Assembly: GCA_023262255.1 (NCBI GenBank)
Contig: JALRBT010000003.1
Coordinates: 1 to 52,716, forward strand
Reading direction: 5' to 3'
Length of the DNA: 52,716 nucleotides
DNA from: Ilumatobacteraceae bacterium
GTDB taxonomy: Bacteria > Actinomycetota > Acidimicrobiia > Acidimicrobiales > Ilumatobacteraceae
This document shows positions 1 to 52,716 of this stretch, piece by piece. The position numbers and the translations under genes were made by a program. The notes beneath the pieces are model-generated. The model did not search any database. It was given only the letters and a program-made list of their open reading frames with translations, and was not told the origin of the DNA. How positions within the stretch are numbered: position 1 is the first letter of the stretch; each line of letters begins with the position of its first letter.

Positions 1-2
1 AG

Positions 3-509
3 AACATCGAACTGCCGTTGGAGCTGAAAGGTTGGGAGAAGTCGGATCGTCGCGCACGCGCGGACGAAATGCTCCAACTGGTGCAGCTACCCGAATTCGG
101 TGACCACTATCCGTGGCAGTTGTCGGGTGGTATGCAACAACGTATCGCCATCGCTCGGGCGCTCGCGGCACATCCACCGATCCTCTTGATGGACGAACCA
201 TTCGGAGCACTCGACGAGATGACTCGCGAGTACATGCAGGGCGAGTTGCTGCGAATTTGTGCGGCCACCGGCACCACGGTGGTGTTCGTGACGCACTCGA
301 TACCCGAAGCGGTGTACCTGTCGAATCGCGTCGTCGTGATGTCGCCACGCCCCGGACGAATCACCAAAGTGGTCGACGTTGCACTCGGCGCCGATCGCAC
401 GGAGGACACCCGTAATCGAACACCGTTCTTCGAAGCCATCACCGCGGTACGCGAGGGGCTGCGCGGCATGCATGCCGCGAACGTGGGAATGGGTCACGAC
501 GACCGATGA
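3..509 (+). CDS. ABC transporter ATP-binding protein (5' end outside window)
   Basis: This is the C-terminal two thirds of an ABC ATPase; the N-terminus with Walker A lies before the window. Visible are the signature LSGGMQQRIAIARAL, the Walker B segment ILLMDEPFGALDE and the switch histidine in FVTHSIPEA. The QQR signature and the DEPFGALDE form are typical of nitrate/sulfonate/taurine and thiamine-precursor importers (SsuB/TauB/ThiZ class). It would energise the permease encoded next, whose ATG overlaps this stop codon (ATGA, 4 bp). Together with the lipoprotein gene at 1334 it forms one importer. The substrate cannot be read from the ATPase itself. Confidence 0.93.
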   Translation, partial: NIELPLELKGWEKSDRRARADEMLQLVQLPEFGDHYPWQLSGGMQQRIAIARALAAHPPILLMDEPFGALDEMTREYMQGELLRICAATGTTVVFVTHSIPEAVYLSNRVVVMSPRPGRITKVVDVALGADRTEDTRNRTPFFEAITAVREGLRGMHAANVGMGHDDR

Positions 510-1285
510 TCAAGGTTGGTGGCTCACTTGGAACCTGGTTGGGCAAGGTGCTGCCGGCGGTGGTCTTCGGTGGACTCTTCCTCGGAATCTGGGAATGGGC
601 GGTGAGATTCTTCGAACTCAAGCCGTACTTCCTCACTGCGCCGTCGGCGATCTGGGAGCAGTTCGTGAAGAACTTCCCCTTGATACGCGGTGCGGCGACG
701 GTGTCCGGAACCAATGCACTGGTCGGCCTCGTTGCCGGAACCGTGTTGGGAGTGGCGATGAGTTTCGTGCTTAGCCGCTTCAGGTTTCTCAATCAGATCA
801 TCACGCCATTGGCCGTTGCGCTGAACGCCGTCCCCATCTTCGTGCTCGTTGCGGTGCTCAACAACATGTACTCGATCACCAGTGAAGTTCCGCGCCGCAT
901 CATGGTGGCGCTCGTGGTGTACTTCATCGTGTTGGTGAACGTGGCGCGTGGACTCACCCAGGTGTCGTCGACCCACGTGGAATTGATGCGTTCGTACGCC
1001 GCCAGCGACGTCGCCATCCTGCGAAAAGTTCGGATCCCCAATGCCATTCCGTTCCTCTTCGTTTCGCTCAAGATTGCGGCCCCGGCGGCCGTGATCACCG
1101 CGTTCGTGAGCGAGTATTTCGGGGGTTCTCAGAACGGGCTGGGAAGCCGAATCTCCAGCAACATCGCGAATTCCAAGAATGCCGCGGGCTGGGCCTACGT
1201 TCTGGGGGCCTGCCTGCTTGGGCTACTGTTCTACTCATTCTCCGTAGTAATGGAGGGCCTCAACCGAAAGGGACGGGCAAGGTAA
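506..1285 (+). CDS. ABC transporter permease, SsuC/ThiX-like
   Basis: A 259-residue integral membrane protein of the BPD_transp_1 family, the usual length for single-type permeases of the SsuC/TauC/ThiX group. Hydrophobic segments run from about residues 13-33 to the C-terminus. The EAA-type cytoplasmic loop that contacts the ATPase lies around residues 155-180 (LMRSYAASDVAILRKVRIPNA). The start codon overlaps the upstream ATPase stop by 4 bp, so translation is probably coupled. It should form the channel of the importer with the ATPase before it and the lipoprotein after it. The substrate is not assignable from this protein. Confidence 0.93.
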   Translation: MIKVGGSLGTWLGKVLPAVVFGGLFLGIWEWAVRFFELKPYFLTAPSAIWEQFVKNFPLIRGAATVSGTNALVGLVAGTVLGVAMSFVLSRFRFLNQIITPLAVALNAVPIFVLVAVLNNMYSITSEVPRRIMVALVVYFIVLVNVARGLTQVSSTHVELMRSYAASDVAILRKVRIPNAIPFLFVSLKIAAPAAVITAFVSEYFGGSQNGLGSRISSNIANSKNAAGWAYVLGACLLGLLFYSFSVVMEGLNRKGRAR

Positions 1286-1298
1286 AACAACACAACAT

Positions 1299-1316
1299 CT
1301 GAATGTTCGCATTCAG
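1299..1316 (+). promoter_or_regulatory. Intergenic hairpin with UUCG loop
   Basis: Perfect 7-bp inverted repeat CTGAATG / CATTCAG closed by a TTCG tetraloop, in the 48-bp gap between the permease stop and the lipoprotein start, ending just before the AAGGGGAGAG ribosome-binding region. There is no U-tract, so it is unlikely to be a terminator. An mRNA-stability or processing element that raises binding-protein expression over the membrane components is the likely role (inference). Confidence 0.6.
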
Positions 1317-1333
1317 AAGGGGAGAGAAAACAC

Positions 1334-2524
1334 ATGAAGAAGCGTTCAATACGGGTTGCCTTTGCGGGCATCGCCGCACTGTCACTCCTCGTAGCCGCCT
1401 GTGGTGGTAGCGATGATGAGGCAGCGGATGATGTCGCCGAGGAGACCGCGGAGGAATCGACCGACGAGGCAGCAGCAGACACCTGCACCACGCCGACACC
1501 GGTCAAGCTGCAACTGCAGTGGTTCATCCAAGCCCAGTTCGCCGGCTACTTTGCCGCGCAAGACCAGGGCTTCTATGCAGACCAGTGCCTCGACGTAACC
1601 ATCGTCGAGGGTGGTGTCGATATCGTTCCGCAAACCGAGTTGGCCAACGGCAACGTTGACTTCGCAATTTCGTGGGTCTCCAAGGCCCTCGCCAGTCGCG
1701 AAGCCGGTGCCGACATCGTGAACATCGCGCAGGTGTTCCAGCGTTCGGGAACCCTGCAGGTGTCGTTCAAGGACAAGAACATCACCAAGCCCGAGGATTT
1801 CGCCGGCAAGAAGATCGGCAACTGGGGTTACGGCAACGAGTTCGAAATCTTCGCGGCGCTCACCAAGGCGGGTCTCGACCCGGCCAAGGACGTCTCGCTC
1901 GTACAACAGCAGTTCGACATGTCAGGTCTTTTGGCTGGCGACATCGATGCTGCTGAAGCGATGACCTACAACGAGTACGCACAAGTACTCGAAGCGGTCA
2001 ACCCAGCGACCGGTGCGCTGTACACGGCCGACGACTTCAACGTCGTTTCCTACGAGGACGCCGGCGTGGGTATGTTGCAGGACGCCATCTGGGCGTCAGG
2101 TGAGCGTCTCGCCAGCGATGCTGCGTACGCAGACACCGCGGCGAAGTTCGTCGCTGCATCCCTCCAGGGTTGGGCGTACTGCCGCGACAACGTCGAGGCA
2201 TGCCGCGACATCGTGTTGGCAAAGGGTTCCAAGCTCGGCGCCAGCCACCAGTTGTGGCAGATGAACGAAGTCAACAAGTTGATCTGGCCCGCCTCCAGCG
2301 GCGTTGGCTACATCGATGAGGCTGCGTGGAACCGCACGGCAACGCTGTCGCAGGAAACCAAGAACCTCGAAGGCGGTACGGTGCTCACCGCGGCACCCGA
2401 TGCAGGGGCGTACACCAACGACATCGTGACGAAGGCACTCGACATCCTTGCGGGTCTCGGTGTGGACACGTCCGGTTCGTCGTACGCGCCGATCGACGTC
2501 ACCCTCAACGAAGGTGGCAACTAA
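1334..2524 (+). CDS. ABC transporter substrate-binding lipoprotein, NMT1/THI5-like (ThiY/RibY type)
   Basis: A 396-residue lipoprotein: basic n-region, hydrophobic stretch and lipobox LVAAC with lipidated Cys23, followed by an acidic low-complexity spacer (about residues 26-48). The NMT1/THI5-like fold starts at VKLQLQWFIQAQFAGYFAA; that aromatic/glycine pattern is found in proteins binding thiamine pyrimidine precursors and in RibY-type riboflavin binders. An AAGGGGAGAG ribosome site precedes the ATG. It delivers ligand to the permease and ATPase encoded upstream, and the operon ends with the hairpin at 2571. Riboflavin, pyrimidine precursor or another small aromatic ligand are all possible; the family is clear, the ligand is not. 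Confidence 0.92.
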   Translation: MKKRSIRVAFAGIAALSLLVAACGGSDDEAADDVAEETAEESTDEAAADTCTTPTPVKLQLQWFIQAQFAGYFAAQDQGFYADQCLDVTIVEGGVDIVPQTELANGNVDFAISWVSKALASREAGADIVNIAQVFQRSGTLQVSFKDKNITKPEDFAGKKIGNWGYGNEFEIFAALTKAGLDPAKDVSLVQQQFDMSGLLAGDIDAAEAMTYNEYAQVLEAVNPATGALYTADDFNVVSYEDAGVGMLQDAIWASGERLASDAAYADTAAKFVAASLQGWAYCRDNVEACRDIVLAKGSKLGASHQLWQMNEVNKLIWPASSGVGYIDEAAWNRTATLSQETKNLEGGTVLTAAPDAGAYTNDIVTKALDILAGLGVDTSGSSYAPIDVTLNEGGN

Positions 2525-2570
2525 ATAGGTTGACCGGACGCAGCGAGACACGCTGCAAACGTCGCACTCG

Positions 2571-2610
2571 AGGGTGCGGGTCGCAACTGCGGCCCGCACC
2601 CTTGGTGTTT
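2571..2610 (+). terminator. Intrinsic-type terminator after the NMT1/THI5-like importer
   Basis: A perfect 10-bp inverted repeat AGGGTGCGGG / CCCGCACCCT (2571-2580 and 2593-2602) with a 12-nt loop, followed by the T-rich TTGGTGTTTG. It lies 46 bp after the lipoprotein stop. The U-tract is weak but the GC-rich stem and position fit a terminator. Confidence 0.7.
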
Positions 2611-2637
2611 GTGGGCCAGTGAACCCTCGCGGGCCCT

Positions 2638-4185
2638 ATGCTTCCAAGCAGGGACGCCATGTGCATCATCTGTCAGTCGGCCACGGCGGCTGCGGCAATG
2701 ATTACGGCGTTCCTGCCGGTGGCACCAGACGTGGCAGGTCCGAACGATGGACTGGCCAGCCCGCCCGTGGTCATGACCGAGGCGGCGGAGTCACCACCGA
2801 CAATCGCTGGCAAACGTTGCGTGCGACCTCGGGTGGTGCGTACCGTCGCGGGAGTGCGGTATCGCTGCACCCCGATCGGTCGGTCATTGAAGTGGCATCG
2901 AGTAGGCACGGCCTCAGGTGCGAACTCCTCGATGCCGTCGAGTACCACGTCGGCGCCAACCACCACATCGACAACGGTGGAACCGTATCGGCAACCATCG
3001 GTGACGAGTTCATCCGCCGATCAGTGTCGGCTGCGAGACCAGAGCACTCAGCGACGAACGTTCGGACACCTTCTGGCCGGCTTTCCGGTGATCGAAACGA
3101 ACTTTGCCTCGCGCGGAGTGTTCACGTTCGCTCTCGTACCGATCGACTTCTCGGATCTTCCCGGTGATTCGGGGGTCATCGCAAGGGTGGATGATCAGAT
3201 GCAACTCACGACCGACTGGTACGACATGGTGTCCGAAGGTCGTGTGAAGATCGAGTGGCGGGTACATCGGAACTGGGTCCGAGTTCCGGGTGACTCGGGT
3301 AGCTACGCCATGAATCGATCGCGAAGCGACGACAACAAGCTTGCAAAAGCGGCGTTTGCGGCGGCGGATCCAAGCGTTGACTTCGGCGGAGTGCGCGCAG
3401 TTGCCTTCGTGCTGCCCGCCGGCCAGACCTTCATGGCCGAAGGAGTACAGGGGTTCCTGCACAGTGAGTTCGGTTCCGAGGGGGGATTCGCGACTGCGGA
3501 GGGACGCGTTTACAACTACATGATCGCCGGCGCATATTTCGACCGGCAATACAAGAATTACTGGTCGTACTGGGCGCACGAGACGGGACACATGTTCCCT
3601 CTTCCTGATTTGTACGATCAGAACACCCAGTGGTGGATCGGCAAGCAGACCGAGATCCCGGGTGGACCGTTCTCGGGTTTCGACATGATGGCGGCACAGG
3701 ACGGACCCAGCCGAACGTTGAGTAGTTGGCTGCGCTTCGTCATGGGTTGGCTCGCCGATTCGCAGGTGTTTTGCAAACCGGTTACGGAGTTGACCGAAGC
3801 CCAGGTGACGCTCGTTCCGATCGATGACAGAAAGTCCGGAGTGAAGACGGTGCTGGTGCCGCTTTCGAACTCGAAATTGTTGGTCGTGGAGTCCAGACGT
3901 GCAAATACCAAGTTCGACTGTGAGGGTACGGGTACCTCGACGCCGACCTGGCGCGCCCGGAACGGCGTCATCGTGTACACCGCGGATCTCTTGCTCGGGC
4001 ACGGCGAAGGCTTCCAGGCGCTCGTGGCGCCGGCGAGCCGTGGATTGCAGAGCCTGGCAACGTGCTCATCGCCACGGCAATACGACGCCATCCTCGAGAT
4101 TGGCGATGTAGTGACGAGCAACGGCGTACGAGTTCGAGTGCTCAGCAGCGGTCTCTACGACACCGTCGAGATAACACGACCGTGA
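2638..4185 (+). CDS. Secreted M6-like zinc metallopeptidase
   Basis: A 515-residue protein. The zinc motif HETGH (His314, Glu315, His318) followed by MFPLPDLY, and a downstream GFDMMAAQDG Met-turn-like segment and LRFVMGWL, place it in the M6 (immune inhibitor A-like) gluzincin group. Before the catalytic part come a weakly hydrophobic N-terminus (about 9-30), a short module with two cysteines (Cys61 and Cys77, ending in SLKW) and a Thr/Ser-rich linker (about 97-117). The Cys pair with KRC...RYRC...LKW looks like a small domain seen in exported actinobacterial proteins. Start is uncertain: ATG codons at 2638, 2659 and 2698 are all possible. Its stop overlaps the next gene's GTG (GTGA). Likely exported; substrate unknown. 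Confidence 0.82.
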   Translation: MLPSRDAMCIICQSATAAAAMITAFLPVAPDVAGPNDGLASPPVVMTEAAESPPTIAGKRCVRPRVVRTVAGVRYRCTPIGRSLKWHRVGTASGANSSMPSSTTSAPTTTSTTVEPYRQPSVTSSSADQCRLRDQSTQRRTFGHLLAGFPVIETNFASRGVFTFALVPIDFSDLPGDSGVIARVDDQMQLTTDWYDMVSEGRVKIEWRVHRNWVRVPGDSGSYAMNRSRSDDNKLAKAAFAAADPSVDFGGVRAVAFVLPAGQTFMAEGVQGFLHSEFGSEGGFATAEGRVYNYMIAGAYFDRQYKNYWSYWAHETGHMFPLPDLYDQNTQWWIGKQTEIPGGPFSGFDMMAAQDGPSRTLSSWLRFVMGWLADSQVFCKPVTELTEAQVTLVPIDDRKSGVKTVLVPLSNSKLLVVESRRANTKFDCEGTGTSTPTWRARNGVIVYTADLLLGHGEGFQALVAPASRGLQSLATCSSPRQYDAILEIGDVVTSNGVRVRVLSSGLYDTVEITRP

Positions 4186-4796
4186 GTAGTGCCCGAGAGC
4201 ATTGGGATACTGCGTACGACACGAAGTCGGTTGTCGAGCGCTCCTGGTCGAGTGACGCCGAGACATCGGTTCGACTCATCACGCGGTACGCGCCAACGCG
4301 ACGCGAATCAATCGTCGATGTCGGGGCAGGGGCGTCGCCGCTTGCCACGCGATTGGTGAGCGCGGGCTACCTCGACGTGACCGTGGTCGACATCTCCCAA
4401 CGTGCCATCGATGAGGCTCGAACTTCGTCACCGATGTCGACGGCGGTCAGCTGGGTGTGTGCCGACGTTCGAACGTGGGAGCCCGAGCGAACATTCGACG
4501 TCTGGCACGATCGCGCCGTATTGCACTTCTTGTCCGACTCCGTGGAGCGCGCGGCATATGCACGACTCGCTCGCCGAACGGTGAACGGTGGCGGGCTTCT
4601 CATCGTGTCGTGCTTTGCCGAGGACGGACCCGAAACGTGCTCCGGCCTACCCGTTGCGCGCGCGACGCACGAGCAACTCAGTGCACTGTTCGATGACGGG
4701 TTCCACGTTGTCGAGCAGTTTCGCGAGGCTCACGTCACCCCGTGGGGCAGTGAACAGCCGTTCAACTGGCTGGTGTTGCGGCGCTACCCGACGTAG
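4182..4796 (+). CDS. Class I SAM-dependent methyltransferase
   Basis: A 204-residue protein with the class I methyltransferase motif I (IVDVGAGASPLATRLV, about residues 45-60), an acidic residue at the end of the second strand (VTVVDIS) and the later CADVRTWEPERTFDVWHDRAVLHFL segment. This arrangement is common in small UbiE/TehB-like enzymes of unknown acceptor. The GTG at 4182 is chosen because it overlaps the peptidase stop by 4 bp and gives the normal N-terminus SSAREHWDTAY; a longer reading would run back inside the peptidase gene. It is convergent with the aminotransferase gene and overlaps it by 13 bp at the 3' ends. Acceptor substrate unknown. Confidence 0.88.
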   Translation: MSSAREHWDTAYDTKSVVERSWSSDAETSVRLITRYAPTRRESIVDVGAGASPLATRLVSAGYLDVTVVDISQRAIDEARTSSPMSTAVSWVCADVRTWEPERTFDVWHDRAVLHFLSDSVERAAYARLARRTVNGGGLLIVSCFAEDGPETCSGLPVARATHEQLSALFDDGFHVVEQFREAHVTPWGSEQPFNWLVLRRYPT

Positions 4797-6127
4797 TACT
4801 TGTCGGCGATGTTCAGGGCCTCGTCGATGATGGCCAGCCCCGTTCGCAGATCCGCTTCGCTCGTGGTGCACGGTGGCACCACGTGGATGCGGTTGAAGTG
4901 CGTGAACGGCCACATGCCCTGTTGCTTGCAGAATGCGACGATTTCGGCCATGGGTTTGGAGTCCGCACCCGAGGCGTTGAACGGCACGTAGGGCGCACGG
5001 CTGTCGCGATTGGTGACGAGTTCGATCGCCCAGAACATTCCCAGCCCACGTACGTCGCCCACCGATGGGTGCTTGTCCTTCAGTCGATCGAGCTCCGGTG
5101 CAACGACGTTCTCGGCCATTTTGCGTACGTGCTCCAGCACCTTCTCTTCCTTGAAGATGTTGATCGACGCAACAGCGGCGGCACAGGCAAGCGGATGACC
5201 CATGTAGGTGAGACCACCCGGATAGACACGTTCCTTGAACGAGTCGGCGATCTTCTGGCTGATGACCACGCCTCCGAGCGGCACGTAGCCGGAGTTCACG
5301 CCCTTGGCAAAACAGATGAGATCGGGGGTGACGTGCCACTTGTTGACGGCGAACCATTCTCCGCACCGACCGAAACCAGCCATCACTTCATCGCACATCA
5401 TGACGATGCCGTACTTGGTGCACAGGTCGCGAACGCCCTGCAGGTACCCCTCGGGCGGAACCAGGATGCCGTTGGTGCCGACGACGGTCTCCAAACCGAT
5501 CATCGCAACGGTGTGCGGACCCTCGACCATGAGGACGTCCTCCAGATGTTGCAGCGCGCGTTCGCACTCTTCCTTTTCGTTCGAGGAGTGGAATGCGGAA
5601 CGATACGGATACGGACCCCAGAATTTGACGGCACCCGAGGCACCGGTTTCGTTGGGCCAACGGCGTGGATCACCGGTGAGCGCAATCGCGCCCGACGTGG
5701 AACCGTGGTACGAGCGGTACATGGTGAGGATCTTGTGGCGACCGGTGTGCAACTTGGCGAGGCGAACCGCATTCTCGGCCGCCTCGGCACCGCCGTTGGT
5801 GAAGAACACCATGTTCAAGTCGCCGGGAGCAACCTCGGCAATAAGTCGTGCCGCTTCCGAGCGCATTTCGTTGGCATGGAACGGCGCGATGGTGCACATC
5901 TTTGCCGCATACTCCTGGATTGCCTTCACCAGTTTGGGGTGCTGGTGACCGATGTTGACGTTAACGAGTTGGCTGGAGAAGTCGAGATACTTCTTTCCGT
6001 TGGAGTCCCAGATGTACGAGCCCTCCGCTTTGACGATGTCGACTGGATCGATCAGCCCCTGTGCCGACCACGAATGAAACACGTGCTTGCGGTCGTCCAG
6101 ATAGGCCCTTGTTTTTTCACTGCTCAT
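4784..6127 (-). CDS. Class III pyridoxal-phosphate aminotransferase
   Basis: A 447-residue fold-type I, class III aminotransferase. Visible features are the phosphate-binding NGGAEAAENAVRLAK segment, YRSYHGST, the cofactor-contacting aspartate in MMCDEVMAGFGR and the Schiff-base lysine in LICFAKGVNSGYVPLGG. Length is normal. Family members act on omega-amino acids (beta-alanine, taurine, GABA) with pyruvate or 2-oxoglutarate; the overall form resembles taurine- or beta-alanine-type enzymes, but specificity cannot be fixed from sequence. It lies between a convergent methyltransferase and the glutamate-type dehydrogenase on the same strand (30-bp gap), so a shared role in amino-nitrogen turnover is plausible. 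Confidence 0.9.
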   Translation of the reverse strand: MSSEKTRAYLDDRKHVFHSWSAQGLIDPVDIVKAEGSYIWDSNGKKYLDFSSQLVNVNIGHQHPKLVKAIQEYAAKMCTIAPFHANEMRSEAARLIAEVAPGDLNMVFFTNGGAEAAENAVRLAKLHTGRHKILTMYRSYHGSTSGAIALTGDPRRWPNETGASGAVKFWGPYPYRSAFHSSNEKEECERALQHLEDVLMVEGPHTVAMIGLETVVGTNGILVPPEGYLQGVRDLCTKYGIVMMCDEVMAGFGRCGEWFAVNKWHVTPDLICFAKGVNSGYVPLGGVVISQKIADSFKERVYPGGLTYMGHPLACAAAVASINIFKEEKVLEHVRKMAENVVAPELDRLKDKHPSVGDVRGLGMFWAIELVTNRDSRAPYVPFNASGADSKPMAEIVAFCKQQGMWPFTHFNRIHVVPPCTTSEADLRTGLAIIDEALNIADKYYVG

Positions 6128-6156
6128 ACGGAAAGCCTACTTGTCGCTACGTTGCG

Positions 6157-7437
6157 CTACGGGTGGAGTCCACGCAATTGATGTGCATCGGCGAGTGCCT
6201 TCACGCCCAACACGGAGGCCGCCCTCCGGTAGGAGAGCGAGTGTTCCTCGGAGAACGCGTGCAAACGTTTGAACGCCGATCGCATCGTGGAAACCACGGA
6301 GGCATTCACCTCGTCTTCGTCCCACTGCAGGTGGGCGTAGTTCTGACACTGCTCGAGGTAGGAACACGTAACACCCCCAGCGTTGGCAAAGATGTCGGGC
6401 ACCACGATGACACCGCGATCATTGAGCACGTCGTCGGCTGCGGGCGTTAGCGGACCATTCGCACCCTCGATTACATACTTTGCCGTGAGTAGACCCGCTT
6501 CGCGGGCATCGATTGCATCCCCGAGTGCACAGGGCAGCGCGATATCGGAGGGCAGTGCGAACACGTCGGCAGAATGCTCGACCCCTCGTGCAATGACCTC
6601 ACCGACTCCGGCATCCACCACGCTCTCGATGCCCTGCTGCTTGGCGATGACGAGCGCGTCAACGTCAAGACCCTTCTCGCTTGCGATGACGCCACCGACA
6701 TCGGAGACTCCGACGATCCGCGCACCCCAGCCGACGGCGAGTCGCGCAGCCCACATACCGACGTTGCCGAACCCCTGGATGACGATTCGCTTCCCCTCGA
6801 TCGACGTACCTCGCGTCTGGCATGCCAGAGATGCCGCCTCCACCACGCCACGCCCGGTTGCCGAATCGCGACCGAGGGAACCCCCGAGTGCGAGCGGTTT
6901 GCCGGTCACCACTCCCGGAACCGCATGGCCGATGCCGATGGAGTACTGGTCCATGACCCATGCCATGACCTGGGCGTTGGTGCCGACATCGGGAGCGGGG
7001 ACATCCTTGTCCGGACCCAGAAAGGCGAAGATCTCGGACACGTATCGGCGGGTGACACGTTCCAATTCGCGGGGGCTCAGCAACTTTGGGTCGACTGCGA
7101 TACCACCCTTGGCGCCACCGAGTGGAAGATTCATCAATGCGGTCTTGAGCGACATCGCAGCCGCGAGCGACACGGTCTCCTCGCGATTCACCGATGGGTG
7201 GTAGCGAATACCGCCCTTGCCCGGACCACGCGTGATGTTGTGTTGAACCCGCCAACCGGTGAAACGAACGCGGGTGCCATCGTCGCGACGGATCGGAATC
7301 GACACTTCCAGTACTCGACGAGGGGCGATGAGATTTTCAATCACACCGTCCTCCAGTTGCAGCCACGCTCCCGCCTCGCGCATGCGGTACTCCACCGAGG
7401 TGAGTGACTGGTCCGCCGTGGGCTCTGGTGATGTCAT
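6157..7437 (-). CDS. Glu/Leu/Phe/Val dehydrogenase, probable glutamate dehydrogenase
   Basis: A 426-residue amino acid dehydrogenase. The substrate domain has GPGKGGIRYHP (Lys74) and the catalytic-lysine segment LGGAKGGIAVDP (Lys110) with PAPDVGTN downstream; the Rossmann domain has GFGNVGMWAARL. Length and motifs fit hexameric NAD(P) glutamate dehydrogenases, which interconvert glutamate with 2-oxoglutarate and ammonium. The ATG at 7437 (MTSPEPTAD) matches the family N-terminus; longer readings add an unrelated 20-57 residues across the promoter region. It is divergent from the ammonium transporter, which supports a nitrogen role. Confidence 0.92.
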   Translation of the reverse strand: MTSPEPTADQSLTSVEYRMREAGAWLQLEDGVIENLIAPRRVLEVSIPIRRDDGTRVRFTGWRVQHNITRGPGKGGIRYHPSVNREETVSLAAAMSLKTALMNLPLGGAKGGIAVDPKLLSPRELERVTRRYVSEIFAFLGPDKDVPAPDVGTNAQVMAWVMDQYSIGIGHAVPGVVTGKPLALGGSLGRDSATGRGVVEAASLACQTRGTSIEGKRIVIQGFGNVGMWAARLAVGWGARIVGVSDVGGVIASEKGLDVDALVIAKQQGIESVVDAGVGEVIARGVEHSADVFALPSDIALPCALGDAIDAREAGLLTAKYVIEGANGPLTPAADDVLNDRGVIVVPDIFANAGGVTCSYLEQCQNYAHLQWDEDEVNASVVSTMRSAFKRLHAFSEEHSLSYRRAASVLGVKALADAHQLRGLHP

Positions 7438-7619
7438 TGCGATGAGCGGCTCCGTTGCCGCTTCACGAAATGTTAGACGATGCAAAGAAAACATTCCGGA
7501 AACACTTCCCACACAGGGGTGAAACCTTGATGATTTAACGTGGTCGTCGCCGGGCCAACGACGTCTCCGCAGTCCATAGCCACCTCGCTCAAATGCAGCG
7601 ATATCCAAAGGAGGTCACG
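7438..7619. promoter_or_regulatory. Divergent gdh/amt regulatory region with GAAAC-like repeats
   Basis: 182 bp separate the starts of the dehydrogenase and the ammonium transporter. It contains AAAAC (7488-7492), then 6 nt, GAAAC (7499-7503), and another GAAAC at 7521-7525. Spaced GAAAC half-sites are a feature of GlnR operators in actinobacteria, but the matching GTnAC partner is weak here. At the right end AAAGGAGG (7607-7614) sits 5 nt before a TTG start. A nitrogen-responsive shared promoter is inferred, not shown. Confidence 0.35.
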
Positions 7620-9400
<1,781 letters not shown>

Positions 9401-9432
9401 CGTCGAGGCCTCGTGGTGCGTCGAGACGCGAT

Positions 9433-9963
9433 TTAGCGCTTGCGACGTTCGCGCCGCGCAGCGCGCTTTGCCTCCTGCTCTGCAGCATCCGGCTTTGCGC
9501 GTACCACCGGGGCGGCGGCCGGAATCTTGAACCGGTCGTCCTCGTTGACGAGGCGACGGAAACCACCGAGCGCCACCGAGTACTGCACGGCCATGAGTCG
9601 AACGGCGTCGAGCGTGAACTTCTCGATGGCGTCGGGAATCAGCGACTGAAGATCTTCGTAGGACGGATCGTCGCTGGCATCGCCGAGCGTGTCGACGAAG
9701 TACTCGGTGCACGGCTCGCTCAACAGCACGCCGGCATCGATGATCGACTTGCGAGCCACCATGCCGGTGCGAATGTTGGCCGCAAGAGTGGTGGCGTCGT
9801 CGTACGCGCCACGACGCAGCCCGACGCCCCGCGCGAACGGATCACGCAGCGACTCGGGCAAGGCGAGCGCCAGGGCCGTGAGCGACTCGTCGGTAATCGT
9901 GGCGAAGACGGCGACATACCGCCGTTCCACCAGAATCTGATCACGGGCAAGGTTCATTGGCAC
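9433..9963 (-). CDS. Conserved hypothetical protein
   Basis: A 176-residue soluble, mostly helical protein that I do not recognise. The first 150 residues hold several aliphatic helical stretches (for example LTALALALPESLRDPFARGVGLRRGAY). The C-terminus is strongly basic and probably disordered, ending in EQEAKRAARRERRKR, which could contact nucleic acid or ribosomes. The start may be the ATG at 9963 or two codons later at 9957. It is convergent with the PII gene, with 32 bp between stops, and no operon partner is evident. Confidence 0.7.
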   Translation of the reverse strand: MPMNLARDQILVERRYVAVFATITDESLTALALALPESLRDPFARGVGLRRGAYDDATTLAANIRTGMVARKSIIDAGVLLSEPCTEYFVDTLGDASDDPSYEDLQSLIPDAIEKFTLDAVRLMAVQYSVALGGFRRLVNEDDRFKIPAAAPVVRAKPDAAEQEAKRAARRERRKR

Positions 9964-10021
9964 GATGAATCAACTCTTGACAATCGAGACAAGAAATGAC
10001 GGGGCACTACCCCGTGACAAT

Positions 10022-10225
10022 TCAGCTGATGGCTTTGACGTTGTGCGCTTCGACACCCTTGCGGCCTTGACCGAGTTCGAACTCGACCTGTTGGCCCGCA
10101 ACGAGAGTGCGGCGCCCGGTGCCTTCGATGTTGGAGAAGTGAACGAACACATCCTGCTCGCCCTCGCGAGAGATGAATCCGAAACCCTTCTCGTCATTGA
10201 AGAACTTGACGGTACCGGTTGGCAT
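10022..10225 (-). CDS. Cold-shock domain protein
   Basis: A 67-residue single cold-shock domain of the CspA family, full length. RNP1-like KGFGFISRE and RNP2-like DVFVHFSNI motifs are present, with the aromatic residues that stack on single-stranded RNA or DNA. It acts as an RNA chaperone; whether it is cold-induced cannot be told. The upstream region (10226-10344) is A/T-richer than its surroundings and could hold a structured leader, but no clear Shine-Dalgarno or cold-box was identified. Confidence 0.95.
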
Positions 10226-10344
10226 GATTACTCATTTCTTTTTTGCTATTGGCACATCGAATGATGTGTCGTCACTCCACACTACTGAGGCACCCGACGG
10301 TTTCCTAGCCCTTCGGTGCACTTTCTGGCGGGTGATGATCGTTT

Positions 10345-11132
10345 CTAACGGGTGACCACCGCCTGCAGTTCACGCACCCTGAGCTGATGGGATGTCCCCA
10401 AGCGCAGGTCGGGCAAATGACCCGACCCGCCGAAGTTGGTGCGCCACGTTACCGACCACACCACATCAATTCGGGCTCGAAACGTGCCGCCGTCCCGTAC
10501 GGAAGAGGGAACAGGATACTCGTACATGCAATCGGTGGTGATGAATGATGAGAGCAATGGCGTCCACGGCACGCCTGGGCCGTCGCACTCGACGACGCTG
10601 TCCGAACCGTCACCCGGGTGGAATTCCAGTGCCTTCGGGGTGGCGGTGGTGGTCATCGTGAGAATGCCGCGGGGGGTGGGCACTTGCGCCGTGACCGACA
10701 CGGGAATCCACAGCGCAGGGTGCACCCAGAACCAGGTGGGGGTATTGACGACCCCTCGTAGTGGTGGTGGGGAGAACTGTTGATCCAGCAACGGCACTTG
10801 CTCTCGTACCACGTCTCGGGATGATTCGGCGATCGTCTCGGTGCTCACCTCGGGCACCCATACGAGTATCGAGTCGTCCTCTCGCGTGCACGGGTGCAGT
10901 ACCCACTGGGTGCCGTTCCAGTCGCGGGTCGTGGCACCGGTCCGTCCACCGAGCCCGTAGGTGGGCAAAGGCAGCTCCAGTCGCACGTGCTGAGCGAATG
11001 TCGTGAGTCGTACGATACGCCGGCAAAGATGTGGTCGCCGTCGACACCTGCGTCGCTTGCGTGGGTGATCGGGACTCGAGACGTCGGTAGCAGGGTGAGA
11101 AACACCACTCCGAATGTGATCGAGCGTTTCAT
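10345..11132 (-). pseudogene. Secreted hypothetical protein gene with an apparent 1-nt frameshift
   Basis: The ATG at 11132 overlaps the upstream lipoprotein stop (ATGA) and opens a good signal peptide (MKRSITFGVVFLTLLPTSRV...THA). That frame carries a plausible mature start ending in STCDW, then turns into unlikely sequence and stops near 10845. The protein-like continuation ELPLPTYGLGG...LVWVPEV...PTWFWVHPALW...FHPGDGSD to the stop at 10345 is one frame away. Adding one G after the TGG codon (plus-strand CC at 10977-10978) joins STCDW to ELPLPTY. The later part resembles actinobacterial exported proteins with a conserved C-terminal beta-rich region of unknown role. Could be a real mutation or a sequencing/assembly error in a short G run. 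Confidence 0.7.
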
Positions 11133-11776
11133 ACGCCACAGAACCTTTCTGCCGGCGACCGACGCTCGACCCGCCGCGACCACAGTCGCCAGGCGTCGTC
11201 GTTGCGTGACAGTACCCACTCGACGCGTCGCGTCCAGACCGTCGCATCGAGGATGATGTCGCCGAGTTCCGTTTGAGCCATGCTCGAATCGAAGAAGATG
11301 CGTATGTCGTACTCGCACGTCGTCAAACGAACGCGGTCGTCACTCGAGGCGGAGATCGACTCGATTCGCCATTCGAGGCGACCTTCGTTCGGTTTGGTGC
11401 GCAGTTGCTCGGCTGAGTAGTAGGCGAGAGCGTCGGCAAGCCGCACGTGCTCGGGGGAATCGGGCGCGGTCGACACCGAAACGTCGCAATCCGAGGGGCG
11501 ATGGAAACACGACACCCAGTCGGTGATGAGTGATGCAAATCGTTGCTCGATTGCGGTCGTATCGAGCGACCCATCGGCTGCGGATTGATCGGGCGACGTC
11601 GTGGTCGGCTCGGCCGTTACTGCACCTTCCAATGCGAGAAGGGAATCACCGCCGAGGGCGGCGGTGTCAGCGGTGGGTTCGCCCACGTCGAAATTGAGTT
11701 GCGTCGGTGTGGCACAACCGCCGAGCATCGACGCAAGGACGATCGATGCGAAGTCCAGTCGGATACGACGTGACAT
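11129..11776 (-). CDS. Putative lipoprotein
   Basis: A 215-residue protein starting MSRRIRLDFASIVLASMLGGC, a lipoprotein signal with lipobox LGGC and lipidated Cys21, then a Thr/Ser/Ala-rich linker to about residue 65 and a folded domain with ITDWVSCFHRPSDC and WTRRVEWVLSRNDDAWRLW. The C-terminal half resembles small NTF2-like or DUF4440-like secreted domains in general shape only; no firm family. AAGGAG 7 nt before the ATG supports the start. Its stop overlaps the start of the frameshifted gene downstream by 4 bp, so the two were a translationally coupled pair. Confidence 0.78.
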   Translation of the reverse strand: MSRRIRLDFASIVLASMLGGCATPTQLNFDVGEPTADTAALGGDSLLALEGAVTAEPTTTSPDQSAADGSLDTTAIEQRFASLITDWVSCFHRPSDCDVSVSTAPDSPEHVRLADALAYYSAEQLRTKPNEGRLEWRIESISASSDDRVRLTTCEYDIRIFFDSSMAQTELGDIILDATVWTRRVEWVLSRNDDAWRLWSRRVERRSPAERFCGV

Positions 11777-11942
11777 GAGTGGCTCCTTGTCTGCGATAGC
11801 GGGAATTGCTCGACACTCGCTGGTGCCGACAGGGAACCGAGAGTGACCTTGCCACAGGTGCGCACGGGAGTGCAAAATCGTGCGCCGAAATTCGCCCGGA
11901 CGAGTGGGGATGATCTTTCGGTAGAGTTCATAAACCCCAAAA

Positions 11943-14048
11943 ATGCTCGAGCACCCCGATATCCCCGCCGAACAGGCGCACATCGACCGCGCATATGCGG
12001 CCCTGGTGGATGCCCGCACGAGCGCGCTCGCCATTCGCAACCTCACCGAAGGTCAGCGGGGCGGCACCTTCCAGGAGCGCTACGAGCGCAACTACTTCGA
12101 CGAAAAACTCGTGCAAATGCTGAACAACCTCGATATCGGTGACGCCGCCCTGGTGTTCGGGCGAATCGACCGGAGCCCCCACGGCGGTGGCGACCCGGAG
12201 GCGTTCCATATCGGGCGCTTGGCGGTGGCCGACGCCGACAGCAACCAGTTGATCGTGGACTGGCGCGCCCCCGTGGCCGAGCCCTTTTACCGCGCCACGG
12301 GTCGCGACACCATGCAACTGGTTCGACGCCGTCACTTCATGATGGACGGTCGCACCCTCGTGGCAATCGAGGATGAGTTGTTCGGCGAGCATCACCTCGG
12401 CATCGGTCGGGACGAGGGATTGGAAGCCCCGAAACTTCGTGGACAGAGCACGCTGCTCGCCGCTCTCTCCAAGGGACGCAGTGGACAGCTCGGTGACATC
12501 GTCGCCACCATCCAAGGAGAACAAGACGTCATCATTCGCGCACCGAACAAGGGCGTGTTGGTGGTGCAGGGTGGTCCGGGCACCGGCAAGACGGTGGTAG
12601 CGCTCCATCGCGCCGCGTACCTGCTTTATACGTATCGGTTTCCACTCGCCGACCAAGGCGTGCTGGTGATCGGGCCGAACCGGGTGTTCTTGCGATACAT
12701 CGAGCGCGTGTTGCCGTCGCTCGGAGAGTCGGGCGTACGCGAGGCGGTGCTGGCCGACCTCGTGAAGGACGTTCGTTACGGTGCCGTCGACTCCGTGGTT
12801 GCTCGTCGGGTGAAGGGTGACTTGCGCATGGTCGACGTGTTGAAGCGGGCCATCCGTGCTCGACAGCGCCCGCTCAAGGAACACTTCGAGTTGCCGTTCG
12901 GCGGCAGCGTGCTACGTCTCGGGCCGACAGAGACTGCACGCGTCGTGAAGGAGGCGCAGCGGCGCACCAAGCGTCACAACGAGCTGTGCCGAGCAGTCGA
13001 AGGTGAACTCGTCGCCATGTTCATGCCGAGTATGCGCGACCAGGATTACACGCTTGCCACGGCACGAAGCCGGCTCCGTGAGATTCCCGAGTTTCGTGCG
13101 TTGGTGTTTCGTATCTGGCCGTCACTGGGACCGGCGGAGTTGTTGCGCGATCTCTTCGGATCACGGGCGTTGCTGAGGATTGCCGGTCGCGGCATCCTCA
13201 CCGACGAAGAAGTCGAATCGCTGTATCGACCCCGTGCAGAAACTCTTGCAGTCGCAACGTTCAGCGAAGGCGACGTCGCACTGCTCGACGAAGCCCGATA
13301 TTTGCTCGGCCCAAAGCCGCGAAAGGGGGGCGTGGTGGAGGAATCCGACGACATCGAGACCTACGGTCACATCGTGGTGGATGAGGTGCAGGACCTCACC
13401 CCCATGCAGTTGCGCATGGTGGGTAGGCGGTCGTTGAACGGTGCCATGACCGTGGTTGGCGACATCGCCCAGGCAACCGGGCCGTTCGCGCCGGGTGACT
13501 GGAGCGACGTTCTGGCGCTGTTGCCCAAGAATCGCGATGCAAGCGTGGCGACCCTGTCGGTGGGGTACCGAATTCCGCGTCAGATCATGGAGTTCGCCGG
13601 CAAGTTGCTGTCGACGGCAGCCCCCCAACAGACGCCACCGACGGCGGTGCGGGAAGGCGATGCCGAACCACGTATCGTCACGAGCACCAGAACGTCGCTC
13701 ACGTCCGACATCGTCGCTGCTGCGCGATCGTTGGTCGCCGAGTTGTCCGATGGGCGCGTGGGCGTCGTCTGTCCCGATGGACTCGTCGATGAGGTTTCCG
13801 AGGCACTTGGCGCAGCGAACGTGTCGTTCGGTCGTGCCGGGGCGTCGGGGCTCGACGCCTCGCTCACGGTTGTACCCGTGAGCGTGGTGAAGGGGTTGGA
13901 GATGGACGGTGTCGTGGTGGTGGAGCCGACCGACATCTATGAGTCGTCCGATGCCGGTCCACGAGGGTTGTACGTTGCCCTCACGCGATCGACGCAGCGG
14001 CTGGTGGTGGTGCATTCCCGCGAGTTGCCTCGCGAACTTCGCTCATAG
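11943..14048 (+). CDS. HelD-like superfamily 1 ATPase (RNA polymerase recycling / UvrD-like)
   Basis: A 701-residue UvrD-family protein with an HelD-type N-terminus (coiled-coil, then IGRLAVADADSNQLIVDWRAPVAEPFYRA), Walker A GGPGTGKTVVALHRAAYLLYT near residues 210-217, the DExx box IVVDEVQDLTPMQ near 475, GDIAQAT, and C-terminal motifs SVVKGLEMDGVVVVEP and GLYVALTRSTQRL. HelD proteins bind core RNA polymerase and release stalled complexes; actinobacterial class II members (HelR) can protect against rifampicin. Whether this one does is inference. It is divergent from the lipoprotein gene; a TAGAGT -10-like element (11921-11926) precedes a start with no obvious Shine-Dalgarno. Confidence 0.88.
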   Translation: MLEHPDIPAEQAHIDRAYAALVDARTSALAIRNLTEGQRGGTFQERYERNYFDEKLVQMLNNLDIGDAALVFGRIDRSPHGGGDPEAFHIGRLAVADADSNQLIVDWRAPVAEPFYRATGRDTMQLVRRRHFMMDGRTLVAIEDELFGEHHLGIGRDEGLEAPKLRGQSTLLAALSKGRSGQLGDIVATIQGEQDVIIRAPNKGVLVVQGGPGTGKTVVALHRAAYLLYTYRFPLADQGVLVIGPNRVFLRYIERVLPSLGESGVREAVLADLVKDVRYGAVDSVVARRVKGDLRMVDVLKRAIRARQRPLKEHFELPFGGSVLRLGPTETARVVKEAQRRTKRHNELCRAVEGELVAMFMPSMRDQDYTLATARSRLREIPEFRALVFRIWPSLGPAELLRDLFGSRALLRIAGRGILTDEEVESLYRPRAETLAVATFSEGDVALLDEARYLLGPKPRKGGVVEESDDIETYGHIVVDEVQDLTPMQLRMVGRRSLNGAMTVVGDIAQATGPFAPGDWSDVLALLPKNRDASVATLSVGYRIPRQIMEFAGKLLSTAAPQQTPPTAVREGDAEPRIVTSTRTSLTSDIVAAARSLVAELSDGRVGVVCPDGLVDEVSEALGAANVSFGRAGASGLDASLTVVPVSVVKGLEMDGVVVVEPTDIYESSDAGPRGLYVALTRSTQRLVVVHSRELPRELRS

Positions 14049-14060
14049 CAGTCGCCGACT

Positions 14061-14116
14061 GCGTACGACGCTCACGACGCACGATGCCCGCCGCGTACGA
14101 CGCTCACGACGCACGA
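14061..14116. repeat. Perfect 24-bp direct repeat, 32-bp period
   Basis: The 24-nt sequence starting GCGTACGACGCTCACGACGC occurs at 14061-14084 and again at 14093-14116, separated by 8 nt, in the 100-bp gap between the helD-like stop and the convergent lipoprotein gene. No T-run is present, so it is not an obvious terminator. Confidence 0.85.
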
Positions 14117-14148
14117 CCCACGCCGCGCGGATCAGCCAGGAGGCGTGC

Positions 14149-14586
14149 TTACGCGTCGAGCGATGCCAATGCCAGTCGCAGGAAGGACGTGGCTTTGTCG
14201 GCATCGGCGGGCCGATTGCGGTCCACCGCACTGCGGGCAAGCTCGACGACTCGTCGCAGGTCGTAGGTGAGTTGGTCGGCGAGCTCGGCGAACTGCGCCA
14301 CGATGAGTGGCTCGGCAAACGACCATGCCTCGTTGATGCGATCCAGGTGTACGCGCGCTTCGTCACGGTCGTCGTTGAACACCGCACGGCTGAGAGCGCC
14401 GATCTCGTCCTGTAGCACCATGGTGAGGTCCTCGAGTGTCGCTTGCGAAAGGTCGGTGGTAACCGCGGCTGCCTCCTGCGGTGGCAGCGTGGTTGGAGGT
14501 GCGTCGAGTTCGATGACCTCGGTTGCGCATCCGCCGGTGAACGTCGCCACGCAGAGCATGGCCGTGATGATTCGCGCGGATTTCAT
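14149..14586 (-). CDS. Putative small lipoprotein
   Basis: A 145-residue lipoprotein: MKSARIITAMLCVATFTGGC gives a signal with Cys20 in the lipobox, followed by a Pro/Thr/Glu-rich linker and an all-helical domain (about residues 45-145; for example VQDE-like LTMVLQDEIGALSRAV and ARVHLDRINEAW). No known family recognised. Its ATG overlaps the stop of the DtxR-family regulator (ATGA), so the two are expressed together and it may be involved in or controlled by metal status (inference from position). Confidence 0.8.
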   Translation of the reverse strand: MKSARIITAMLCVATFTGGCATEVIELDAPPTTLPPQEAAAVTTDLSQATLEDLTMVLQDEIGALSRAVFNDDRDEARVHLDRINEAWSFAEPLIVAQFAELADQLTYDLRRVVELARSAVDRNRPADADKATSFLRLALASLDA

Positions 14587-15251
14587 ACCGAAACGAGCAG
14601 GCGCGCACTGACGAACTCGTCGAGCAACGCATCACGGTCCGTGTCGTCGTGCACGGTGAGACGAGTGGAACCCTCGCGGCGTTCACGCACGGTGCACTCG
14701 CGGCCCGGCACGAGGTGTTGAAGTTCCAATTGTTCCAGTGCTCCGTCGCGCTCCTCGACTTCTTCGGGAATTCGTACGACGGTGAAGCGGCTTCCCACTG
14801 CCACCTGCGCAAGTGGTGTCACCGCAACCCCCGACGGCACGGAGCCGGGGATGGGATTCCCATGTGGGCACGTGGTGGGGTTGCCGAGAATTCGCACGAG
14901 TCCCTCTTCGACGTCGTCGCTGATCACGTGCTCCCACTTGCAGGCCTCGTGGTGCGCGCGGGCCCACGGCAGGCCGATGACATCGGTGAGAAATCGCTCT
15001 GCAAGTCGATGCCGACGCACGATTTGGCTGGCAAGGTCCTCGCCCTTCGCGGTGAGAGCGAGGTGGGACGGGTTCACGGAGAGGAGCCCCGCAACCTCCA
15101 TGCGCTTGACCATCTCCGACACCGAGGCCCGCGAAACGTTCAGTCGTTCGGCAAGACGGGCCTGGATGATGTCGGCGTTGTCCTCGCGCATCTCGTAGAT
15201 GCACTCGCAGTATTCCTCGAATGCTGGATGGTGCTCACCAGCCGCGGGCAT
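14583..15251 (-). CDS. DtxR/IdeR-family metal-dependent transcriptional regulator
   Basis: A 222-residue regulator: winged helix with IIQARLAERLNVSRASVSEMVKRMEVAGLL (about residues 28-57), a dimerisation/metal domain containing RRHRLAERFLTDVIGLPWARAHHEACKWEHVISDDVEE, whose Glu-Ala-Cys-x-Trp-Glu-His segment is the DtxR metal-binding signature, then CPHGNPIPG and an SH3-like C-terminal FeoA domain. It would sense Fe(II) or Mn(II) and repress uptake or storage genes. The ATG at 15251 is chosen since earlier codons run into the Lhr gene. The regulator, divergent from lhr, overlaps the lipoprotein gene downstream. Confidence 0.92.
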   Translation of the reverse strand: MPAAGEHHPAFEEYCECIYEMREDNADIIQARLAERLNVSRASVSEMVKRMEVAGLLSVNPSHLALTAKGEDLASQIVRRHRLAERFLTDVIGLPWARAHHEACKWEHVISDDVEEGLVRILGNPTTCPHGNPIPGSVPSGVAVTPLAQVAVGSRFTVVRIPEEVEERDGALEQLELQHLVPGRECTVRERREGSTRLTVHDDTDRDALLDEFVSARLLVSV

Positions 15252-15278
15252 GGCGCTCAGCGTACCCAGAGGCACACC

Positions 15279-15290
15279 GAGTAGGTACTC
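15279..15290. promoter_or_regulatory. Small palindrome in the dtxR/lhr divergent gap
   Basis: GAGTA-GG-TACTC is a perfect inverted repeat with a 2-bp centre in the 46-bp region between the two divergent starts, 7 bp before the lhr GTG. It could be an operator, possibly of the neighbouring regulator; it does not match the classical 19-bp IdeR box. Confidence 0.3.
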
Positions 15291-15297
15291 TTCGGCG

Positions 15298-18200
15298 GTG
15301 GCCACGGAGTCGGTTCTCGATCGTTTTTCTCCGGCCGTTCGAGCGTGGTTCACCGCTTCGTTCCCATCGGCAACTCCGGCACAAGCAGGCGGATTTGCAC
15401 GCATCCTCTCCGACGAGCACACACTCATCTCCGCACCGACCGGCAGTGGAAAAACCTTGGCCGCCTTCCTGGCGGCGATCGATCGCTTGGTCACGCTCCG
15501 CGAGGATGAGCCGTCGGCCACCCGCGTGTTGTACGTATCACCACTTCGTGCACTTGCGTTCGACGTGGAGAAGAATCTGCGCGCGCCGATCGTGGGCATT
15601 CGACATGCCGCGGAGCGACTGGGCATCGGGTTTCGCGAACCCGTCGTGGCGATGCGTACCGGCGACACGAGCGCACGGGATCGGCAGCGAATGGTGCGGA
15701 ACCCGCCCGACATTCTCATCACCACGCCCGAGAGCTTGTACCTCATGCTCACCTCGTCGGCTCGGTCCACCTTGGCCCGTGTCGACACCATCATCATCGA
15801 CGAGATCCATGCGATTGCGGCAACCAAGCGTGGTGCTCATCTGGCCTTGTCGCTCGAGCGTCTCGAAGAACTCACCGTGCGTCGCCCGCAACGTATCGGG
15901 CTCTCGGCGACGCAGCGCCCGCTCGAGGAGGTGGCGCGATTCCTCGGAGGTTACCGCGACGGTGCTCCGCGACCGGTTGCCATCGTGGATGCCGGTGCGC
16001 GCAAGTCGATGGACATCGAGGTGGTGGTACCCGTCGAAGACATGGGCGAGCTCGGCAAAGTCACCCGCGAACTGCGCAGCGGTCCAGCCACGGCCGCGGC
16101 GGTGGAACGCCGAACCAGTATCTGGCCCAGCATCACACCACGAATCCTTGAACTGGTGCAGCAACATCGCAGCACCATCGTCTTTTGCAACGCTCGTCGC
16201 GGGGCGGAGCGACTCGCCGCACAACTCAACGAACTGGCATCGGATCTCGGACTCGGAGACACCGAATACGTGAAGGCGCACCACGGCTCGCTGGCCCGCG
16301 AGCAACGCATCGTCATCGAGGATCAACTGAAACGAGGTCAACTGCGTGCCATCGTCGCCACCAGCAGTTTGGAACTCGGTATCGACATGGGGGCAGTCGA
16401 CCTGGTCATTCAGGTGGAATCACCGGGAGCGGTGAGCAGGGGTATGCAACGAATCGGTCGAGCCGGACACAACGTCGGTGAGGCGAGCCGTGGCAAGGTG
16501 TTCCCCAAGCATCGTCACGACCTGTTGGAAGTTGCCGTCGTGGCACAACGCATGCTCGATGCCGAGATCGAATCCACCCGGTATCTGCGCAATCCGTTGG
16601 ACGTGCTGGCGCAACACATCGTGGCACACGTAGCGATGCATCCGGACTGCAGCGTGGACTCCCTCACCGCGATGATTCGTCGATGCGCCAACTTCGCCGA
16701 GTTGTCGGATGAGGTGCGCAACAACGTGCTCGATCTGTTGGCGGGTCGTTATCCGAGCGAGGAATTCCGCGACCTCAAGCCGCGCATCGTCTGGGACCGG
16801 ATCGCCAACACGCTGCGGGCACGCGATGGCGCCCAGCGGCTCGCGGTGACCAACGGTGGAACCATCCCCGATCGTGGAATGTTCGGGGTCTTCCTGCCCG
16901 ACGGCACCCGGGTTGGCGAACTTGACGAAGAAATGGTGTACGAAACCCGACCGGGTGAAACGTTCGTACTCGGCGCATCCACCTGGCGCATCGAGGATGT
17001 GTCGTTCGATCGGGTGGTGGTGAACCCGGCACCCGGCGAGCCCGGCAAGATGCCCTTCTGGCACGGGGACCGACTTGGCCGGCCACTGGAGTTGGGCCGC
17101 GCAGTCGGTGAGTTCTTGCGCACCATTCGTGACGCACAAACGGGTGATGCCGCACCGGAGCACACGCTGACCACCCGGCATCGCTTGGATCCGTTGGCGG
17201 CAAGGAACTTGCTGCAATATCTCGACGAACAAGTCGAGGCAACCGGCACGCTCCCCGACGATCGAACCATCGTCATCGAGCGGTTCCGTGACGAGATCGG
17301 AGACTGGCGAATCTGCATCCACTCACCCTTCGGCACTCCGGTGCATGCACCGTGGGCAATTGCCATCGAACGCCGACTGCTGGAGCGACTCGGCATTCCC
17401 ATCGAAACGATGTGGGGCGACGACGGCATAGTGCTGCGTCTCCCCGAGGCGGTGGACCGCATACCTGTCGAGGAACTGCTGATCGATCCCGACGACATCA
17501 CCGATGCGCTGGTTGCTGCGGTGCCACAGACGGCGCTCTTTGCCGCACGATTCCGCGAGTGTGCCGCACGCGCCTTGCTGTTGCCACGGCGACGACCCGA
17601 CCAGCGAACTCCGTTGTGGCAGCAACGCCAACGAGCCGCCGACTTGTTGGCGGTCGCCGCCAAGTATCCGACGTTTCCGATCCTGTTGGAAACCAGCCGA
17701 GAGTGTCTGCAGGACGTGTTCGACGTGCCGGCACTACGAGACGTGCTCTCCCAGTTGCGTTCACGAGCCATTCGGTTGGTGAGTGTCGATACGCAGAAGG
17801 CGTCACCGTTTGCCCAGAGCCTGCTCTTCAACTGGATTGCCGCCTACATGTACGAGGGTGATGCGCCGCTGGCCGAACGGCGTGCCGCTGCGCTCGCACT
17901 CGACCGTGATCTGCTCAACGACCTGCTCGGGTCGGAGGAGCTTCGTGAACTCCTCGACGGGGAGGTCCTGGCCGACATCGAACTCGAACTGCAACAAGTT
18001 GCCGAATCGCGGCGTGCGAGGAGCCTCGACGAGGTGCACGACGTCCTGCGTCGGGTTGGCGACCTCACCATGGACGAATTGTCGCTGCGCTGCGAGGGCA
18101 ACGCCGCCGTGTGGATTGCCCAGTTGGTGGAACAGCGACGTGCCATCGAGCTGGTGGTGGCGGGCGAACGACGATACGTTGCCGCCGAGGATGCCGGACG

Positions 18201-19827
18201 TTTCCGTGACGCACTTGGCTGCGCTTTGCCGCTCGGGCTGCCTCAGGCATTCACCACGCCGAGCGACGCGCCACTCCAGGAACTCGTCGTTCGCTTTGCG
18301 CGAACACACGCACCGTTCGTCACACGCGATGTCGCCGTGCGTTTCGGAGTTGGCGTCGATCGCATCGCGGTGGTTCTCGCCCAGCTCGAAGCCGCACACC
18401 GAGTGGTTCGTGGCGAATTCCGTCCGTTCGGCACCGAACGAGAGTGGTGCGACACCGAGGTGCTGCGGTTGGTGCGACGACGATCGCTCGCCAAGTTGCG
18501 CAAGGAGGTCGAACCCGTCGATCAACGCACGTTCACCAGGTTTCTCGCCGAATGGCATGGAGTAACCGCTCCGATGCACGGCACCGAGGCGCTCACCGAG
18601 GCGCTCACGGCGCTGTCAGGTTCCGCCTTGGTGGCATCCACGTTGGAGACCGATGTTCTGCCGTTGCGTGTGCGCGGGTATCGAGCCGCGATGTTGGACG
18701 ACCTGTGCACCAGTGGCGAAGTGGTGTGGGTGGGGGCCGGATCACTCGGTGGAAACGATGGCCGGATCAGGCTGTTCTTTGCCGATCAACTCGGGTCGCT
18801 CTTGCCGGCTCTGGAACCACTCGACGTGCCACAGGGTGACGTGCACGATCAGATTCGCTCGGCGTTGGCGCAGCGCGGTGCGAGTTTTTGGGGACAGCTA
18901 CGCGCCGCGGTTCGCGGTGCGACCGACCCGGAGTTGTTGACTGCCCTGTGGGACCTGGTGTGGTCGGGAGAAGTCACCAACGATTCACTCACTCCGCTGC
19001 GCGCCGTGTTGCTCGGGGCACAAAGCGGTAAGAGTGCTCGTGCACTTCCGGCCACGGGCTCCACTCGACGCGCAGCGGCACGATTGGTTCGCCCCCGCCA
19101 TGTGCGAAGCGGCAACGTGAGTCGCGTGGGACCACCATCGGCGCAGGGGCGCTGGAGCCTGGTATCGCAACTGGTGGAACAGCAGTCGTCGCCGACGCAG
19201 GCGTTGCACGCCCTTGCCATGCAACTGTTGGAGCGACACGGTGTCGTCACTCGCGAAGCCGTACTGGCCGAGCACGTGCGCGGGGGATTTGCGGGCGTGT
19301 ACGGAGTATTGAAGGCACTGGAAGAACGCGGGACGGTTCGGCGGGGCTACTTCGTCGATGGCCTTGGTGCAGCGCAGTTCGCCGTTCCGGGTGCCGTCGA
19401 TCGCTTGCGGGCCTGCAAGGATCCCGATGTCCTGGCGTCGGAGCACGTGGAAGGTGCGGTGGTTCTCGCGGCAACCGATCCGGCACAGCCGTACGGTGCG
19501 AGCCTCGAGTGGCCGACGTCGTTGGGGCGCCCCACTCGCAGTGCGGGAGCCCTGGTACTGCTGCAACACGGGGATGTGCTCGGCTGGTACGACGTGCGTA
19601 GCCACCACCTGGTCACCTTCGAAAGAACGCTCGAGGCGTCCAACTGGGCGGTACTGATCGAGGCCCTCGGCAGTTTGGTGAAGGATGGACGCACGAAGAG
19701 CATCCAAGTTCGAAAGGTCAACGGTGATGCGAGTGACGACTCCACACCCGCCACCACCGCAGTGGTGGCCTTACTCGAGCAACACGGGTTCGTTCGCGGC
19801 TATCGCGGAATGGTGTTGCGCGACTGA
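15298..19827 (+). CDS. lhr: Lhr-type ATP-dependent helicase (large helicase-related protein)
   Basis: A 1509-residue superfamily 2 helicase, the length of full-length bacterial Lhr. Walker A is APTGSGKT (near residue 47), the DEAH-like box is IIDEIHAI (near 167), then SATQRP, and a second RecA domain with SSLELGIDMGAVDLVIQVESPGAVSRGMQRIGRAGH. The Lhr winged-helix/beta-barrel core (about 430-850) and the long C-terminal extension typical of Lhr-CTD are both present. It is a 3'-5' helicase that prefers RNA:DNA hybrids and belongs to mycobacterial DNA repair regulons. The GTG at 15298 gives ATESVLDRFSPAVRAWF; earlier starts would run inside the divergent regulator. The 3' end overlaps the TetR gene by 28 bp. 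Confidence 0.95.
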   Translation: MATESVLDRFSPAVRAWFTASFPSATPAQAGGFARILSDEHTLISAPTGSGKTLAAFLAAIDRLVTLREDEPSATRVLYVSPLRALAFDVEKNLRAPIVGIRHAAERLGIGFREPVVAMRTGDTSARDRQRMVRNPPDILITTPESLYLMLTSSARSTLARVDTIIIDEIHAIAATKRGAHLALSLERLEELTVRRPQRIGLSATQRPLEEVARFLGGYRDGAPRPVAIVDAGARKSMDIEVVVPVEDMGELGKVTRELRSGPATAAAVERRTSIWPSITPRILELVQQHRSTIVFCNARRGAERLAAQLNELASDLGLGDTEYVKAHHGSLAREQRIVIEDQLKRGQLRAIVATSSLELGIDMGAVDLVIQVESPGAVSRGMQRIGRAGHNVGEASRGKVFPKHRHDLLEVAVVAQRMLDAEIESTRYLRNPLDVLAQHIVAHVAMHPDCSVDSLTAMIRRCANFAELSDEVRNNVLDLLAGRYPSEEFRDLKPRIVWDRIANTLRARDGAQRLAVTNGGTIPDRGMFGVFLPDGTRVGELDEEMVYETRPGETFVLGASTWRIEDVSFDRVVVNPAPGEPGKMPFWHGDRLGRPLELGRAVGEFLRTIRDAQTGDAAPEHTLTTRHRLDPLAARNLLQYLDEQVEATGTLPDDRTIVIERFRDEIGDWRICIHSPFGTPVHAPWAIAIERRLLERLGIPIETMWGDDGIVLRLPEAVDRIPVEELLIDPDDITDALVAAVPQTALFAARFRECAARALLLPRRRPDQRTPLWQQRQRAADLLAVAAKYPTFPILLETSRECLQDVFDVPALRDVLSQLRSRAIRLVSVDTQKASPFAQSLLFNWIAAYMYEGDAPLAERRAAALALDRDLLNDLLGSEELRELLDGEVLADIELELQQVAESRRARSLDEVHDVLRRVGDLTMDELSLRCEGNAAVWIAQLVEQRRAIELVVAGERRYVAAEDAGRFRDALGCALPLGLPQAFTTPSDAPLQELVVRFARTHAPFVTRDVAVRFGVGVDRIAVVLAQLEAAHRVVRGEFRPFGTEREWCDTEVLRLVRRRSLAKLRKEVEPVDQRTFTRFLAEWHGVTAPMHGTEALTEALTALSGSALVASTLETDVLPLRVRGYRAAMLDDLCTSGEVVWVGAGSLGGNDGRIRLFFADQLGSLLPALEPLDVPQGDVHDQIRSALAQRGASFWGQLRAAVRGATDPELLTALWDLVWSGEVTNDSLTPLRAVLLGAQSGKSARALPATGSTRRAAARLVRPRHVRSGNVSRVGPPSAQGRWSLVSQLVEQQSSPTQALHALAMQLLERHGVVTREAVLAEHVRGGFAGVYGVLKALEERGTVRRGYFVDGLGAAQFAVPGAVDRLRACKDPDVLASEHVEGAVVLAATDPAQPYGASLEWPTSLGRPTRSAGALVLLQHGDVLGWYDVRSHHLVTFERTLEASNWAVLIEALGSLVKDGRTKSIQVRKVNGDASDDSTPATTAVVALLEQHGFVRGYRGMVLRD

Positions 19828-20447
19828 TGTCGTGCGTCGTGCACGCGCGCCGACCCACCTTGGGTCTGGGGTTCGACGCCACGTAAACCGGCCCAGGCGA
19901 AGTTCGCCAATTGGGATCCCACGAGCCTCGGATCGAACGAATCGCCGCTGGCGATGAGGTATCGACTCACTCCTTCCGACATGCCCACCAAGGCGTAGGC
20001 CAAGCGTCGCTGATGCTCGCGATCGAGTCCCGCGTCGATGAGCGGGGCGATGGCATCGGCAACCAGCCGCTCGACCTTCCGCACCTCGAGCGCGAACTCC
20101 TCATCGTTGCGTGATCCGCTGCCGAACAACACGACGAACGCCTCGCGATTTTCCGACATCCACTCGAAATAGGCGACGATACCCCGTTCGGTTTGCGCAC
20201 GACCATCTGGTGCATGGGCGGTTGCGGCGCCGATGACCTGCAACATCCTCGACGCCAAATCCTCGATCAGCGCGAGGTACAGCGCACGCTTGGAGTCGAA
20301 GTGCTGGTACAGCACCGGTTTGGTTACACCCCCCGCCTCTGCGATGTCGTCCATGGAGGTGGTGTGGTATCCCTTCTCGGCAAACTGTCGGCGTGCAACT
20401 GTGAGAATGAGCGACCGTCGCTCGGCTGCGGGGAGGCGGGAACTCAT
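19800..20447 (-). CDS. TetR/AcrR-family transcriptional regulator
   Basis: A 215-residue regulator. The N-terminal helix-turn-helix is typical: ARRQFAEKGYHTTSMDDIAEAGGVTKPVLYQHFDSKRALYLALI (about residues 19-62). The C-terminal ligand/dimerisation domain is helical, with a basic, glycine-rich tail formed by the 28-bp overlap with lhr. The ATG at 20447 overlaps the stop of the membrane-protein gene upstream (ATGA), so the pair is one transcription unit. Effector unknown; the most likely targets are its own operon or the divergent ccm operon 42 bp beyond the membrane-protein start. Confidence 0.92.
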   Translation of the reverse strand: MSSRLPAAERRSLILTVARRQFAEKGYHTTSMDDIAEAGGVTKPVLYQHFDSKRALYLALIEDLASRMLQVIGAATAHAPDGRAQTERGIVAYFEWMSENREAFVVLFGSGSRNDEEFALEVRKVERLVADAIAPLIDAGLDREHQRRLAYALVGMSEGVSRYLIASGDSFDPRLVGSQLANFAWAGLRGVEPQTQGGSARVHDARHQSRNTIPR

Positions 20448-20770
20448 GATGTCGCCGTGCGGTCGCCTGATTGGGTGGCAGACGCCGTGCTCGCGGAGGC
20501 TTGCTGGTCTTCTCGCCGTGCTGCGCGGATGCCATACGTAATCACGATGCTCGGTGCCAAGATGACCGAGCCAACTACGAGCGCCGCTCCACTCACGAAA
20601 TGCAATGCGGTGGTGAGCGAGGTCCAAAGTCCTGCGAAAAACGTAACGACCGACACTGCGTAGAGCCCGTATCCGGTGCGCGACGCGATCTTGTTCCAGC
20701 GGTCGATGCGGTTTCGTCGTGCGACGACGGGGTCGTCGTCGTTTTCGGCGGGGAGTTGGTCGGAGTTCAT
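20444..20770 (-). CDS. Small membrane protein of unknown function
   Basis: A 108-residue protein: acidic N-terminus (DQLPAENDDDP), a basic stretch (VARRNRIDRWNKIASR), two predicted membrane helices (about residues 34-54 and 58-80) and a disordered Ser/Thr/Ala-rich tail. I do not recognise a family beyond small conserved actinobacterial membrane proteins. Its stop overlaps the TetR gene start by 4 bp. The start is 42 bp from the start of the divergent ccmA, so both may share a control region. Confidence 0.78.
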   Translation of the reverse strand: MNSDQLPAENDDDPVVARRNRIDRWNKIASRTGYGLYAVSVVTFFAGLWTSLTTALHFVSGAALVVGSVILAPSIVITYGIRAARREDQQASASTASATQSGDRTATS

Positions 20771-20812
20771 CGGGTGAGAGTCAATCTAGGCTGAGGTGCT
20801 ATTAACGGCGAA

Positions 20813-21517
20813 TTGACAACGTCTTTGGCGACGGGTGAAACGACGTCACTTCCCGCCGAACCAGCCATTCATCTCGCTGGTGTCGTCGTGGCGCTCGGTG
20901 GATTTCCGGCGCTTGCCGGTGTCGATCTCGTCGTTCGTTGCGGTGAATTGGTTGCGCTCCGTGGTGCCAACGGCACCGGGAAGTCGACACTTCTTCGTCT
21001 GTGTGCGGGACTTGCACCGTTGACGCGCGGAAGCGCGCACGTTCTCGGGTTTGACGTGGCACGTCAGCGCGACGTCGTGCGAACGATGGTGGGATTGCTC
21101 GGGCACGACAATGGCCTGTACGCCGACCTCACCGCGAGGGAGAACGTGGAATTCGTCGCGCAACTCGTGGGGGCCGGCACGAACGATGTCGAGTCCGCCC
21201 TCGACCGTCTGGGAATCGATTCGCGCGTCGCTGCGGCGCGCGCCGGTGCATTGTCCGCCGGCCAGCGACGCCGAACGGCGCTGGCCGCACTCGTCGTGCG
21301 ACGAGCCCGACTGTGGCTCCTCGACGAGCCGCATGCCGGGCTCGATGGCCAAGCACGTGCGGAGTTGGACGGAATCCTTCGCGACGCCACTCGCAGTGGC
21401 GCCACCGTGGTGTACACCACGCACGAATTGGAGGTGCCCGGTGCGCGTATCCCGCGAACCATCACGCTCTCGGGTGGAATCGTGGCGCGCGACGTCGAGT
21501 CGGCGGATCCATCGTGA
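20813..21517 (+). CDS. ccmA: Cytochrome c biogenesis ABC ATPase CcmA
   Basis: A 234-residue ABC ATPase, the short CcmA size. Walker A is ALRGANGTGKSTLLRL, the signature is ALSAGQRRRTALAAL and Walker B is RLWLLDEPHAGLD. By itself it could be any exporter ATPase; the following ccmB, C, D, E, F, G and H genes make the assignment. CcmA hydrolyses ATP to release holo-CcmE from CcmC/CcmD. A TTG at 20813 is the likely start (an in-frame TTG at 20825 is the alternative); no ATG or GTG lies nearby. The stop overlaps the next gene's GTG (GTGA). Confidence 0.9.
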   Translation: MTTSLATGETTSLPAEPAIHLAGVVVALGGFPALAGVDLVVRCGELVALRGANGTGKSTLLRLCAGLAPLTRGSAHVLGFDVARQRDVVRTMVGLLGHDNGLYADLTARENVEFVAQLVGAGTNDVESALDRLGIDSRVAAARAGALSAGQRRRTALAALVVRRARLWLLDEPHAGLDGQARAELDGILRDATRSGATVVYTTHELEVPGARIPRTITLSGGIVARDVESADPS

Positions 21518-22194
21518 ACGCCATCCTCGCGATTGCCCGAAAGGACCTGCGCATCGAGTGGCGAACTCGAACGTTGCTGGCGCGCGTGATCCCGTTTGCA
21601 TTGCTGGTATTGGTGTTGTTCGCAGTTGCACTGGATAGCGAGCCGCTGCTCCTTCGGGCCGCCGCCGGTTTGGTGTGGTTGGCGATGTTGTTCGCCGCCA
21701 TGTTGCTGGTGCAACGTTCGTTCGACGTGGAGACCGCGGATCACGCCCTGGATTCGTTGATGAGTTTCGTATCGTCGCCGTCGAAAGTGTTCTTCGGGAA
21801 GGCCCTGTCGATGTTTGTGCAACTGTTCGCACTAGCCGTGGTGCTGCTCGGTGCCGCGGTGGTGCTGTACGGGGCTCGCGTCGACGGTGACAGCGTGGTG
21901 CTGTTGGTCACGGTGCTGATCACGGCGACGATCGGTCTCTCCGTCGTCGGTACTCTCTATGGCGTTGTGGTTGCCAACATGAGCGGGCGCGATTCGCTGT
22001 TGCCGTTGCTGGCGCTTCCGGTGCTGGCCCCGCTGCTGATCGGTGCGGCTCGTGCCACCGAGGCTGCCTTGGGCAGCGACACCATCGACCTGGCCAACGG
22101 CTGGGCGTGGGTGGCCCTGTTGGTGTCATATGCCGTGGTGTTCGGTTCGGCCGGGGCCGTGGCGTTCGCACCGTTGGCGCAAAGTGATTCATGA
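21514..22194 (+). CDS. ccmB: Heme exporter subunit CcmB
   Basis: A 226-residue CcmB-type ABC membrane subunit with six hydrophobic segments. The cytoplasmic N-terminus AIARKDLRIEWRTRTLL and the central VQRSFDVETADHALDSLM...SSPSKVFFGKALSM region are the typical CcmB pattern. It pairs with CcmA in the CcmABCD complex. The GTG start overlaps the ccmA stop by 4 bp; an ATG or GTG further upstream would lie wholly inside ccmA in another frame and add non-family residues. One base separates its stop from the ccmC start. Confidence 0.9.
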   Translation: MNAILAIARKDLRIEWRTRTLLARVIPFALLVLVLFAVALDSEPLLLRAAAGLVWLAMLFAAMLLVQRSFDVETADHALDSLMSFVSSPSKVFFGKALSMFVQLFALAVVLLGAAVVLYGARVDGDSVVLLVTVLITATIGLSVVGTLYGVVVANMSGRDSLLPLLALPVLAPLLIGAARATEAALGSDTIDLANGWAWVALLVSYAVVFGSAGAVAFAPLAQSDS

Positions 22195-22195
22195 C

Positions 22196-22933
22196 ATGAA
22201 GACGGGCACGACGACCACTCGGGTACTTGGCATCTTCGCGCTGCTGATTACCACGTGGGTGGTGGTGAGCGCGTTCTTCCTCACACCCGCCGACGTGGTG
22301 CAAGGGGATTCGGTTCGCATCATGTATGCACACGTACCAACCGCGTGGATCGCCTACCTCGCGTTCGTTACCACCGCCGTGGCATCGGGGTTGTCGCTTG
22401 TCCGCAAACACCGAACGCTCGGATTCGATCGTGTGGCCGGAGCATCGGCGGAGGTCGGCGTTCTGTTCATGGCGATGACGCTCATCACCGGAAGTTTGTG
22501 GGGCCGTCTGACGTGGGGGACGTTTTGGCAGTGGGATCCACGACTGACGACGACGCTGTTTCTCTTCGTCACCTACGTCGGCTACCTCGCCATTCGCCGA
22601 GTCGATGTCGATCCCGTACGTCGTGCGCGCCGCAGCTCGGTGATCGCCCTGCTGGCGGTGTTGGAGATTCCGCTCGTGCATTTTTCCGTGGTGCTGTGGC
22701 GCTCGCTGCACCAGGAGGCCAGCGTGCTCAACACCGACGGGGATGTTCGATTGGACGACCTCATGTTGTTTACGTTGTTCTCGGGGGTGGTGGCATTCAC
22801 CCTGATCTTCGTGTGGCTGGTGGTGCATCGCCAGCGCCTCGCCGCGATGAGCGACGTTGAACGTTTGGTGGGTTTGGACGTCGCAATCACCGCGCGCCGG
22901 GCAGAGAGCACGGTTGGTGGGGGTGGAATTTGA
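22196..22933 (+). CDS. ccmC: Heme-handling protein CcmC
   Basis: A 245-residue membrane protein of the CcmC/CcmF/CcsA (HemD) superfamily with six helices. The tryptophan-rich WWD motif reads WGRLTWGTFWQWDPRLTTTLFL (near residues 100-120), and the flanking histidine-bearing segments are YAHVPTAWIAY and IPLVHFSVVLWRSLHQ. CcmC binds heme on the outer face and attaches it to CcmE. Normal length. The ATG at 22196 lies 1 nt past the ccmB stop; its own stop overlaps the ccmD TTG. Confidence 0.94.
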   Translation: MKTGTTTTRVLGIFALLITTWVVVSAFFLTPADVVQGDSVRIMYAHVPTAWIAYLAFVTTAVASGLSLVRKHRTLGFDRVAGASAEVGVLFMAMTLITGSLWGRLTWGTFWQWDPRLTTTLFLFVTYVGYLAIRRVDVDPVRRARRSSVIALLAVLEIPLVHFSVVLWRSLHQEASVLNTDGDVRLDDLMLFTLFSGVVAFTLIFVWLVVHRQRLAAMSDVERLVGLDVAITARRAESTVGGGGI

Positions 22934-23064
22934 AGGACCTCGGATTCATTCTCGCCAGCTGGATCATCACCCTCGGTTCCATCGGCGTGCTCGCGATCAT
23001 GACCCTGCGTCGCGCTCGCGAGTTGTCGTCTCGAATCCCCGACGAGCACAAGCCATGGGTGTGA
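22930..23064 (+). CDS. ccmD: Small heme-exporter subunit CcmD
   Basis: A 44-residue open frame starting with TTG, overlapping the ccmC stop by 4 bp (TTGA). It codes one membrane helix (about residues 5-24, FILASWIITLGSIGVLAIMT) followed by a basic segment RRARELSSR, exactly the CcmD layout of a single helix with a positive cytoplasmic tail. CcmD helps release holo-CcmE. Position between ccmC and ccmE and the tight overlap make it convincing despite weak sequence conservation. Easily missed because of its length and start codon. Confidence 0.82.
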   Translation: MKDLGFILASWIITLGSIGVLAIMTLRRARELSSRIPDEHKPWV

Positions 23065-23071
23065 GATAGCC

Positions 23072-23530
23072 GTGGACCTCACACCCCGAAGCGCTCCCGA
23101 GCCCCGATCGACGTCGCGGCGACTACTGCCGATCTTGGTGGCGGTGCTGGCAACGGTGGCAGGACTCGTCATCGTGGTGATGTTCCTCACGTCGTCGATC
23201 GACTACTACTGCAACGTCGACGAGGTCGGCGTTCGCGACGGTTGCGACGACACTCGCCGAGTGCGCGTACAGGGTTCCGTCGACGAAGGAAGTCTGCAAA
23301 TGAGGGCGGGCAACACGTCGTTCGTCATGTCGTTCAACGGTGTGTCGCTACCGGTCGACTACGAAGGGGAGCCCGGCGGCGTATTCCAGGAGTGCATTCC
23401 GGTGGTGGCACACGGGAGGATCGTCGACGGCGTACTCATGGCGACTCGGATCGAGGTGAAGCACTCCAACGAGTACGAGGCGGAGAATGCCGATCGTCTC
23501 GAAGAGGCCGAGAAGTCGGCATGCTCATAG
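23072..23530 (+). CDS. ccmE: Periplasmic heme chaperone CcmE
   Basis: A 152-residue CcmE: an N-terminal anchor (about 19-41), then an OB-fold with RRVRVQGSVDEGSL and IPVVAHGRIVDGVLMATRIEVKHSNEY. His131 in the HxxxY motif (His131, Tyr135) is the residue that binds heme covalently, as in classical CcmE rather than the Cys variant. Unusual are three cysteines in the folded domain (Cys47, Cys58, Cys108), absent from the enterobacterial protein. GTG at 23072, 7 nt after ccmD. The reading frame overlaps the ccmF start by 10 bp. Confidence 0.93.
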   Translation: MDLTPRSAPEPRSTSRRLLPILVAVLATVAGLVIVVMFLTSSIDYYCNVDEVGVRDGCDDTRRVRVQGSVDEGSLQMRAGNTSFVMSFNGVSLPVDYEGEPGGVFQECIPVVAHGRIVDGVLMATRIEVKHSNEYEAENADRLEEAEKSACS

Positions 23531-25473
23531 CCAGCGTTTCGGCGCAGTTGGGTCGGGCATTCCTGCTCGTCGGTTTTCTCGCCGCGTTCTTCGGTGCATT
23601 CGCCGCCGCGGTGGGGGCACGACGAGGCGATTCCAAGACGTTGCGGCTGGTGCCGCGTTTCGTGATTCTGTCGGTGGCGATGGCGGTCGCTGCCTTCGCG
23701 GTGATGGAGTGGGCGATGATCACACGCGATTTTTCGTTGCTGTACGTGCAGAAGGTTGGCTCGAATTCGACGCCTGCCTTGTACAACTTTGCTGCAGTAT
23801 GGAGTGCACTCGAAGGATCCATCCTCATGTGGGTGCTGGTGCTCGCGGGCTACGTCGCCGCGGTTGCGTGGTGGATGCGTCGTCGATTCTCCGAACCGCT
23901 CGTGGGTTGGGCGCTGGCAGTGATGCTGGCCGTGCTGGCGTACTTCTTCTTGTTGTCGTTCGGTCCGGCGAATCCGTTCGTGGTCGGACCGCCCGGTGTC
24001 CTCGATGGACCGGGCCCCAACCCCTTGCTGCAAAATCACGTCCTCGTCATGTTCCACCCTCCGATCTTGTACCTCGGCTACGTGGGCATGACGGTGCCGT
24101 TCGCGTTCGCGTTGGCTGCACTGATCGCCGGAAAAGTCGAGGATGGATGGTTGCACCTCACCCGTCGTTGGACGGTGGCCGCATGGGGATTCCTGACCTT
24201 CGGGATTGCCCTCGGTGGCTGGTGGAGTTACGAAGTCCTCGGTTGGAGCGGTGTGTGGGCCTGGGACCCGGTGGAGAATGCATCGTTGCTGCCGTGGATC
24301 ACCGGAACCGCCTACATCCACTCGGTGATGGTGCAGGAGCGTCGTGGACTCCTGCGCGTCTGGAACGTGTCGCTGCTGATCGCAACGTTCAGTCTGACGA
24401 TCCTCGGAACCTTCCTCACACGTTCGGGTGTGTTGAACAGCGTTCATGCATTCTCTGAAAGTGACATCGGTCCGTGGCTGCTCGCGATGTTTGCCGTGGT
24501 GGTGGCGGTTTCCCTCGTGCTCGTGTTCTTGCGCGGCGATCAACTACGAGCAAGCGGAGCGGTGGACTCGGTGTTCTCGCGAGAAGGTGCGTTCCTGGTG
24601 AACAACGTGCTCTTTGCGGTCTTTGCCTTCGTGGTGCTGCTCGGAACCGTGTTCCCCCTCGTGGTGGAGGCGATTCAGCAACGCCAGATCGTGGTTGGTG
24701 AGCCGTTCTTCGACCGGCTCACGATTCCGATCGGGCTGACGATGTTGTTCATCATGGCCGTGGCTCCGGTGCTGCCGTGGCGTCGTGACGGGAGCGACCT
24801 GCTCTCGCAACGATTGCTCGGTCCGGCACTCGTCGGTGTTGCCTCGTTGACCTTCTCCGTTGCAGTCGGGGCGACCGGTCTCGCCCCACTTTTGGCCTTC
24901 GGGCTCGGTGGTTTTGCGGGGGGCAGCGCACTTCGCCATCTGGTACGTGCGGTTCGGGTGCAACGACTTCGCGGATTCGTCGGCAGGGCCAACGGAGGAA
25001 TGGTGGTACACCTCGGGGTGATCCTCATCTGCGTGGCGCTTGCCGCGTCGAACTCATTCACCAGAAGCCAGGAAATCGATCTCGTTGCCGGAAAGGTGGC
25101 GCGCTTTGCGGGGCATACGTTCGAATTGATGGACGTGGTGGAGGTGCGAGACCAGCGCAGTACGTCGGTGCGTGCGTTGGTGAGCGTGGACGGAGGAAAG
25201 GCCTATGCGCCGTCGATCACCAAGTACACGCGCATCGGCATGAACGTGGGTACTCCATCCGTTCGCACCAGCTTCAGTCACGACGTGTATCTCACGCTGG
25301 AGCCACCGGTACGACAGGATTCGGGCCAAGCGCGCATCAAGGTGTTCGTCAAACCGATGATCCTGTGGCTATGGATCGGAACCTTCGTGATGGCGTTGGG
25401 CACGGTGCTCGCCGTACTTCCCGGTCGACGACGATCGATTCACGACATTCGCGACGAGGTGATCGATCGATGA
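23521..25473 (+). CDS. ccmF: Holocytochrome c synthase subunit CcmF
   Basis: A 650-residue multispanning protein with the CcmF WWD motif GWSGVWAWDPVENASLLPW (near residues 240-260) and histidine segments such as NHVLVMFHPPILYLGYVG. A periplasmic C-terminal beta domain (about 500-620; RSQEIDLVAGKVARFAGHTFEL) precedes the final helix. CcmF with CcmH joins heme from CcmE to apocytochrome CXXCH motifs. The ATG at 23521 lies inside the end of ccmE (10-bp overlap); the stop overlaps the ccmG start (ATGA). Full length. Confidence 0.95.
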   Translation: MLIASVSAQLGRAFLLVGFLAAFFGAFAAAVGARRGDSKTLRLVPRFVILSVAMAVAAFAVMEWAMITRDFSLLYVQKVGSNSTPALYNFAAVWSALEGSILMWVLVLAGYVAAVAWWMRRRFSEPLVGWALAVMLAVLAYFFLLSFGPANPFVVGPPGVLDGPGPNPLLQNHVLVMFHPPILYLGYVGMTVPFAFALAALIAGKVEDGWLHLTRRWTVAAWGFLTFGIALGGWWSYEVLGWSGVWAWDPVENASLLPWITGTAYIHSVMVQERRGLLRVWNVSLLIATFSLTILGTFLTRSGVLNSVHAFSESDIGPWLLAMFAVVVAVSLVLVFLRGDQLRASGAVDSVFSREGAFLVNNVLFAVFAFVVLLGTVFPLVVEAIQQRQIVVGEPFFDRLTIPIGLTMLFIMAVAPVLPWRRDGSDLLSQRLLGPALVGVASLTFSVAVGATGLAPLLAFGLGGFAGGSALRHLVRAVRVQRLRGFVGRANGGMVVHLGVILICVALAASNSFTRSQEIDLVAGKVARFAGHTFELMDVVEVRDQRSTSVRALVSVDGGKAYAPSITKYTRIGMNVGTPSVRTSFSHDVYLTLEPPVRQDSGQARIKVFVKPMILWLWIGTFVMALGTVLAVLPGRRRSIHDIRDEVIDR

Positions 25474-26006
25474 AGACGGCACGAGTCGGAGCCATCGGTG
25501 TCGCCGTGGCGATGGCGATGTTCGTCGTATTGTTGCTACGAACCGACGGTGATGCCGGAGTCGGCGCACGGTCGCCGTTGCTGGGTCAGCCCGCACCCGC
25601 CGTAATCACCACCACCATCGACGATCGCTCCTTCGATTTGACCCGCCGAAAGGGTTCCTGGGTGGTCTTCAACTTCTTCAATTCCACCTGCGTGCCCTGC
25701 ATCGCCGAGCACCCGGCACTGCTCTCCTTCGTCGAGAAGGAGGCGGCCCGCAGCGACGGTGTGGAGATGTACACCGTAGTGAACGACGATGCCGACGACG
25801 CTGTACGGGCGTTCTTCGCCGCAAACGAAGGTGACTGGCCGAAACTTCGCGACAGCGATGGCGCGATCGCGGTGGCGTTCGGTGTCGCCAAGGTTCCTGA
25901 AACGTGGATCATCGATCCGAACGGGTTCGTGCGACTACGCATCATGGGTTCGGTGGTCGAGGGCGTGTTGGAAGAACAGATGGCCTCCTTGCGGGCGAGC
26001 GAGTAA
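25470..26006 (+). CDS. ccmG: Thioredoxin-like protein CcmG/ResA-type
   Basis: A 178-residue membrane-anchored thioredoxin-fold protein. The N-terminal helix (about 6-24) anchors it facing outward; the AhpC/TSA-Redoxin fold follows with the active site NSTCVPC (Cys74, Cys77) and the cis-proline segment KVPETWIIDPNG. This is the membrane-tethered reductase that keeps the apocytochrome CXXCH cysteines reduced. The ATG overlaps the ccmF stop by 4 bp; earlier starts would extend into ccmF. The next gene begins 5 nt later. Confidence 0.92.
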   Translation: MKTARVGAIGVAVAMAMFVVLLLRTDGDAGVGARSPLLGQPAPAVITTTIDDRSFDLTRRKGSWVVFNFFNSTCVPCIAEHPALLSFVEKEAARSDGVEMYTVVNDDADDAVRAFFAANEGDWPKLRDSDGAIAVAFGVAKVPETWIIDPNGFVRLRIMGSVVEGVLEEQMASLRASE

Positions 26007-26011
26007 CGCAG

Positions 26012-26968
26012 GTGGAGACGGGGCGTACACGTTCGGTTCGTCGCGTGGTCTGGGGCGGCATTGCACTCGTCACCGTCGCAGCGTTGTCGTTCGGCTCGCT
26101 TCGAGACGTCGGCCCCCTCACCCAGCAAGACCGAATCGATTCGGTAACCAAGCGGATCGCATGCCCGACCTGCGACGGAGAGAGCGTGTTCGTGTCGCGT
26201 GCATCGGCGGCACAGGCCATTCGCGCGGAGGTGGCTCGACAAGTGGGTGACGGAGTTCGTTCGGACGATGAAATCGTCGCCTACATCGCCGACCGATTCG
26301 GGGGAGAAGTGTTGTTGGTGCCGCGCGGAGAAGGTCTGGATGCACTCATCTGGGTTTTGCCGGTGCTCGTCTCGGTAGTGCTCGTCATCGGTCTCGTTGC
26401 CGCGTTTCGCCGTTGGCGCCGTGTCGAACCTGTGGCACCATCACGTCGTCGCTCGTGGATGGTTGGCGTCGGCGTCGCTGTCGTGGTTGGTGTCGGAGGC
26501 GGCGTGCTGGTGGCGCGCCAAGCGGGTCAACGCCTACCGCTACAAACGGCCACCGGTGGAATAGAAGACAGCACGGCATCGTTGTTGGCCCAGGCACGAC
26601 TCGCAGGTGGTGCCGACGTCACGTCGGCGATCGAGCTTTACGGTCGTGTGCTCGAGACCGACCCCGACAACGTGGAAGCGCTCACGTACCGGGCATGGCT
26701 GATCATGTTGTCGGCCCGACAATTCGACGAATCATTGCGCAACCAGGCGTATGCATCCACCATCACCGCGCTCGGGCGCGCAATCGAGCTCGACCCCGGA
26801 TACCCCGACGCCATGTGTTTTTTGGGCATCGTGGTGTTCCGGGATGGTGGGGATGCCGCATCGGCCAAGGAGTTCATCGATCGATGTCTTGATCGCGAGC
26901 CACCAGCCGAGGTTCGTGGTCTGGTGGAGGCATTGAAGAAGGAAGTAGACGACGTACTCGGCGAGTAA
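26012..26968 (+). CDS. ccmH: CcmH-type protein fused to a TPR (CcmI/CycH-like) domain
   Basis: A 318-residue fusion. After a membrane helix (about 11-29) comes a CcmH domain with ACPTCDGESV (Cys51, Cys54), the redox pair that binds apocytochrome c, and IAEVARQV...YIADRFGGEVLLVPRG. Two further helices (about 102-123 and 138-158) lead to a TPR-type domain (ELYGRVLETDPDNVEALTYRAW, then ITALGRAIELDPGYPDAMCFLG), like CcmI/CycH, the apocytochrome chaperone. The GTG at 26012 is preferred to codons inside ccmG. This is the last gene of the operon; no terminator was seen before the convergent phosphatase gene 23 bp away. Confidence 0.87.
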   Translation: METGRTRSVRRVVWGGIALVTVAALSFGSLRDVGPLTQQDRIDSVTKRIACPTCDGESVFVSRASAAQAIRAEVARQVGDGVRSDDEIVAYIADRFGGEVLLVPRGEGLDALIWVLPVLVSVVLVIGLVAAFRRWRRVEPVAPSRRRSWMVGVGVAVVVGVGGGVLVARQAGQRLPLQTATGGIEDSTASLLAQARLAGGADVTSAIELYGRVLETDPDNVEALTYRAWLIMLSARQFDESLRNQAYASTITALGRAIELDPGYPDAMCFLGIVVFRDGGDAASAKEFIDRCLDREPPAEVRGLVEALKKEVDDVLGE

Positions 26969-26991
26969 CGCCGCTGCGTGCCACCAGTGTG

Positions 26992-27471
26992 TCAGTCGTC
27001 GTGGGGTGGCGGCCAAGCGTGTGCTTCGACGAAACGACCGTCCATGCGTTCCAGCACCCACACGCTGCCCTTGCCCCACTGCGGCGCATCGTCAACCCGC
27101 ATGCCGGCGGCAACGAAGTTCTCGATGATGGCCGGAATCACGTCTCCATGGCTGCATATCACCGCGCGATCGGGCAGGTCGTACAGCAGATCGAAGAGTG
27201 TGGTGTCGGCTCGGCTGGCGTCGCCGGCGAACTCCGCGAGTCGATCATCGATCGTTACATGAACATCGAGCGAGAGTGCAAGTGGTTCGATGGTTTGCAC
27301 GCACCGCAGATATGGGCTCGATACCACCACGCTCGGCGACACCGCAGCGAGTCGCTGGCAGAGATCGAGCGCCTGTACGTGGCCCGCAACCGTGAGCGGA
27401 CGATCGATGTCGTTGCCATCGAAGTCGGATCGTGAGCCCGCCTTGGCGTGTCGTACGAGGTACAAGGGCAC
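26992..27471 (-). CDS. SixA-like histidine phosphatase
   Basis: A 159-residue branch-2-like histidine phosphatase with the catalytic LVRHAKAG motif at the N-terminus (His8), an arginine in VVSSPYLRCVQTIEPLA and the second histidine in VICSHGDVIP. The size and RHAKAG form match SixA phosphohistidine phosphatases, though in actinobacteria the same domain is often fused to a NUDIX hydrolase that cleans up oxidised nucleotides; no NUDIX domain is present here. Substrate is therefore open. It is convergent with the ccm operon. Confidence 0.85.
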   Translation of the reverse strand: MPLYLVRHAKAGSRSDFDGNDIDRPLTVAGHVQALDLCQRLAAVSPSVVVSSPYLRCVQTIEPLALSLDVHVTIDDRLAEFAGDASRADTTLFDLLYDLPDRAVICSHGDVIPAIIENFVAAGMRVDDAPQWGKGSVWVLERMDGRFVEAHAWPPPHDD

Positions 27472-27530
27472 CGCGGCAACCTAGTGGGTGAAGATGAACG
27501 ACTTCCGTCGTCCTCGTGGCACACTGAGAC

Positions 27531-28142
27531 GTGGGATTTTTCGACCGTAATCGCGCGGAAGTCGAAGCGAAGGGGTTCGACCCCAAGCGTTTGCCACCGG
27601 GGCAGTACCTCACCGAGCGTTTTCCGGTGCTGCACGTGGGGGACGTACCGACCTACGCGCCGGGCGAGTGGTCGCTGCACATCGGTGGTGCCGTTGCGTC
27701 GCCCTACACATTGACCTACGAACAGTTGCTGGACTTGCCGTCGACGACGCTCACCGTCGACATCCACTGCGTAACCAAGTGGTCGAAATTCGACACCGTG
27801 TGGAGGGGTGTGCGCGTGCGCGACCTGTTCGAGCGCGCCGGCATCAGTTTCGAGGCGTCGCACGTGATGGCTCACGCCGAGTACGGCTACACGGCCAACT
27901 TGCCGCTCGCCGATGCAACTCGCGACGACTCACTCGTGGCGTACCGGTACGACGGAGCCGACATCGAGCCGATTCACGGCGGGCCGGTGCGCTTGTTCAT
28001 CCCGCATCTGTATTTTTGGAAATCAGCGAAGTGGCTACGCGGGCTCGAGGCCACCACGCAGGACGCCCCCGGCTTCTGGGAGCAGAACGGCTACCACATG
28101 TACGGAGACCCGTTCCTCGAACAACGATTCTGGGGTGACTGA
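27531..28142 (+). CDS. Sulfite oxidase-family molybdopterin oxidoreductase
   Basis: A 203-residue protein consisting only of the molybdopterin-binding domain of the sulfite oxidase/MsrP family. The molybdenum-ligating cysteine is Cys80 in DIHCVTKWSKFDTVWRGV; SHVMAHAEYGYTANLPL and GGPVRLFIPHLYFWKSAKWLRGL are the usual cofactor-pocket blocks. No Tat signal or dimer domain is present, so it is probably a cytoplasmic reductase/oxidase of unknown substrate, as in several actinobacterial short homologues. GTG start. It is convergent with the SufR-like regulator, 3 bp between stops. Confidence 0.9.
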   Translation: MGFFDRNRAEVEAKGFDPKRLPPGQYLTERFPVLHVGDVPTYAPGEWSLHIGGAVASPYTLTYEQLLDLPSTTLTVDIHCVTKWSKFDTVWRGVRVRDLFERAGISFEASHVMAHAEYGYTANLPLADATRDDSLVAYRYDGADIEPIHGGPVRLFIPHLYFWKSAKWLRGLEATTQDAPGFWEQNGYHMYGDPFLEQRFWGD

Positions 28143-28145
28143 GCG

Positions 28146-28895
28146 CTACCCAATGCGGTCGTGCAGGGTCGTTTCACAGAAGCGATCACCCTGAGGCAAC
28201 GAAGCGGACGTCTCGGGCGACGTTTCGCCGTACAACGTGTCGAGCATTCCCTTCACCATGCCTCGGTCGACGGCGCAAATCACCGGGTGCTCGATGGCGA
28301 CGTCTCCGAACGGACAGTGGTTGTTGATGATTCGCAATTTGTTCTGTCGCTTCTCCGCGTGCGCAGCAAATCCGTGCGCAGTCAGTGCGTCGGCAACACG
28401 CTGGAGTGCCGAGCGCAACGAGCGTTGACCGGCAGCGACATCGTCCCCCGTCAAGCCGGCGGCCATCGCGTGCCCGTACTTGCGACCTACCTCCTCGGCC
28501 ATGGCCTCGGCGGCGTCGCGAGGTAGTCGCTCGAGAGCCTCACCAAGGAGCGACAACACCAAGTCGTCGCTGCGAACGGGAAACTGCATCGGTTCGGTGG
28601 TCGTCACCGGGCTATACCGCTTGGATGGGCGTCCGGCTCCGGCGTGCTCCGCGCGCACAACTTCCACCTCGAGGTAACCCCCCGCTGCGAGCTTGTCGAG
28701 ATGATGTCGTGCCACGTTGGGGTGAACATCGAACCGTTCGGCAACCTGACTGGCGGTGACACCCTGGGCGGCATCGCGAACGAACAAGTACACCGCACGA
28801 CGCGTGGGATCACCAAATGCGGAGGTAATGGCGGATACCTGCGAGGCGAATGCGCCACCGGTCACGCTACTCGCCGCGGACTTGATGCGCGTCAC
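28146..28895 (-). CDS. SufR-like iron-sulfur-sensing transcriptional regulator
   Basis: A 249-residue ArsR/DeoR-like winged helix (GVTASQVAERFDVHPNVARHHLDKLAAGGYLEV, about residues 45-77) with a C-terminal sensing domain. Cys194-x12-Cys207 in NHCPFGD...HPVIC, with a further Cys240 near the end, matches the cysteine arrangement of SufR-type regulators that hold a [4Fe-4S] or [2Fe-2S] cluster and control the suf operon. No suf genes are in view, but the divergent neighbour is Mrp, a scaffold for Fe-S clusters. The GTG start lies only 22 bp from the Mrp ATG, so both promoters overlap. Family call moderate, cluster binding inferred. Confidence 0.82.
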   Translation of the reverse strand: MTRIKSAASSVTGGAFASQVSAITSAFGDPTRRAVYLFVRDAAQGVTASQVAERFDVHPNVARHHLDKLAAGGYLEVEVVRAEHAGAGRPSKRYSPVTTTEPMQFPVRSDDLVLSLLGEALERLPRDAAEAMAEEVGRKYGHAMAAGLTGDDVAAGQRSLRSALQRVADALTAHGFAAHAEKRQNKLRIINNHCPFGDVAIEHPVICAVDRGMVKGMLDTLYGETSPETSASLPQGDRFCETTLHDRIG

Positions 28896-28899
28896 GCGA

Positions 28900-28908
28900 T
28901 TAGCCTAA
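28900..28908. promoter_or_regulatory. Palindromic core TTAGCCTAA in the regulator/mrp divergent gap
   Basis: TTAG-C-CTAA is a perfect palindrome centred in the 22-bp gap between the SufR-like GTG and the mrp ATG. It equals the central 9 bp of the IdeR consensus (TTAGSCTWA), but the outer arms are missing. An operator for the adjacent Fe-S regulator or for a DtxR-family protein is possible. Neither gene has room for a normal 5' leader. Confidence 0.4.
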
Positions 28909-28917
28909 CGAGCGCGC

Positions 28918-30060
28918 ATGAGCACCCTCACTCCTGAATCCGTCATCGACGCACTGCGTCCGGTCGAAGATCCGGAGTTGCACCGCTCGATCGTGGATCT
29001 CAACATGGTTCGTGACGTGGTCATCAACGACGGCGTGGTGTCGCTCACCGTCACGTTGACCATCGCGGGTTGTCCGTTACGCAACGAGATACAAAGCCGC
29101 GTCAACGGTGCCATTCGACCGATGTCGGGCGTACGTGACGTGCAGTTGAACTTTGGGGTGATGACCGACGAGGAACGCGCCGCACTGCGGGAAAAGTTGC
29201 ACGGCTCGCCCGGTGCCACCGCGGGTAGTGCTCCCGCACAGGGTCACGCGCAGGGTCGCACCATCTCGTTCGCGCAACCCGGTTCCAAGACGCGACCGTT
29301 GCTCATCTCTTCCGGCAAGGGAGGTGTGGGTAAGAGCAGCGTCACCACCAACCTGGCCGTGGCACTCGCCGCGGCGGGTCACACGGTGGGAGTCGTCGAC
29401 GCGGACATCTACGGCTATTCCATTCCGCGCATGCTCGGTGCCGATCGCGACCCGGTGGTCATCGACGAGATGCTGTTGCCGCCGGAGAGTTACGGCGTTC
29501 GCTGCATCTCGATCGGCTACTTCGTTCCCGAGGGTCAAGCGGTGGTGTGGCGTGGTCCGATGTTGCACAAGGCACTGGAGCAGTTCCTCACCGACGTGTA
29601 CTGGGACGAGCCGGAGTTCCTGCTCATCGACATGCCCCCGGGTACCGGCGACATCGCGTTGAGCCTGAGTCAGTACCTGCCACGTGCGGAGGTGTACGTG
29701 GTGACCACTCCACAGGAGGCGGCGCAGAAGGTCGCGCGACTATCCGCGGCGATGGCCAAGAAGGTCAACATGTCGGTACGCGGCGTCATCGAGAACATGT
29801 CGTGGTTCACCGGCGACGACGGCAAGCGGTACGAACTCTTCGGTCAGGGAGGCGGAAAGATGTTGGCCGACGAACTCGGCGTGCCGCTGCTGGCACAGAT
29901 TCCGTTGGTGAACCAGCTCCGCGAGGGCGGCGACGACGGCAAGCCGATTGCAGCCATCGCACCAGGAAGTGAAGTGGGCTCGATATTCGCGGATCTGGCC
30001 AAGAAAATCGTCGAGATGCGACCGAAAAAGGTCTTCAGTCAGGCCCTGAAGGTCAACTGA
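28918..30060 (+). CDS. mrp: Mrp/ApbC-type Fe-S cluster carrier P-loop ATPase
   Basis: A 380-residue protein: an N-terminal MIP18/DUF59 domain (about residues 5-85), a linker, then a Mrp/NBP35 ATPase with the deviant Walker A SSGKGGVGKSSVTTNLAVALA near residue 130, VVDADIYGYSIPRMLG, and LIDMPPGTGDIALS. Family members bind and transfer Fe-S clusters. The C-terminal CxxC that holds the bridging cluster in most homologues is replaced by ENMSWFTGDDGKRY, so either the cluster is bound otherwise or the protein lost it. It starts 22 bp from the SufR-like start and is followed 18 bp later by a DUF3107 gene. Confidence 0.93.
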   Translation: MSTLTPESVIDALRPVEDPELHRSIVDLNMVRDVVINDGVVSLTVTLTIAGCPLRNEIQSRVNGAIRPMSGVRDVQLNFGVMTDEERAALREKLHGSPGATAGSAPAQGHAQGRTISFAQPGSKTRPLLISSGKGGVGKSSVTTNLAVALAAAGHTVGVVDADIYGYSIPRMLGADRDPVVIDEMLLPPESYGVRCISIGYFVPEGQAVVWRGPMLHKALEQFLTDVYWDEPEFLLIDMPPGTGDIALSLSQYLPRAEVYVVTTPQEAAQKVARLSAAMAKKVNMSVRGVIENMSWFTGDDGKRYELFGQGGGKMLADELGVPLLAQIPLVNQLREGGDDGKPIAAIAPGSEVGSIFADLAKKIVEMRPKKVFSQALKVN

Positions 30061-30078
30061 CCTGACACACTGGTGACC

Positions 30079-30315
30079 ATGGACCTGCGCATCGGAGTCA
30101 CCCACTCGTCACGAGACATCAGTTTGGAGATCGAGAACGACGAACCGTCGCGGGTCGCCGCACGAAAGAGCGTGGAGGAGGCACTCGCCGGGAAGGTGGA
30201 GGTGCTCTGGCTGAAGGACAAGCGCGGACGGGAGGTCGCCGTGCCGTCGGAGAAGATTGCCTTCGTCGAGTTCGGTGCCCCAGACGGGGAGCGTCGACTG
30301 GGGTTCGGAGCCTGA
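30079..30315 (+). CDS. DUF3107 family protein
   Basis: A 78-residue protein MDLRIGVTHSSRDISLEIEND...WLKDKRGREVAVPSEKIAFVEFG, which matches DUF3107, a small actinobacteria-specific family of unknown function. It is predicted to be a compact alpha/beta protein. ATG 30079 gives the family's usual beginning; a GTG two codons earlier is possible. In many actinobacteria the family lies near regulators and ATP-dependent genes; here it sits between mrp and an ArsA-like ATPase whose start overlaps its stop. Confidence 0.88.
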   Translation: MDLRIGVTHSSRDISLEIENDEPSRVAARKSVEEALAGKVEVLWLKDKRGREVAVPSEKIAFVEFGAPDGERRLGFGA

Positions 30316-31232
30316 CGCTTCGAGCGTTACTTACTCGACGACTCGTCTTCGTAACGGGAAAGGGTGGCGTCGGCAAATCCGCCGTGGCCGCGGCATTGGC
30401 GAGGCTTGCGGCCGGCGAAGGCAAGCGGGTGCTGGCTTGCGAAATGGACGACAAGGGCTCGCTCGCTGCGTACCTCGGGCGCAACGACCTGACGTTCTCA
30501 CCCGTGGAAGTGTCACCGAACCTGTATGCGATGGCAATGAACACGGAGGATTCTCTGCGCGAGTACATCCGACTGTTCTTGCGGGTTCCCGTGATCGGCA
30601 GCCTCACACCACTCGCCCGCATCTTCGATTTCGTGGCGAACGCGGCACCGGCCGTGAAGGAAATCCTGACGGTTGGCAAGCTGTGCTACGAGGTTCGTGA
30701 ACGGCACTACGACATCGTCATCGTGGACTCCGAAGCGAGCGGTCACTTCGTCGCCCAGGTGTCGGCACCGGATGCACTCGCCACCTTGGTTCGAATCGGC
30801 ATCGTCGCCGACCAGACCAAATGGATGAGCAACTTGCTGCACGACCCAGAGGTTTCCACGGTGCTCGCGGTGGTGACACCGGAGGAAATGCCCGTCGTCG
30901 AGACGATCGAATTACGGGATCGATTGGCGACGGCAACGCCAATCGATTTCGCCGGTGTGCTGGTGAATCGCATGCCCGCGGCACTCGTCGATGCCGAACT
31001 TCTGGCGACCGTGGCACCGACGAGCGGACATCTGGCCACCTCCGTGCAGGTCGGTGAGTGGCTGACCGAACGTCGGTCGAATGCCGAACTCCACGCGCGG
31101 CGACTCGCCGATGCCCTCGAACTGGGCAACGTGGAGACCATCGCCGAAGCCCCGGCCGGGACACCCTCGCCGGAACGGATCACCGACCATTTGGTGGGTG
31201 AGATGCGCCGAATCCTGGACGAGCACGCATGA
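30312..31232 (+). CDS. ArsA/Get3-like ATPase, first of a pair (probable CTG start)
   Basis: A 306-residue ArsA/Get3-family ATPase if read from CTG 30312. The deviant Walker A VTGKGGVGKSAVAAALARLA lies at about residues 14-33 and switch II-like IVIVDSEASGHF further on. The first ATG/GTG/TTG in frame is the GTG at 30384, which would remove most of the P-loop, so translation must begin earlier; the CTG at 30312 overlaps the DUF3107 stop (CTGA) and is the best candidate. The pair resembles Rv3679/Rv3680 of mycobacteria, which sit next to a whiB gene. Role probably in protein targeting or small-molecule resistance, not arsenite (no arsenic genes). The stop overlaps the partner's ATG. Confidence 0.85.
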   Translation: MTLRALLTRRLVFVTGKGGVGKSAVAAALARLAAGEGKRVLACEMDDKGSLAAYLGRNDLTFSPVEVSPNLYAMAMNTEDSLREYIRLFLRVPVIGSLTPLARIFDFVANAAPAVKEILTVGKLCYEVRERHYDIVIVDSEASGHFVAQVSAPDALATLVRIGIVADQTKWMSNLLHDPEVSTVLAVVTPEEMPVVETIELRDRLATATPIDFAGVLVNRMPAALVDAELLATVAPTSGHLATSVQVGEWLTERRSNAELHARRLADALELGNVETIAEAPAGTPSPERITDHLVGEMRRILDEHA

Positions 31233-32386
31233 TCGTCGCACCCGGCGGTACGAACGAAACCATCGAGCAGTTCGCTCCACTCGATCCGGAACTCTTCGAC
31301 ATGCTTGCGAAATCGAGAATGATCATCATCTGCGGGCCGGGTGGTGTCGGGAAGACCACGTCTGCCGCCGCGTTGGGGGTGGTGGCCGCCCGCCATTTTT
31401 CCAAGCGGGTGTTGGTGCTGACGGTGGATCCGGCGCGTCGGCTGGCGACTGCCCTCGGTCTCGGGACCATCGGTAACGCCGAAGTGCCGGTGGAACTCGC
31501 GGGCGCCAAGGGAAGTCTCGACATCGCGATGATCGACACCAAAGCCAGTTGGGACGACATGGTGCGTCGACACGCGCCGGACGGTGTGACCCGTGATCGA
31601 GTGTTGAGCAACGATCTGTACAAGACGTTGACGTCGCGGTTCGTGCACAGTCACGACTACGTGGTTACCGAGCGCCTGTACGACGCGCGCGAAAGCGGCG
31701 TCTACGACCTCGTCGTGGTGGACACGCCGCCGTCGCGAAGTGCGCTCTCGGTGCTGGATGCACCGCGACGCATGGAACAATTCTTCTCCAGCCGACTTCT
31801 CAAATTGTTGACCGCACCCACCCAGTCGCGACTGTTGTCGCTGGCGTCGCGACCATTCTTCATCGTTGCCGACCGAATCCTCGGCGCGGCATTCCTGTCG
31901 GACATCGCAGAGTTCTTCACGTTGTTTCGCACGATGGAGGGACCATTCGTGTCGCGGGCACGCCGGGTCGGGGCACTGTTGTCGGACCCTGCCACGTCGT
32001 ACGTCGTCGTCACCAGCCCCGAGCCGGTGGCCATGCAGGAAGCCGGCTATCTCGTGGAGGAGTTGCGTCAAAGGGGTCATCGTCTCGACGCGGTGGTCAC
32101 CAACCGACTCGTGCCGAGCCACCTCGCCACCGGGGCGGCCGAACGCGCCGAAGCGCTCATGGAGGGCAACCCGTCGCGCGATGCCAGCGATACGCCGCTC
32201 ACGACCGCCACGCGTCGAGCGTTGGCAGCCGCCGAACGCGAGATCGCAAACATCGCCAACCAGCACGCGGCCGCCCTGGCGGAGATTCGGCGGTGGGGTG
32301 CCCGGGTGTTCATGAGTGAGTCGCGCGGGGGTGACATCACTGACGTGACGTCGTTGCTCGCCCTCGGCGAGGCGCTGCGCACCTAA
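31229..32386 (+). CDS. ArsA/Get3-like ATPase, second of a pair
   Basis: A 385-residue ArsA/Get3-family ATPase: Walker A CGPGGVGKTTSAAALG (about residues 35-50), the A-loop LTVDPARRLATALGL and switch II VVDTPPSRSALSVLDAP. It overlaps the first ATPase's stop by 4 bp (ATGA), so the two are made together and probably form a heterodimer. Known mycobacterial equivalents are Rv3680-like. No arsenite cysteines are obvious, and no arsB or arsenic regulator is nearby, so a Get3-like role in handling membrane or hydrophobic clients is more likely than arsenic export. Confidence 0.9.
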   Translation: MIVAPGGTNETIEQFAPLDPELFDMLAKSRMIIICGPGGVGKTTSAAALGVVAARHFSKRVLVLTVDPARRLATALGLGTIGNAEVPVELAGAKGSLDIAMIDTKASWDDMVRRHAPDGVTRDRVLSNDLYKTLTSRFVHSHDYVVTERLYDARESGVYDLVVVDTPPSRSALSVLDAPRRMEQFFSSRLLKLLTAPTQSRLLSLASRPFFIVADRILGAAFLSDIAEFFTLFRTMEGPFVSRARRVGALLSDPATSYVVVTSPEPVAMQEAGYLVEELRQRGHRLDAVVTNRLVPSHLATGAAERAEALMEGNPSRDASDTPLTTATRRALAAAEREIANIANQHAAALAEIRRWGARVFMSESRGGDITDVTSLLALGEALRT

Positions 32387-32414
32387 CCGCGAGCAGCAAG
32401 AATGGAGGTCGACC

Positions 32415-33926
32415 ATGCCGACGCTCCTCGAGCTAGCAAGCGAACACACCGAGTTGTCGGAGGACGATGTCTCGCATCTCGCCGCCCTGATTTCCGAGTG
32501 GGGAATGCTGGCCGACTTTTCCTTCGCCGACCTGTTGTTGTACGTGCCGGTTACGTCCACTGGTGGAGTCAACTGGCTCACCGCGTCGCAGGTGCGTGCA
32601 GCCACCGGCCAGACCTTGTACGAGTCGGATCTCGTCGGCGAGTTCGCCGACGACACCGATCGCCCGTTCATCGCCGCGGCAGCCCAAAGCGGGCAGATTC
32701 AACAGGGTGAGATCACCCTGTCGTACTTGAACGATCCGGTGAATATGACCGCAATTCCCGTCATGCGCGAGGGTCGAGCAATAGCCGTATTGACGCGCGA
32801 AGTGTCGTCGGTGTCCGGTCGTCGCCCCGGACAACTGGAGCGCACGTATCTTTCGATCTTCGATGACTTCGCCAACATGATCGCCACCGGATTGTTCCCG
32901 TTCGAGGGACGGGTTGCCGACTCGAGCGTGGCCCCGCGCGTCGGCGACGGAGTGGTGGTGCTGGACGGCAGTGCGCGGGTGCGTTACGCATCCCCCAACG
33001 CCGTATCGGCCCTCCACCGCATCGGTATTCGAGCCAATGCCGTGGGCCAGAGTTTGGCCGAACTGGGTTTTGCGCACGATGCGGCCCGCGCGTCGTTCGA
33101 GAGACGCGAACCCGTGGTCGAGGAACTCGACCAGGAACACGACGTCACGTTGTTGGTGCGGTCGATCCCGATCCTCAAGCGGGGTGTGCGCGCGACCAAC
33201 GTCGTCGGTGGCGTGGTGCTGATGCGAGACGTCTCCGAACTACGTCGTCGCGACCGGTTGATCCTCACCAAGGACGCCACCATCAAGGAAATCCACCATC
33301 GGGTGAAGAACAATCTTCAAACCATCTCCTCGCTGCTGCGGCTGCAGGGTCGGCGTTTGTCCTCCGACGAGGCAAAGGCTGCCATCGCCGATTCGGTGCG
33401 TCGGATTCGAACCATCGCACTGGTGCATGAAACGTTGTCGCGAGAGCCGGGCGAGGACGTTGCCTTCGTGGAGATCCTCCGACCGCTCATCCAACTGTCA
33501 CAGGAGAGCCTGCAGTCCAGCGACCGACCCGTTCGGTTCGAGGTTCGCGGTGACGCTGGTCGGCTCCCCGCCACGATTGCCACACCGCTGTCGGTGGTGA
33601 TTCTGGAACTTCTGCAGAACGTCGTCGACCACGCGTTCGGCGACAAGCGCCGTGATGGTGTGGTGCGCGTGTTTCTGGCGCGCGATCCCGATGATGACGC
33701 ACTGCACCTGCGTGTCATCGACAACGGTGTCGGTGTCGACGAACGATTCGACATCTCGCAAGCAACCGGACTCGGATTGTCGATCGTGCGAACGCTCGTC
33801 ACCACCGAACTGGGCGGAACCATCTCGATGCGTCCCGCAAGTACGACGGATCTCGTGGACGCTGCGCTCGACGACGGCAGCGGTCAGGCGGGAACCGTGG
33901 TGGACTTGCGAATTCCGACCGACTAG
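32415..33926 (+). CDS. pdtaS: PdtaS-like sensor histidine kinase
   Basis: A 503-residue cytoplasmic kinase: an N-terminal GAF-like H_kinase_N domain (about 5-145), a PAS domain (about 175-270), then HisKA_2 with EIHHRVKNNLQTISSLLRLQ (phospho-accepting His near residue 294) and the HATPase_c domain with ELLQNVVDHAFG and DNGVGVDERFD...TGLGLSIVRTL. This is the PdtaS architecture; in Mycobacterium the protein signals through the RNA-binding ANTAR regulator PdtaR and is adjacent to whiB1. No membrane segment. A GGAG site precedes ATG 32415. It shares the CTAG stop tetranucleotide with the convergent WhiB gene. Confidence 0.92.
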   Translation: MPTLLELASEHTELSEDDVSHLAALISEWGMLADFSFADLLLYVPVTSTGGVNWLTASQVRAATGQTLYESDLVGEFADDTDRPFIAAAAQSGQIQQGEITLSYLNDPVNMTAIPVMREGRAIAVLTREVSSVSGRRPGQLERTYLSIFDDFANMIATGLFPFEGRVADSSVAPRVGDGVVVLDGSARVRYASPNAVSALHRIGIRANAVGQSLAELGFAHDAARASFERREPVVEELDQEHDVTLLVRSIPILKRGVRATNVVGGVVLMRDVSELRRRDRLILTKDATIKEIHHRVKNNLQTISSLLRLQGRRLSSDEAKAAIADSVRRIRTIALVHETLSREPGEDVAFVEILRPLIQLSQESLQSSDRPVRFEVRGDAGRLPATIATPLSVVILELLQNVVDHAFGDKRRDGVVRVFLARDPDDDALHLRVIDNGVGVDERFDISQATGLGLSIVRTLVTTELGGTISMRPASTTDLVDAALDDGSGQAGTVVDLRIPTD

Positions 33927-34219
33927 GCGATGCTGGCGCGGCGTGCCGCCGCTGCACGACGTCGCATGTCGCGACGCTCTTCCTCGCTGGTGCCACCCCA
34001 CACGCCACAGTCCTGGTTCGTGGCGAGCGCGAAATCGAGACACTCTTTGCGTACCCCGCAGTCCGCGCACACCGCGCGAGCGCGCACGAGCATGCGCATC
34101 GCTTCGCCGGTGTTGCCGATGGGGAAGAACATGTCTGGATCGATTTCTCGACAATTGGCGTTCACTCGCCAGGAGTAGTCGGCGGAACCAAGGGCGAGGC
34201 TTTGAGCGAGGATGGACAT
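33923..34219 (-). CDS. whiB1: WhiB-family iron-sulfur transcription factor (WhiB1-like)
   Basis: A 98-residue Wbl protein with the four cluster cysteines Cys23, Cys51, Cys54 and Cys60 (C-x2-C-x5-C in VCADCGVRKECL), the GVWGGTSEEERR turn and an Arg/Ala-rich basic tail for DNA contacts. A fifth cysteine, Cys71, lies just before GVWGG. Wbl proteins carry a NO-sensitive [4Fe-4S] cluster and bind the primary sigma factor. Adjacency to pdtaS is the WhiB1 arrangement of mycobacteria. The start at ATG 34219 leaves a slightly longer N-terminus than WhiB1. Confidence 0.93.
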   Translation of the reverse strand: MSILAQSLALGSADYSWRVNANCREIDPDMFFPIGNTGEAMRMLVRARAVCADCGVRKECLDFALATNQDCGVWGGTSEEERRDMRRRAAAARRASIA

Positions 34220-34288
34220 GCGAGCGTCAGGCTAAGTGCCCGAACGGCGGAACGCAAGGGGTGACTTCGCTACCCTGACGCCACGAAC

Positions 34289-34993
34289 ATGCGCACAACC
34301 ACCCAGGTAATGGCCCATCGAGGTGCATCCAAGGCCGCTCCAGCCAACACCATTGAAGCCTTCGCTCTCGCCAGACGAATAGGGGCCCATGCGGTGGAAC
34401 TCGACGTCCGCCAGTGTGCCTCGGGCGAGTTGGTGGTCCATCACGACCCCGTCCTCACCGACGGTCGCATCATCGCGCACTTGGGCAAACATCAGTTGCC
34501 CGACGCCATCCCCACCCTCGACGAGGCGCTCGATGCGTGTGGCGAGATGTGGGTGAACGTGGAGATCAAGAATCATCGCATCGAACCCGACTTCGATGGC
34601 CGCGACGAACGAACCATGGCCGTCTTGGACGTACTACGCCGACGGGTGGGACGACACGGTGACACACAGCGCTATCTCGTGTCGTGTTTTCGAAGAAGGA
34701 CGGTGGACCGCGTGCACCAGGTGTGGCCCGAACTTCCCACCGCTTGGCTCACCGTGAAGATCGGCAACCATCGGGAGCTCGCTCGCGACCTCGCGTCGTT
34801 CGGACATGCCGCGGTGCACCCCGAAGTTTCGGGTGTTACTCGGGAGATGATCGAGACCTTCCACGCCCACGGAGTACGGGTGAACACCTGGACCTGCGAC
34901 GACCCGATTCGAATGAGCAACCTTATCGAGTGGGGCATCGACGGCATTTGCACGAACCTGCCGGACGTGGCGCTCGAACTCCTCGGTAGGTAA
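34289..34993 (+). CDS. Glycerophosphodiester phosphodiesterase
   Basis: A 234-residue GDPD-family enzyme of the smaller, non-secreted type. MAHRGASKAAPANTIEAFALARRIGAHAVELDVR carries the catalytic His-Arg and the metal-binding Glu/Asp; VHHDP supplies the second catalytic histidine, and VNTWTCDD and GIDGICTNLPD form the barrel's C-terminal end. It hydrolyses glycerophosphodiesters to glycerol-3-phosphate and an alcohol. No signal peptide. Convergent with the lipid kinase downstream, which suggests a lipid-turnover pair but not an operon. Confidence 0.93.
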   Translation: MRTTTQVMAHRGASKAAPANTIEAFALARRIGAHAVELDVRQCASGELVVHHDPVLTDGRIIAHLGKHQLPDAIPTLDEALDACGEMWVNVEIKNHRIEPDFDGRDERTMAVLDVLRRRVGRHGDTQRYLVSCFRRRTVDRVHQVWPELPTAWLTVKIGNHRELARDLASFGHAAVHPEVSGVTREMIETFHAHGVRVNTWTCDDPIRMSNLIEWGIDGICTNLPDVALELLGR

Positions 34994-35045
34994 CGGCCCG
35001 GCGCTCGCACGAGTGCCAACCCGACCACCACATCGGGTGGCGCGT

Positions 35046-35969
35046 CTAGTACTCCACCAACATCGGCTTGATGAGTCGTAACGCCTCGGCATGGTGTCGA
35101 ACGGTCAGGGTGGTGGTTTCGTCGATGTAATCACCATCGAGTTGATATCCGAACGGCGCCGGAAAATCAAAGACCACCCGTTCCACGTCCTCGATCACCT
35201 CGATTCCACGGCGAGCCGCGATGCCGCCATTTCGTAGGGCTCCCCACATCGTGGACAGCATCAGCGGAGTGGTGAGTCGCCGAAACGTGACCGCAACCAG
35301 TCGCTTCTCGAGCGAGGCGGCGCGCGAGAGTTCGATCGCACGCTTCCCTACGTAGGTGTAGGGGTTGGTGTTGAGCACGATGGCGAAGAAGCCGTTCGGA
35401 ATCTTTCGGCCATCGATCTCCACCGTGAAGTGCGGAAACCTCCGGTCGTAGTCGACGAACCAGGTCTTCAACGCCGCGAAGGCGAACAACGGTTGTCCAA
35501 CGAGACGCTTGAAACTGAATGTGCGTTCCACACGTCGAACGACCTCGGCGTCGTAGCCGACACCGGCATGGAAGGTGAAGTACCTGCCATTGGCTTCACC
35601 CAGTCCAATCGGTGCAACGAGGCCACCATCGAGTCCGGCGGTAAGTTGCGTCACCGCCGTCAGCGGGTCGTTCGCCATGCCGAGGGATCGCGCGAACACG
35701 TTGGTGGATCCTCCGGGTAGCACTCCGAGCGCAGTCGAACTCCCCGAGAGTCCCGTGGCCACCTCGTTGAGGGTGCCGTCACCCCCGAAGGCCACCACCG
35801 CGTCGAGACCCCGCGTGACGGCGTCGGCCGCGAAGCGCGTGGCATGGCCACGCTCACTGGTTTCGACCACCTGCACGTCGTGATGACGGGCCAGATACTG
35901 GTGGACCTGAACGGTGTTGCGTGGGGTCACCGACGTGGCAAAGGAGTTCACCACCAGCAGGATTCGCAC
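35046..35969 (-). CDS. Diacylglycerol/lipid kinase family protein
   Basis: A 307-residue YegS/DgkB-like lipid kinase. The nucleotide site VAFGGDGTLNEVATGL (about residues 62-77), GVLPGGSTNVFARSLG and a C-terminal beta domain with FGYQLDGDYIDETTTLTV are characteristic. The GTG at 35969 gives RILLVVNSFATSVTPRN, the standard N-terminal strand; a longer reading adds Cys-rich non-family residues. Substrate may be diacylglycerol, a ceramide-like lipid or an isoprenoid; in mycobacteria relatives act in phosphatidylinositol-mannoside turnover. Divergent from etfB. Confidence 0.92.
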   Translation of the reverse strand: MRILLVVNSFATSVTPRNTVQVHQYLARHHDVQVVETSERGHATRFAADAVTRGLDAVVAFGGDGTLNEVATGLSGSSTALGVLPGGSTNVFARSLGMANDPLTAVTQLTAGLDGGLVAPIGLGEANGRYFTFHAGVGYDAEVVRRVERTFSFKRLVGQPLFAFAALKTWFVDYDRRFPHFTVEIDGRKIPNGFFAIVLNTNPYTYVGKRAIELSRAASLEKRLVAVTFRRLTTPLMLSTMWGALRNGGIAARRGIEVIEDVERVVFDFPAPFGYQLDGDYIDETTTLTVRHHAEALRLIKPMLVEY

Positions 35970-36106
35970 GCAAAAACACGGTATCTGGGTCCGGATTGCT
36001 CCTCGACACACGAGGGAACTCGCCGGTGCGACGAGGACGCAGGTCACACCACCCGTCATGACGACTTCCGCGACCGATTCTGCGTTCAGGTGACCGAGCG
36101 GTAACA

Positions 36107-36892
36107 ATGAAGGTCATGAAAATCGTCGTCTGTGTGAAGCAAATACCCGATCCCGCCACGCCCGGATCACTCGACTCGTCCACCAATGCACTGAAGCGTG
36201 ACGGCAAACTCATCCTCGACGACTCCGACGCTTACGGCGTGGAGATGGCCTTGCAACTCGCCACGGCAGCCGGTGGCGGCGAAGTGAGCATCGTTTCCAT
36301 GGCGCCGAACAACGAAACCTCGGGCATGCGGACCGCGTTGGCGATGGGTGCCGTGCGTGGAGTTCTCGTCTCGGATCCCGCACTTGGAGGTTCCGACGCA
36401 CTCACCACCGCCAAGGTCCTCGCCGCGGCGATCAACAAGGTCGGCATGCCCGACTTGGTCATCGCAGCAACGGAGAGCACCGACGGATACACGGGCACGG
36501 TGCCGGAACAGATCGCCGAAGTGCTCGGACTTCCATCGGTGACCTTCGCCAAGAAGGTGAAGGTCGAGGGTGGCACGTTGAAGATCGATCGTCAAACCGA
36601 GGCGGGTTACGACGAGGTGGAATGTCCACTGCCTGCGCTGGTCAGCGTGACTGCAGGTGTGGTCGAACCTCGGTACCCGAGCTTCAAGGGAATCATGGAC
36701 GCCAAGAAGAAGGAAATCGTCACGGTGACCGCCGCCGATCTCGGTGTGACACCGGTTGGTTGGTCGGGAGCCGGTCAGAAGGTGTCGTCGGTGACCCAAG
36801 CAGAGGCACGCAAGGCGGGCCAGGTCATCGAGGATGACGGCGAGGCATTCAACAAAATCGTTGCGTTTCTCGAAACGCTCAAGGTCATCTGA
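36107..36892 (+). CDS. etfB: Electron transfer flavoprotein beta subunit
   Basis: A 261-residue ETF beta. MKIVVCVKQIPDP starts the fold (also readable three codons later at ATG 36116), with the AMP-binding LALGMGAVRGVLVSD region and the signature VECPLPALVSVTAGVVEPRYPSFKGIMDAKKKEI. ETF takes electrons from acyl-CoA dehydrogenases and passes them to the quinone pool or to an oxidoreductase. The alpha gene follows 14 bp downstream. The clear acyl-CoA dehydrogenase gene at 41909 in this window may be a client. Confidence 0.95.
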   Translation: MKVMKIVVCVKQIPDPATPGSLDSSTNALKRDGKLILDDSDAYGVEMALQLATAAGGGEVSIVSMAPNNETSGMRTALAMGAVRGVLVSDPALGGSDALTTAKVLAAAINKVGMPDLVIAATESTDGYTGTVPEQIAEVLGLPSVTFAKKVKVEGGTLKIDRQTEAGYDEVECPLPALVSVTAGVVEPRYPSFKGIMDAKKKEIVTVTAADLGVTPVGWSGAGQKVSSVTQAEARKAGQVIEDDGEAFNKIVAFLETLKVI

Positions 36893-36906
36893 GGAGGACG
36901 ATCAAC

Positions 36907-37875
36907 ATGGCAGTGAACAACGTTTGGGTGTTTGCGCAAGGCAACAACGGCACCATCACCAGCTTCACCGCGGAATTGCTGACCAAGGCACGCAGTCTTA
37001 CCGACAACGTCTCGGCATTCGTACCCGGAGACGGTTCAGCACTCGCCGATGCGCTCGGAAAGTACGGCGCAAAGAAGGTGTACTCCACGGGTGACCTTGG
37101 GGGTCGACTCGTCGGTGTGGCGGCGTCCAATGCGATGAAGTCGGTGATCGATGGCGGGGACAAGCCTGACCTCATCCTGTTCCCGCAGAATTACGACGGT
37201 CGCGACACCATCGCGCGGTTGTCGGTGAAGCTCGGGGTTACCGTGCTCACCAACAGCATCGACATCGCAATCAACGGCGGCGACGTCGTGGCGACCACGC
37301 CGATCTTCGGCGGCAACGTGCTGTTTGCCACGGCCTTCTCCGGCCCCGGCCCGCACCTGGCATCGTTCCGACCCAAGAGCTTTGCTGCCGAGGAGAGCGG
37401 TGGCGGTGCGGCACAGGTCGTTGCCGTGACGGTGCCGGATGGCGGGGTAACGGCGGCCGCACGGGTCACCGCGGTTCACGTCGAAGAGACCAGTGGTCCC
37501 AAGTTGGACGAAGCCAACATCGTGGTGTCCGGCGGACGAGGACTGGGCGAATCAACCAATTTTGCGATGGTGGAGGAGTTGGCGAAGTTGCTACACGGCG
37601 CACCCGGCGCCTCTCGCGCCATCGTCGACGCGGGTTGGGTGCCGTACTCCTACCAAGTGGGACAAACCGGCAAAGTGGTGAAGCCCAGCGTGTACATCGC
37701 TGCAGGAATCTCCGGCGCCACGCAACACATGGTGGGCATGAAGGGCTCCAAGAACATCATCGCCATCAACAAGGACAAGGAGGCACCCATTTTTGCGGTT
37801 GCCGACTTGGGCATCGTGGGCGACGTGCACAAGGTGCTTCCAAAGTTGATCGAAGCGTTGAAGGCGCGCGGCTAA
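36907..37875 (+). CDS. etfA: Electron transfer flavoprotein alpha subunit
   Basis: A 322-residue ETF alpha: an N-terminal nucleotide domain ([13 protein letters not shown]) and the FAD-binding C-terminal domain with [72 protein letters not shown]. It binds FAD and forms the heterodimer with EtfB. AAGGTC-like GAGGAGG precedes the ATG. The gene ends 22 bp before the convergent SCO1664-family gene; no obvious hairpin terminator is seen there. Confidence 0.96.
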
Positions 37876-37897
37876 CCCGGCGACCTGTGGCGCTGGT

Positions 37898-38605
37898 CTA
37901 CACCAGCGGCCAGGGGTAGCGCCGACCGCTCTCATCCACGGGAAACCGTCGGTGTTCCAGCAGCCATCCTGCGCGGTGGGCGAGTGCCTCCACCTCGTCG
38001 CTGTCGAGGAGCGACGCCACCTCCAGTGGCACGGTGTCCGACACGCGTCGCACTGCGTCGAGCAACGGCTCGGGAATCTCCTCTCCACCGAACTCCCAGA
38101 TGACCGTTCGCAGCTTGAAGTCGGCGGAGAAACACAGACCGTGATCGATGCCCCACACGTGGCGTTGTGCATCGATCAACACGTGACCGGATTTTCGATC
38201 GGTGTTGTTCGCCACGATGTCGTAGACGGCGATGTTGCGAAATTGTTGGTGCAACTCCGGCTGATTTTCGAACAGCGTGAAGTAGTGCTGCTCGAAGTCG
38301 GCATCGATCAGCAACTGCAACGATCCTTCGCCCAGGGGTCCATCACGCAGCACGGTGACGGGGACGAAGTCGAATCCCATTGCGACGGCCAGTCGGTACG
38401 CGGCAACCTCACGTCGGTGGAGTCCCGGGGCGAAGTCCCACAGGGGACGCTCACCGCGTAACGGCTTGTAGATGGCCCGACACTCCAGATTGGCGAGCGA
38501 TACTTTCACCAGGAAGGTGGCGTTGCTGCTGTAGGGCATCCGCGTTTCCACTTCGATGTCGCCTTCGGCGAGCAGCCGATGCGGCACTAGTTCATCTTCG
38601 GGCAT
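37898..38605 (-). CDS. SCO1664-family protein (PI3/4-kinase-like fold)
   Basis: A 235-residue protein of the SCO1664 family, an actinobacterial family distantly related to phosphatidylinositol 3/4-kinase-like enzymes. Blocks are LECRAIYKPLRGERPLWDFAPGLHRREVAAYRLA (nucleotide-binding beta region and Lys), NIAVYDIVANNTDRKSGHVLID with the catalytic-like Asp/Asn-Asn-x-Asp motif, and GIDHGLCF (DFG-like). Function unknown. It overlaps the DUF3090 gene by 19 bp and is the third gene of a conserved trio with it and the histidine phosphatase. Confidence 0.9.
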   Translation of the reverse strand: MPEDELVPHRLLAEGDIEVETRMPYSSNATFLVKVSLANLECRAIYKPLRGERPLWDFAPGLHRREVAAYRLAVAMGFDFVPVTVLRDGPLGEGSLQLLIDADFEQHYFTLFENQPELHQQFRNIAVYDIVANNTDRKSGHVLIDAQRHVWGIDHGLCFSADFKLRTVIWEFGGEEIPEPLLDAVRRVSDTVPLEVASLLDSDEVEALAHRAGWLLEHRRFPVDESGRRYPWPLV

Positions 38606-39087
38606 GCATGTCCGTCACGGTTCATTGGCAGCCCACAGAATGCACACGGTGGACGCCCCGCGCGAACGAGACGATCGGCGAGTTCACAAAACGCAACCGC
38701 TTGGGCGCGAGTAATGCGAACGCGCACGCGACTGGCGTCGAACTCCGGGTCGTCCTCGGGTGAAATCTCCTCGAACTGCAGGATGAGGTGATCGTCGCTA
38801 CGGTCGTATGCGAGACCGACACTGCCCAGCGCAAATGCCGCATCGTCGGGCTCGACGAACGGGGAGTTGCGAAGGGAACCAGGAGATACCGCGGGTGCGT
38901 CCTCCAGGGTTTTTCGGAGGAACACCGCCAAAGCGGAAATCTGCTCCTTCTCGCACTTGATGGTCAGCAGATCACCCGCGTCGCCGATTTGCAGGAAGAA
39001 CGTGCGCGCGCCGGGCAAACCAATCACGCCGGCGGTGAACGCCTCGGTGGACTCGTAGTCACGGTACAAACTCACGCTGGGCACCAC
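38587..39087 (-). CDS. DUF3090 family protein
   Basis: A 166-residue DUF3090 protein; the family is actinobacterial and its function unknown. GLPGARTFFLQIGDAGDLLTIKCEKEQI is the characteristic opening, and the C-terminus carries a zinc-ribbon-like CAFCGLPMNRDGHACPKMN (four cysteines) after an acidic stretch. A GTG at 39087 (or 39084) is the likely start, 4 bp after the phosphatase stop. It is the middle gene of the MSMEG_4193-type trio, so function in the same pathway is expected. Confidence 0.9.
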   Translation of the reverse strand: MVPSVSLYRDYESTEAFTAGVIGLPGARTFFLQIGDAGDLLTIKCEKEQISALAVFLRKTLEDAPAVSPGSLRNSPFVEPDDAAFALGSVGLAYDRSDDHLILQFEEISPEDDPEFDASRVRVRITRAQAVAFCELADRLVRAGRPPCAFCGLPMNRDGHACPKMN

Positions 39088-39091
39088 ACGT

Positions 39092-39724
39092 TCATGATGG
39101 ACGAAGTTCGCGCAGCGAACCACCCGTGGAATTGACGGTGAGCACGATCGGGGTCGTGTCGGTGTAGAGAATCGCCGTCACCGAACACGTGGAAATGACG
39201 ATGCGTTGGAACAGGTCGAGGGGCGTTCCCATGGCGTGGGCGACCGCCGCCTTGATGGGATCCGCGTGCGACACGCAGACGATCGTCTTGCCGGCGTGTC
39301 GCCGACGAAGCAGGTCGAGCGCCCCAACCATCCGTGATTGCATCTCCATGAAACTTTCGCCGTCGGGAAAACGAAACCCACTGGGAGCGCGTTGCACGGC
39401 GGTCCACTCAGGTTTGCGATAGAGACGGCGCAGCGACTGGCCGGTCCAATCGCCGAAGTTGCACTCGAGCAGGCCTCGCTCGATACGCACGGGGACGCGT
39501 AGCGCACGACTGATGGGTGCCGCTGTTTCCCGTGCTCGTTCGAGTGGCGACGAATAGATCGCGGCCACCTTGCCGAGTTCGGCGATACGTTCGGCCGCGT
39601 GTGCCGCTTGCTCCTTGCCACGCTCGGCCAGGTGCAACCCCCGGGCTCGACCCGGCAGAACCTTCCCCGTGGTGGGTGTGGTGCCGTGTCGCACCAGAAG
39701 AACGAGCGTCGGCTTGCCAGACAT
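39092..39724 (-). CDS. MSMEG_4193-type histidine phosphatase superfamily protein
   Basis: A 210-residue phosphoglycerate-mutase-like enzyme: LLVRHGTTPTTG contains the catalytic His, IYSSPLERARETA the conserved Arg, LLECNFGDWTGQSL the acid residue block and VCVSHADPIKAAVAHAMG the second His. The family label is a putative phosphomutase and no substrate is known. The gene leads the operon with DUF3090 and SCO1664-family genes, a set conserved in actinobacteria and close to mycothiol-ligase genes in mycobacteria; no mshC is in this window. Divergent from the uracil-DNA glycosylase gene. Confidence 0.92.
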   Translation of the reverse strand: MSGKPTLVLLVRHGTTPTTGKVLPGRARGLHLAERGKEQAAHAAERIAELGKVAAIYSSPLERARETAAPISRALRVPVRIERGLLECNFGDWTGQSLRRLYRKPEWTAVQRAPSGFRFPDGESFMEMQSRMVGALDLLRRRHAGKTIVCVSHADPIKAAVAHAMGTPLDLFQRIVISTCSVTAILYTDTTPIVLTVNSTGGSLRELRPS

Positions 39725-39765
39725 GCGTGCTCAACCTATCCCCACATCTCGTAGCGTCACGGTTG

Positions 39766-40530
39766 GTGGGCAACGGAAGGCGTGCGACGCGCGACACGCA
39801 GGTGCGACTGCGCAACGAGATCGAGGCATGTCGGGCGTGTCCGCGGTTGGTGAGATGGCGCGAGACCGTGGCTCGCGAGCGGAAAGCCGCATACCGCGAC
39901 GAGACCTATTGGGGAAAACCAATCAGCGGGTTCGGTGACGCCGGTGCTCGCGTGATCGTGCTCGGGTTGGCACCGGGCGCACACGGAGCCAATCGAACCG
40001 GACGAGTGTTCACCGGTGACCGAAGCGGCGACTGGCTGTTTCGGGCCATGCAGAAGGCAGGCTTTGCGAACAGTGCCACCTCGCGTGCGCGCGACGATGG
40101 GCTGCGGCTCTCCGATGCCTGGGTGACGGTTGCGGTTCGCTGTGCGCCACCCGACAACAAGCCGCTACCACTCGAGAAGAAGCGCTGTGCGCCCTATTTG
40201 GAACGCGAACTCGCCATGTTGTCGAACATGCGGGTGGTGGTGTGTCTCGGGAATTTTGCCTACGTGGCAGCGTGCGATTACTTCGAAGTGTCGCCCCGGC
40301 CGAAGTTCGCGCACGGGGCAGAGATTGAGGTACCGGCCGTCGCACGGGGCACTTCGGATGGTGCACCCGGCTCATCGGTTGGTGCACACGGCTCATCGGT
40401 TGGCGGGCACGGCGCGGTAACGCTGCTGTGTTCGTATCATCCGAGCCAGCAAAATACGTTCACCGGTCGTCTCACCGAACGAATGCTCGACGGCGTCTTC
40501 TCGCGAGCGGCACACCTCGTACGCGGGTGA
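39766..40530 (+). CDS. Family 5 uracil-DNA glycosylase (UdgB-like)
   Basis: A 254-residue uracil-DNA glycosylase of family 5. Motif A is VIVLGLAPGAHGANRTGRVFTGDRSGDWL and motif B is CSYHPSQQNTFTGRLT; Cys22 and Cys25 (EACRACPRL) with two cysteines in VAVRCAPPDN...KKRCAPYL would hold the 4Fe-4S cluster. It removes uracil and other deaminated bases from DNA. Start GTG 39766 or TTG 39763. An in-frame 21-bp tandem repeat inserts a Gly/Ser-rich loop at about residues 195-220. Divergent from the phosphatase trio. Confidence 0.93.
   Translation: MGNGRRATRDTQVRLRNEIEACRACPRLVRWRETVARERKAAYRDETYWGKPISGFGDAGARVIVLGLAPGAHGANRTGRVFTGDRSGDWLFRAMQKAGFANSATSRARDDGLRLSDAWVTVAVRCAPPDNKPLPLEKKRCAPYLERELAMLSNMRVVVCLGNFAYVAACDYFEVSPRPKFAHGAEIEVPAVARGTSDGAPGSSVGAHGSSVGGHGAVTLLCSYHPSQQNTFTGRLTERMLDGVFSRAAHLVRG
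40360..40413 (+). repeat. In-frame 21-bp tandem repeat in the uracil-DNA glycosylase
   Basis: GGTGCACCCGGCTCATCGGTT (40360-40380) is followed by a near-identical copy with one change (40381-40401) and a partial third unit (40402-40413). It codes GAPGSSV, GAHGSSV and GGHG, a flexible loop just before the motif B strand. Confidence 0.85.
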
Positions 40531-40638
40531 CGCATGAGGAATGTGATTTGCGCCTGAGGTACAGCGCGAAGTGTCGGCGGTCCGTTGTGGCGCCGCCTGG
40601 TGAGGTGACAGGTCGGTTCTGTCGCCGCGTGACTGGGG

Positions 40639-41823
40639 TTAGTGCGCCGCTGGCGCGGTGCCGTCGGCCTTCTTCTTTGGTGGCGGTACGCCGATCTTCA
40701 CCGTGGTTTCCGCGAAGTCGGGCCAACGGCGACGGCTCACCACGCTGAGGAGTCGAAGCAACTTCATCGCCTTCTCGTCGGTTTGGGCGGGGCGAGCGAC
40801 CACCGAACCGTCCTTGATCATTCGATTCATCACCTCTTCACCCAGTTCGGTGCGTACTACGCACAGGGTCCAGTCGTTGTCCTCGCCGATACCACCGGTG
40901 GAGATGTCGGCATGTTCCGCGGCGAAGTCGGGACACATCTTGCAACCTTCGCGTGTCCACTGGTGACATTCCTTGAGGTCGATCTCGTGGAACGATCCGT
41001 CGCGCATCCAGATCTGGAAAGCACCCTTGATGTTCATCTTCACCATGTCTTCCTTGCGCAAGCCGTACTTGGCAAGGAAGAGTTCTTCGAAGATCGCATC
41101 GTCGAACGTTTTGGAGCACAGGAGTCCGATGTTGAACAGAAACGGCTTGCCGATCTTTCCGGCCTTGCGCTTCCACATCACCGGGAGCACCGAGGATTGA
41201 CAACTCATGCCCACCAGTGCGATGCGTTGCAGACCGGCCTCGGCCGCCTCCTTGATGGCCAGGGTGTTGGCGGAGTAGGTGTACCGACTGCCCGACGACG
41301 CGAGTACTTCTTCGCGCGTGCGGGCGAGACCGGGTTTTGCCTTCCAGTTCGACCCGTCCCCGTCGAGGAAACTCGTGAGGGCCGCATCGATGTAGTCGTG
41401 TTGCAACAGCCAGATGAGCATTGCTCCGACGAAGCCGCCATCCTGACCCTTCTTGTGTGTCTCGTCATCGGCGGCACGAACCAACAACAGTTGGCGGTAC
41501 TGTCCGTACATCTCGTCGTCCTTGCGAGTGCGACCGAAGAGGTGCTGATCGGCCTCCTGCTCCCAGTTGCGGAATCGCGGACACGCCCGCGTACAGGTGG
41601 TACAGCCCTTCTCCCCGTGACCGCAATTTGTGGGACCGAGTTCCTCCTCGAGATGGAACGGCTTGTACTTGCCTTCCTCGTGTTCGTAACCGATTACATC
41701 GTGCGGGCATGAAATGACGCATCCGGCGCATCCGGTGCACAGACCGGTGTTGATGACTTCTTCGTAGAGCTCCTTCCACTGCGCAGTCCAGCGGGTGGTG
41801 GGAGGGGCTTCGGCTACCGACAC
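40639..41823 (-). CDS. Coenzyme F420 hydrogenase/dehydrogenase beta-subunit family protein
   Basis: A 394-residue FrhB/FpoF-like protein. The N-terminal ferredoxin-like domain has CTGCAGCVISCPHDVIGY, and CGHGEKGCTTCTRACPRF is a second cysteine cluster. The catalytic flavin domain follows with GQDGGFVGAMLIWLL and the later GCKMCPDFAAEHADISTGGIG. Members use FAD and one or two 4Fe-4S clusters to oxidise or reduce F420. The GTG at 41823 gives SVAEAPPTTRW; longer readings overlap the divergent acyl-CoA dehydrogenase gene. The specific partner substrate is unknown. Confidence 0.87.
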   Translation of the reverse strand: MSVAEAPPTTRWTAQWKELYEEVINTGLCTGCAGCVISCPHDVIGYEHEEGKYKPFHLEEELGPTNCGHGEKGCTTCTRACPRFRNWEQEADQHLFGRTRKDDEMYGQYRQLLLVRAADDETHKKGQDGGFVGAMLIWLLQHDYIDAALTSFLDGDGSNWKAKPGLARTREEVLASSGSRYTYSANTLAIKEAAEAGLQRIALVGMSCQSSVLPVMWKRKAGKIGKPFLFNIGLLCSKTFDDAIFEELFLAKYGLRKEDMVKMNIKGAFQIWMRDGSFHEIDLKECHQWTREGCKMCPDFAAEHADISTGGIGEDNDWTLCVVRTELGEEVMNRMIKDGSVVARPAQTDEKAMKLLRLLSVVSRRRWPDFAETTVKIGVPPPKKKADGTAPAAH

Positions 41824-41908
41824 GCCGACAACTCTACGATGCCCGTTCTCGAACAACGGACTCGCGCTCGAATCGTCGTTTGTCCTTCGGTTCCGACAGA
41901 ATACGTGC

Positions 41909-43162
41909 ATGGCATCGAGCATCATCACGTATCCCCCCGAAGTCGAGACGTTTCGTACCGAAGTACGGTCATGGCTCGAGGCCAACCTTCCCCAAGGTTG
42001 GTTCGACGAGGGATTCGAGCTGTCCGCGGAAGCGCGCAAGAAATTCAACGACGAATGGCCCGAAAAGTTGCACAAGGGCGGTTGGATTTGTGCGACGTGG
42101 CCCAAGGAGTACGGCGGCAAGGGACTCACCACGTTGCAGGGTGTGGTGCTAAACGAGGAGTTTGCCCGCGCTCGCGCCCCGATGCGAGCCGACTTCTTCG
42201 GGGACACCCTCGTGGGTCCGACGTTGTTGCAGTGGGGTACCGAGGAACAAAAAAAGGAGTTCCTGCCTCAAATCCTCGGCGGAAAAATGCGGTGGTGCCA
42301 GGGATTCAGTGAACCCAACAGTGGCAGTGACCTCGCAAGTTTGAAGACCACCGCCGTGTTGGATGGCGACGAGTGGGTGATCAACGGTCAGAAGGTGTGG
42401 ACCACCGGCGGTCATTACGCGGACTACTGCTTCCTGCTGACCCGAACCGATCCCTCCGCCCCGAAACACAAGGGCATCTCGTACCTGCTGGTGCCGATGC
42501 GCCAACCCGGAGTGGAGGTGCGCGGCATCACGCAACCCGACGGCACGGCGGAATTCTGTGAAGTGTTCTTCACCGACGCTCGTTGTCCGAAGGACAACGT
42601 GGTGGGTGGCGTGAACAACGGCTGGAAGGTCGCCAACTCGACGTTGGCATTCGAACGCGGGATGAGTGCCACCACAGGCTTTCGTCGATTCGAGGAGGAA
42701 TATCGATTGATGGTCGAAGCGGCAACGCAGAACGGTGCCATATGCAACCATCTGGTGCGACAGCGTTTGATGCAGTACTACAGCAAGATTCAGATTCTCA
42801 AGTACAACGGCCTGCGGTCGTTGGGTGCGAACCTGGCCGACAAGAAGGACTTCGGTGTCATGGCTCTCGGTGCCGCGAACAAGATGTTCTGGAGTGAAAT
42901 GCACAAGAACGCGATGGAACTGGCACTCGACATCTACGGCACGCACGCCATGCTGATCAATACCGGGCCGGAATCGGGCACCTGGCCCGGTGCACTTCGT
43001 GAGAAGCGTCGGGAGGGTTACCCGGTCAGTGCGATGATGTCGTCATTCTTCTTCTCGCGTTCCGAAACCATCTGGGGCGGAACGAGTCAGATCCAGCGGA
43101 ACATCGTGGGTGAGCGCGTGCTCGGACTTCCCAAAGAACCGCGTCCGGCGGGTGGCGAGTAG
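41909..43162 (+). CDS. Acyl-CoA dehydrogenase family protein
   Basis: A 417-residue acyl-CoA dehydrogenase with helical N- and C-terminal domains and the middle beta domain (QGFSEPNSGSDLASLKTTAV, GDEWVINGQKVWTTGGHYADYCFLLTRTD). The C-terminal domain has SFFFSRSETIWGGTSQIQRNIVGERVLGLPKEPR, typical FAD-contacting sequence. It oxidises an acyl-CoA with ETF as acceptor; etfBA lies in the window. The ATG at 41909 is used because longer readings have no family match. The first DUF805 gene starts 3 bp after the stop. Confidence 0.93.
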   Translation: MASSIITYPPEVETFRTEVRSWLEANLPQGWFDEGFELSAEARKKFNDEWPEKLHKGGWICATWPKEYGGKGLTTLQGVVLNEEFARARAPMRADFFGDTLVGPTLLQWGTEEQKKEFLPQILGGKMRWCQGFSEPNSGSDLASLKTTAVLDGDEWVINGQKVWTTGGHYADYCFLLTRTDPSAPKHKGISYLLVPMRQPGVEVRGITQPDGTAEFCEVFFTDARCPKDNVVGGVNNGWKVANSTLAFERGMSATTGFRRFEEEYRLMVEAATQNGAICNHLVRQRLMQYYSKIQILKYNGLRSLGANLADKKDFGVMALGAANKMFWSEMHKNAMELALDIYGTHAMLINTGPESGTWPGALREKRREGYPVSAMMSSFFFSRSETIWGGTSQIQRNIVGERVLGLPKEPRPAGGE

Positions 43163-43165
43163 GCC

Positions 43166-43489
43166 ATGCAATTCTTTGCCGCCATTCAGGCAGGATTCCG
43201 CAACTACGCCAACTTCAAGGGACGCGCGTCGCGACCCGACTATTGGTGGTGGGTGCTCTTCAGCGCATTGGCACAGGCTGCGGCGTCGGGCTTCGGTGAT
43301 GCGCTGTCGAATCTCGTGTCGGTGGCGTTGCTCCTCCCCTCGATTGCAGTCGCAGTACGACGCATGCACGATAGTGATCGAAGCGGGTGGTGGATCTTGT
43401 TTCCCATCGTCAATCTGGTGTTCTTGTTGCAGCGGAGTACTGCCGGTGAAAATCGGTTCGGTCCGCCACCACCTCCACGCTTGACCTGA
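43166..43489 (+). CDS. DUF805 membrane protein, copy 1
   Basis: A 107-residue DUF805 protein with about three hydrophobic segments: FKGRASRPDYWWWVLFSALAQ, a central SVALLLPSIAVAVRRMHDSDRSGWW and PIVNLVFLLQRS. It ends in GENRFGPPPPPRLT. The family is widespread, with unknown function; the FKGRASR and RRMHD motifs are diagnostic. A second, longer copy follows 15 bp downstream, so this is a tandem duplication. Start ATG is 3 bp after the acyl-CoA dehydrogenase stop. Confidence 0.9.
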   Translation: MQFFAAIQAGFRNYANFKGRASRPDYWWWVLFSALAQAAASGFGDALSNLVSVALLLPSIAVAVRRMHDSDRSGWWILFPIVNLVFLLQRSTAGENRFGPPPPPRLT

Positions 43490-43504
43490 TCGATCGCCTG
43501 AGCG

Positions 43505-43999
43505 ATGTCGTTCATTTCCGCCATTCAGTCGGGGTTTCGCAACTACGCGAAGTTCAAGGGTCGTGCATCGCGCAGCGAATACTGGTGGTGGACCCTCTTC
43601 ACGTTTCTCGTGCAAATCGCCGTCTCGGGCCTTGGTGACCAGATCGGCGGAGTCGTGAGCCTGGCGATCCTGCTGCCCAGCCTTGCCGTGCAGGTGCGAC
43701 GCCTACACGACACCAATCGCACGGGGTGGTGGATCCTGTTGCCAATCGTGTCCCTGGGTGTTGCGGTGGTGGCCTTCATCGTCGACGCCGTCTCCGGTAC
43801 GACGGAGTTCTCGGACCCGTCCGCGTGGGACCCGACGGAGGTACTCGACGGGGTGTCGGGCGGGAACATTGCGGTGATTGCCGTCGCGTTGCTCGTGGCA
43901 CTCGTCACGGGAATCGCGAACCTGGTCTTCACCTTGCAGCGCAGTCAGCCGACGGAGAACCGATTCGGTCCACCACCGCCACCACGATCGCCGTCGTAA
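43505..43999 (+). CDS. DUF805 membrane protein, copy 2
   Basis: A 164-residue DUF805 protein, closely related to the copy before it (FKGRASRSEYWWWTLFTFLVQ, LLPSLAVQVRRLHDTNRTGWW) and ending in TENRFGPPPPPRSPS. It carries an extra segment of about 45 residues with additional hydrophobic and acidic sequence (TEFSDPSAWDPTEVLDGVSGGNIAVIAVALLVALVTG). Its stop overlaps the alkyltransferase ATG (TAATG). Function unknown. Confidence 0.9.
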   Translation: MSFISAIQSGFRNYAKFKGRASRSEYWWWTLFTFLVQIAVSGLGDQIGGVVSLAILLPSLAVQVRRLHDTNRTGWWILLPIVSLGVAVVAFIVDAVSGTTEFSDPSAWDPTEVLDGVSGGNIAVIAVALLVALVTGIANLVFTLQRSQPTENRFGPPPPPRSPS

Positions 44000-44514
44000 T
44001 GCGGTACGAGGTCCACCGAACGCTACGAACGCCCGTGGGAGTGCTGCGGGTTACCGCCTGCGAGCGGGGAGTGGTCGCCATTGATCGTGTTGCACGAGCA
44101 ACCACATCGAAGCAATCGCGTGCATCGCGCGCGACCAGTGCGATGGCGGATGCATCGAAGTTGGTCCGGGCGCAGCGCCATGCGGACGTGGCGGTTCGGC
44201 AGTTGCGCGAGTACTTCGCAGGTACTCGAACAAGATTTTCCGTTCCGTTGCACATGGAAGGCACGGAGTTTCAACAGCGTGCATGGAGGACCATGCGCAA
44301 GATTCCCCATGGCTCCACCATGTCGTACGCGCAGCAAGCCCGGGCCATGGGTGCCCCCAAAGCGGTTCGGGCGGTGGGTAGCGCCAACGGTGCGAATCCG
44401 ATTCCCATCATCGTGCCGTGCCATCGGGTGATCGCCAGCGACGGGTCGCTCGGCGGATATTCGCTCGGGATGGCGATGAAACGACGTCTGCTTGCACTCG
44501 AACAGGGGAGTTGA
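43999..44514 (+). CDS. ogt: Methylated-DNA--protein-cysteine methyltransferase
   Basis: A 171-residue O6-alkylguanine DNA alkyltransferase: an N-terminal domain with a longer-than-usual loop rich in Arg, Ala and Ser (about residues 30-60), then the catalytic domain TEFQQRAWRTMRKIPHGSTMSYAQQARAMGAPKAVRAVGSANGANPIPIIVPCHRVIASDGSLGGYSLG, with the acceptor Cys in PCHR. It removes O6-methylguanine by irreversible alkyl transfer. Its ATG overlaps the DUF805 stop. The convergent znuC-like gene ends 13 bp after this stop. Confidence 0.92.
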   Translation: MRYEVHRTLRTPVGVLRVTACERGVVAIDRVARATTSKQSRASRATSAMADASKLVRAQRHADVAVRQLREYFAGTRTRFSVPLHMEGTEFQQRAWRTMRKIPHGSTMSYAQQARAMGAPKAVRAVGSANGANPIPIIVPCHRVIASDGSLGGYSLGMAMKRRLLALEQGS

Positions 44515-44527
44515 CGCAGGCCGCTCG

Positions 44528-45253
44528 TCAGTGCGGTTGGGTGAATCCGAAGCACTCGCGAACGTTGGCATCGCTGAGCGCCTGCGCCGGCGGCCCGTAG
44601 GCCACCACCCGCTGGGCGAGCAGCATCACCGCCGTTGCAGATTCGGCATCGTGCAGATCATGCGTGGCGAGCACCACGGTCACGCCGCGTGCACGTTCGG
44701 ATGCGATGACGTCGGCAACCGCGCGCTTGCCGCTCAGATCGAGTCCCGCCGTTGGTTCGTCGAGCAACAACACTTCGGCCTGGCGGGCCAACACCTGTGC
44801 CAGGTGCGTTCGTTGCTGCTGTCCGCCCGACAACTCGCGTAGCGGTTGGTGCTCGAATTCCACGGCACCCGTTCGCTGCATGGCTTCTGTCACGATGGAG
44901 CGGTCGGTGCTGGTGGCCCGACGGAACAGGCCGAGGTGCGCGTAGCGACCCATCGCAACGATGTCCCGCGCGCGAAGCGGCAGGGTGTGGGACGACACCG
45001 GGTGCTGCGGAAGATAGGCCACCCGACGCGGTGCCGATCCCGGACGCCGTTCGAGAACGGCAATCTCGCCGTACAGCGAGGGAATCATTCCCGCCATGGT
45101 CTTGAGCAACGTCGACTTGCCGGAGCCGTTGGTGCCGATCAACACGACGAGTTCACCGGCGTGAACCTGCAGGGAGATGTCGCGCACGACCGAATGCACA
45201 CCGTGACCGACGTCGAGGTGAGTCGCCGAGATCGTGGGTGTAGACGTTGACAT
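44528..45253 (-). CDS. Metal ABC transporter ATP-binding protein, ZnuC-like
   Basis: A 241-residue ABC ATPase of the zinc/manganese (ABC-3) type with Walker A LIGTNGSGKSTLLKTMAG, Q-loop PQHPVSS, signature LSGGQQQRTHLAQVLA and Walker B VLLLDEPTAGLDLSGK. The ATG at 45253 follows the permease stop by 1 base (TGACATG), so earlier starts are unlikely. It works with the permease and binding protein upstream. No FRG-type selectivity feature distinguishes zinc from manganese here; the His-rich binding protein and Zur-like box favour zinc. Confidence 0.92.
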   Translation of the reverse strand: MSTSTPTISATHLDVGHGVHSVVRDISLQVHAGELVVLIGTNGSGKSTLLKTMAGMIPSLYGEIAVLERRPGSAPRRVAYLPQHPVSSHTLPLRARDIVAMGRYAHLGLFRRATSTDRSIVTEAMQRTGAVEFEHQPLRELSGGQQQRTHLAQVLARQAEVLLLDEPTAGLDLSGKRAVADVIASERARGVTVVLATHDLHDAESATAVMLLAQRVVAYGPPAQALSDANVRECFGFTQPH

Positions 45254-45254
45254 G

Positions 45255-46136
45255 TCAGTGGGTGTGCTCGTGCTGATGAGGTAGTTCTCGATGACCACGA
45301 AGTCGACGAGGAATCGTCAAGATGGCAACGAGAACGAAGAGGTACACGGACGTGAACACGATGCTGGCTCCGGCCGCAACATCGAGGTGGTAACTGGTGA
45401 GCAGTCCGAGATAACTCGAGAGCACTCCGAATCCCGTAGCGGCCAACATCATGGTGCTGACTCGTCGCGTGAGGAGTGCGCCCGTTGCCGCCGGGGCGAT
45501 CAGGAGTCCGAGCACCAACAAGGTGCCAACCAACTGGAAACTCCCGACCACTGCGACCGCCACCATTGCGAGCATCAGGGAGTGAAAGAACCGCACGGAG
45601 AACCCGGACGTACGGGCCAGACCGTCATCGAGTGACATCAGTACGAACGGCCGGTGGGCAACCACCGCCATCGAAGCAACCACGACCAGCACCACGACCT
45701 GCCACGCCAGATCGGTCGAACTGACACCCAACAGTTCCCCGAACAGTATCCGCGTGATGTCTCCCACGAACGAAGTGGACCGGGAGGTGATGATGACGCC
45801 GAGAGACAGCATGCCAACGAAGAGCAACCCGATCGCCGTGTCGGACGAGAGACGAACTCGTGAGGTAACCAGCGAGACGCCACCCATCATCACCAGCGCC
45901 CCGAGCGCCGCACCAACCACCCCGGGCACACCGAAGAGGAGCGCGATTGCAATTCCCGGTATCACCCCGTGGGCAAGTGCGTCACCGATGAACGAAAGTC
46001 CGCGCAACACCACGTAGGTACCTGCAATTGCGCAGATGATCGCCACCAGCGTGCTCCCGAGGAGGGCATTGCGAAGAAACTCGTTGCGACTGAAGGGCTC
46101 CCACAGGGGGTTCAGCAACGCCAGTGACGCGGTCAA
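45255..46136 (-). CDS. Metal ABC transporter permease, ZnuB-like
   Basis: A 293-residue ABC-3 family permease with seven to nine membrane helices. FLRNALLGSTLVAIICAIAGTYVVLRGLSFIGDALAHGVIPGIAIALL is the family N-terminal signature, and HRPFVLMSLDDGLARTSGF is the loop that contacts the ATPase. A TTG at 46136 overlapping the binding protein stop (TTGA) is the likely start; an earlier start would read into the binding protein. The His-containing tail HRELPHQHEHTH may bind metal on the cytoplasmic side. Confidence 0.91.
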   Translation of the reverse strand: MTASLALLNPLWEPFSRNEFLRNALLGSTLVAIICAIAGTYVVLRGLSFIGDALAHGVIPGIAIALLFGVPGVVGAALGALVMMGGVSLVTSRVRLSSDTAIGLLFVGMLSLGVIITSRSTSFVGDITRILFGELLGVSSTDLAWQVVVLVVVASMAVVAHRPFVLMSLDDGLARTSGFSVRFFHSLMLAMVAVAVVGSFQLVGTLLVLGLLIAPAATGALLTRRVSTMMLAATGFGVLSSYLGLLTSYHLDVAAGASIVFTSVYLFVLVAILTIPRRLRGHRELPHQHEHTH

Positions 46137-47161
46137 CGCAGGCTCGTTGCGATGGTGGTTCCCAACGTGCGAATGAACGAGATGTAGCTCTCGGACGCAC
46201 CCAGATAGTGAGTATTGATTTCCACGAGTTGGGCTCCGGCTTGTTCGGCCACTCTGGCAGCCACCGCCGAGTTGGTGCCGAGCGACGTGAAGACCACTCG
46301 TGCATCGTGCGACCTGATGACGTCGATGACGAACTCCATGTTGCCTGCGCTCTCCTCGGCGTTGGTCGACGGGCTGGAGAGGATTGCGGCGATCACCGTG
46401 CATCCGTACCGGTCGGCGAAGTAGCTGAGTTCGTTGTGTCCGGTGACCAACTGACATTTCTCGACGGTGGAGAAGAGTTCGCTCAGTTCGGAGTCGAGTG
46501 CGACGAGTCGGTCGTCGAGCGACTCCTCGGCCGACGTGAGATCCACGCCGAGCGCATCGGAAGCCGCGCGTGCAAGTGCCGGAAGCACCTCGCGAATCGT
46601 GTGCGGACTGAGCCACACGTGGGGGTCTTCGCTGTGGTCGTGATCGTCGTGACCGTGCGACGAGTCGGCACCGGGGTGCACGTGACCGTGGTCTGAATGG
46701 TCGTTGACGTCAACGATGTCGAGCGTGGTGACGTGCTCGGCGATCGCGAAAACGGGCACACCGGAGTTGCGGGCATTCGCGAGCACGTCGTCGAGACCTT
46801 CCTCGAGATCCAGACCGTTGAACACCACGAAGTCGGCGTTGATGATTCGTTCGACATCCCGTGGTGACGGCTCGAAATCGTGGGGGTCCTGACCGTCGGG
46901 AATCACCGTGACCACGTCCGCGACACCCGCAAGGAGTTCGCGAACCACCGCGGCAAGGATGGAGTAGGTGACCACCACCGTTGGCAACGTTGCGTTGGTG
47001 GCATCGGCGTTGCCGGATGCGGCGTCGCGTGAGGCATCGCTCGTGGCGAGGTTTTCGAGCTGACTGCTCGGGTCCGATATCTCGGTGTCGCTCGAACACG
47101 ACAGCCCGAGCGCCGCCAGTGACCCTGCGAGGAGTACGGCGACGAGACGTGGTGAACCCAC
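46133..47161 (-). CDS. Zinc-type metal-binding lipoprotein, ZnuA-like
   Basis: A 342-residue lipoprotein: signal with lipobox LGLSC (Cys22), then a cluster A-I binding domain (TVVVTYSILAAVVRELL) with metal-ligand histidines in GQDPHDFEPSP and NELSYFADRYG. Between the lobes is a long His/Asp-rich loop (about residues 153-180, DHSDHGHVHPGADSSHGHDDHDH), a hallmark of zinc-specific ZnuA/ZnuA-like proteins. It hands metal to the permease. The start is GTG 47161; a Zur-like box lies 21 bp upstream. Confidence 0.92.
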   Translation of the reverse strand: MGSPRLVAVLLAGSLAALGLSCSSDTEISDPSSQLENLATSDASRDAASGNADATNATLPTVVVTYSILAAVVRELLAGVADVVTVIPDGQDPHDFEPSPRDVERIINADFVVFNGLDLEEGLDDVLANARNSGVPVFAIAEHVTTLDIVDVNDHSDHGHVHPGADSSHGHDDHDHSEDPHVWLSPHTIREVLPALARAASDALGVDLTSAEESLDDRLVALDSELSELFSTVEKCQLVTGHNELSYFADRYGCTVIAAILSSPSTNAEESAGNMEFVIDVIRSHDARVVFTSLGTNSAVAARVAEQAGAQLVEINTHYLGASESYISFIRTLGTTIATSLR

Positions 47162-47181
47162 GACCCAACTCTATCAGTAAA

Positions 47182-47196
47182 TGAGAATCATTCCTA
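47182..47196. promoter_or_regulatory. Zur-like operator of the metal importer
   Basis: Read on the minus strand, TAGGAATGATTCTCA is close to the actinobacterial Zur box (TGnnAATGATTnTCA). On the plus strand a perfect AATGA-GAA-TCATT palindrome covers 47180-47192. It lies 21 bp upstream of the znuA-like GTG, where a repressor would block initiation. A Fur/IdeR relative is the alternative reader. Confidence 0.7.
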
Positions 47197-47270
47197 TTTG
47201 CGTTGTGCCGCCGGATGGCGGCGCGGAAGCGTAGCTCGAGGAGTCTGGTGACCGACTGCCGGGTGAACGA

Positions 47271-47885
47271 CTAGTTGCCGAGCGCCAGATTGATGGCGTC
47301 GGTCAGCGCTTCTGCCGAGATCTCCCCGCTGTTGCGCCACAGCACCGTGCCGTCGGCACCGACCAACACCATGTATGGGTAGCCCGCCAACCCGAAGGCG
47401 TTGGCTGCGGTTTGATCCTTGTTGTCGACGAGCACCGGCCAGAGCGAAGGCCACCTCTCGTTCGCTAACCACACTGACGGCGGAAAGTTGGGAGAACTTT
47501 CGTCGGTGCCGGTGGCAATGGCAATCACGTCGAGATTTTCGGGGACTAGGCCGCTGTTACTCCAGTCAACCAACACCGGTACCTCAGCTTGGCAATGTGG
47601 GCACCAGTGCGCCAGGAAGACGAGCAACATTGGTGTACCCGGGGTGGTGGACACCTGATTGCCGAGGAATCCGAAACCCTCGAGTACCGGCGCGGTCGCA
47701 CCGAGTGCTGCATCGGCACCGTCGGCGAATTTCGGCAGCGGATCGCCGTTCACGACGACGTTTTGGAACTCCGAAGCGCCTTCCAAGCTGGCGTCTTCGT
47801 CACTGCTGGACGTGAAGGCGACGACGGCGAAGATGGCTGCCAGCACCGCGACGATGCCGACGACAAGCGTGGTGATTTTGTTCAT
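47271..47885 (-). CDS. TlpA-like membrane-anchored thioredoxin
   Basis: A 204-residue protein with an N-terminal anchor helix (about 6-25), a Ser/Asp/Glu linker and a thioredoxin-like domain with active site LAHWCPHCQAEVPVL (Cys95, Cys98). The second conserved segment is GYPYMVLVGADGTV with the cis-proline. It is probably an exported thiol oxidoreductase. WCPHC is also the DsbA-type motif, and the partner gene dsbB overlaps its start by 4 bp, suggesting oxidising rather than reducing activity. The ATG at 47885 is used; longer frames are shadow sequence. Confidence 0.9.
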   Translation of the reverse strand: MNKITTLVVGIVAVLAAIFAVVAFTSSSDEDASLEGASEFQNVVVNGDPLPKFADGADAALGATAPVLEGFGFLGNQVSTTPGTPMLLVFLAHWCPHCQAEVPVLVDWSNSGLVPENLDVIAIATGTDESSPNFPPSVWLANERWPSLWPVLVDNKDQTAANAFGLAGYPYMVLVGADGTVLWRNSGEISAEALTDAINLALGN

Positions 47886-48457
47886 GTCTGCTCCTTGATG
47901 GATTCGGGTGTGAGATCGGATTCCAGTGTCGCAGCGGAAGTCGGCGATGCCACCCACAAGAACACCAACACCGTCACGAAGGCGCAAAACGCCATGAATG
48001 CCAACGACACGAATCCGAAGACCTCGAAGTAGGGAACCGAGCACGGCGCATCGGCCGAGCATGAACCCGTGTCGAGTTGGGGCCAACGCTCTAATAGCCA
48101 GTGGTACGCCGAGATCGTCCCGCCGATGCCCGCAAGCGCGGTTGCGTACGGACGGATCGATCGGTCCTTGCGCACCGCTGCAATGACGAGCACGATCGCG
48201 AGGGCGTACATTGCGATTCGCTGGTACCAGCACAACACGCAGGGTCGATAGTTGACCGCCTCGGAAAAATACAGGCTGCCCAACATTGATACGGAAGCGA
48301 CGAGTGCCGGAACCGCCAACTGCAGTGGAGCGACGCCGGCCAGGAGCGATCGGCCCGGAGCGCCACCGAGAAGCCGGGATGCCACTATCGCGATGCTCCC
48401 GCCAAGGGCCAGCAGTGCCAGAAGGGAAAAAAAGAGCTCGAACGCTTCGTTGGCCAC
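47882..48457 (-). CDS. dsbB: DsbB-family disulfide bond formation protein
   Basis: A 191-residue, four-helix membrane protein. The first cysteine pair is RPCVLCWYQR (Cys73, Cys76) facing the outside; the second is the DTGSCSADAPC pair (Cys133, Cys139) in the periplasmic-side loop. This is the DsbB layout that passes electrons from a DsbA-like protein to quinone. A GTG at 48457 starts the first helix region (NEAFELFFSLL); a TTG one codon earlier is also possible. Its stop overlaps the TlpA-like gene's ATG, so the two likely act together. Confidence 0.9.
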   Translation of the reverse strand: MANEAFELFFSLLALLALGGSIAIVASRLLGGAPGRSLLAGVAPLQLAVPALVASVSMLGSLYFSEAVNYRPCVLCWYQRIAMYALAIVLVIAAVRKDRSIRPYATALAGIGGTISAYHWLLERWPQLDTGSCSADAPCSVPYFEVFGFVSLAFMAFCAFVTVLVFLWVASPTSAATLESDLTPESIKEQT

Positions 48458-48528
48458 CAAAGTGAGCGTAACGATGGGCAACCGGCACGTACATGCGCAA
48501 TGCCGGTCGGGCGTGGCACGATGGAGAG

Positions 48529-48990
48529 ATGACATCCTTGCTCGACCGATTACAGGCGGATCTCTCCGCGGCGATGAAGGCCGGTATCGACGTGGAGAAG
48601 TCCACCCTGCGGATGGCGATTGCCGCCGTCAAGAATGCTGCGGTCGCCGGGGACGCAGCGGTGACCTTGACCGACGACCAGGTGTTGGGGGTGTTGCAGG
48701 CCGAGGCGAAGAAGCGGTCCGAAGCCGCCGACATATATAAGGAAGCAGGACGCACCGACGGCGAGGCCTCCGAGCGCGCCGAACTTGCCGTACTGGAGCG
48801 GTATCTGCCCACCCGACTGAGCAACGACGAACTCGAGAAGATCATCGCCGAGGAGGTGGCTATTGCATCAGCCCAAGGCGCCACGGGGCCCAAGGCAATG
48901 GGCCAGGTGGTCAAGGCGGTACGAACTCGGGTGGGATCGAGTGCGGATGGTTCGACCATCGCTGGATTGGTGAAGAAGGCGTTGGGGTAG
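48529..48990 (+). CDS. GatB/YqeY domain protein
   Basis: A 153-residue YqeY protein: SLLDRLQADLSAAMKAGIDVEKSTLRMAIAAVKNA at the N-terminus and the tRNA-associated C-terminal helical domain ending MGQVVKAVRTRVGSSADGSTIAGLVKKALG. The domain resembles the tail of GatB, which guides tRNA to the amidotransferase; free YqeY has no settled role. ATG 48529 lies after GATGGAGAG. Divergent from dsbB; it is followed by the SBP5 promoter. Confidence 0.92.
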   Translation: MTSLLDRLQADLSAAMKAGIDVEKSTLRMAIAAVKNAAVAGDAAVTLTDDQVLGVLQAEAKKRSEAADIYKEAGRTDGEASERAELAVLERYLPTRLSNDELEKIIAEEVAIASAQGATGPKAMGQVVKAVRTRVGSSADGSTIAGLVKKALG

Positions 48991-49048
48991 TCACCCACGG
49001 GCAAGTGGGCCATCGCTCGTGAGCGAAAACACAAAGCAGGTGAGACAA

Positions 49049-49078
49049 TTGACACCTTGTCCAGATTGCCTGTACGGT
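49049..49078 (+). promoter_or_regulatory. Sigma-70-type promoter of the oligopeptide importer
   Basis: A perfect TTGACA at 49049-49054 and a TACGGT (49073-49078), separated by 18 nt. The -10 fits the actinobacterial TAnnnT form. The ATG lies 46 bp past the -10, with AGGGGG 10 nt before it. Confidence 0.6.
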
Positions 49079-49124
49079 GACGGGCGAGGTATCAACACTC
49101 AACAACCTCGAGGGGGAAACCAAA

Positions 49125-50876
49125 ATGAAGCATCTATTCCGAGGTGGTCGCCGCAAGGTGGCTGCCGTGATGGCGGTGGCACTCGTGGCCTCGCTGAGTC
49201 AGGTGGCACCAACCAACGCCGCCAGCAAGAAGAGTGGCGGCAAGATCACCGTTGGTGTGTTCAACCAGTTGCTAACCACCTGCTTCTCGCCGAATGCCGC
49301 GAACTCGGCGCTCGGCATCATGAAGACGGCATATGAAGGCTGGTTCGAGAAGCGGTCCGACGGCCGAATCGTGCCGTATCTCGCACAATCGATGACCCCG
49401 TCCAACAACTACAAGACCTGGACGATGAAGATTCGCCCCGGCATCAAGTTCCACGACGGTTCATCGCTCGACGTCACCGCGGCGATCGCCAACATGACGG
49501 CGACGCAAGGCATGTTCTACCTTGCGCAAGCCGCGAAGGGCATCAACGCCCGTCACACCCTCGGTTCAGGCATTCCATTTGGTGCAAACCTCAAATCGGT
49601 TACCCCAGCCTCAGCCGACTCCGTGACGATCAACTTGTGGGAGTCGCAAGTTGACTACCCGGCAACGGTCTACGCGTCGGGACGTAACTTCGTTCGCGCA
49701 CTCTCCGACCTTGGCAACGCAACGCAGTGCGTCACCGGCGGCAAGGGCACCGGACCGTTCATGTTCCAGAAGGTTTCGCCAACCGAAACCATCGTGGTGA
49801 AGAACCCCAACTATTGGCGCAAGGACAAGGACGGCCAGCAGCTGCCTTACCTTGACCAGATCACCTTCAAGTACGTGAACCAGCCATCGCAGAGAGTCAA
49901 CGGTTTGAAGTCCGGAACTCTTGACGCTGCTCAGTTCTCGTCGGCCGGTGAGGTGAAGCAGATCCTCAGCGTGAAGGCCAATAAGAACCTGAGCGTGATC
50001 GACAGCGGGTACAAGTACTACCCAATGACGATTCTCAACACCGCAATCGCGCCGTTCAACAACAAGAATGCGCGACTTGCCGTGAACTATGCGTTTGACG
50101 CCCAGGCTTATCACAAGCAGCGTCAATGCTTCAAGGGCAAGTGCATCGGCGTGGTGCCCGACTCGATGGTCGGCAAGAGCAACATCATGTACAACACGCA
50201 GGGCTTCATCAAGTTCAACCTCGCCAAGGCCAAGCAGTATGCGGCTGCATACAAGACCGAAACCAGCAAGGACCTGAGCTTCCAGCTTCCGGCCGATACC
50301 AGCGCAGAGTCGCAGGCCAACGCCAAGGCGATTCAGCAGATGATGAAGAAGGCTGGAATCACGATGACGATCCTCACCGAGGACACCGCGACCATCACGG
50401 CAAAGGCCTTCCCGACACCTGGAACCGGCTACAACAGTTATCAGGCGTATCCGACGTTGTTGTTCGAGGGTGATGGCACCGAGTTCGTGCTGCCGTTCAT
50501 TCCGGGCAACATGTTCACGTCGCCGAACAACCTGACCGTCGCCGCTCTGCGCGCCCAAGCGGGTGCTCTTGCTGCTGGCACGTTCAACGAGTTCGGCAAG
50601 CTCATCAACCCGGGTCGAAACAGCGACAAAGCACTCGACTCGTTGGTATGGAACGCATGGTTCGATACCTCATCGGCCCGCAAAGCCAAGCTTCGCGCGC
50701 TCACCAAGTACTACCAGTCGGAGGGCTTGTCGATTCATACGCCCCACATGGCGTACTTCACGGGTCTGCAGAAGAAGCTCAAGGGGTGGGATACGTTCTA
50801 CCTCGCGAGCGGTGGTCGAGGAATTCCGATGACCAACGCCGGTATCAACTACACCGGGTTGTACATCGAGAAGTAA
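49125..50876 (+). CDS. ABC transporter substrate-binding protein, family 5 (peptide/nickel type)
   Basis: A 583-residue solute-binding protein of family 5 (SBP_bac_5). The signal peptide HLFRGGRRKVAAVMAVALVASLSQVAPTNAA ends in a signal peptidase I-type APTNAAS and has no lipobox, unusual for a Gram-positive binding protein, so anchoring is unclear. RIVPYLAQSMTPSNNYKTWTMKIRPGIKFHDGSSLDVTAAIANM is the family signature, and NPNYWRKDKDGQQLPYLDQITFKYV is another typical block. The ligand is probably a peptide or similar. The ATG at 49125 follows AGGGGG. A strong terminator separates it from the permease genes. Confidence 0.92.
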   Translation: MKHLFRGGRRKVAAVMAVALVASLSQVAPTNAASKKSGGKITVGVFNQLLTTCFSPNAANSALGIMKTAYEGWFEKRSDGRIVPYLAQSMTPSNNYKTWTMKIRPGIKFHDGSSLDVTAAIANMTATQGMFYLAQAAKGINARHTLGSGIPFGANLKSVTPASADSVTINLWESQVDYPATVYASGRNFVRALSDLGNATQCVTGGKGTGPFMFQKVSPTETIVVKNPNYWRKDKDGQQLPYLDQITFKYVNQPSQRVNGLKSGTLDAAQFSSAGEVKQILSVKANKNLSVIDSGYKYYPMTILNTAIAPFNNKNARLAVNYAFDAQAYHKQRQCFKGKCIGVVPDSMVGKSNIMYNTQGFIKFNLAKAKQYAAAYKTETSKDLSFQLPADTSAESQANAKAIQQMMKKAGITMTILTEDTATITAKAFPTPGTGYNSYQAYPTLLFEGDGTEFVLPFIPGNMFTSPNNLTVAALRAQAGALAAGTFNEFGKLINPGRNSDKALDSLVWNAWFDTSSARKAKLRALTKYYQSEGLSIHTPHMAYFTGLQKKLKGWDTFYLASGGRGIPMTNAGINYTGLYIEK

Positions 50877-50907
50877 ATCTCGACGTCAGCTACACGCTGA
50901 CCTCGGC

Positions 50908-50957
50908 AACGGCCGGGGGTGGGGGCGAAGGCCCTTCACCCCCGGCCGTTGGTTTTT
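50908..50957 (+). terminator. Strong intrinsic terminator after the binding-protein gene
   Basis: A perfect 14-bp stem AACGGCCGGGGGTG (50908-50921) / CACCCCCGGCCGTT (50937-50950) with a 15-nt loop, followed by GGTTTTT. It lies 31 bp after the binding-protein stop and before the permease genes, so most transcripts should end here and only read-through should supply the permeases. Confidence 0.9.
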
Positions 50958-51011
50958 GCTGGTGAAGAATTTTTCCGTGGGTGAGCTCTGGAGTAGCGTG
51001 GGTGAAACCGT

Positions 51012-51989
51012 ATGACGTCGTTGACATTCAAATTCCTGTCAGCGATGCGGCGAGTCGCACAGATCGTCGTAGTAATTGTCGGCTCTACGCTGTTCGTTTC
51101 GTTGTTGTTGCAGTTATTGCCGGTGGGCTTGGAAGAACTGTACGTCTTCGCCCTCGATGAAGCGGGGCGCCAGCAGCAGATTCGCCTTCTCCATCTCGAT
51201 GCAAACCCGGTGATGTTCTACCTCTATTGGTTGGGCGATTTCGTGCGGGGTGATTTCGGTTCGTACGTGTATCCCACCGGGGTGTTGGACCCCGTCGCGC
51301 CTCGTTTGGGGGCGGCACTGCCAATTTCCCTGCGACTCGTGGTGTACGTGCAGATCGTCGCATTGGCTATCTCCATCCCTCTTGGTATCTTCACGGCGTA
51401 CCGATCAGGACGACGTAGCGACAAGGTGATCAGTTACGGGTTGTTCACCGCTGCATCGATACCCAACTTCGTATTTGCCTTGTTGCTTGCCTCGTTCTTC
51501 GGCGTGAGCCTGGCGTGGTTTCCACCCCTCGGCTACATGGCGCCAGGGGAAAACCTCGTTGAGCATTTGCGCAGTATGGCACTGCCGGTGCTGGCATTGG
51601 CGATTCCCACTGTTGCCACCTACACGAGGCTTCTGCGCACCGACGTGATCGCGACGTTGCGCGAGGACTATGTGACCATGGCGGCTTCGAAGGGTTTGAG
51701 CAACCGTCGGATTCTCTTCACGCACGTGTTGCGTCCAAGTTCCGTCACGCTGTTTACGAGCGCGGCACTCAATATGGGGGCACTCATCGGTGGCACGCTC
51801 GTAATCGAGCAAATCTTCAGCATCCCCGGACTGGGGAGCGAGATCGGGCTGGCGATCTTCTCCCGCCAGTACTTCGCACTGCAGTCATATGTTGCAATCA
51901 TTGCAATTGGTTACGTGGTGTTCAACGGCATCGTCGATGTGGCGGTGGGATTCGTCGATCCCCGGTCGAGGGAGCGGACCAATGCGTAA
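51012..51989 (+). CDS. ABC transporter permease, DppB/OppB-like
   Basis: A 325-residue permease of the peptide/nickel type with an N-terminal helix (about residues 15-37), a long outside loop (about 38-92), then five helices. The EAA-like loop is TLREDYVTMAASKGLSNRRILFTHVLRPSSV and the terminal part GTLVIEQIFSIPGLGSEIGLAIFSRQYFALQSYV is typical for DppB. It pairs with the DppC-like protein whose ATG lies 8 bp inside its end. The substrate is given by the binding protein before it. Confidence 0.92.
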   Translation: MTSLTFKFLSAMRRVAQIVVVIVGSTLFVSLLLQLLPVGLEELYVFALDEAGRQQQIRLLHLDANPVMFYLYWLGDFVRGDFGSYVYPTGVLDPVAPRLGAALPISLRLVVYVQIVALAISIPLGIFTAYRSGRRSDKVISYGLFTAASIPNFVFALLLASFFGVSLAWFPPLGYMAPGENLVEHLRSMALPVLALAIPTVATYTRLLRTDVIATLREDYVTMAASKGLSNRRILFTHVLRPSSVTLFTSAALNMGALIGGTLVIEQIFSIPGLGSEIGLAIFSRQYFALQSYVAIIAIGYVVFNGIVDVAVGFVDPRSRERTNA

Positions 51990-52716
51990 CTTGTTCGCCC
52001 AGATGAATTTCCTCAGCAAATTGTCATCGGTGTGGATGGCCCTGATGACGGCGTTGGCGGTATTCGGATGGCTGATACCCCTGCCAAATCCACGTGAATA
52101 CGACCCTGAGGCATCGGCAGCCGGACTCTTCACCCCGGGGCACATACTCGGCACCGACGCCGGCGGGTACGACCTTCTATCAAATGTTGTCAATGGTGCG
52201 AGGATCTCGCTCATGATTGCCTTCATCTCCGTGGGTCTCGGCGGCCTCGTCGGTTCCGTGATCGGGATCCTTGCCGCCTATCGGCGAGGCCGACTCGACT
52301 ACTTCGTGAGCACGGGCTTCAACATCCTCCTGTCGATTCCGAACTTGGTGTTGGGTTTGGCACTCGTTGCCGTGCTGGCCACGAGCTCCGATGCGTCCGT
52401 GCCAATTGCACCAAGTCGTCGCGTCATTATCATCATCATTGCACTCACCGTGGTGATCATCCCGATTCTCGGCCGAATCGCGAGGGGCGCCACCCTCACG
52501 TGGATCAACCGTGAGTTCGTGGTTGCCGCACGGTCGATGGGCATGCGGGACAAGGACATCATCGTTCGCCACATCGTCCCCAATGTGTTGCCGGCCATCT
52601 ATTCCGTGCTGTTTCTCGCAATCGGTGTGGTCATCGTTGCAGAGGGTGCGCTCTCGTTGTTGGGGGTCGGAGTGGTCGACGGTGTGAGTTGGGGGGCGAT
52701 GATTGCGCGTGTCGCT
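51982..52716 (+). CDS. ABC transporter permease, DppC/OppC-like (3' end outside window)
   Basis: The first 245 codons of a DppC-like permease, cut by the window edge. It starts at ATG 51982, 8 bp before the end of the DppB-like gene, and begins MRNLFAQMNFLSKLSSVWMALM. GHILGTDAGGYDLLSNVVNGARISLMIAF is the DppC signature, and GRIARGATLTWINREFVVAARSMGMRDKDIIVRHIVPNVLPA is the EAA loop. A few terminal helices are missing. Assigned from family blocks read across the edge; the ATPases would follow outside the window. Confidence 0.9.
   Translation, partial: MRNLFAQMNFLSKLSSVWMALMTALAVFGWLIPLPNPREYDPEASAAGLFTPGHILGTDAGGYDLLSNVVNGARISLMIAFISVGLGGLVGSVIGILAAYRRGRLDYFVSTGFNILLSIPNLVLGLALVAVLATSSDASVPIAPSRRVIIIIIALTVVIIPILGRIARGATLTWINREFVVAARSMGMRDKDIIVRHIVPNVLPAIYSVLFLAIGVVIVAEGALSLLGVGVVDGVSWGAMIARVA

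Follow-up and report, generated by a model that had tools for sequence, protein, structure and literature searches.

A one-base deletion private to one genome probably breaks a conserved, translationally coupled secreted-protein gene in Ilumatobacteraceae

The window, a stretch of 52,716 nucleotides that forms the whole of contig 146 in an assembly of 1.65 Mb (212 contigs, 82% complete), carries on its minus strand a secreted-protein gene at 11132-10345 whose coding sequence is divided between two reading frames. The 5′ part (10977-11132) opens with an ATG at 11132-11130 and comprises 52 codons, from the signal peptide to the residues STCDW, the last of which is encoded by a TGG codon at 10979-10977. 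Translation of this frame gave MKRSITFGVVFLTLLPTSRVPITHASDAGVDGDHIFAGVSYDSRHSLSTCDW, followed by out-of-sense residues up to a stop codon at 10847-10845. As written, the gene therefore encodes a product of 95 residues. The 3′ part (10345-10974), reading LPLPTYGLGG...QAVVTR and a stop codon, lies one frame over. The offset at the junction is a single base, such that the AGC and CTG codons would share base 10974. These translations bear out the sequence-only reading of the locus, which placed the signal peptide and STCDW in one frame and the remainder, to the stop, in another.

Immediately upstream, on the same strand, lies a predicted lipoprotein gene (MSRRIRL...LGGCATP...FCGV) at 11129-11776, with its start picked by eye as the ATG before the lipobox. 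Its stop codon overlaps the ATG of the broken gene as ATGA, so that the coupled start claimed previously is real, and the same overlap occurs in the sister genome G003 (JAFMFM010000002.1, isolate CPBay_Sum15L08_26), the nearest relative. The order of the two genes, lipoprotein followed by secreted protein, was also kept in G003 and in other relatives.

The 3′ part was used as the query in a search of 41 genomes, namely that of the window and 40 relatives. Homologues were found in 27 genomes, including that of the window, and no match contained an internal stop. The window's own genome, which is 82% complete in this assembly, yielded a single match. In G003 the gene is present as a full frame of 262 codons. 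Alignment of the two genes (97% identical at the DNA level; intact copy L002/L038) gave 762 identities in 789 columns and one gap only, located at the junction. With a single gap against so similar an intact copy, and at that very position, the frame break is not a chance feature of the sequence. The corresponding gaps in alignments with G005 (JAFMJP010000006.1) and G006 fell at the same place. The break was absent from all 26 other genomes carrying the gene; since every homologue is intact, that of G003 included, it represents a one-base deletion seen only in the window's genome. Comparison with intact-frame homologues had been put forward as a test that could refute the proposed frameshift, and the proposal survived it. 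No copy of the junction was found in viral contigs, and literature searches returned nothing specific.

The existence of a mechanical open reading frame of 300 amino acids in the 3′ frame (10345-11247, ATG start) might be taken to indicate two separate overlapping genes instead of one broken gene. The N-terminal part of this open reading frame, however, covers the upstream lipoprotein gene and the conserved signal peptide in another frame, and in the relatives a single frame with a coupled start spans both parts. We regard two genes as extremely unlikely. On the sequence comparisons, the 5′ and 3′ frames are the parts of a single broken gene.

Alignments at the DNA and protein levels place the missing base at 10974-10976, with an uncertainty of a few bases. 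The sequence-only reading had suggested that restoring one G directly after the TGG codon would join the frames. One missing base is indeed the only gap relative to the intact G003 gene, but it lies about three bases further downstream than proposed. The repair as suggested would also place Glu after the conserved Trp, a residue that none of the same-genus relatives has there. In all ten same-genus copies the frame runs uninterrupted across the junction, as CDWSLP, CEWVLP, CEWVRP or CRWAVP, the Trp being followed by Ser, Val or Ala, then Leu, Arg or Val, and then Pro.

Both parts of the gene are conserved at the protein level, as they would be if a programmed ribosomal frameshift joined the two frames. 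Every relative nevertheless encodes the protein in a single frame, and the C-GAC-TGG-AGC sequence at the junction does not form a slippery heptamer. Such frameshifting is highly improbable in this genome. As a conserved mechanism it is refuted, since neither the break nor a slip site is conserved and the relatives are single-frame. No new mechanism is at work: the locus reflects either a recent mutation of an ordinary kind or an error of assembly. As judged from the aligned sequences, it is very probably an otherwise conserved and translationally coupled secreted-protein gene broken by a one-base deletion found in the window's genome only.

To place the deletion in time, substitutions in the 3′ part were compared with those in intact copies. 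Between the window and G003, 17 synonymous and 5 nonsynonymous differences were counted, giving a dN/dS of 0.10, equal to the ratio between intact relatives. When changes were polarised with G005, the window branch carried 7 synonymous and 2 nonsynonymous changes, with one further nonsynonymous change ambiguous. Under neutral drift about three quarters of the changes would be expected to be nonsynonymous; the observed count was below this (binomial P about 0.002-0.005, on only about ten changes). The substitution pattern thus indicates that the 3′ frame has been under purifying selection for nearly all the time since the window and G003 split. It follows that the deletion either arose very recently or is a consensus error limited to this site.

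The first of these, under which the population would carry a genuine null allele of recent origin or a young pseudogene, we consider evenly balanced between true and false. If the allele is real, the deletion would lead to the premature stop, and the cell would secrete a stub of 95 residues from which the C-terminal domain is lost. Two of the changes on the window branch hit residues conserved among near relatives, K to N (...VVKTPTWFWV) and R to H (...GRLPDLR), which speaks for a real allele. A clear sign of relaxed selection is lacking, however: nonsynonymous changes in the broken gene (2-3, against 7 synonymous) were not significantly above those in neighbouring genes outside 35046-35980 (Fisher P 0.2-0.6). 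A second, intact copy could also lie on a contig missing from the 82% complete assembly.

The other explanation is that one base was dropped while metagenome reads were being assembled, in which case the gene would be intact in the organism. That the downstream frame is still evolving as coding sequence is consistent with this. So too are the fragmentation and incompleteness of the genome, the fact that the near relatives in public records are themselves metagenome assemblies, and the occurrence of the gap and two substitutions within a few bases, a cluster that mixed strains might have produced. Against this explanation, no long homopolymer is present at the site.

The window aligned to contig 38 of G003 over nearly its full length, at about 95% identity, and further contigs of the window's genome were sampled to give 147 kb aligned to G003 in total. 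Open frames of at least 80 codons, about 138 kb of aligned coding DNA, were scanned for frame breaks. The deletion at 10974-10976 was the sole single-base break in mid-gene. Other indels of the window relative to G003 were multiples of three, mutually compensating, or located in spacers or near gene starts. The remaining flagged indels (36051, 27507-27512, L061, L111 and L054) fell in spacers, or else near or ahead of probable start codons, as judged from positions and translations only. A generally error-prone assembly is rejected, as no such pattern was present in the 147 kb. The low error rate in aligned coding DNA favours a real event somewhat, although one isolated error could still account for the break. 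Overall, we would put an assembly or consensus error at slightly short of an even chance. The reading offered at the outset, a pseudogene, polymorphism or sequencing error, is supported as a set of options, with the gene intact in every relative that carries it.

Larger differences between the two genomes were also observed. Short repeat-like insertions relative to G003 (36, 16 and 7 bases) occur at window positions 14050-14130 and 9397-9432, in spacers or gene ends. A segment of about 1.5 kb at 2671-4166 is cleanly absent from G003, where the flanking sequences meet directly at 29951/29952. Almost the whole of a 515-codon open reading frame (2638-4185) falls within this segment; its product is a secreted protein that contains an HETGH motif and matches peptidase M6 weakly, below the cutoff.

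The intact protein, in which a WFW/GDG/C.YTY pattern is conserved, is a member of an Acidimicrobiales family that has no name. No Pfam family matched either this protein or its upstream partner, and among NCBIfam models there was no named component, only a chance-level match for the partner. Structure prediction from four sequences gave a mean pLDDT of 43, too poor for a fold search. In other Acidimicrobiales families, the homologue is directly followed by a gene for a SAF-domain protein weakly similar to RcpC/CpaB or FlgA-chaperone proteins; such genes lie next to the homologues at L016, L017 and L018. G026, G027, G029, G030, G031 and G037 carry a T2SSE (TadA-type) ATPase gene at a distance of a few kb from the homologue, on its contig and strand. 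In the window's genus, T2SSE matches were on other contigs, the gene pair standing apart from any Tad-type locus, and no T2SSE match was found in the window's genome. In families of the order other than the window's (L016, L017, L018, L019 and others), the two-gene unit as a whole has SAF-domain and T2SSE ATPase genes as neighbours, whereas it stands alone in the window's genus. Judged from this neighbourhood, the most likely role of the normal protein is that of an exported accessory factor with a historical link to a pilus or secretion locus of the Tad type.

It could be supposed that the deletion is a real loss-of-function allele segregating in a natural population, and that these streamlined genomes are coming to dispense with a secreted protein that is conserved throughout the order and was formerly linked to a Tad-type locus. 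We consider this improbable. Unless it proves to be both real and common in the population, there is little to learn from the frameshift as such. For annotation, the two open reading frames should be treated as one gene, of which the intact form is present in relatives. The family, for which neither Pfam nor NCBIfam has a model, merits a name, since distant members occur within Tad-type pilus loci.

Among known systems, the accessory genes of Tad/Flp pili (CpaB/RcpC, TadA) offer a likeness in gene order, the distant homologues lying just upstream of SAF-domain genes and within about 2-3 kb of a co-oriented T2SSE ATPase gene. They differ in that the pair in the window's genus stands outside such a locus; nor does the protein match a named family. 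An indel error in a metagenome-assembled genome would resemble the present case in its isolated one-base gap in the consensus of a fragmented assembly, but here there is no homopolymer, and the aligned coding DNA holds no other mid-gene frame break. With an ordinary recent frameshift, as in a young pseudogene or segregating null allele, the locus shares the one-base deletion, the premature stop, the preserved downstream frame and the intact orthologues.
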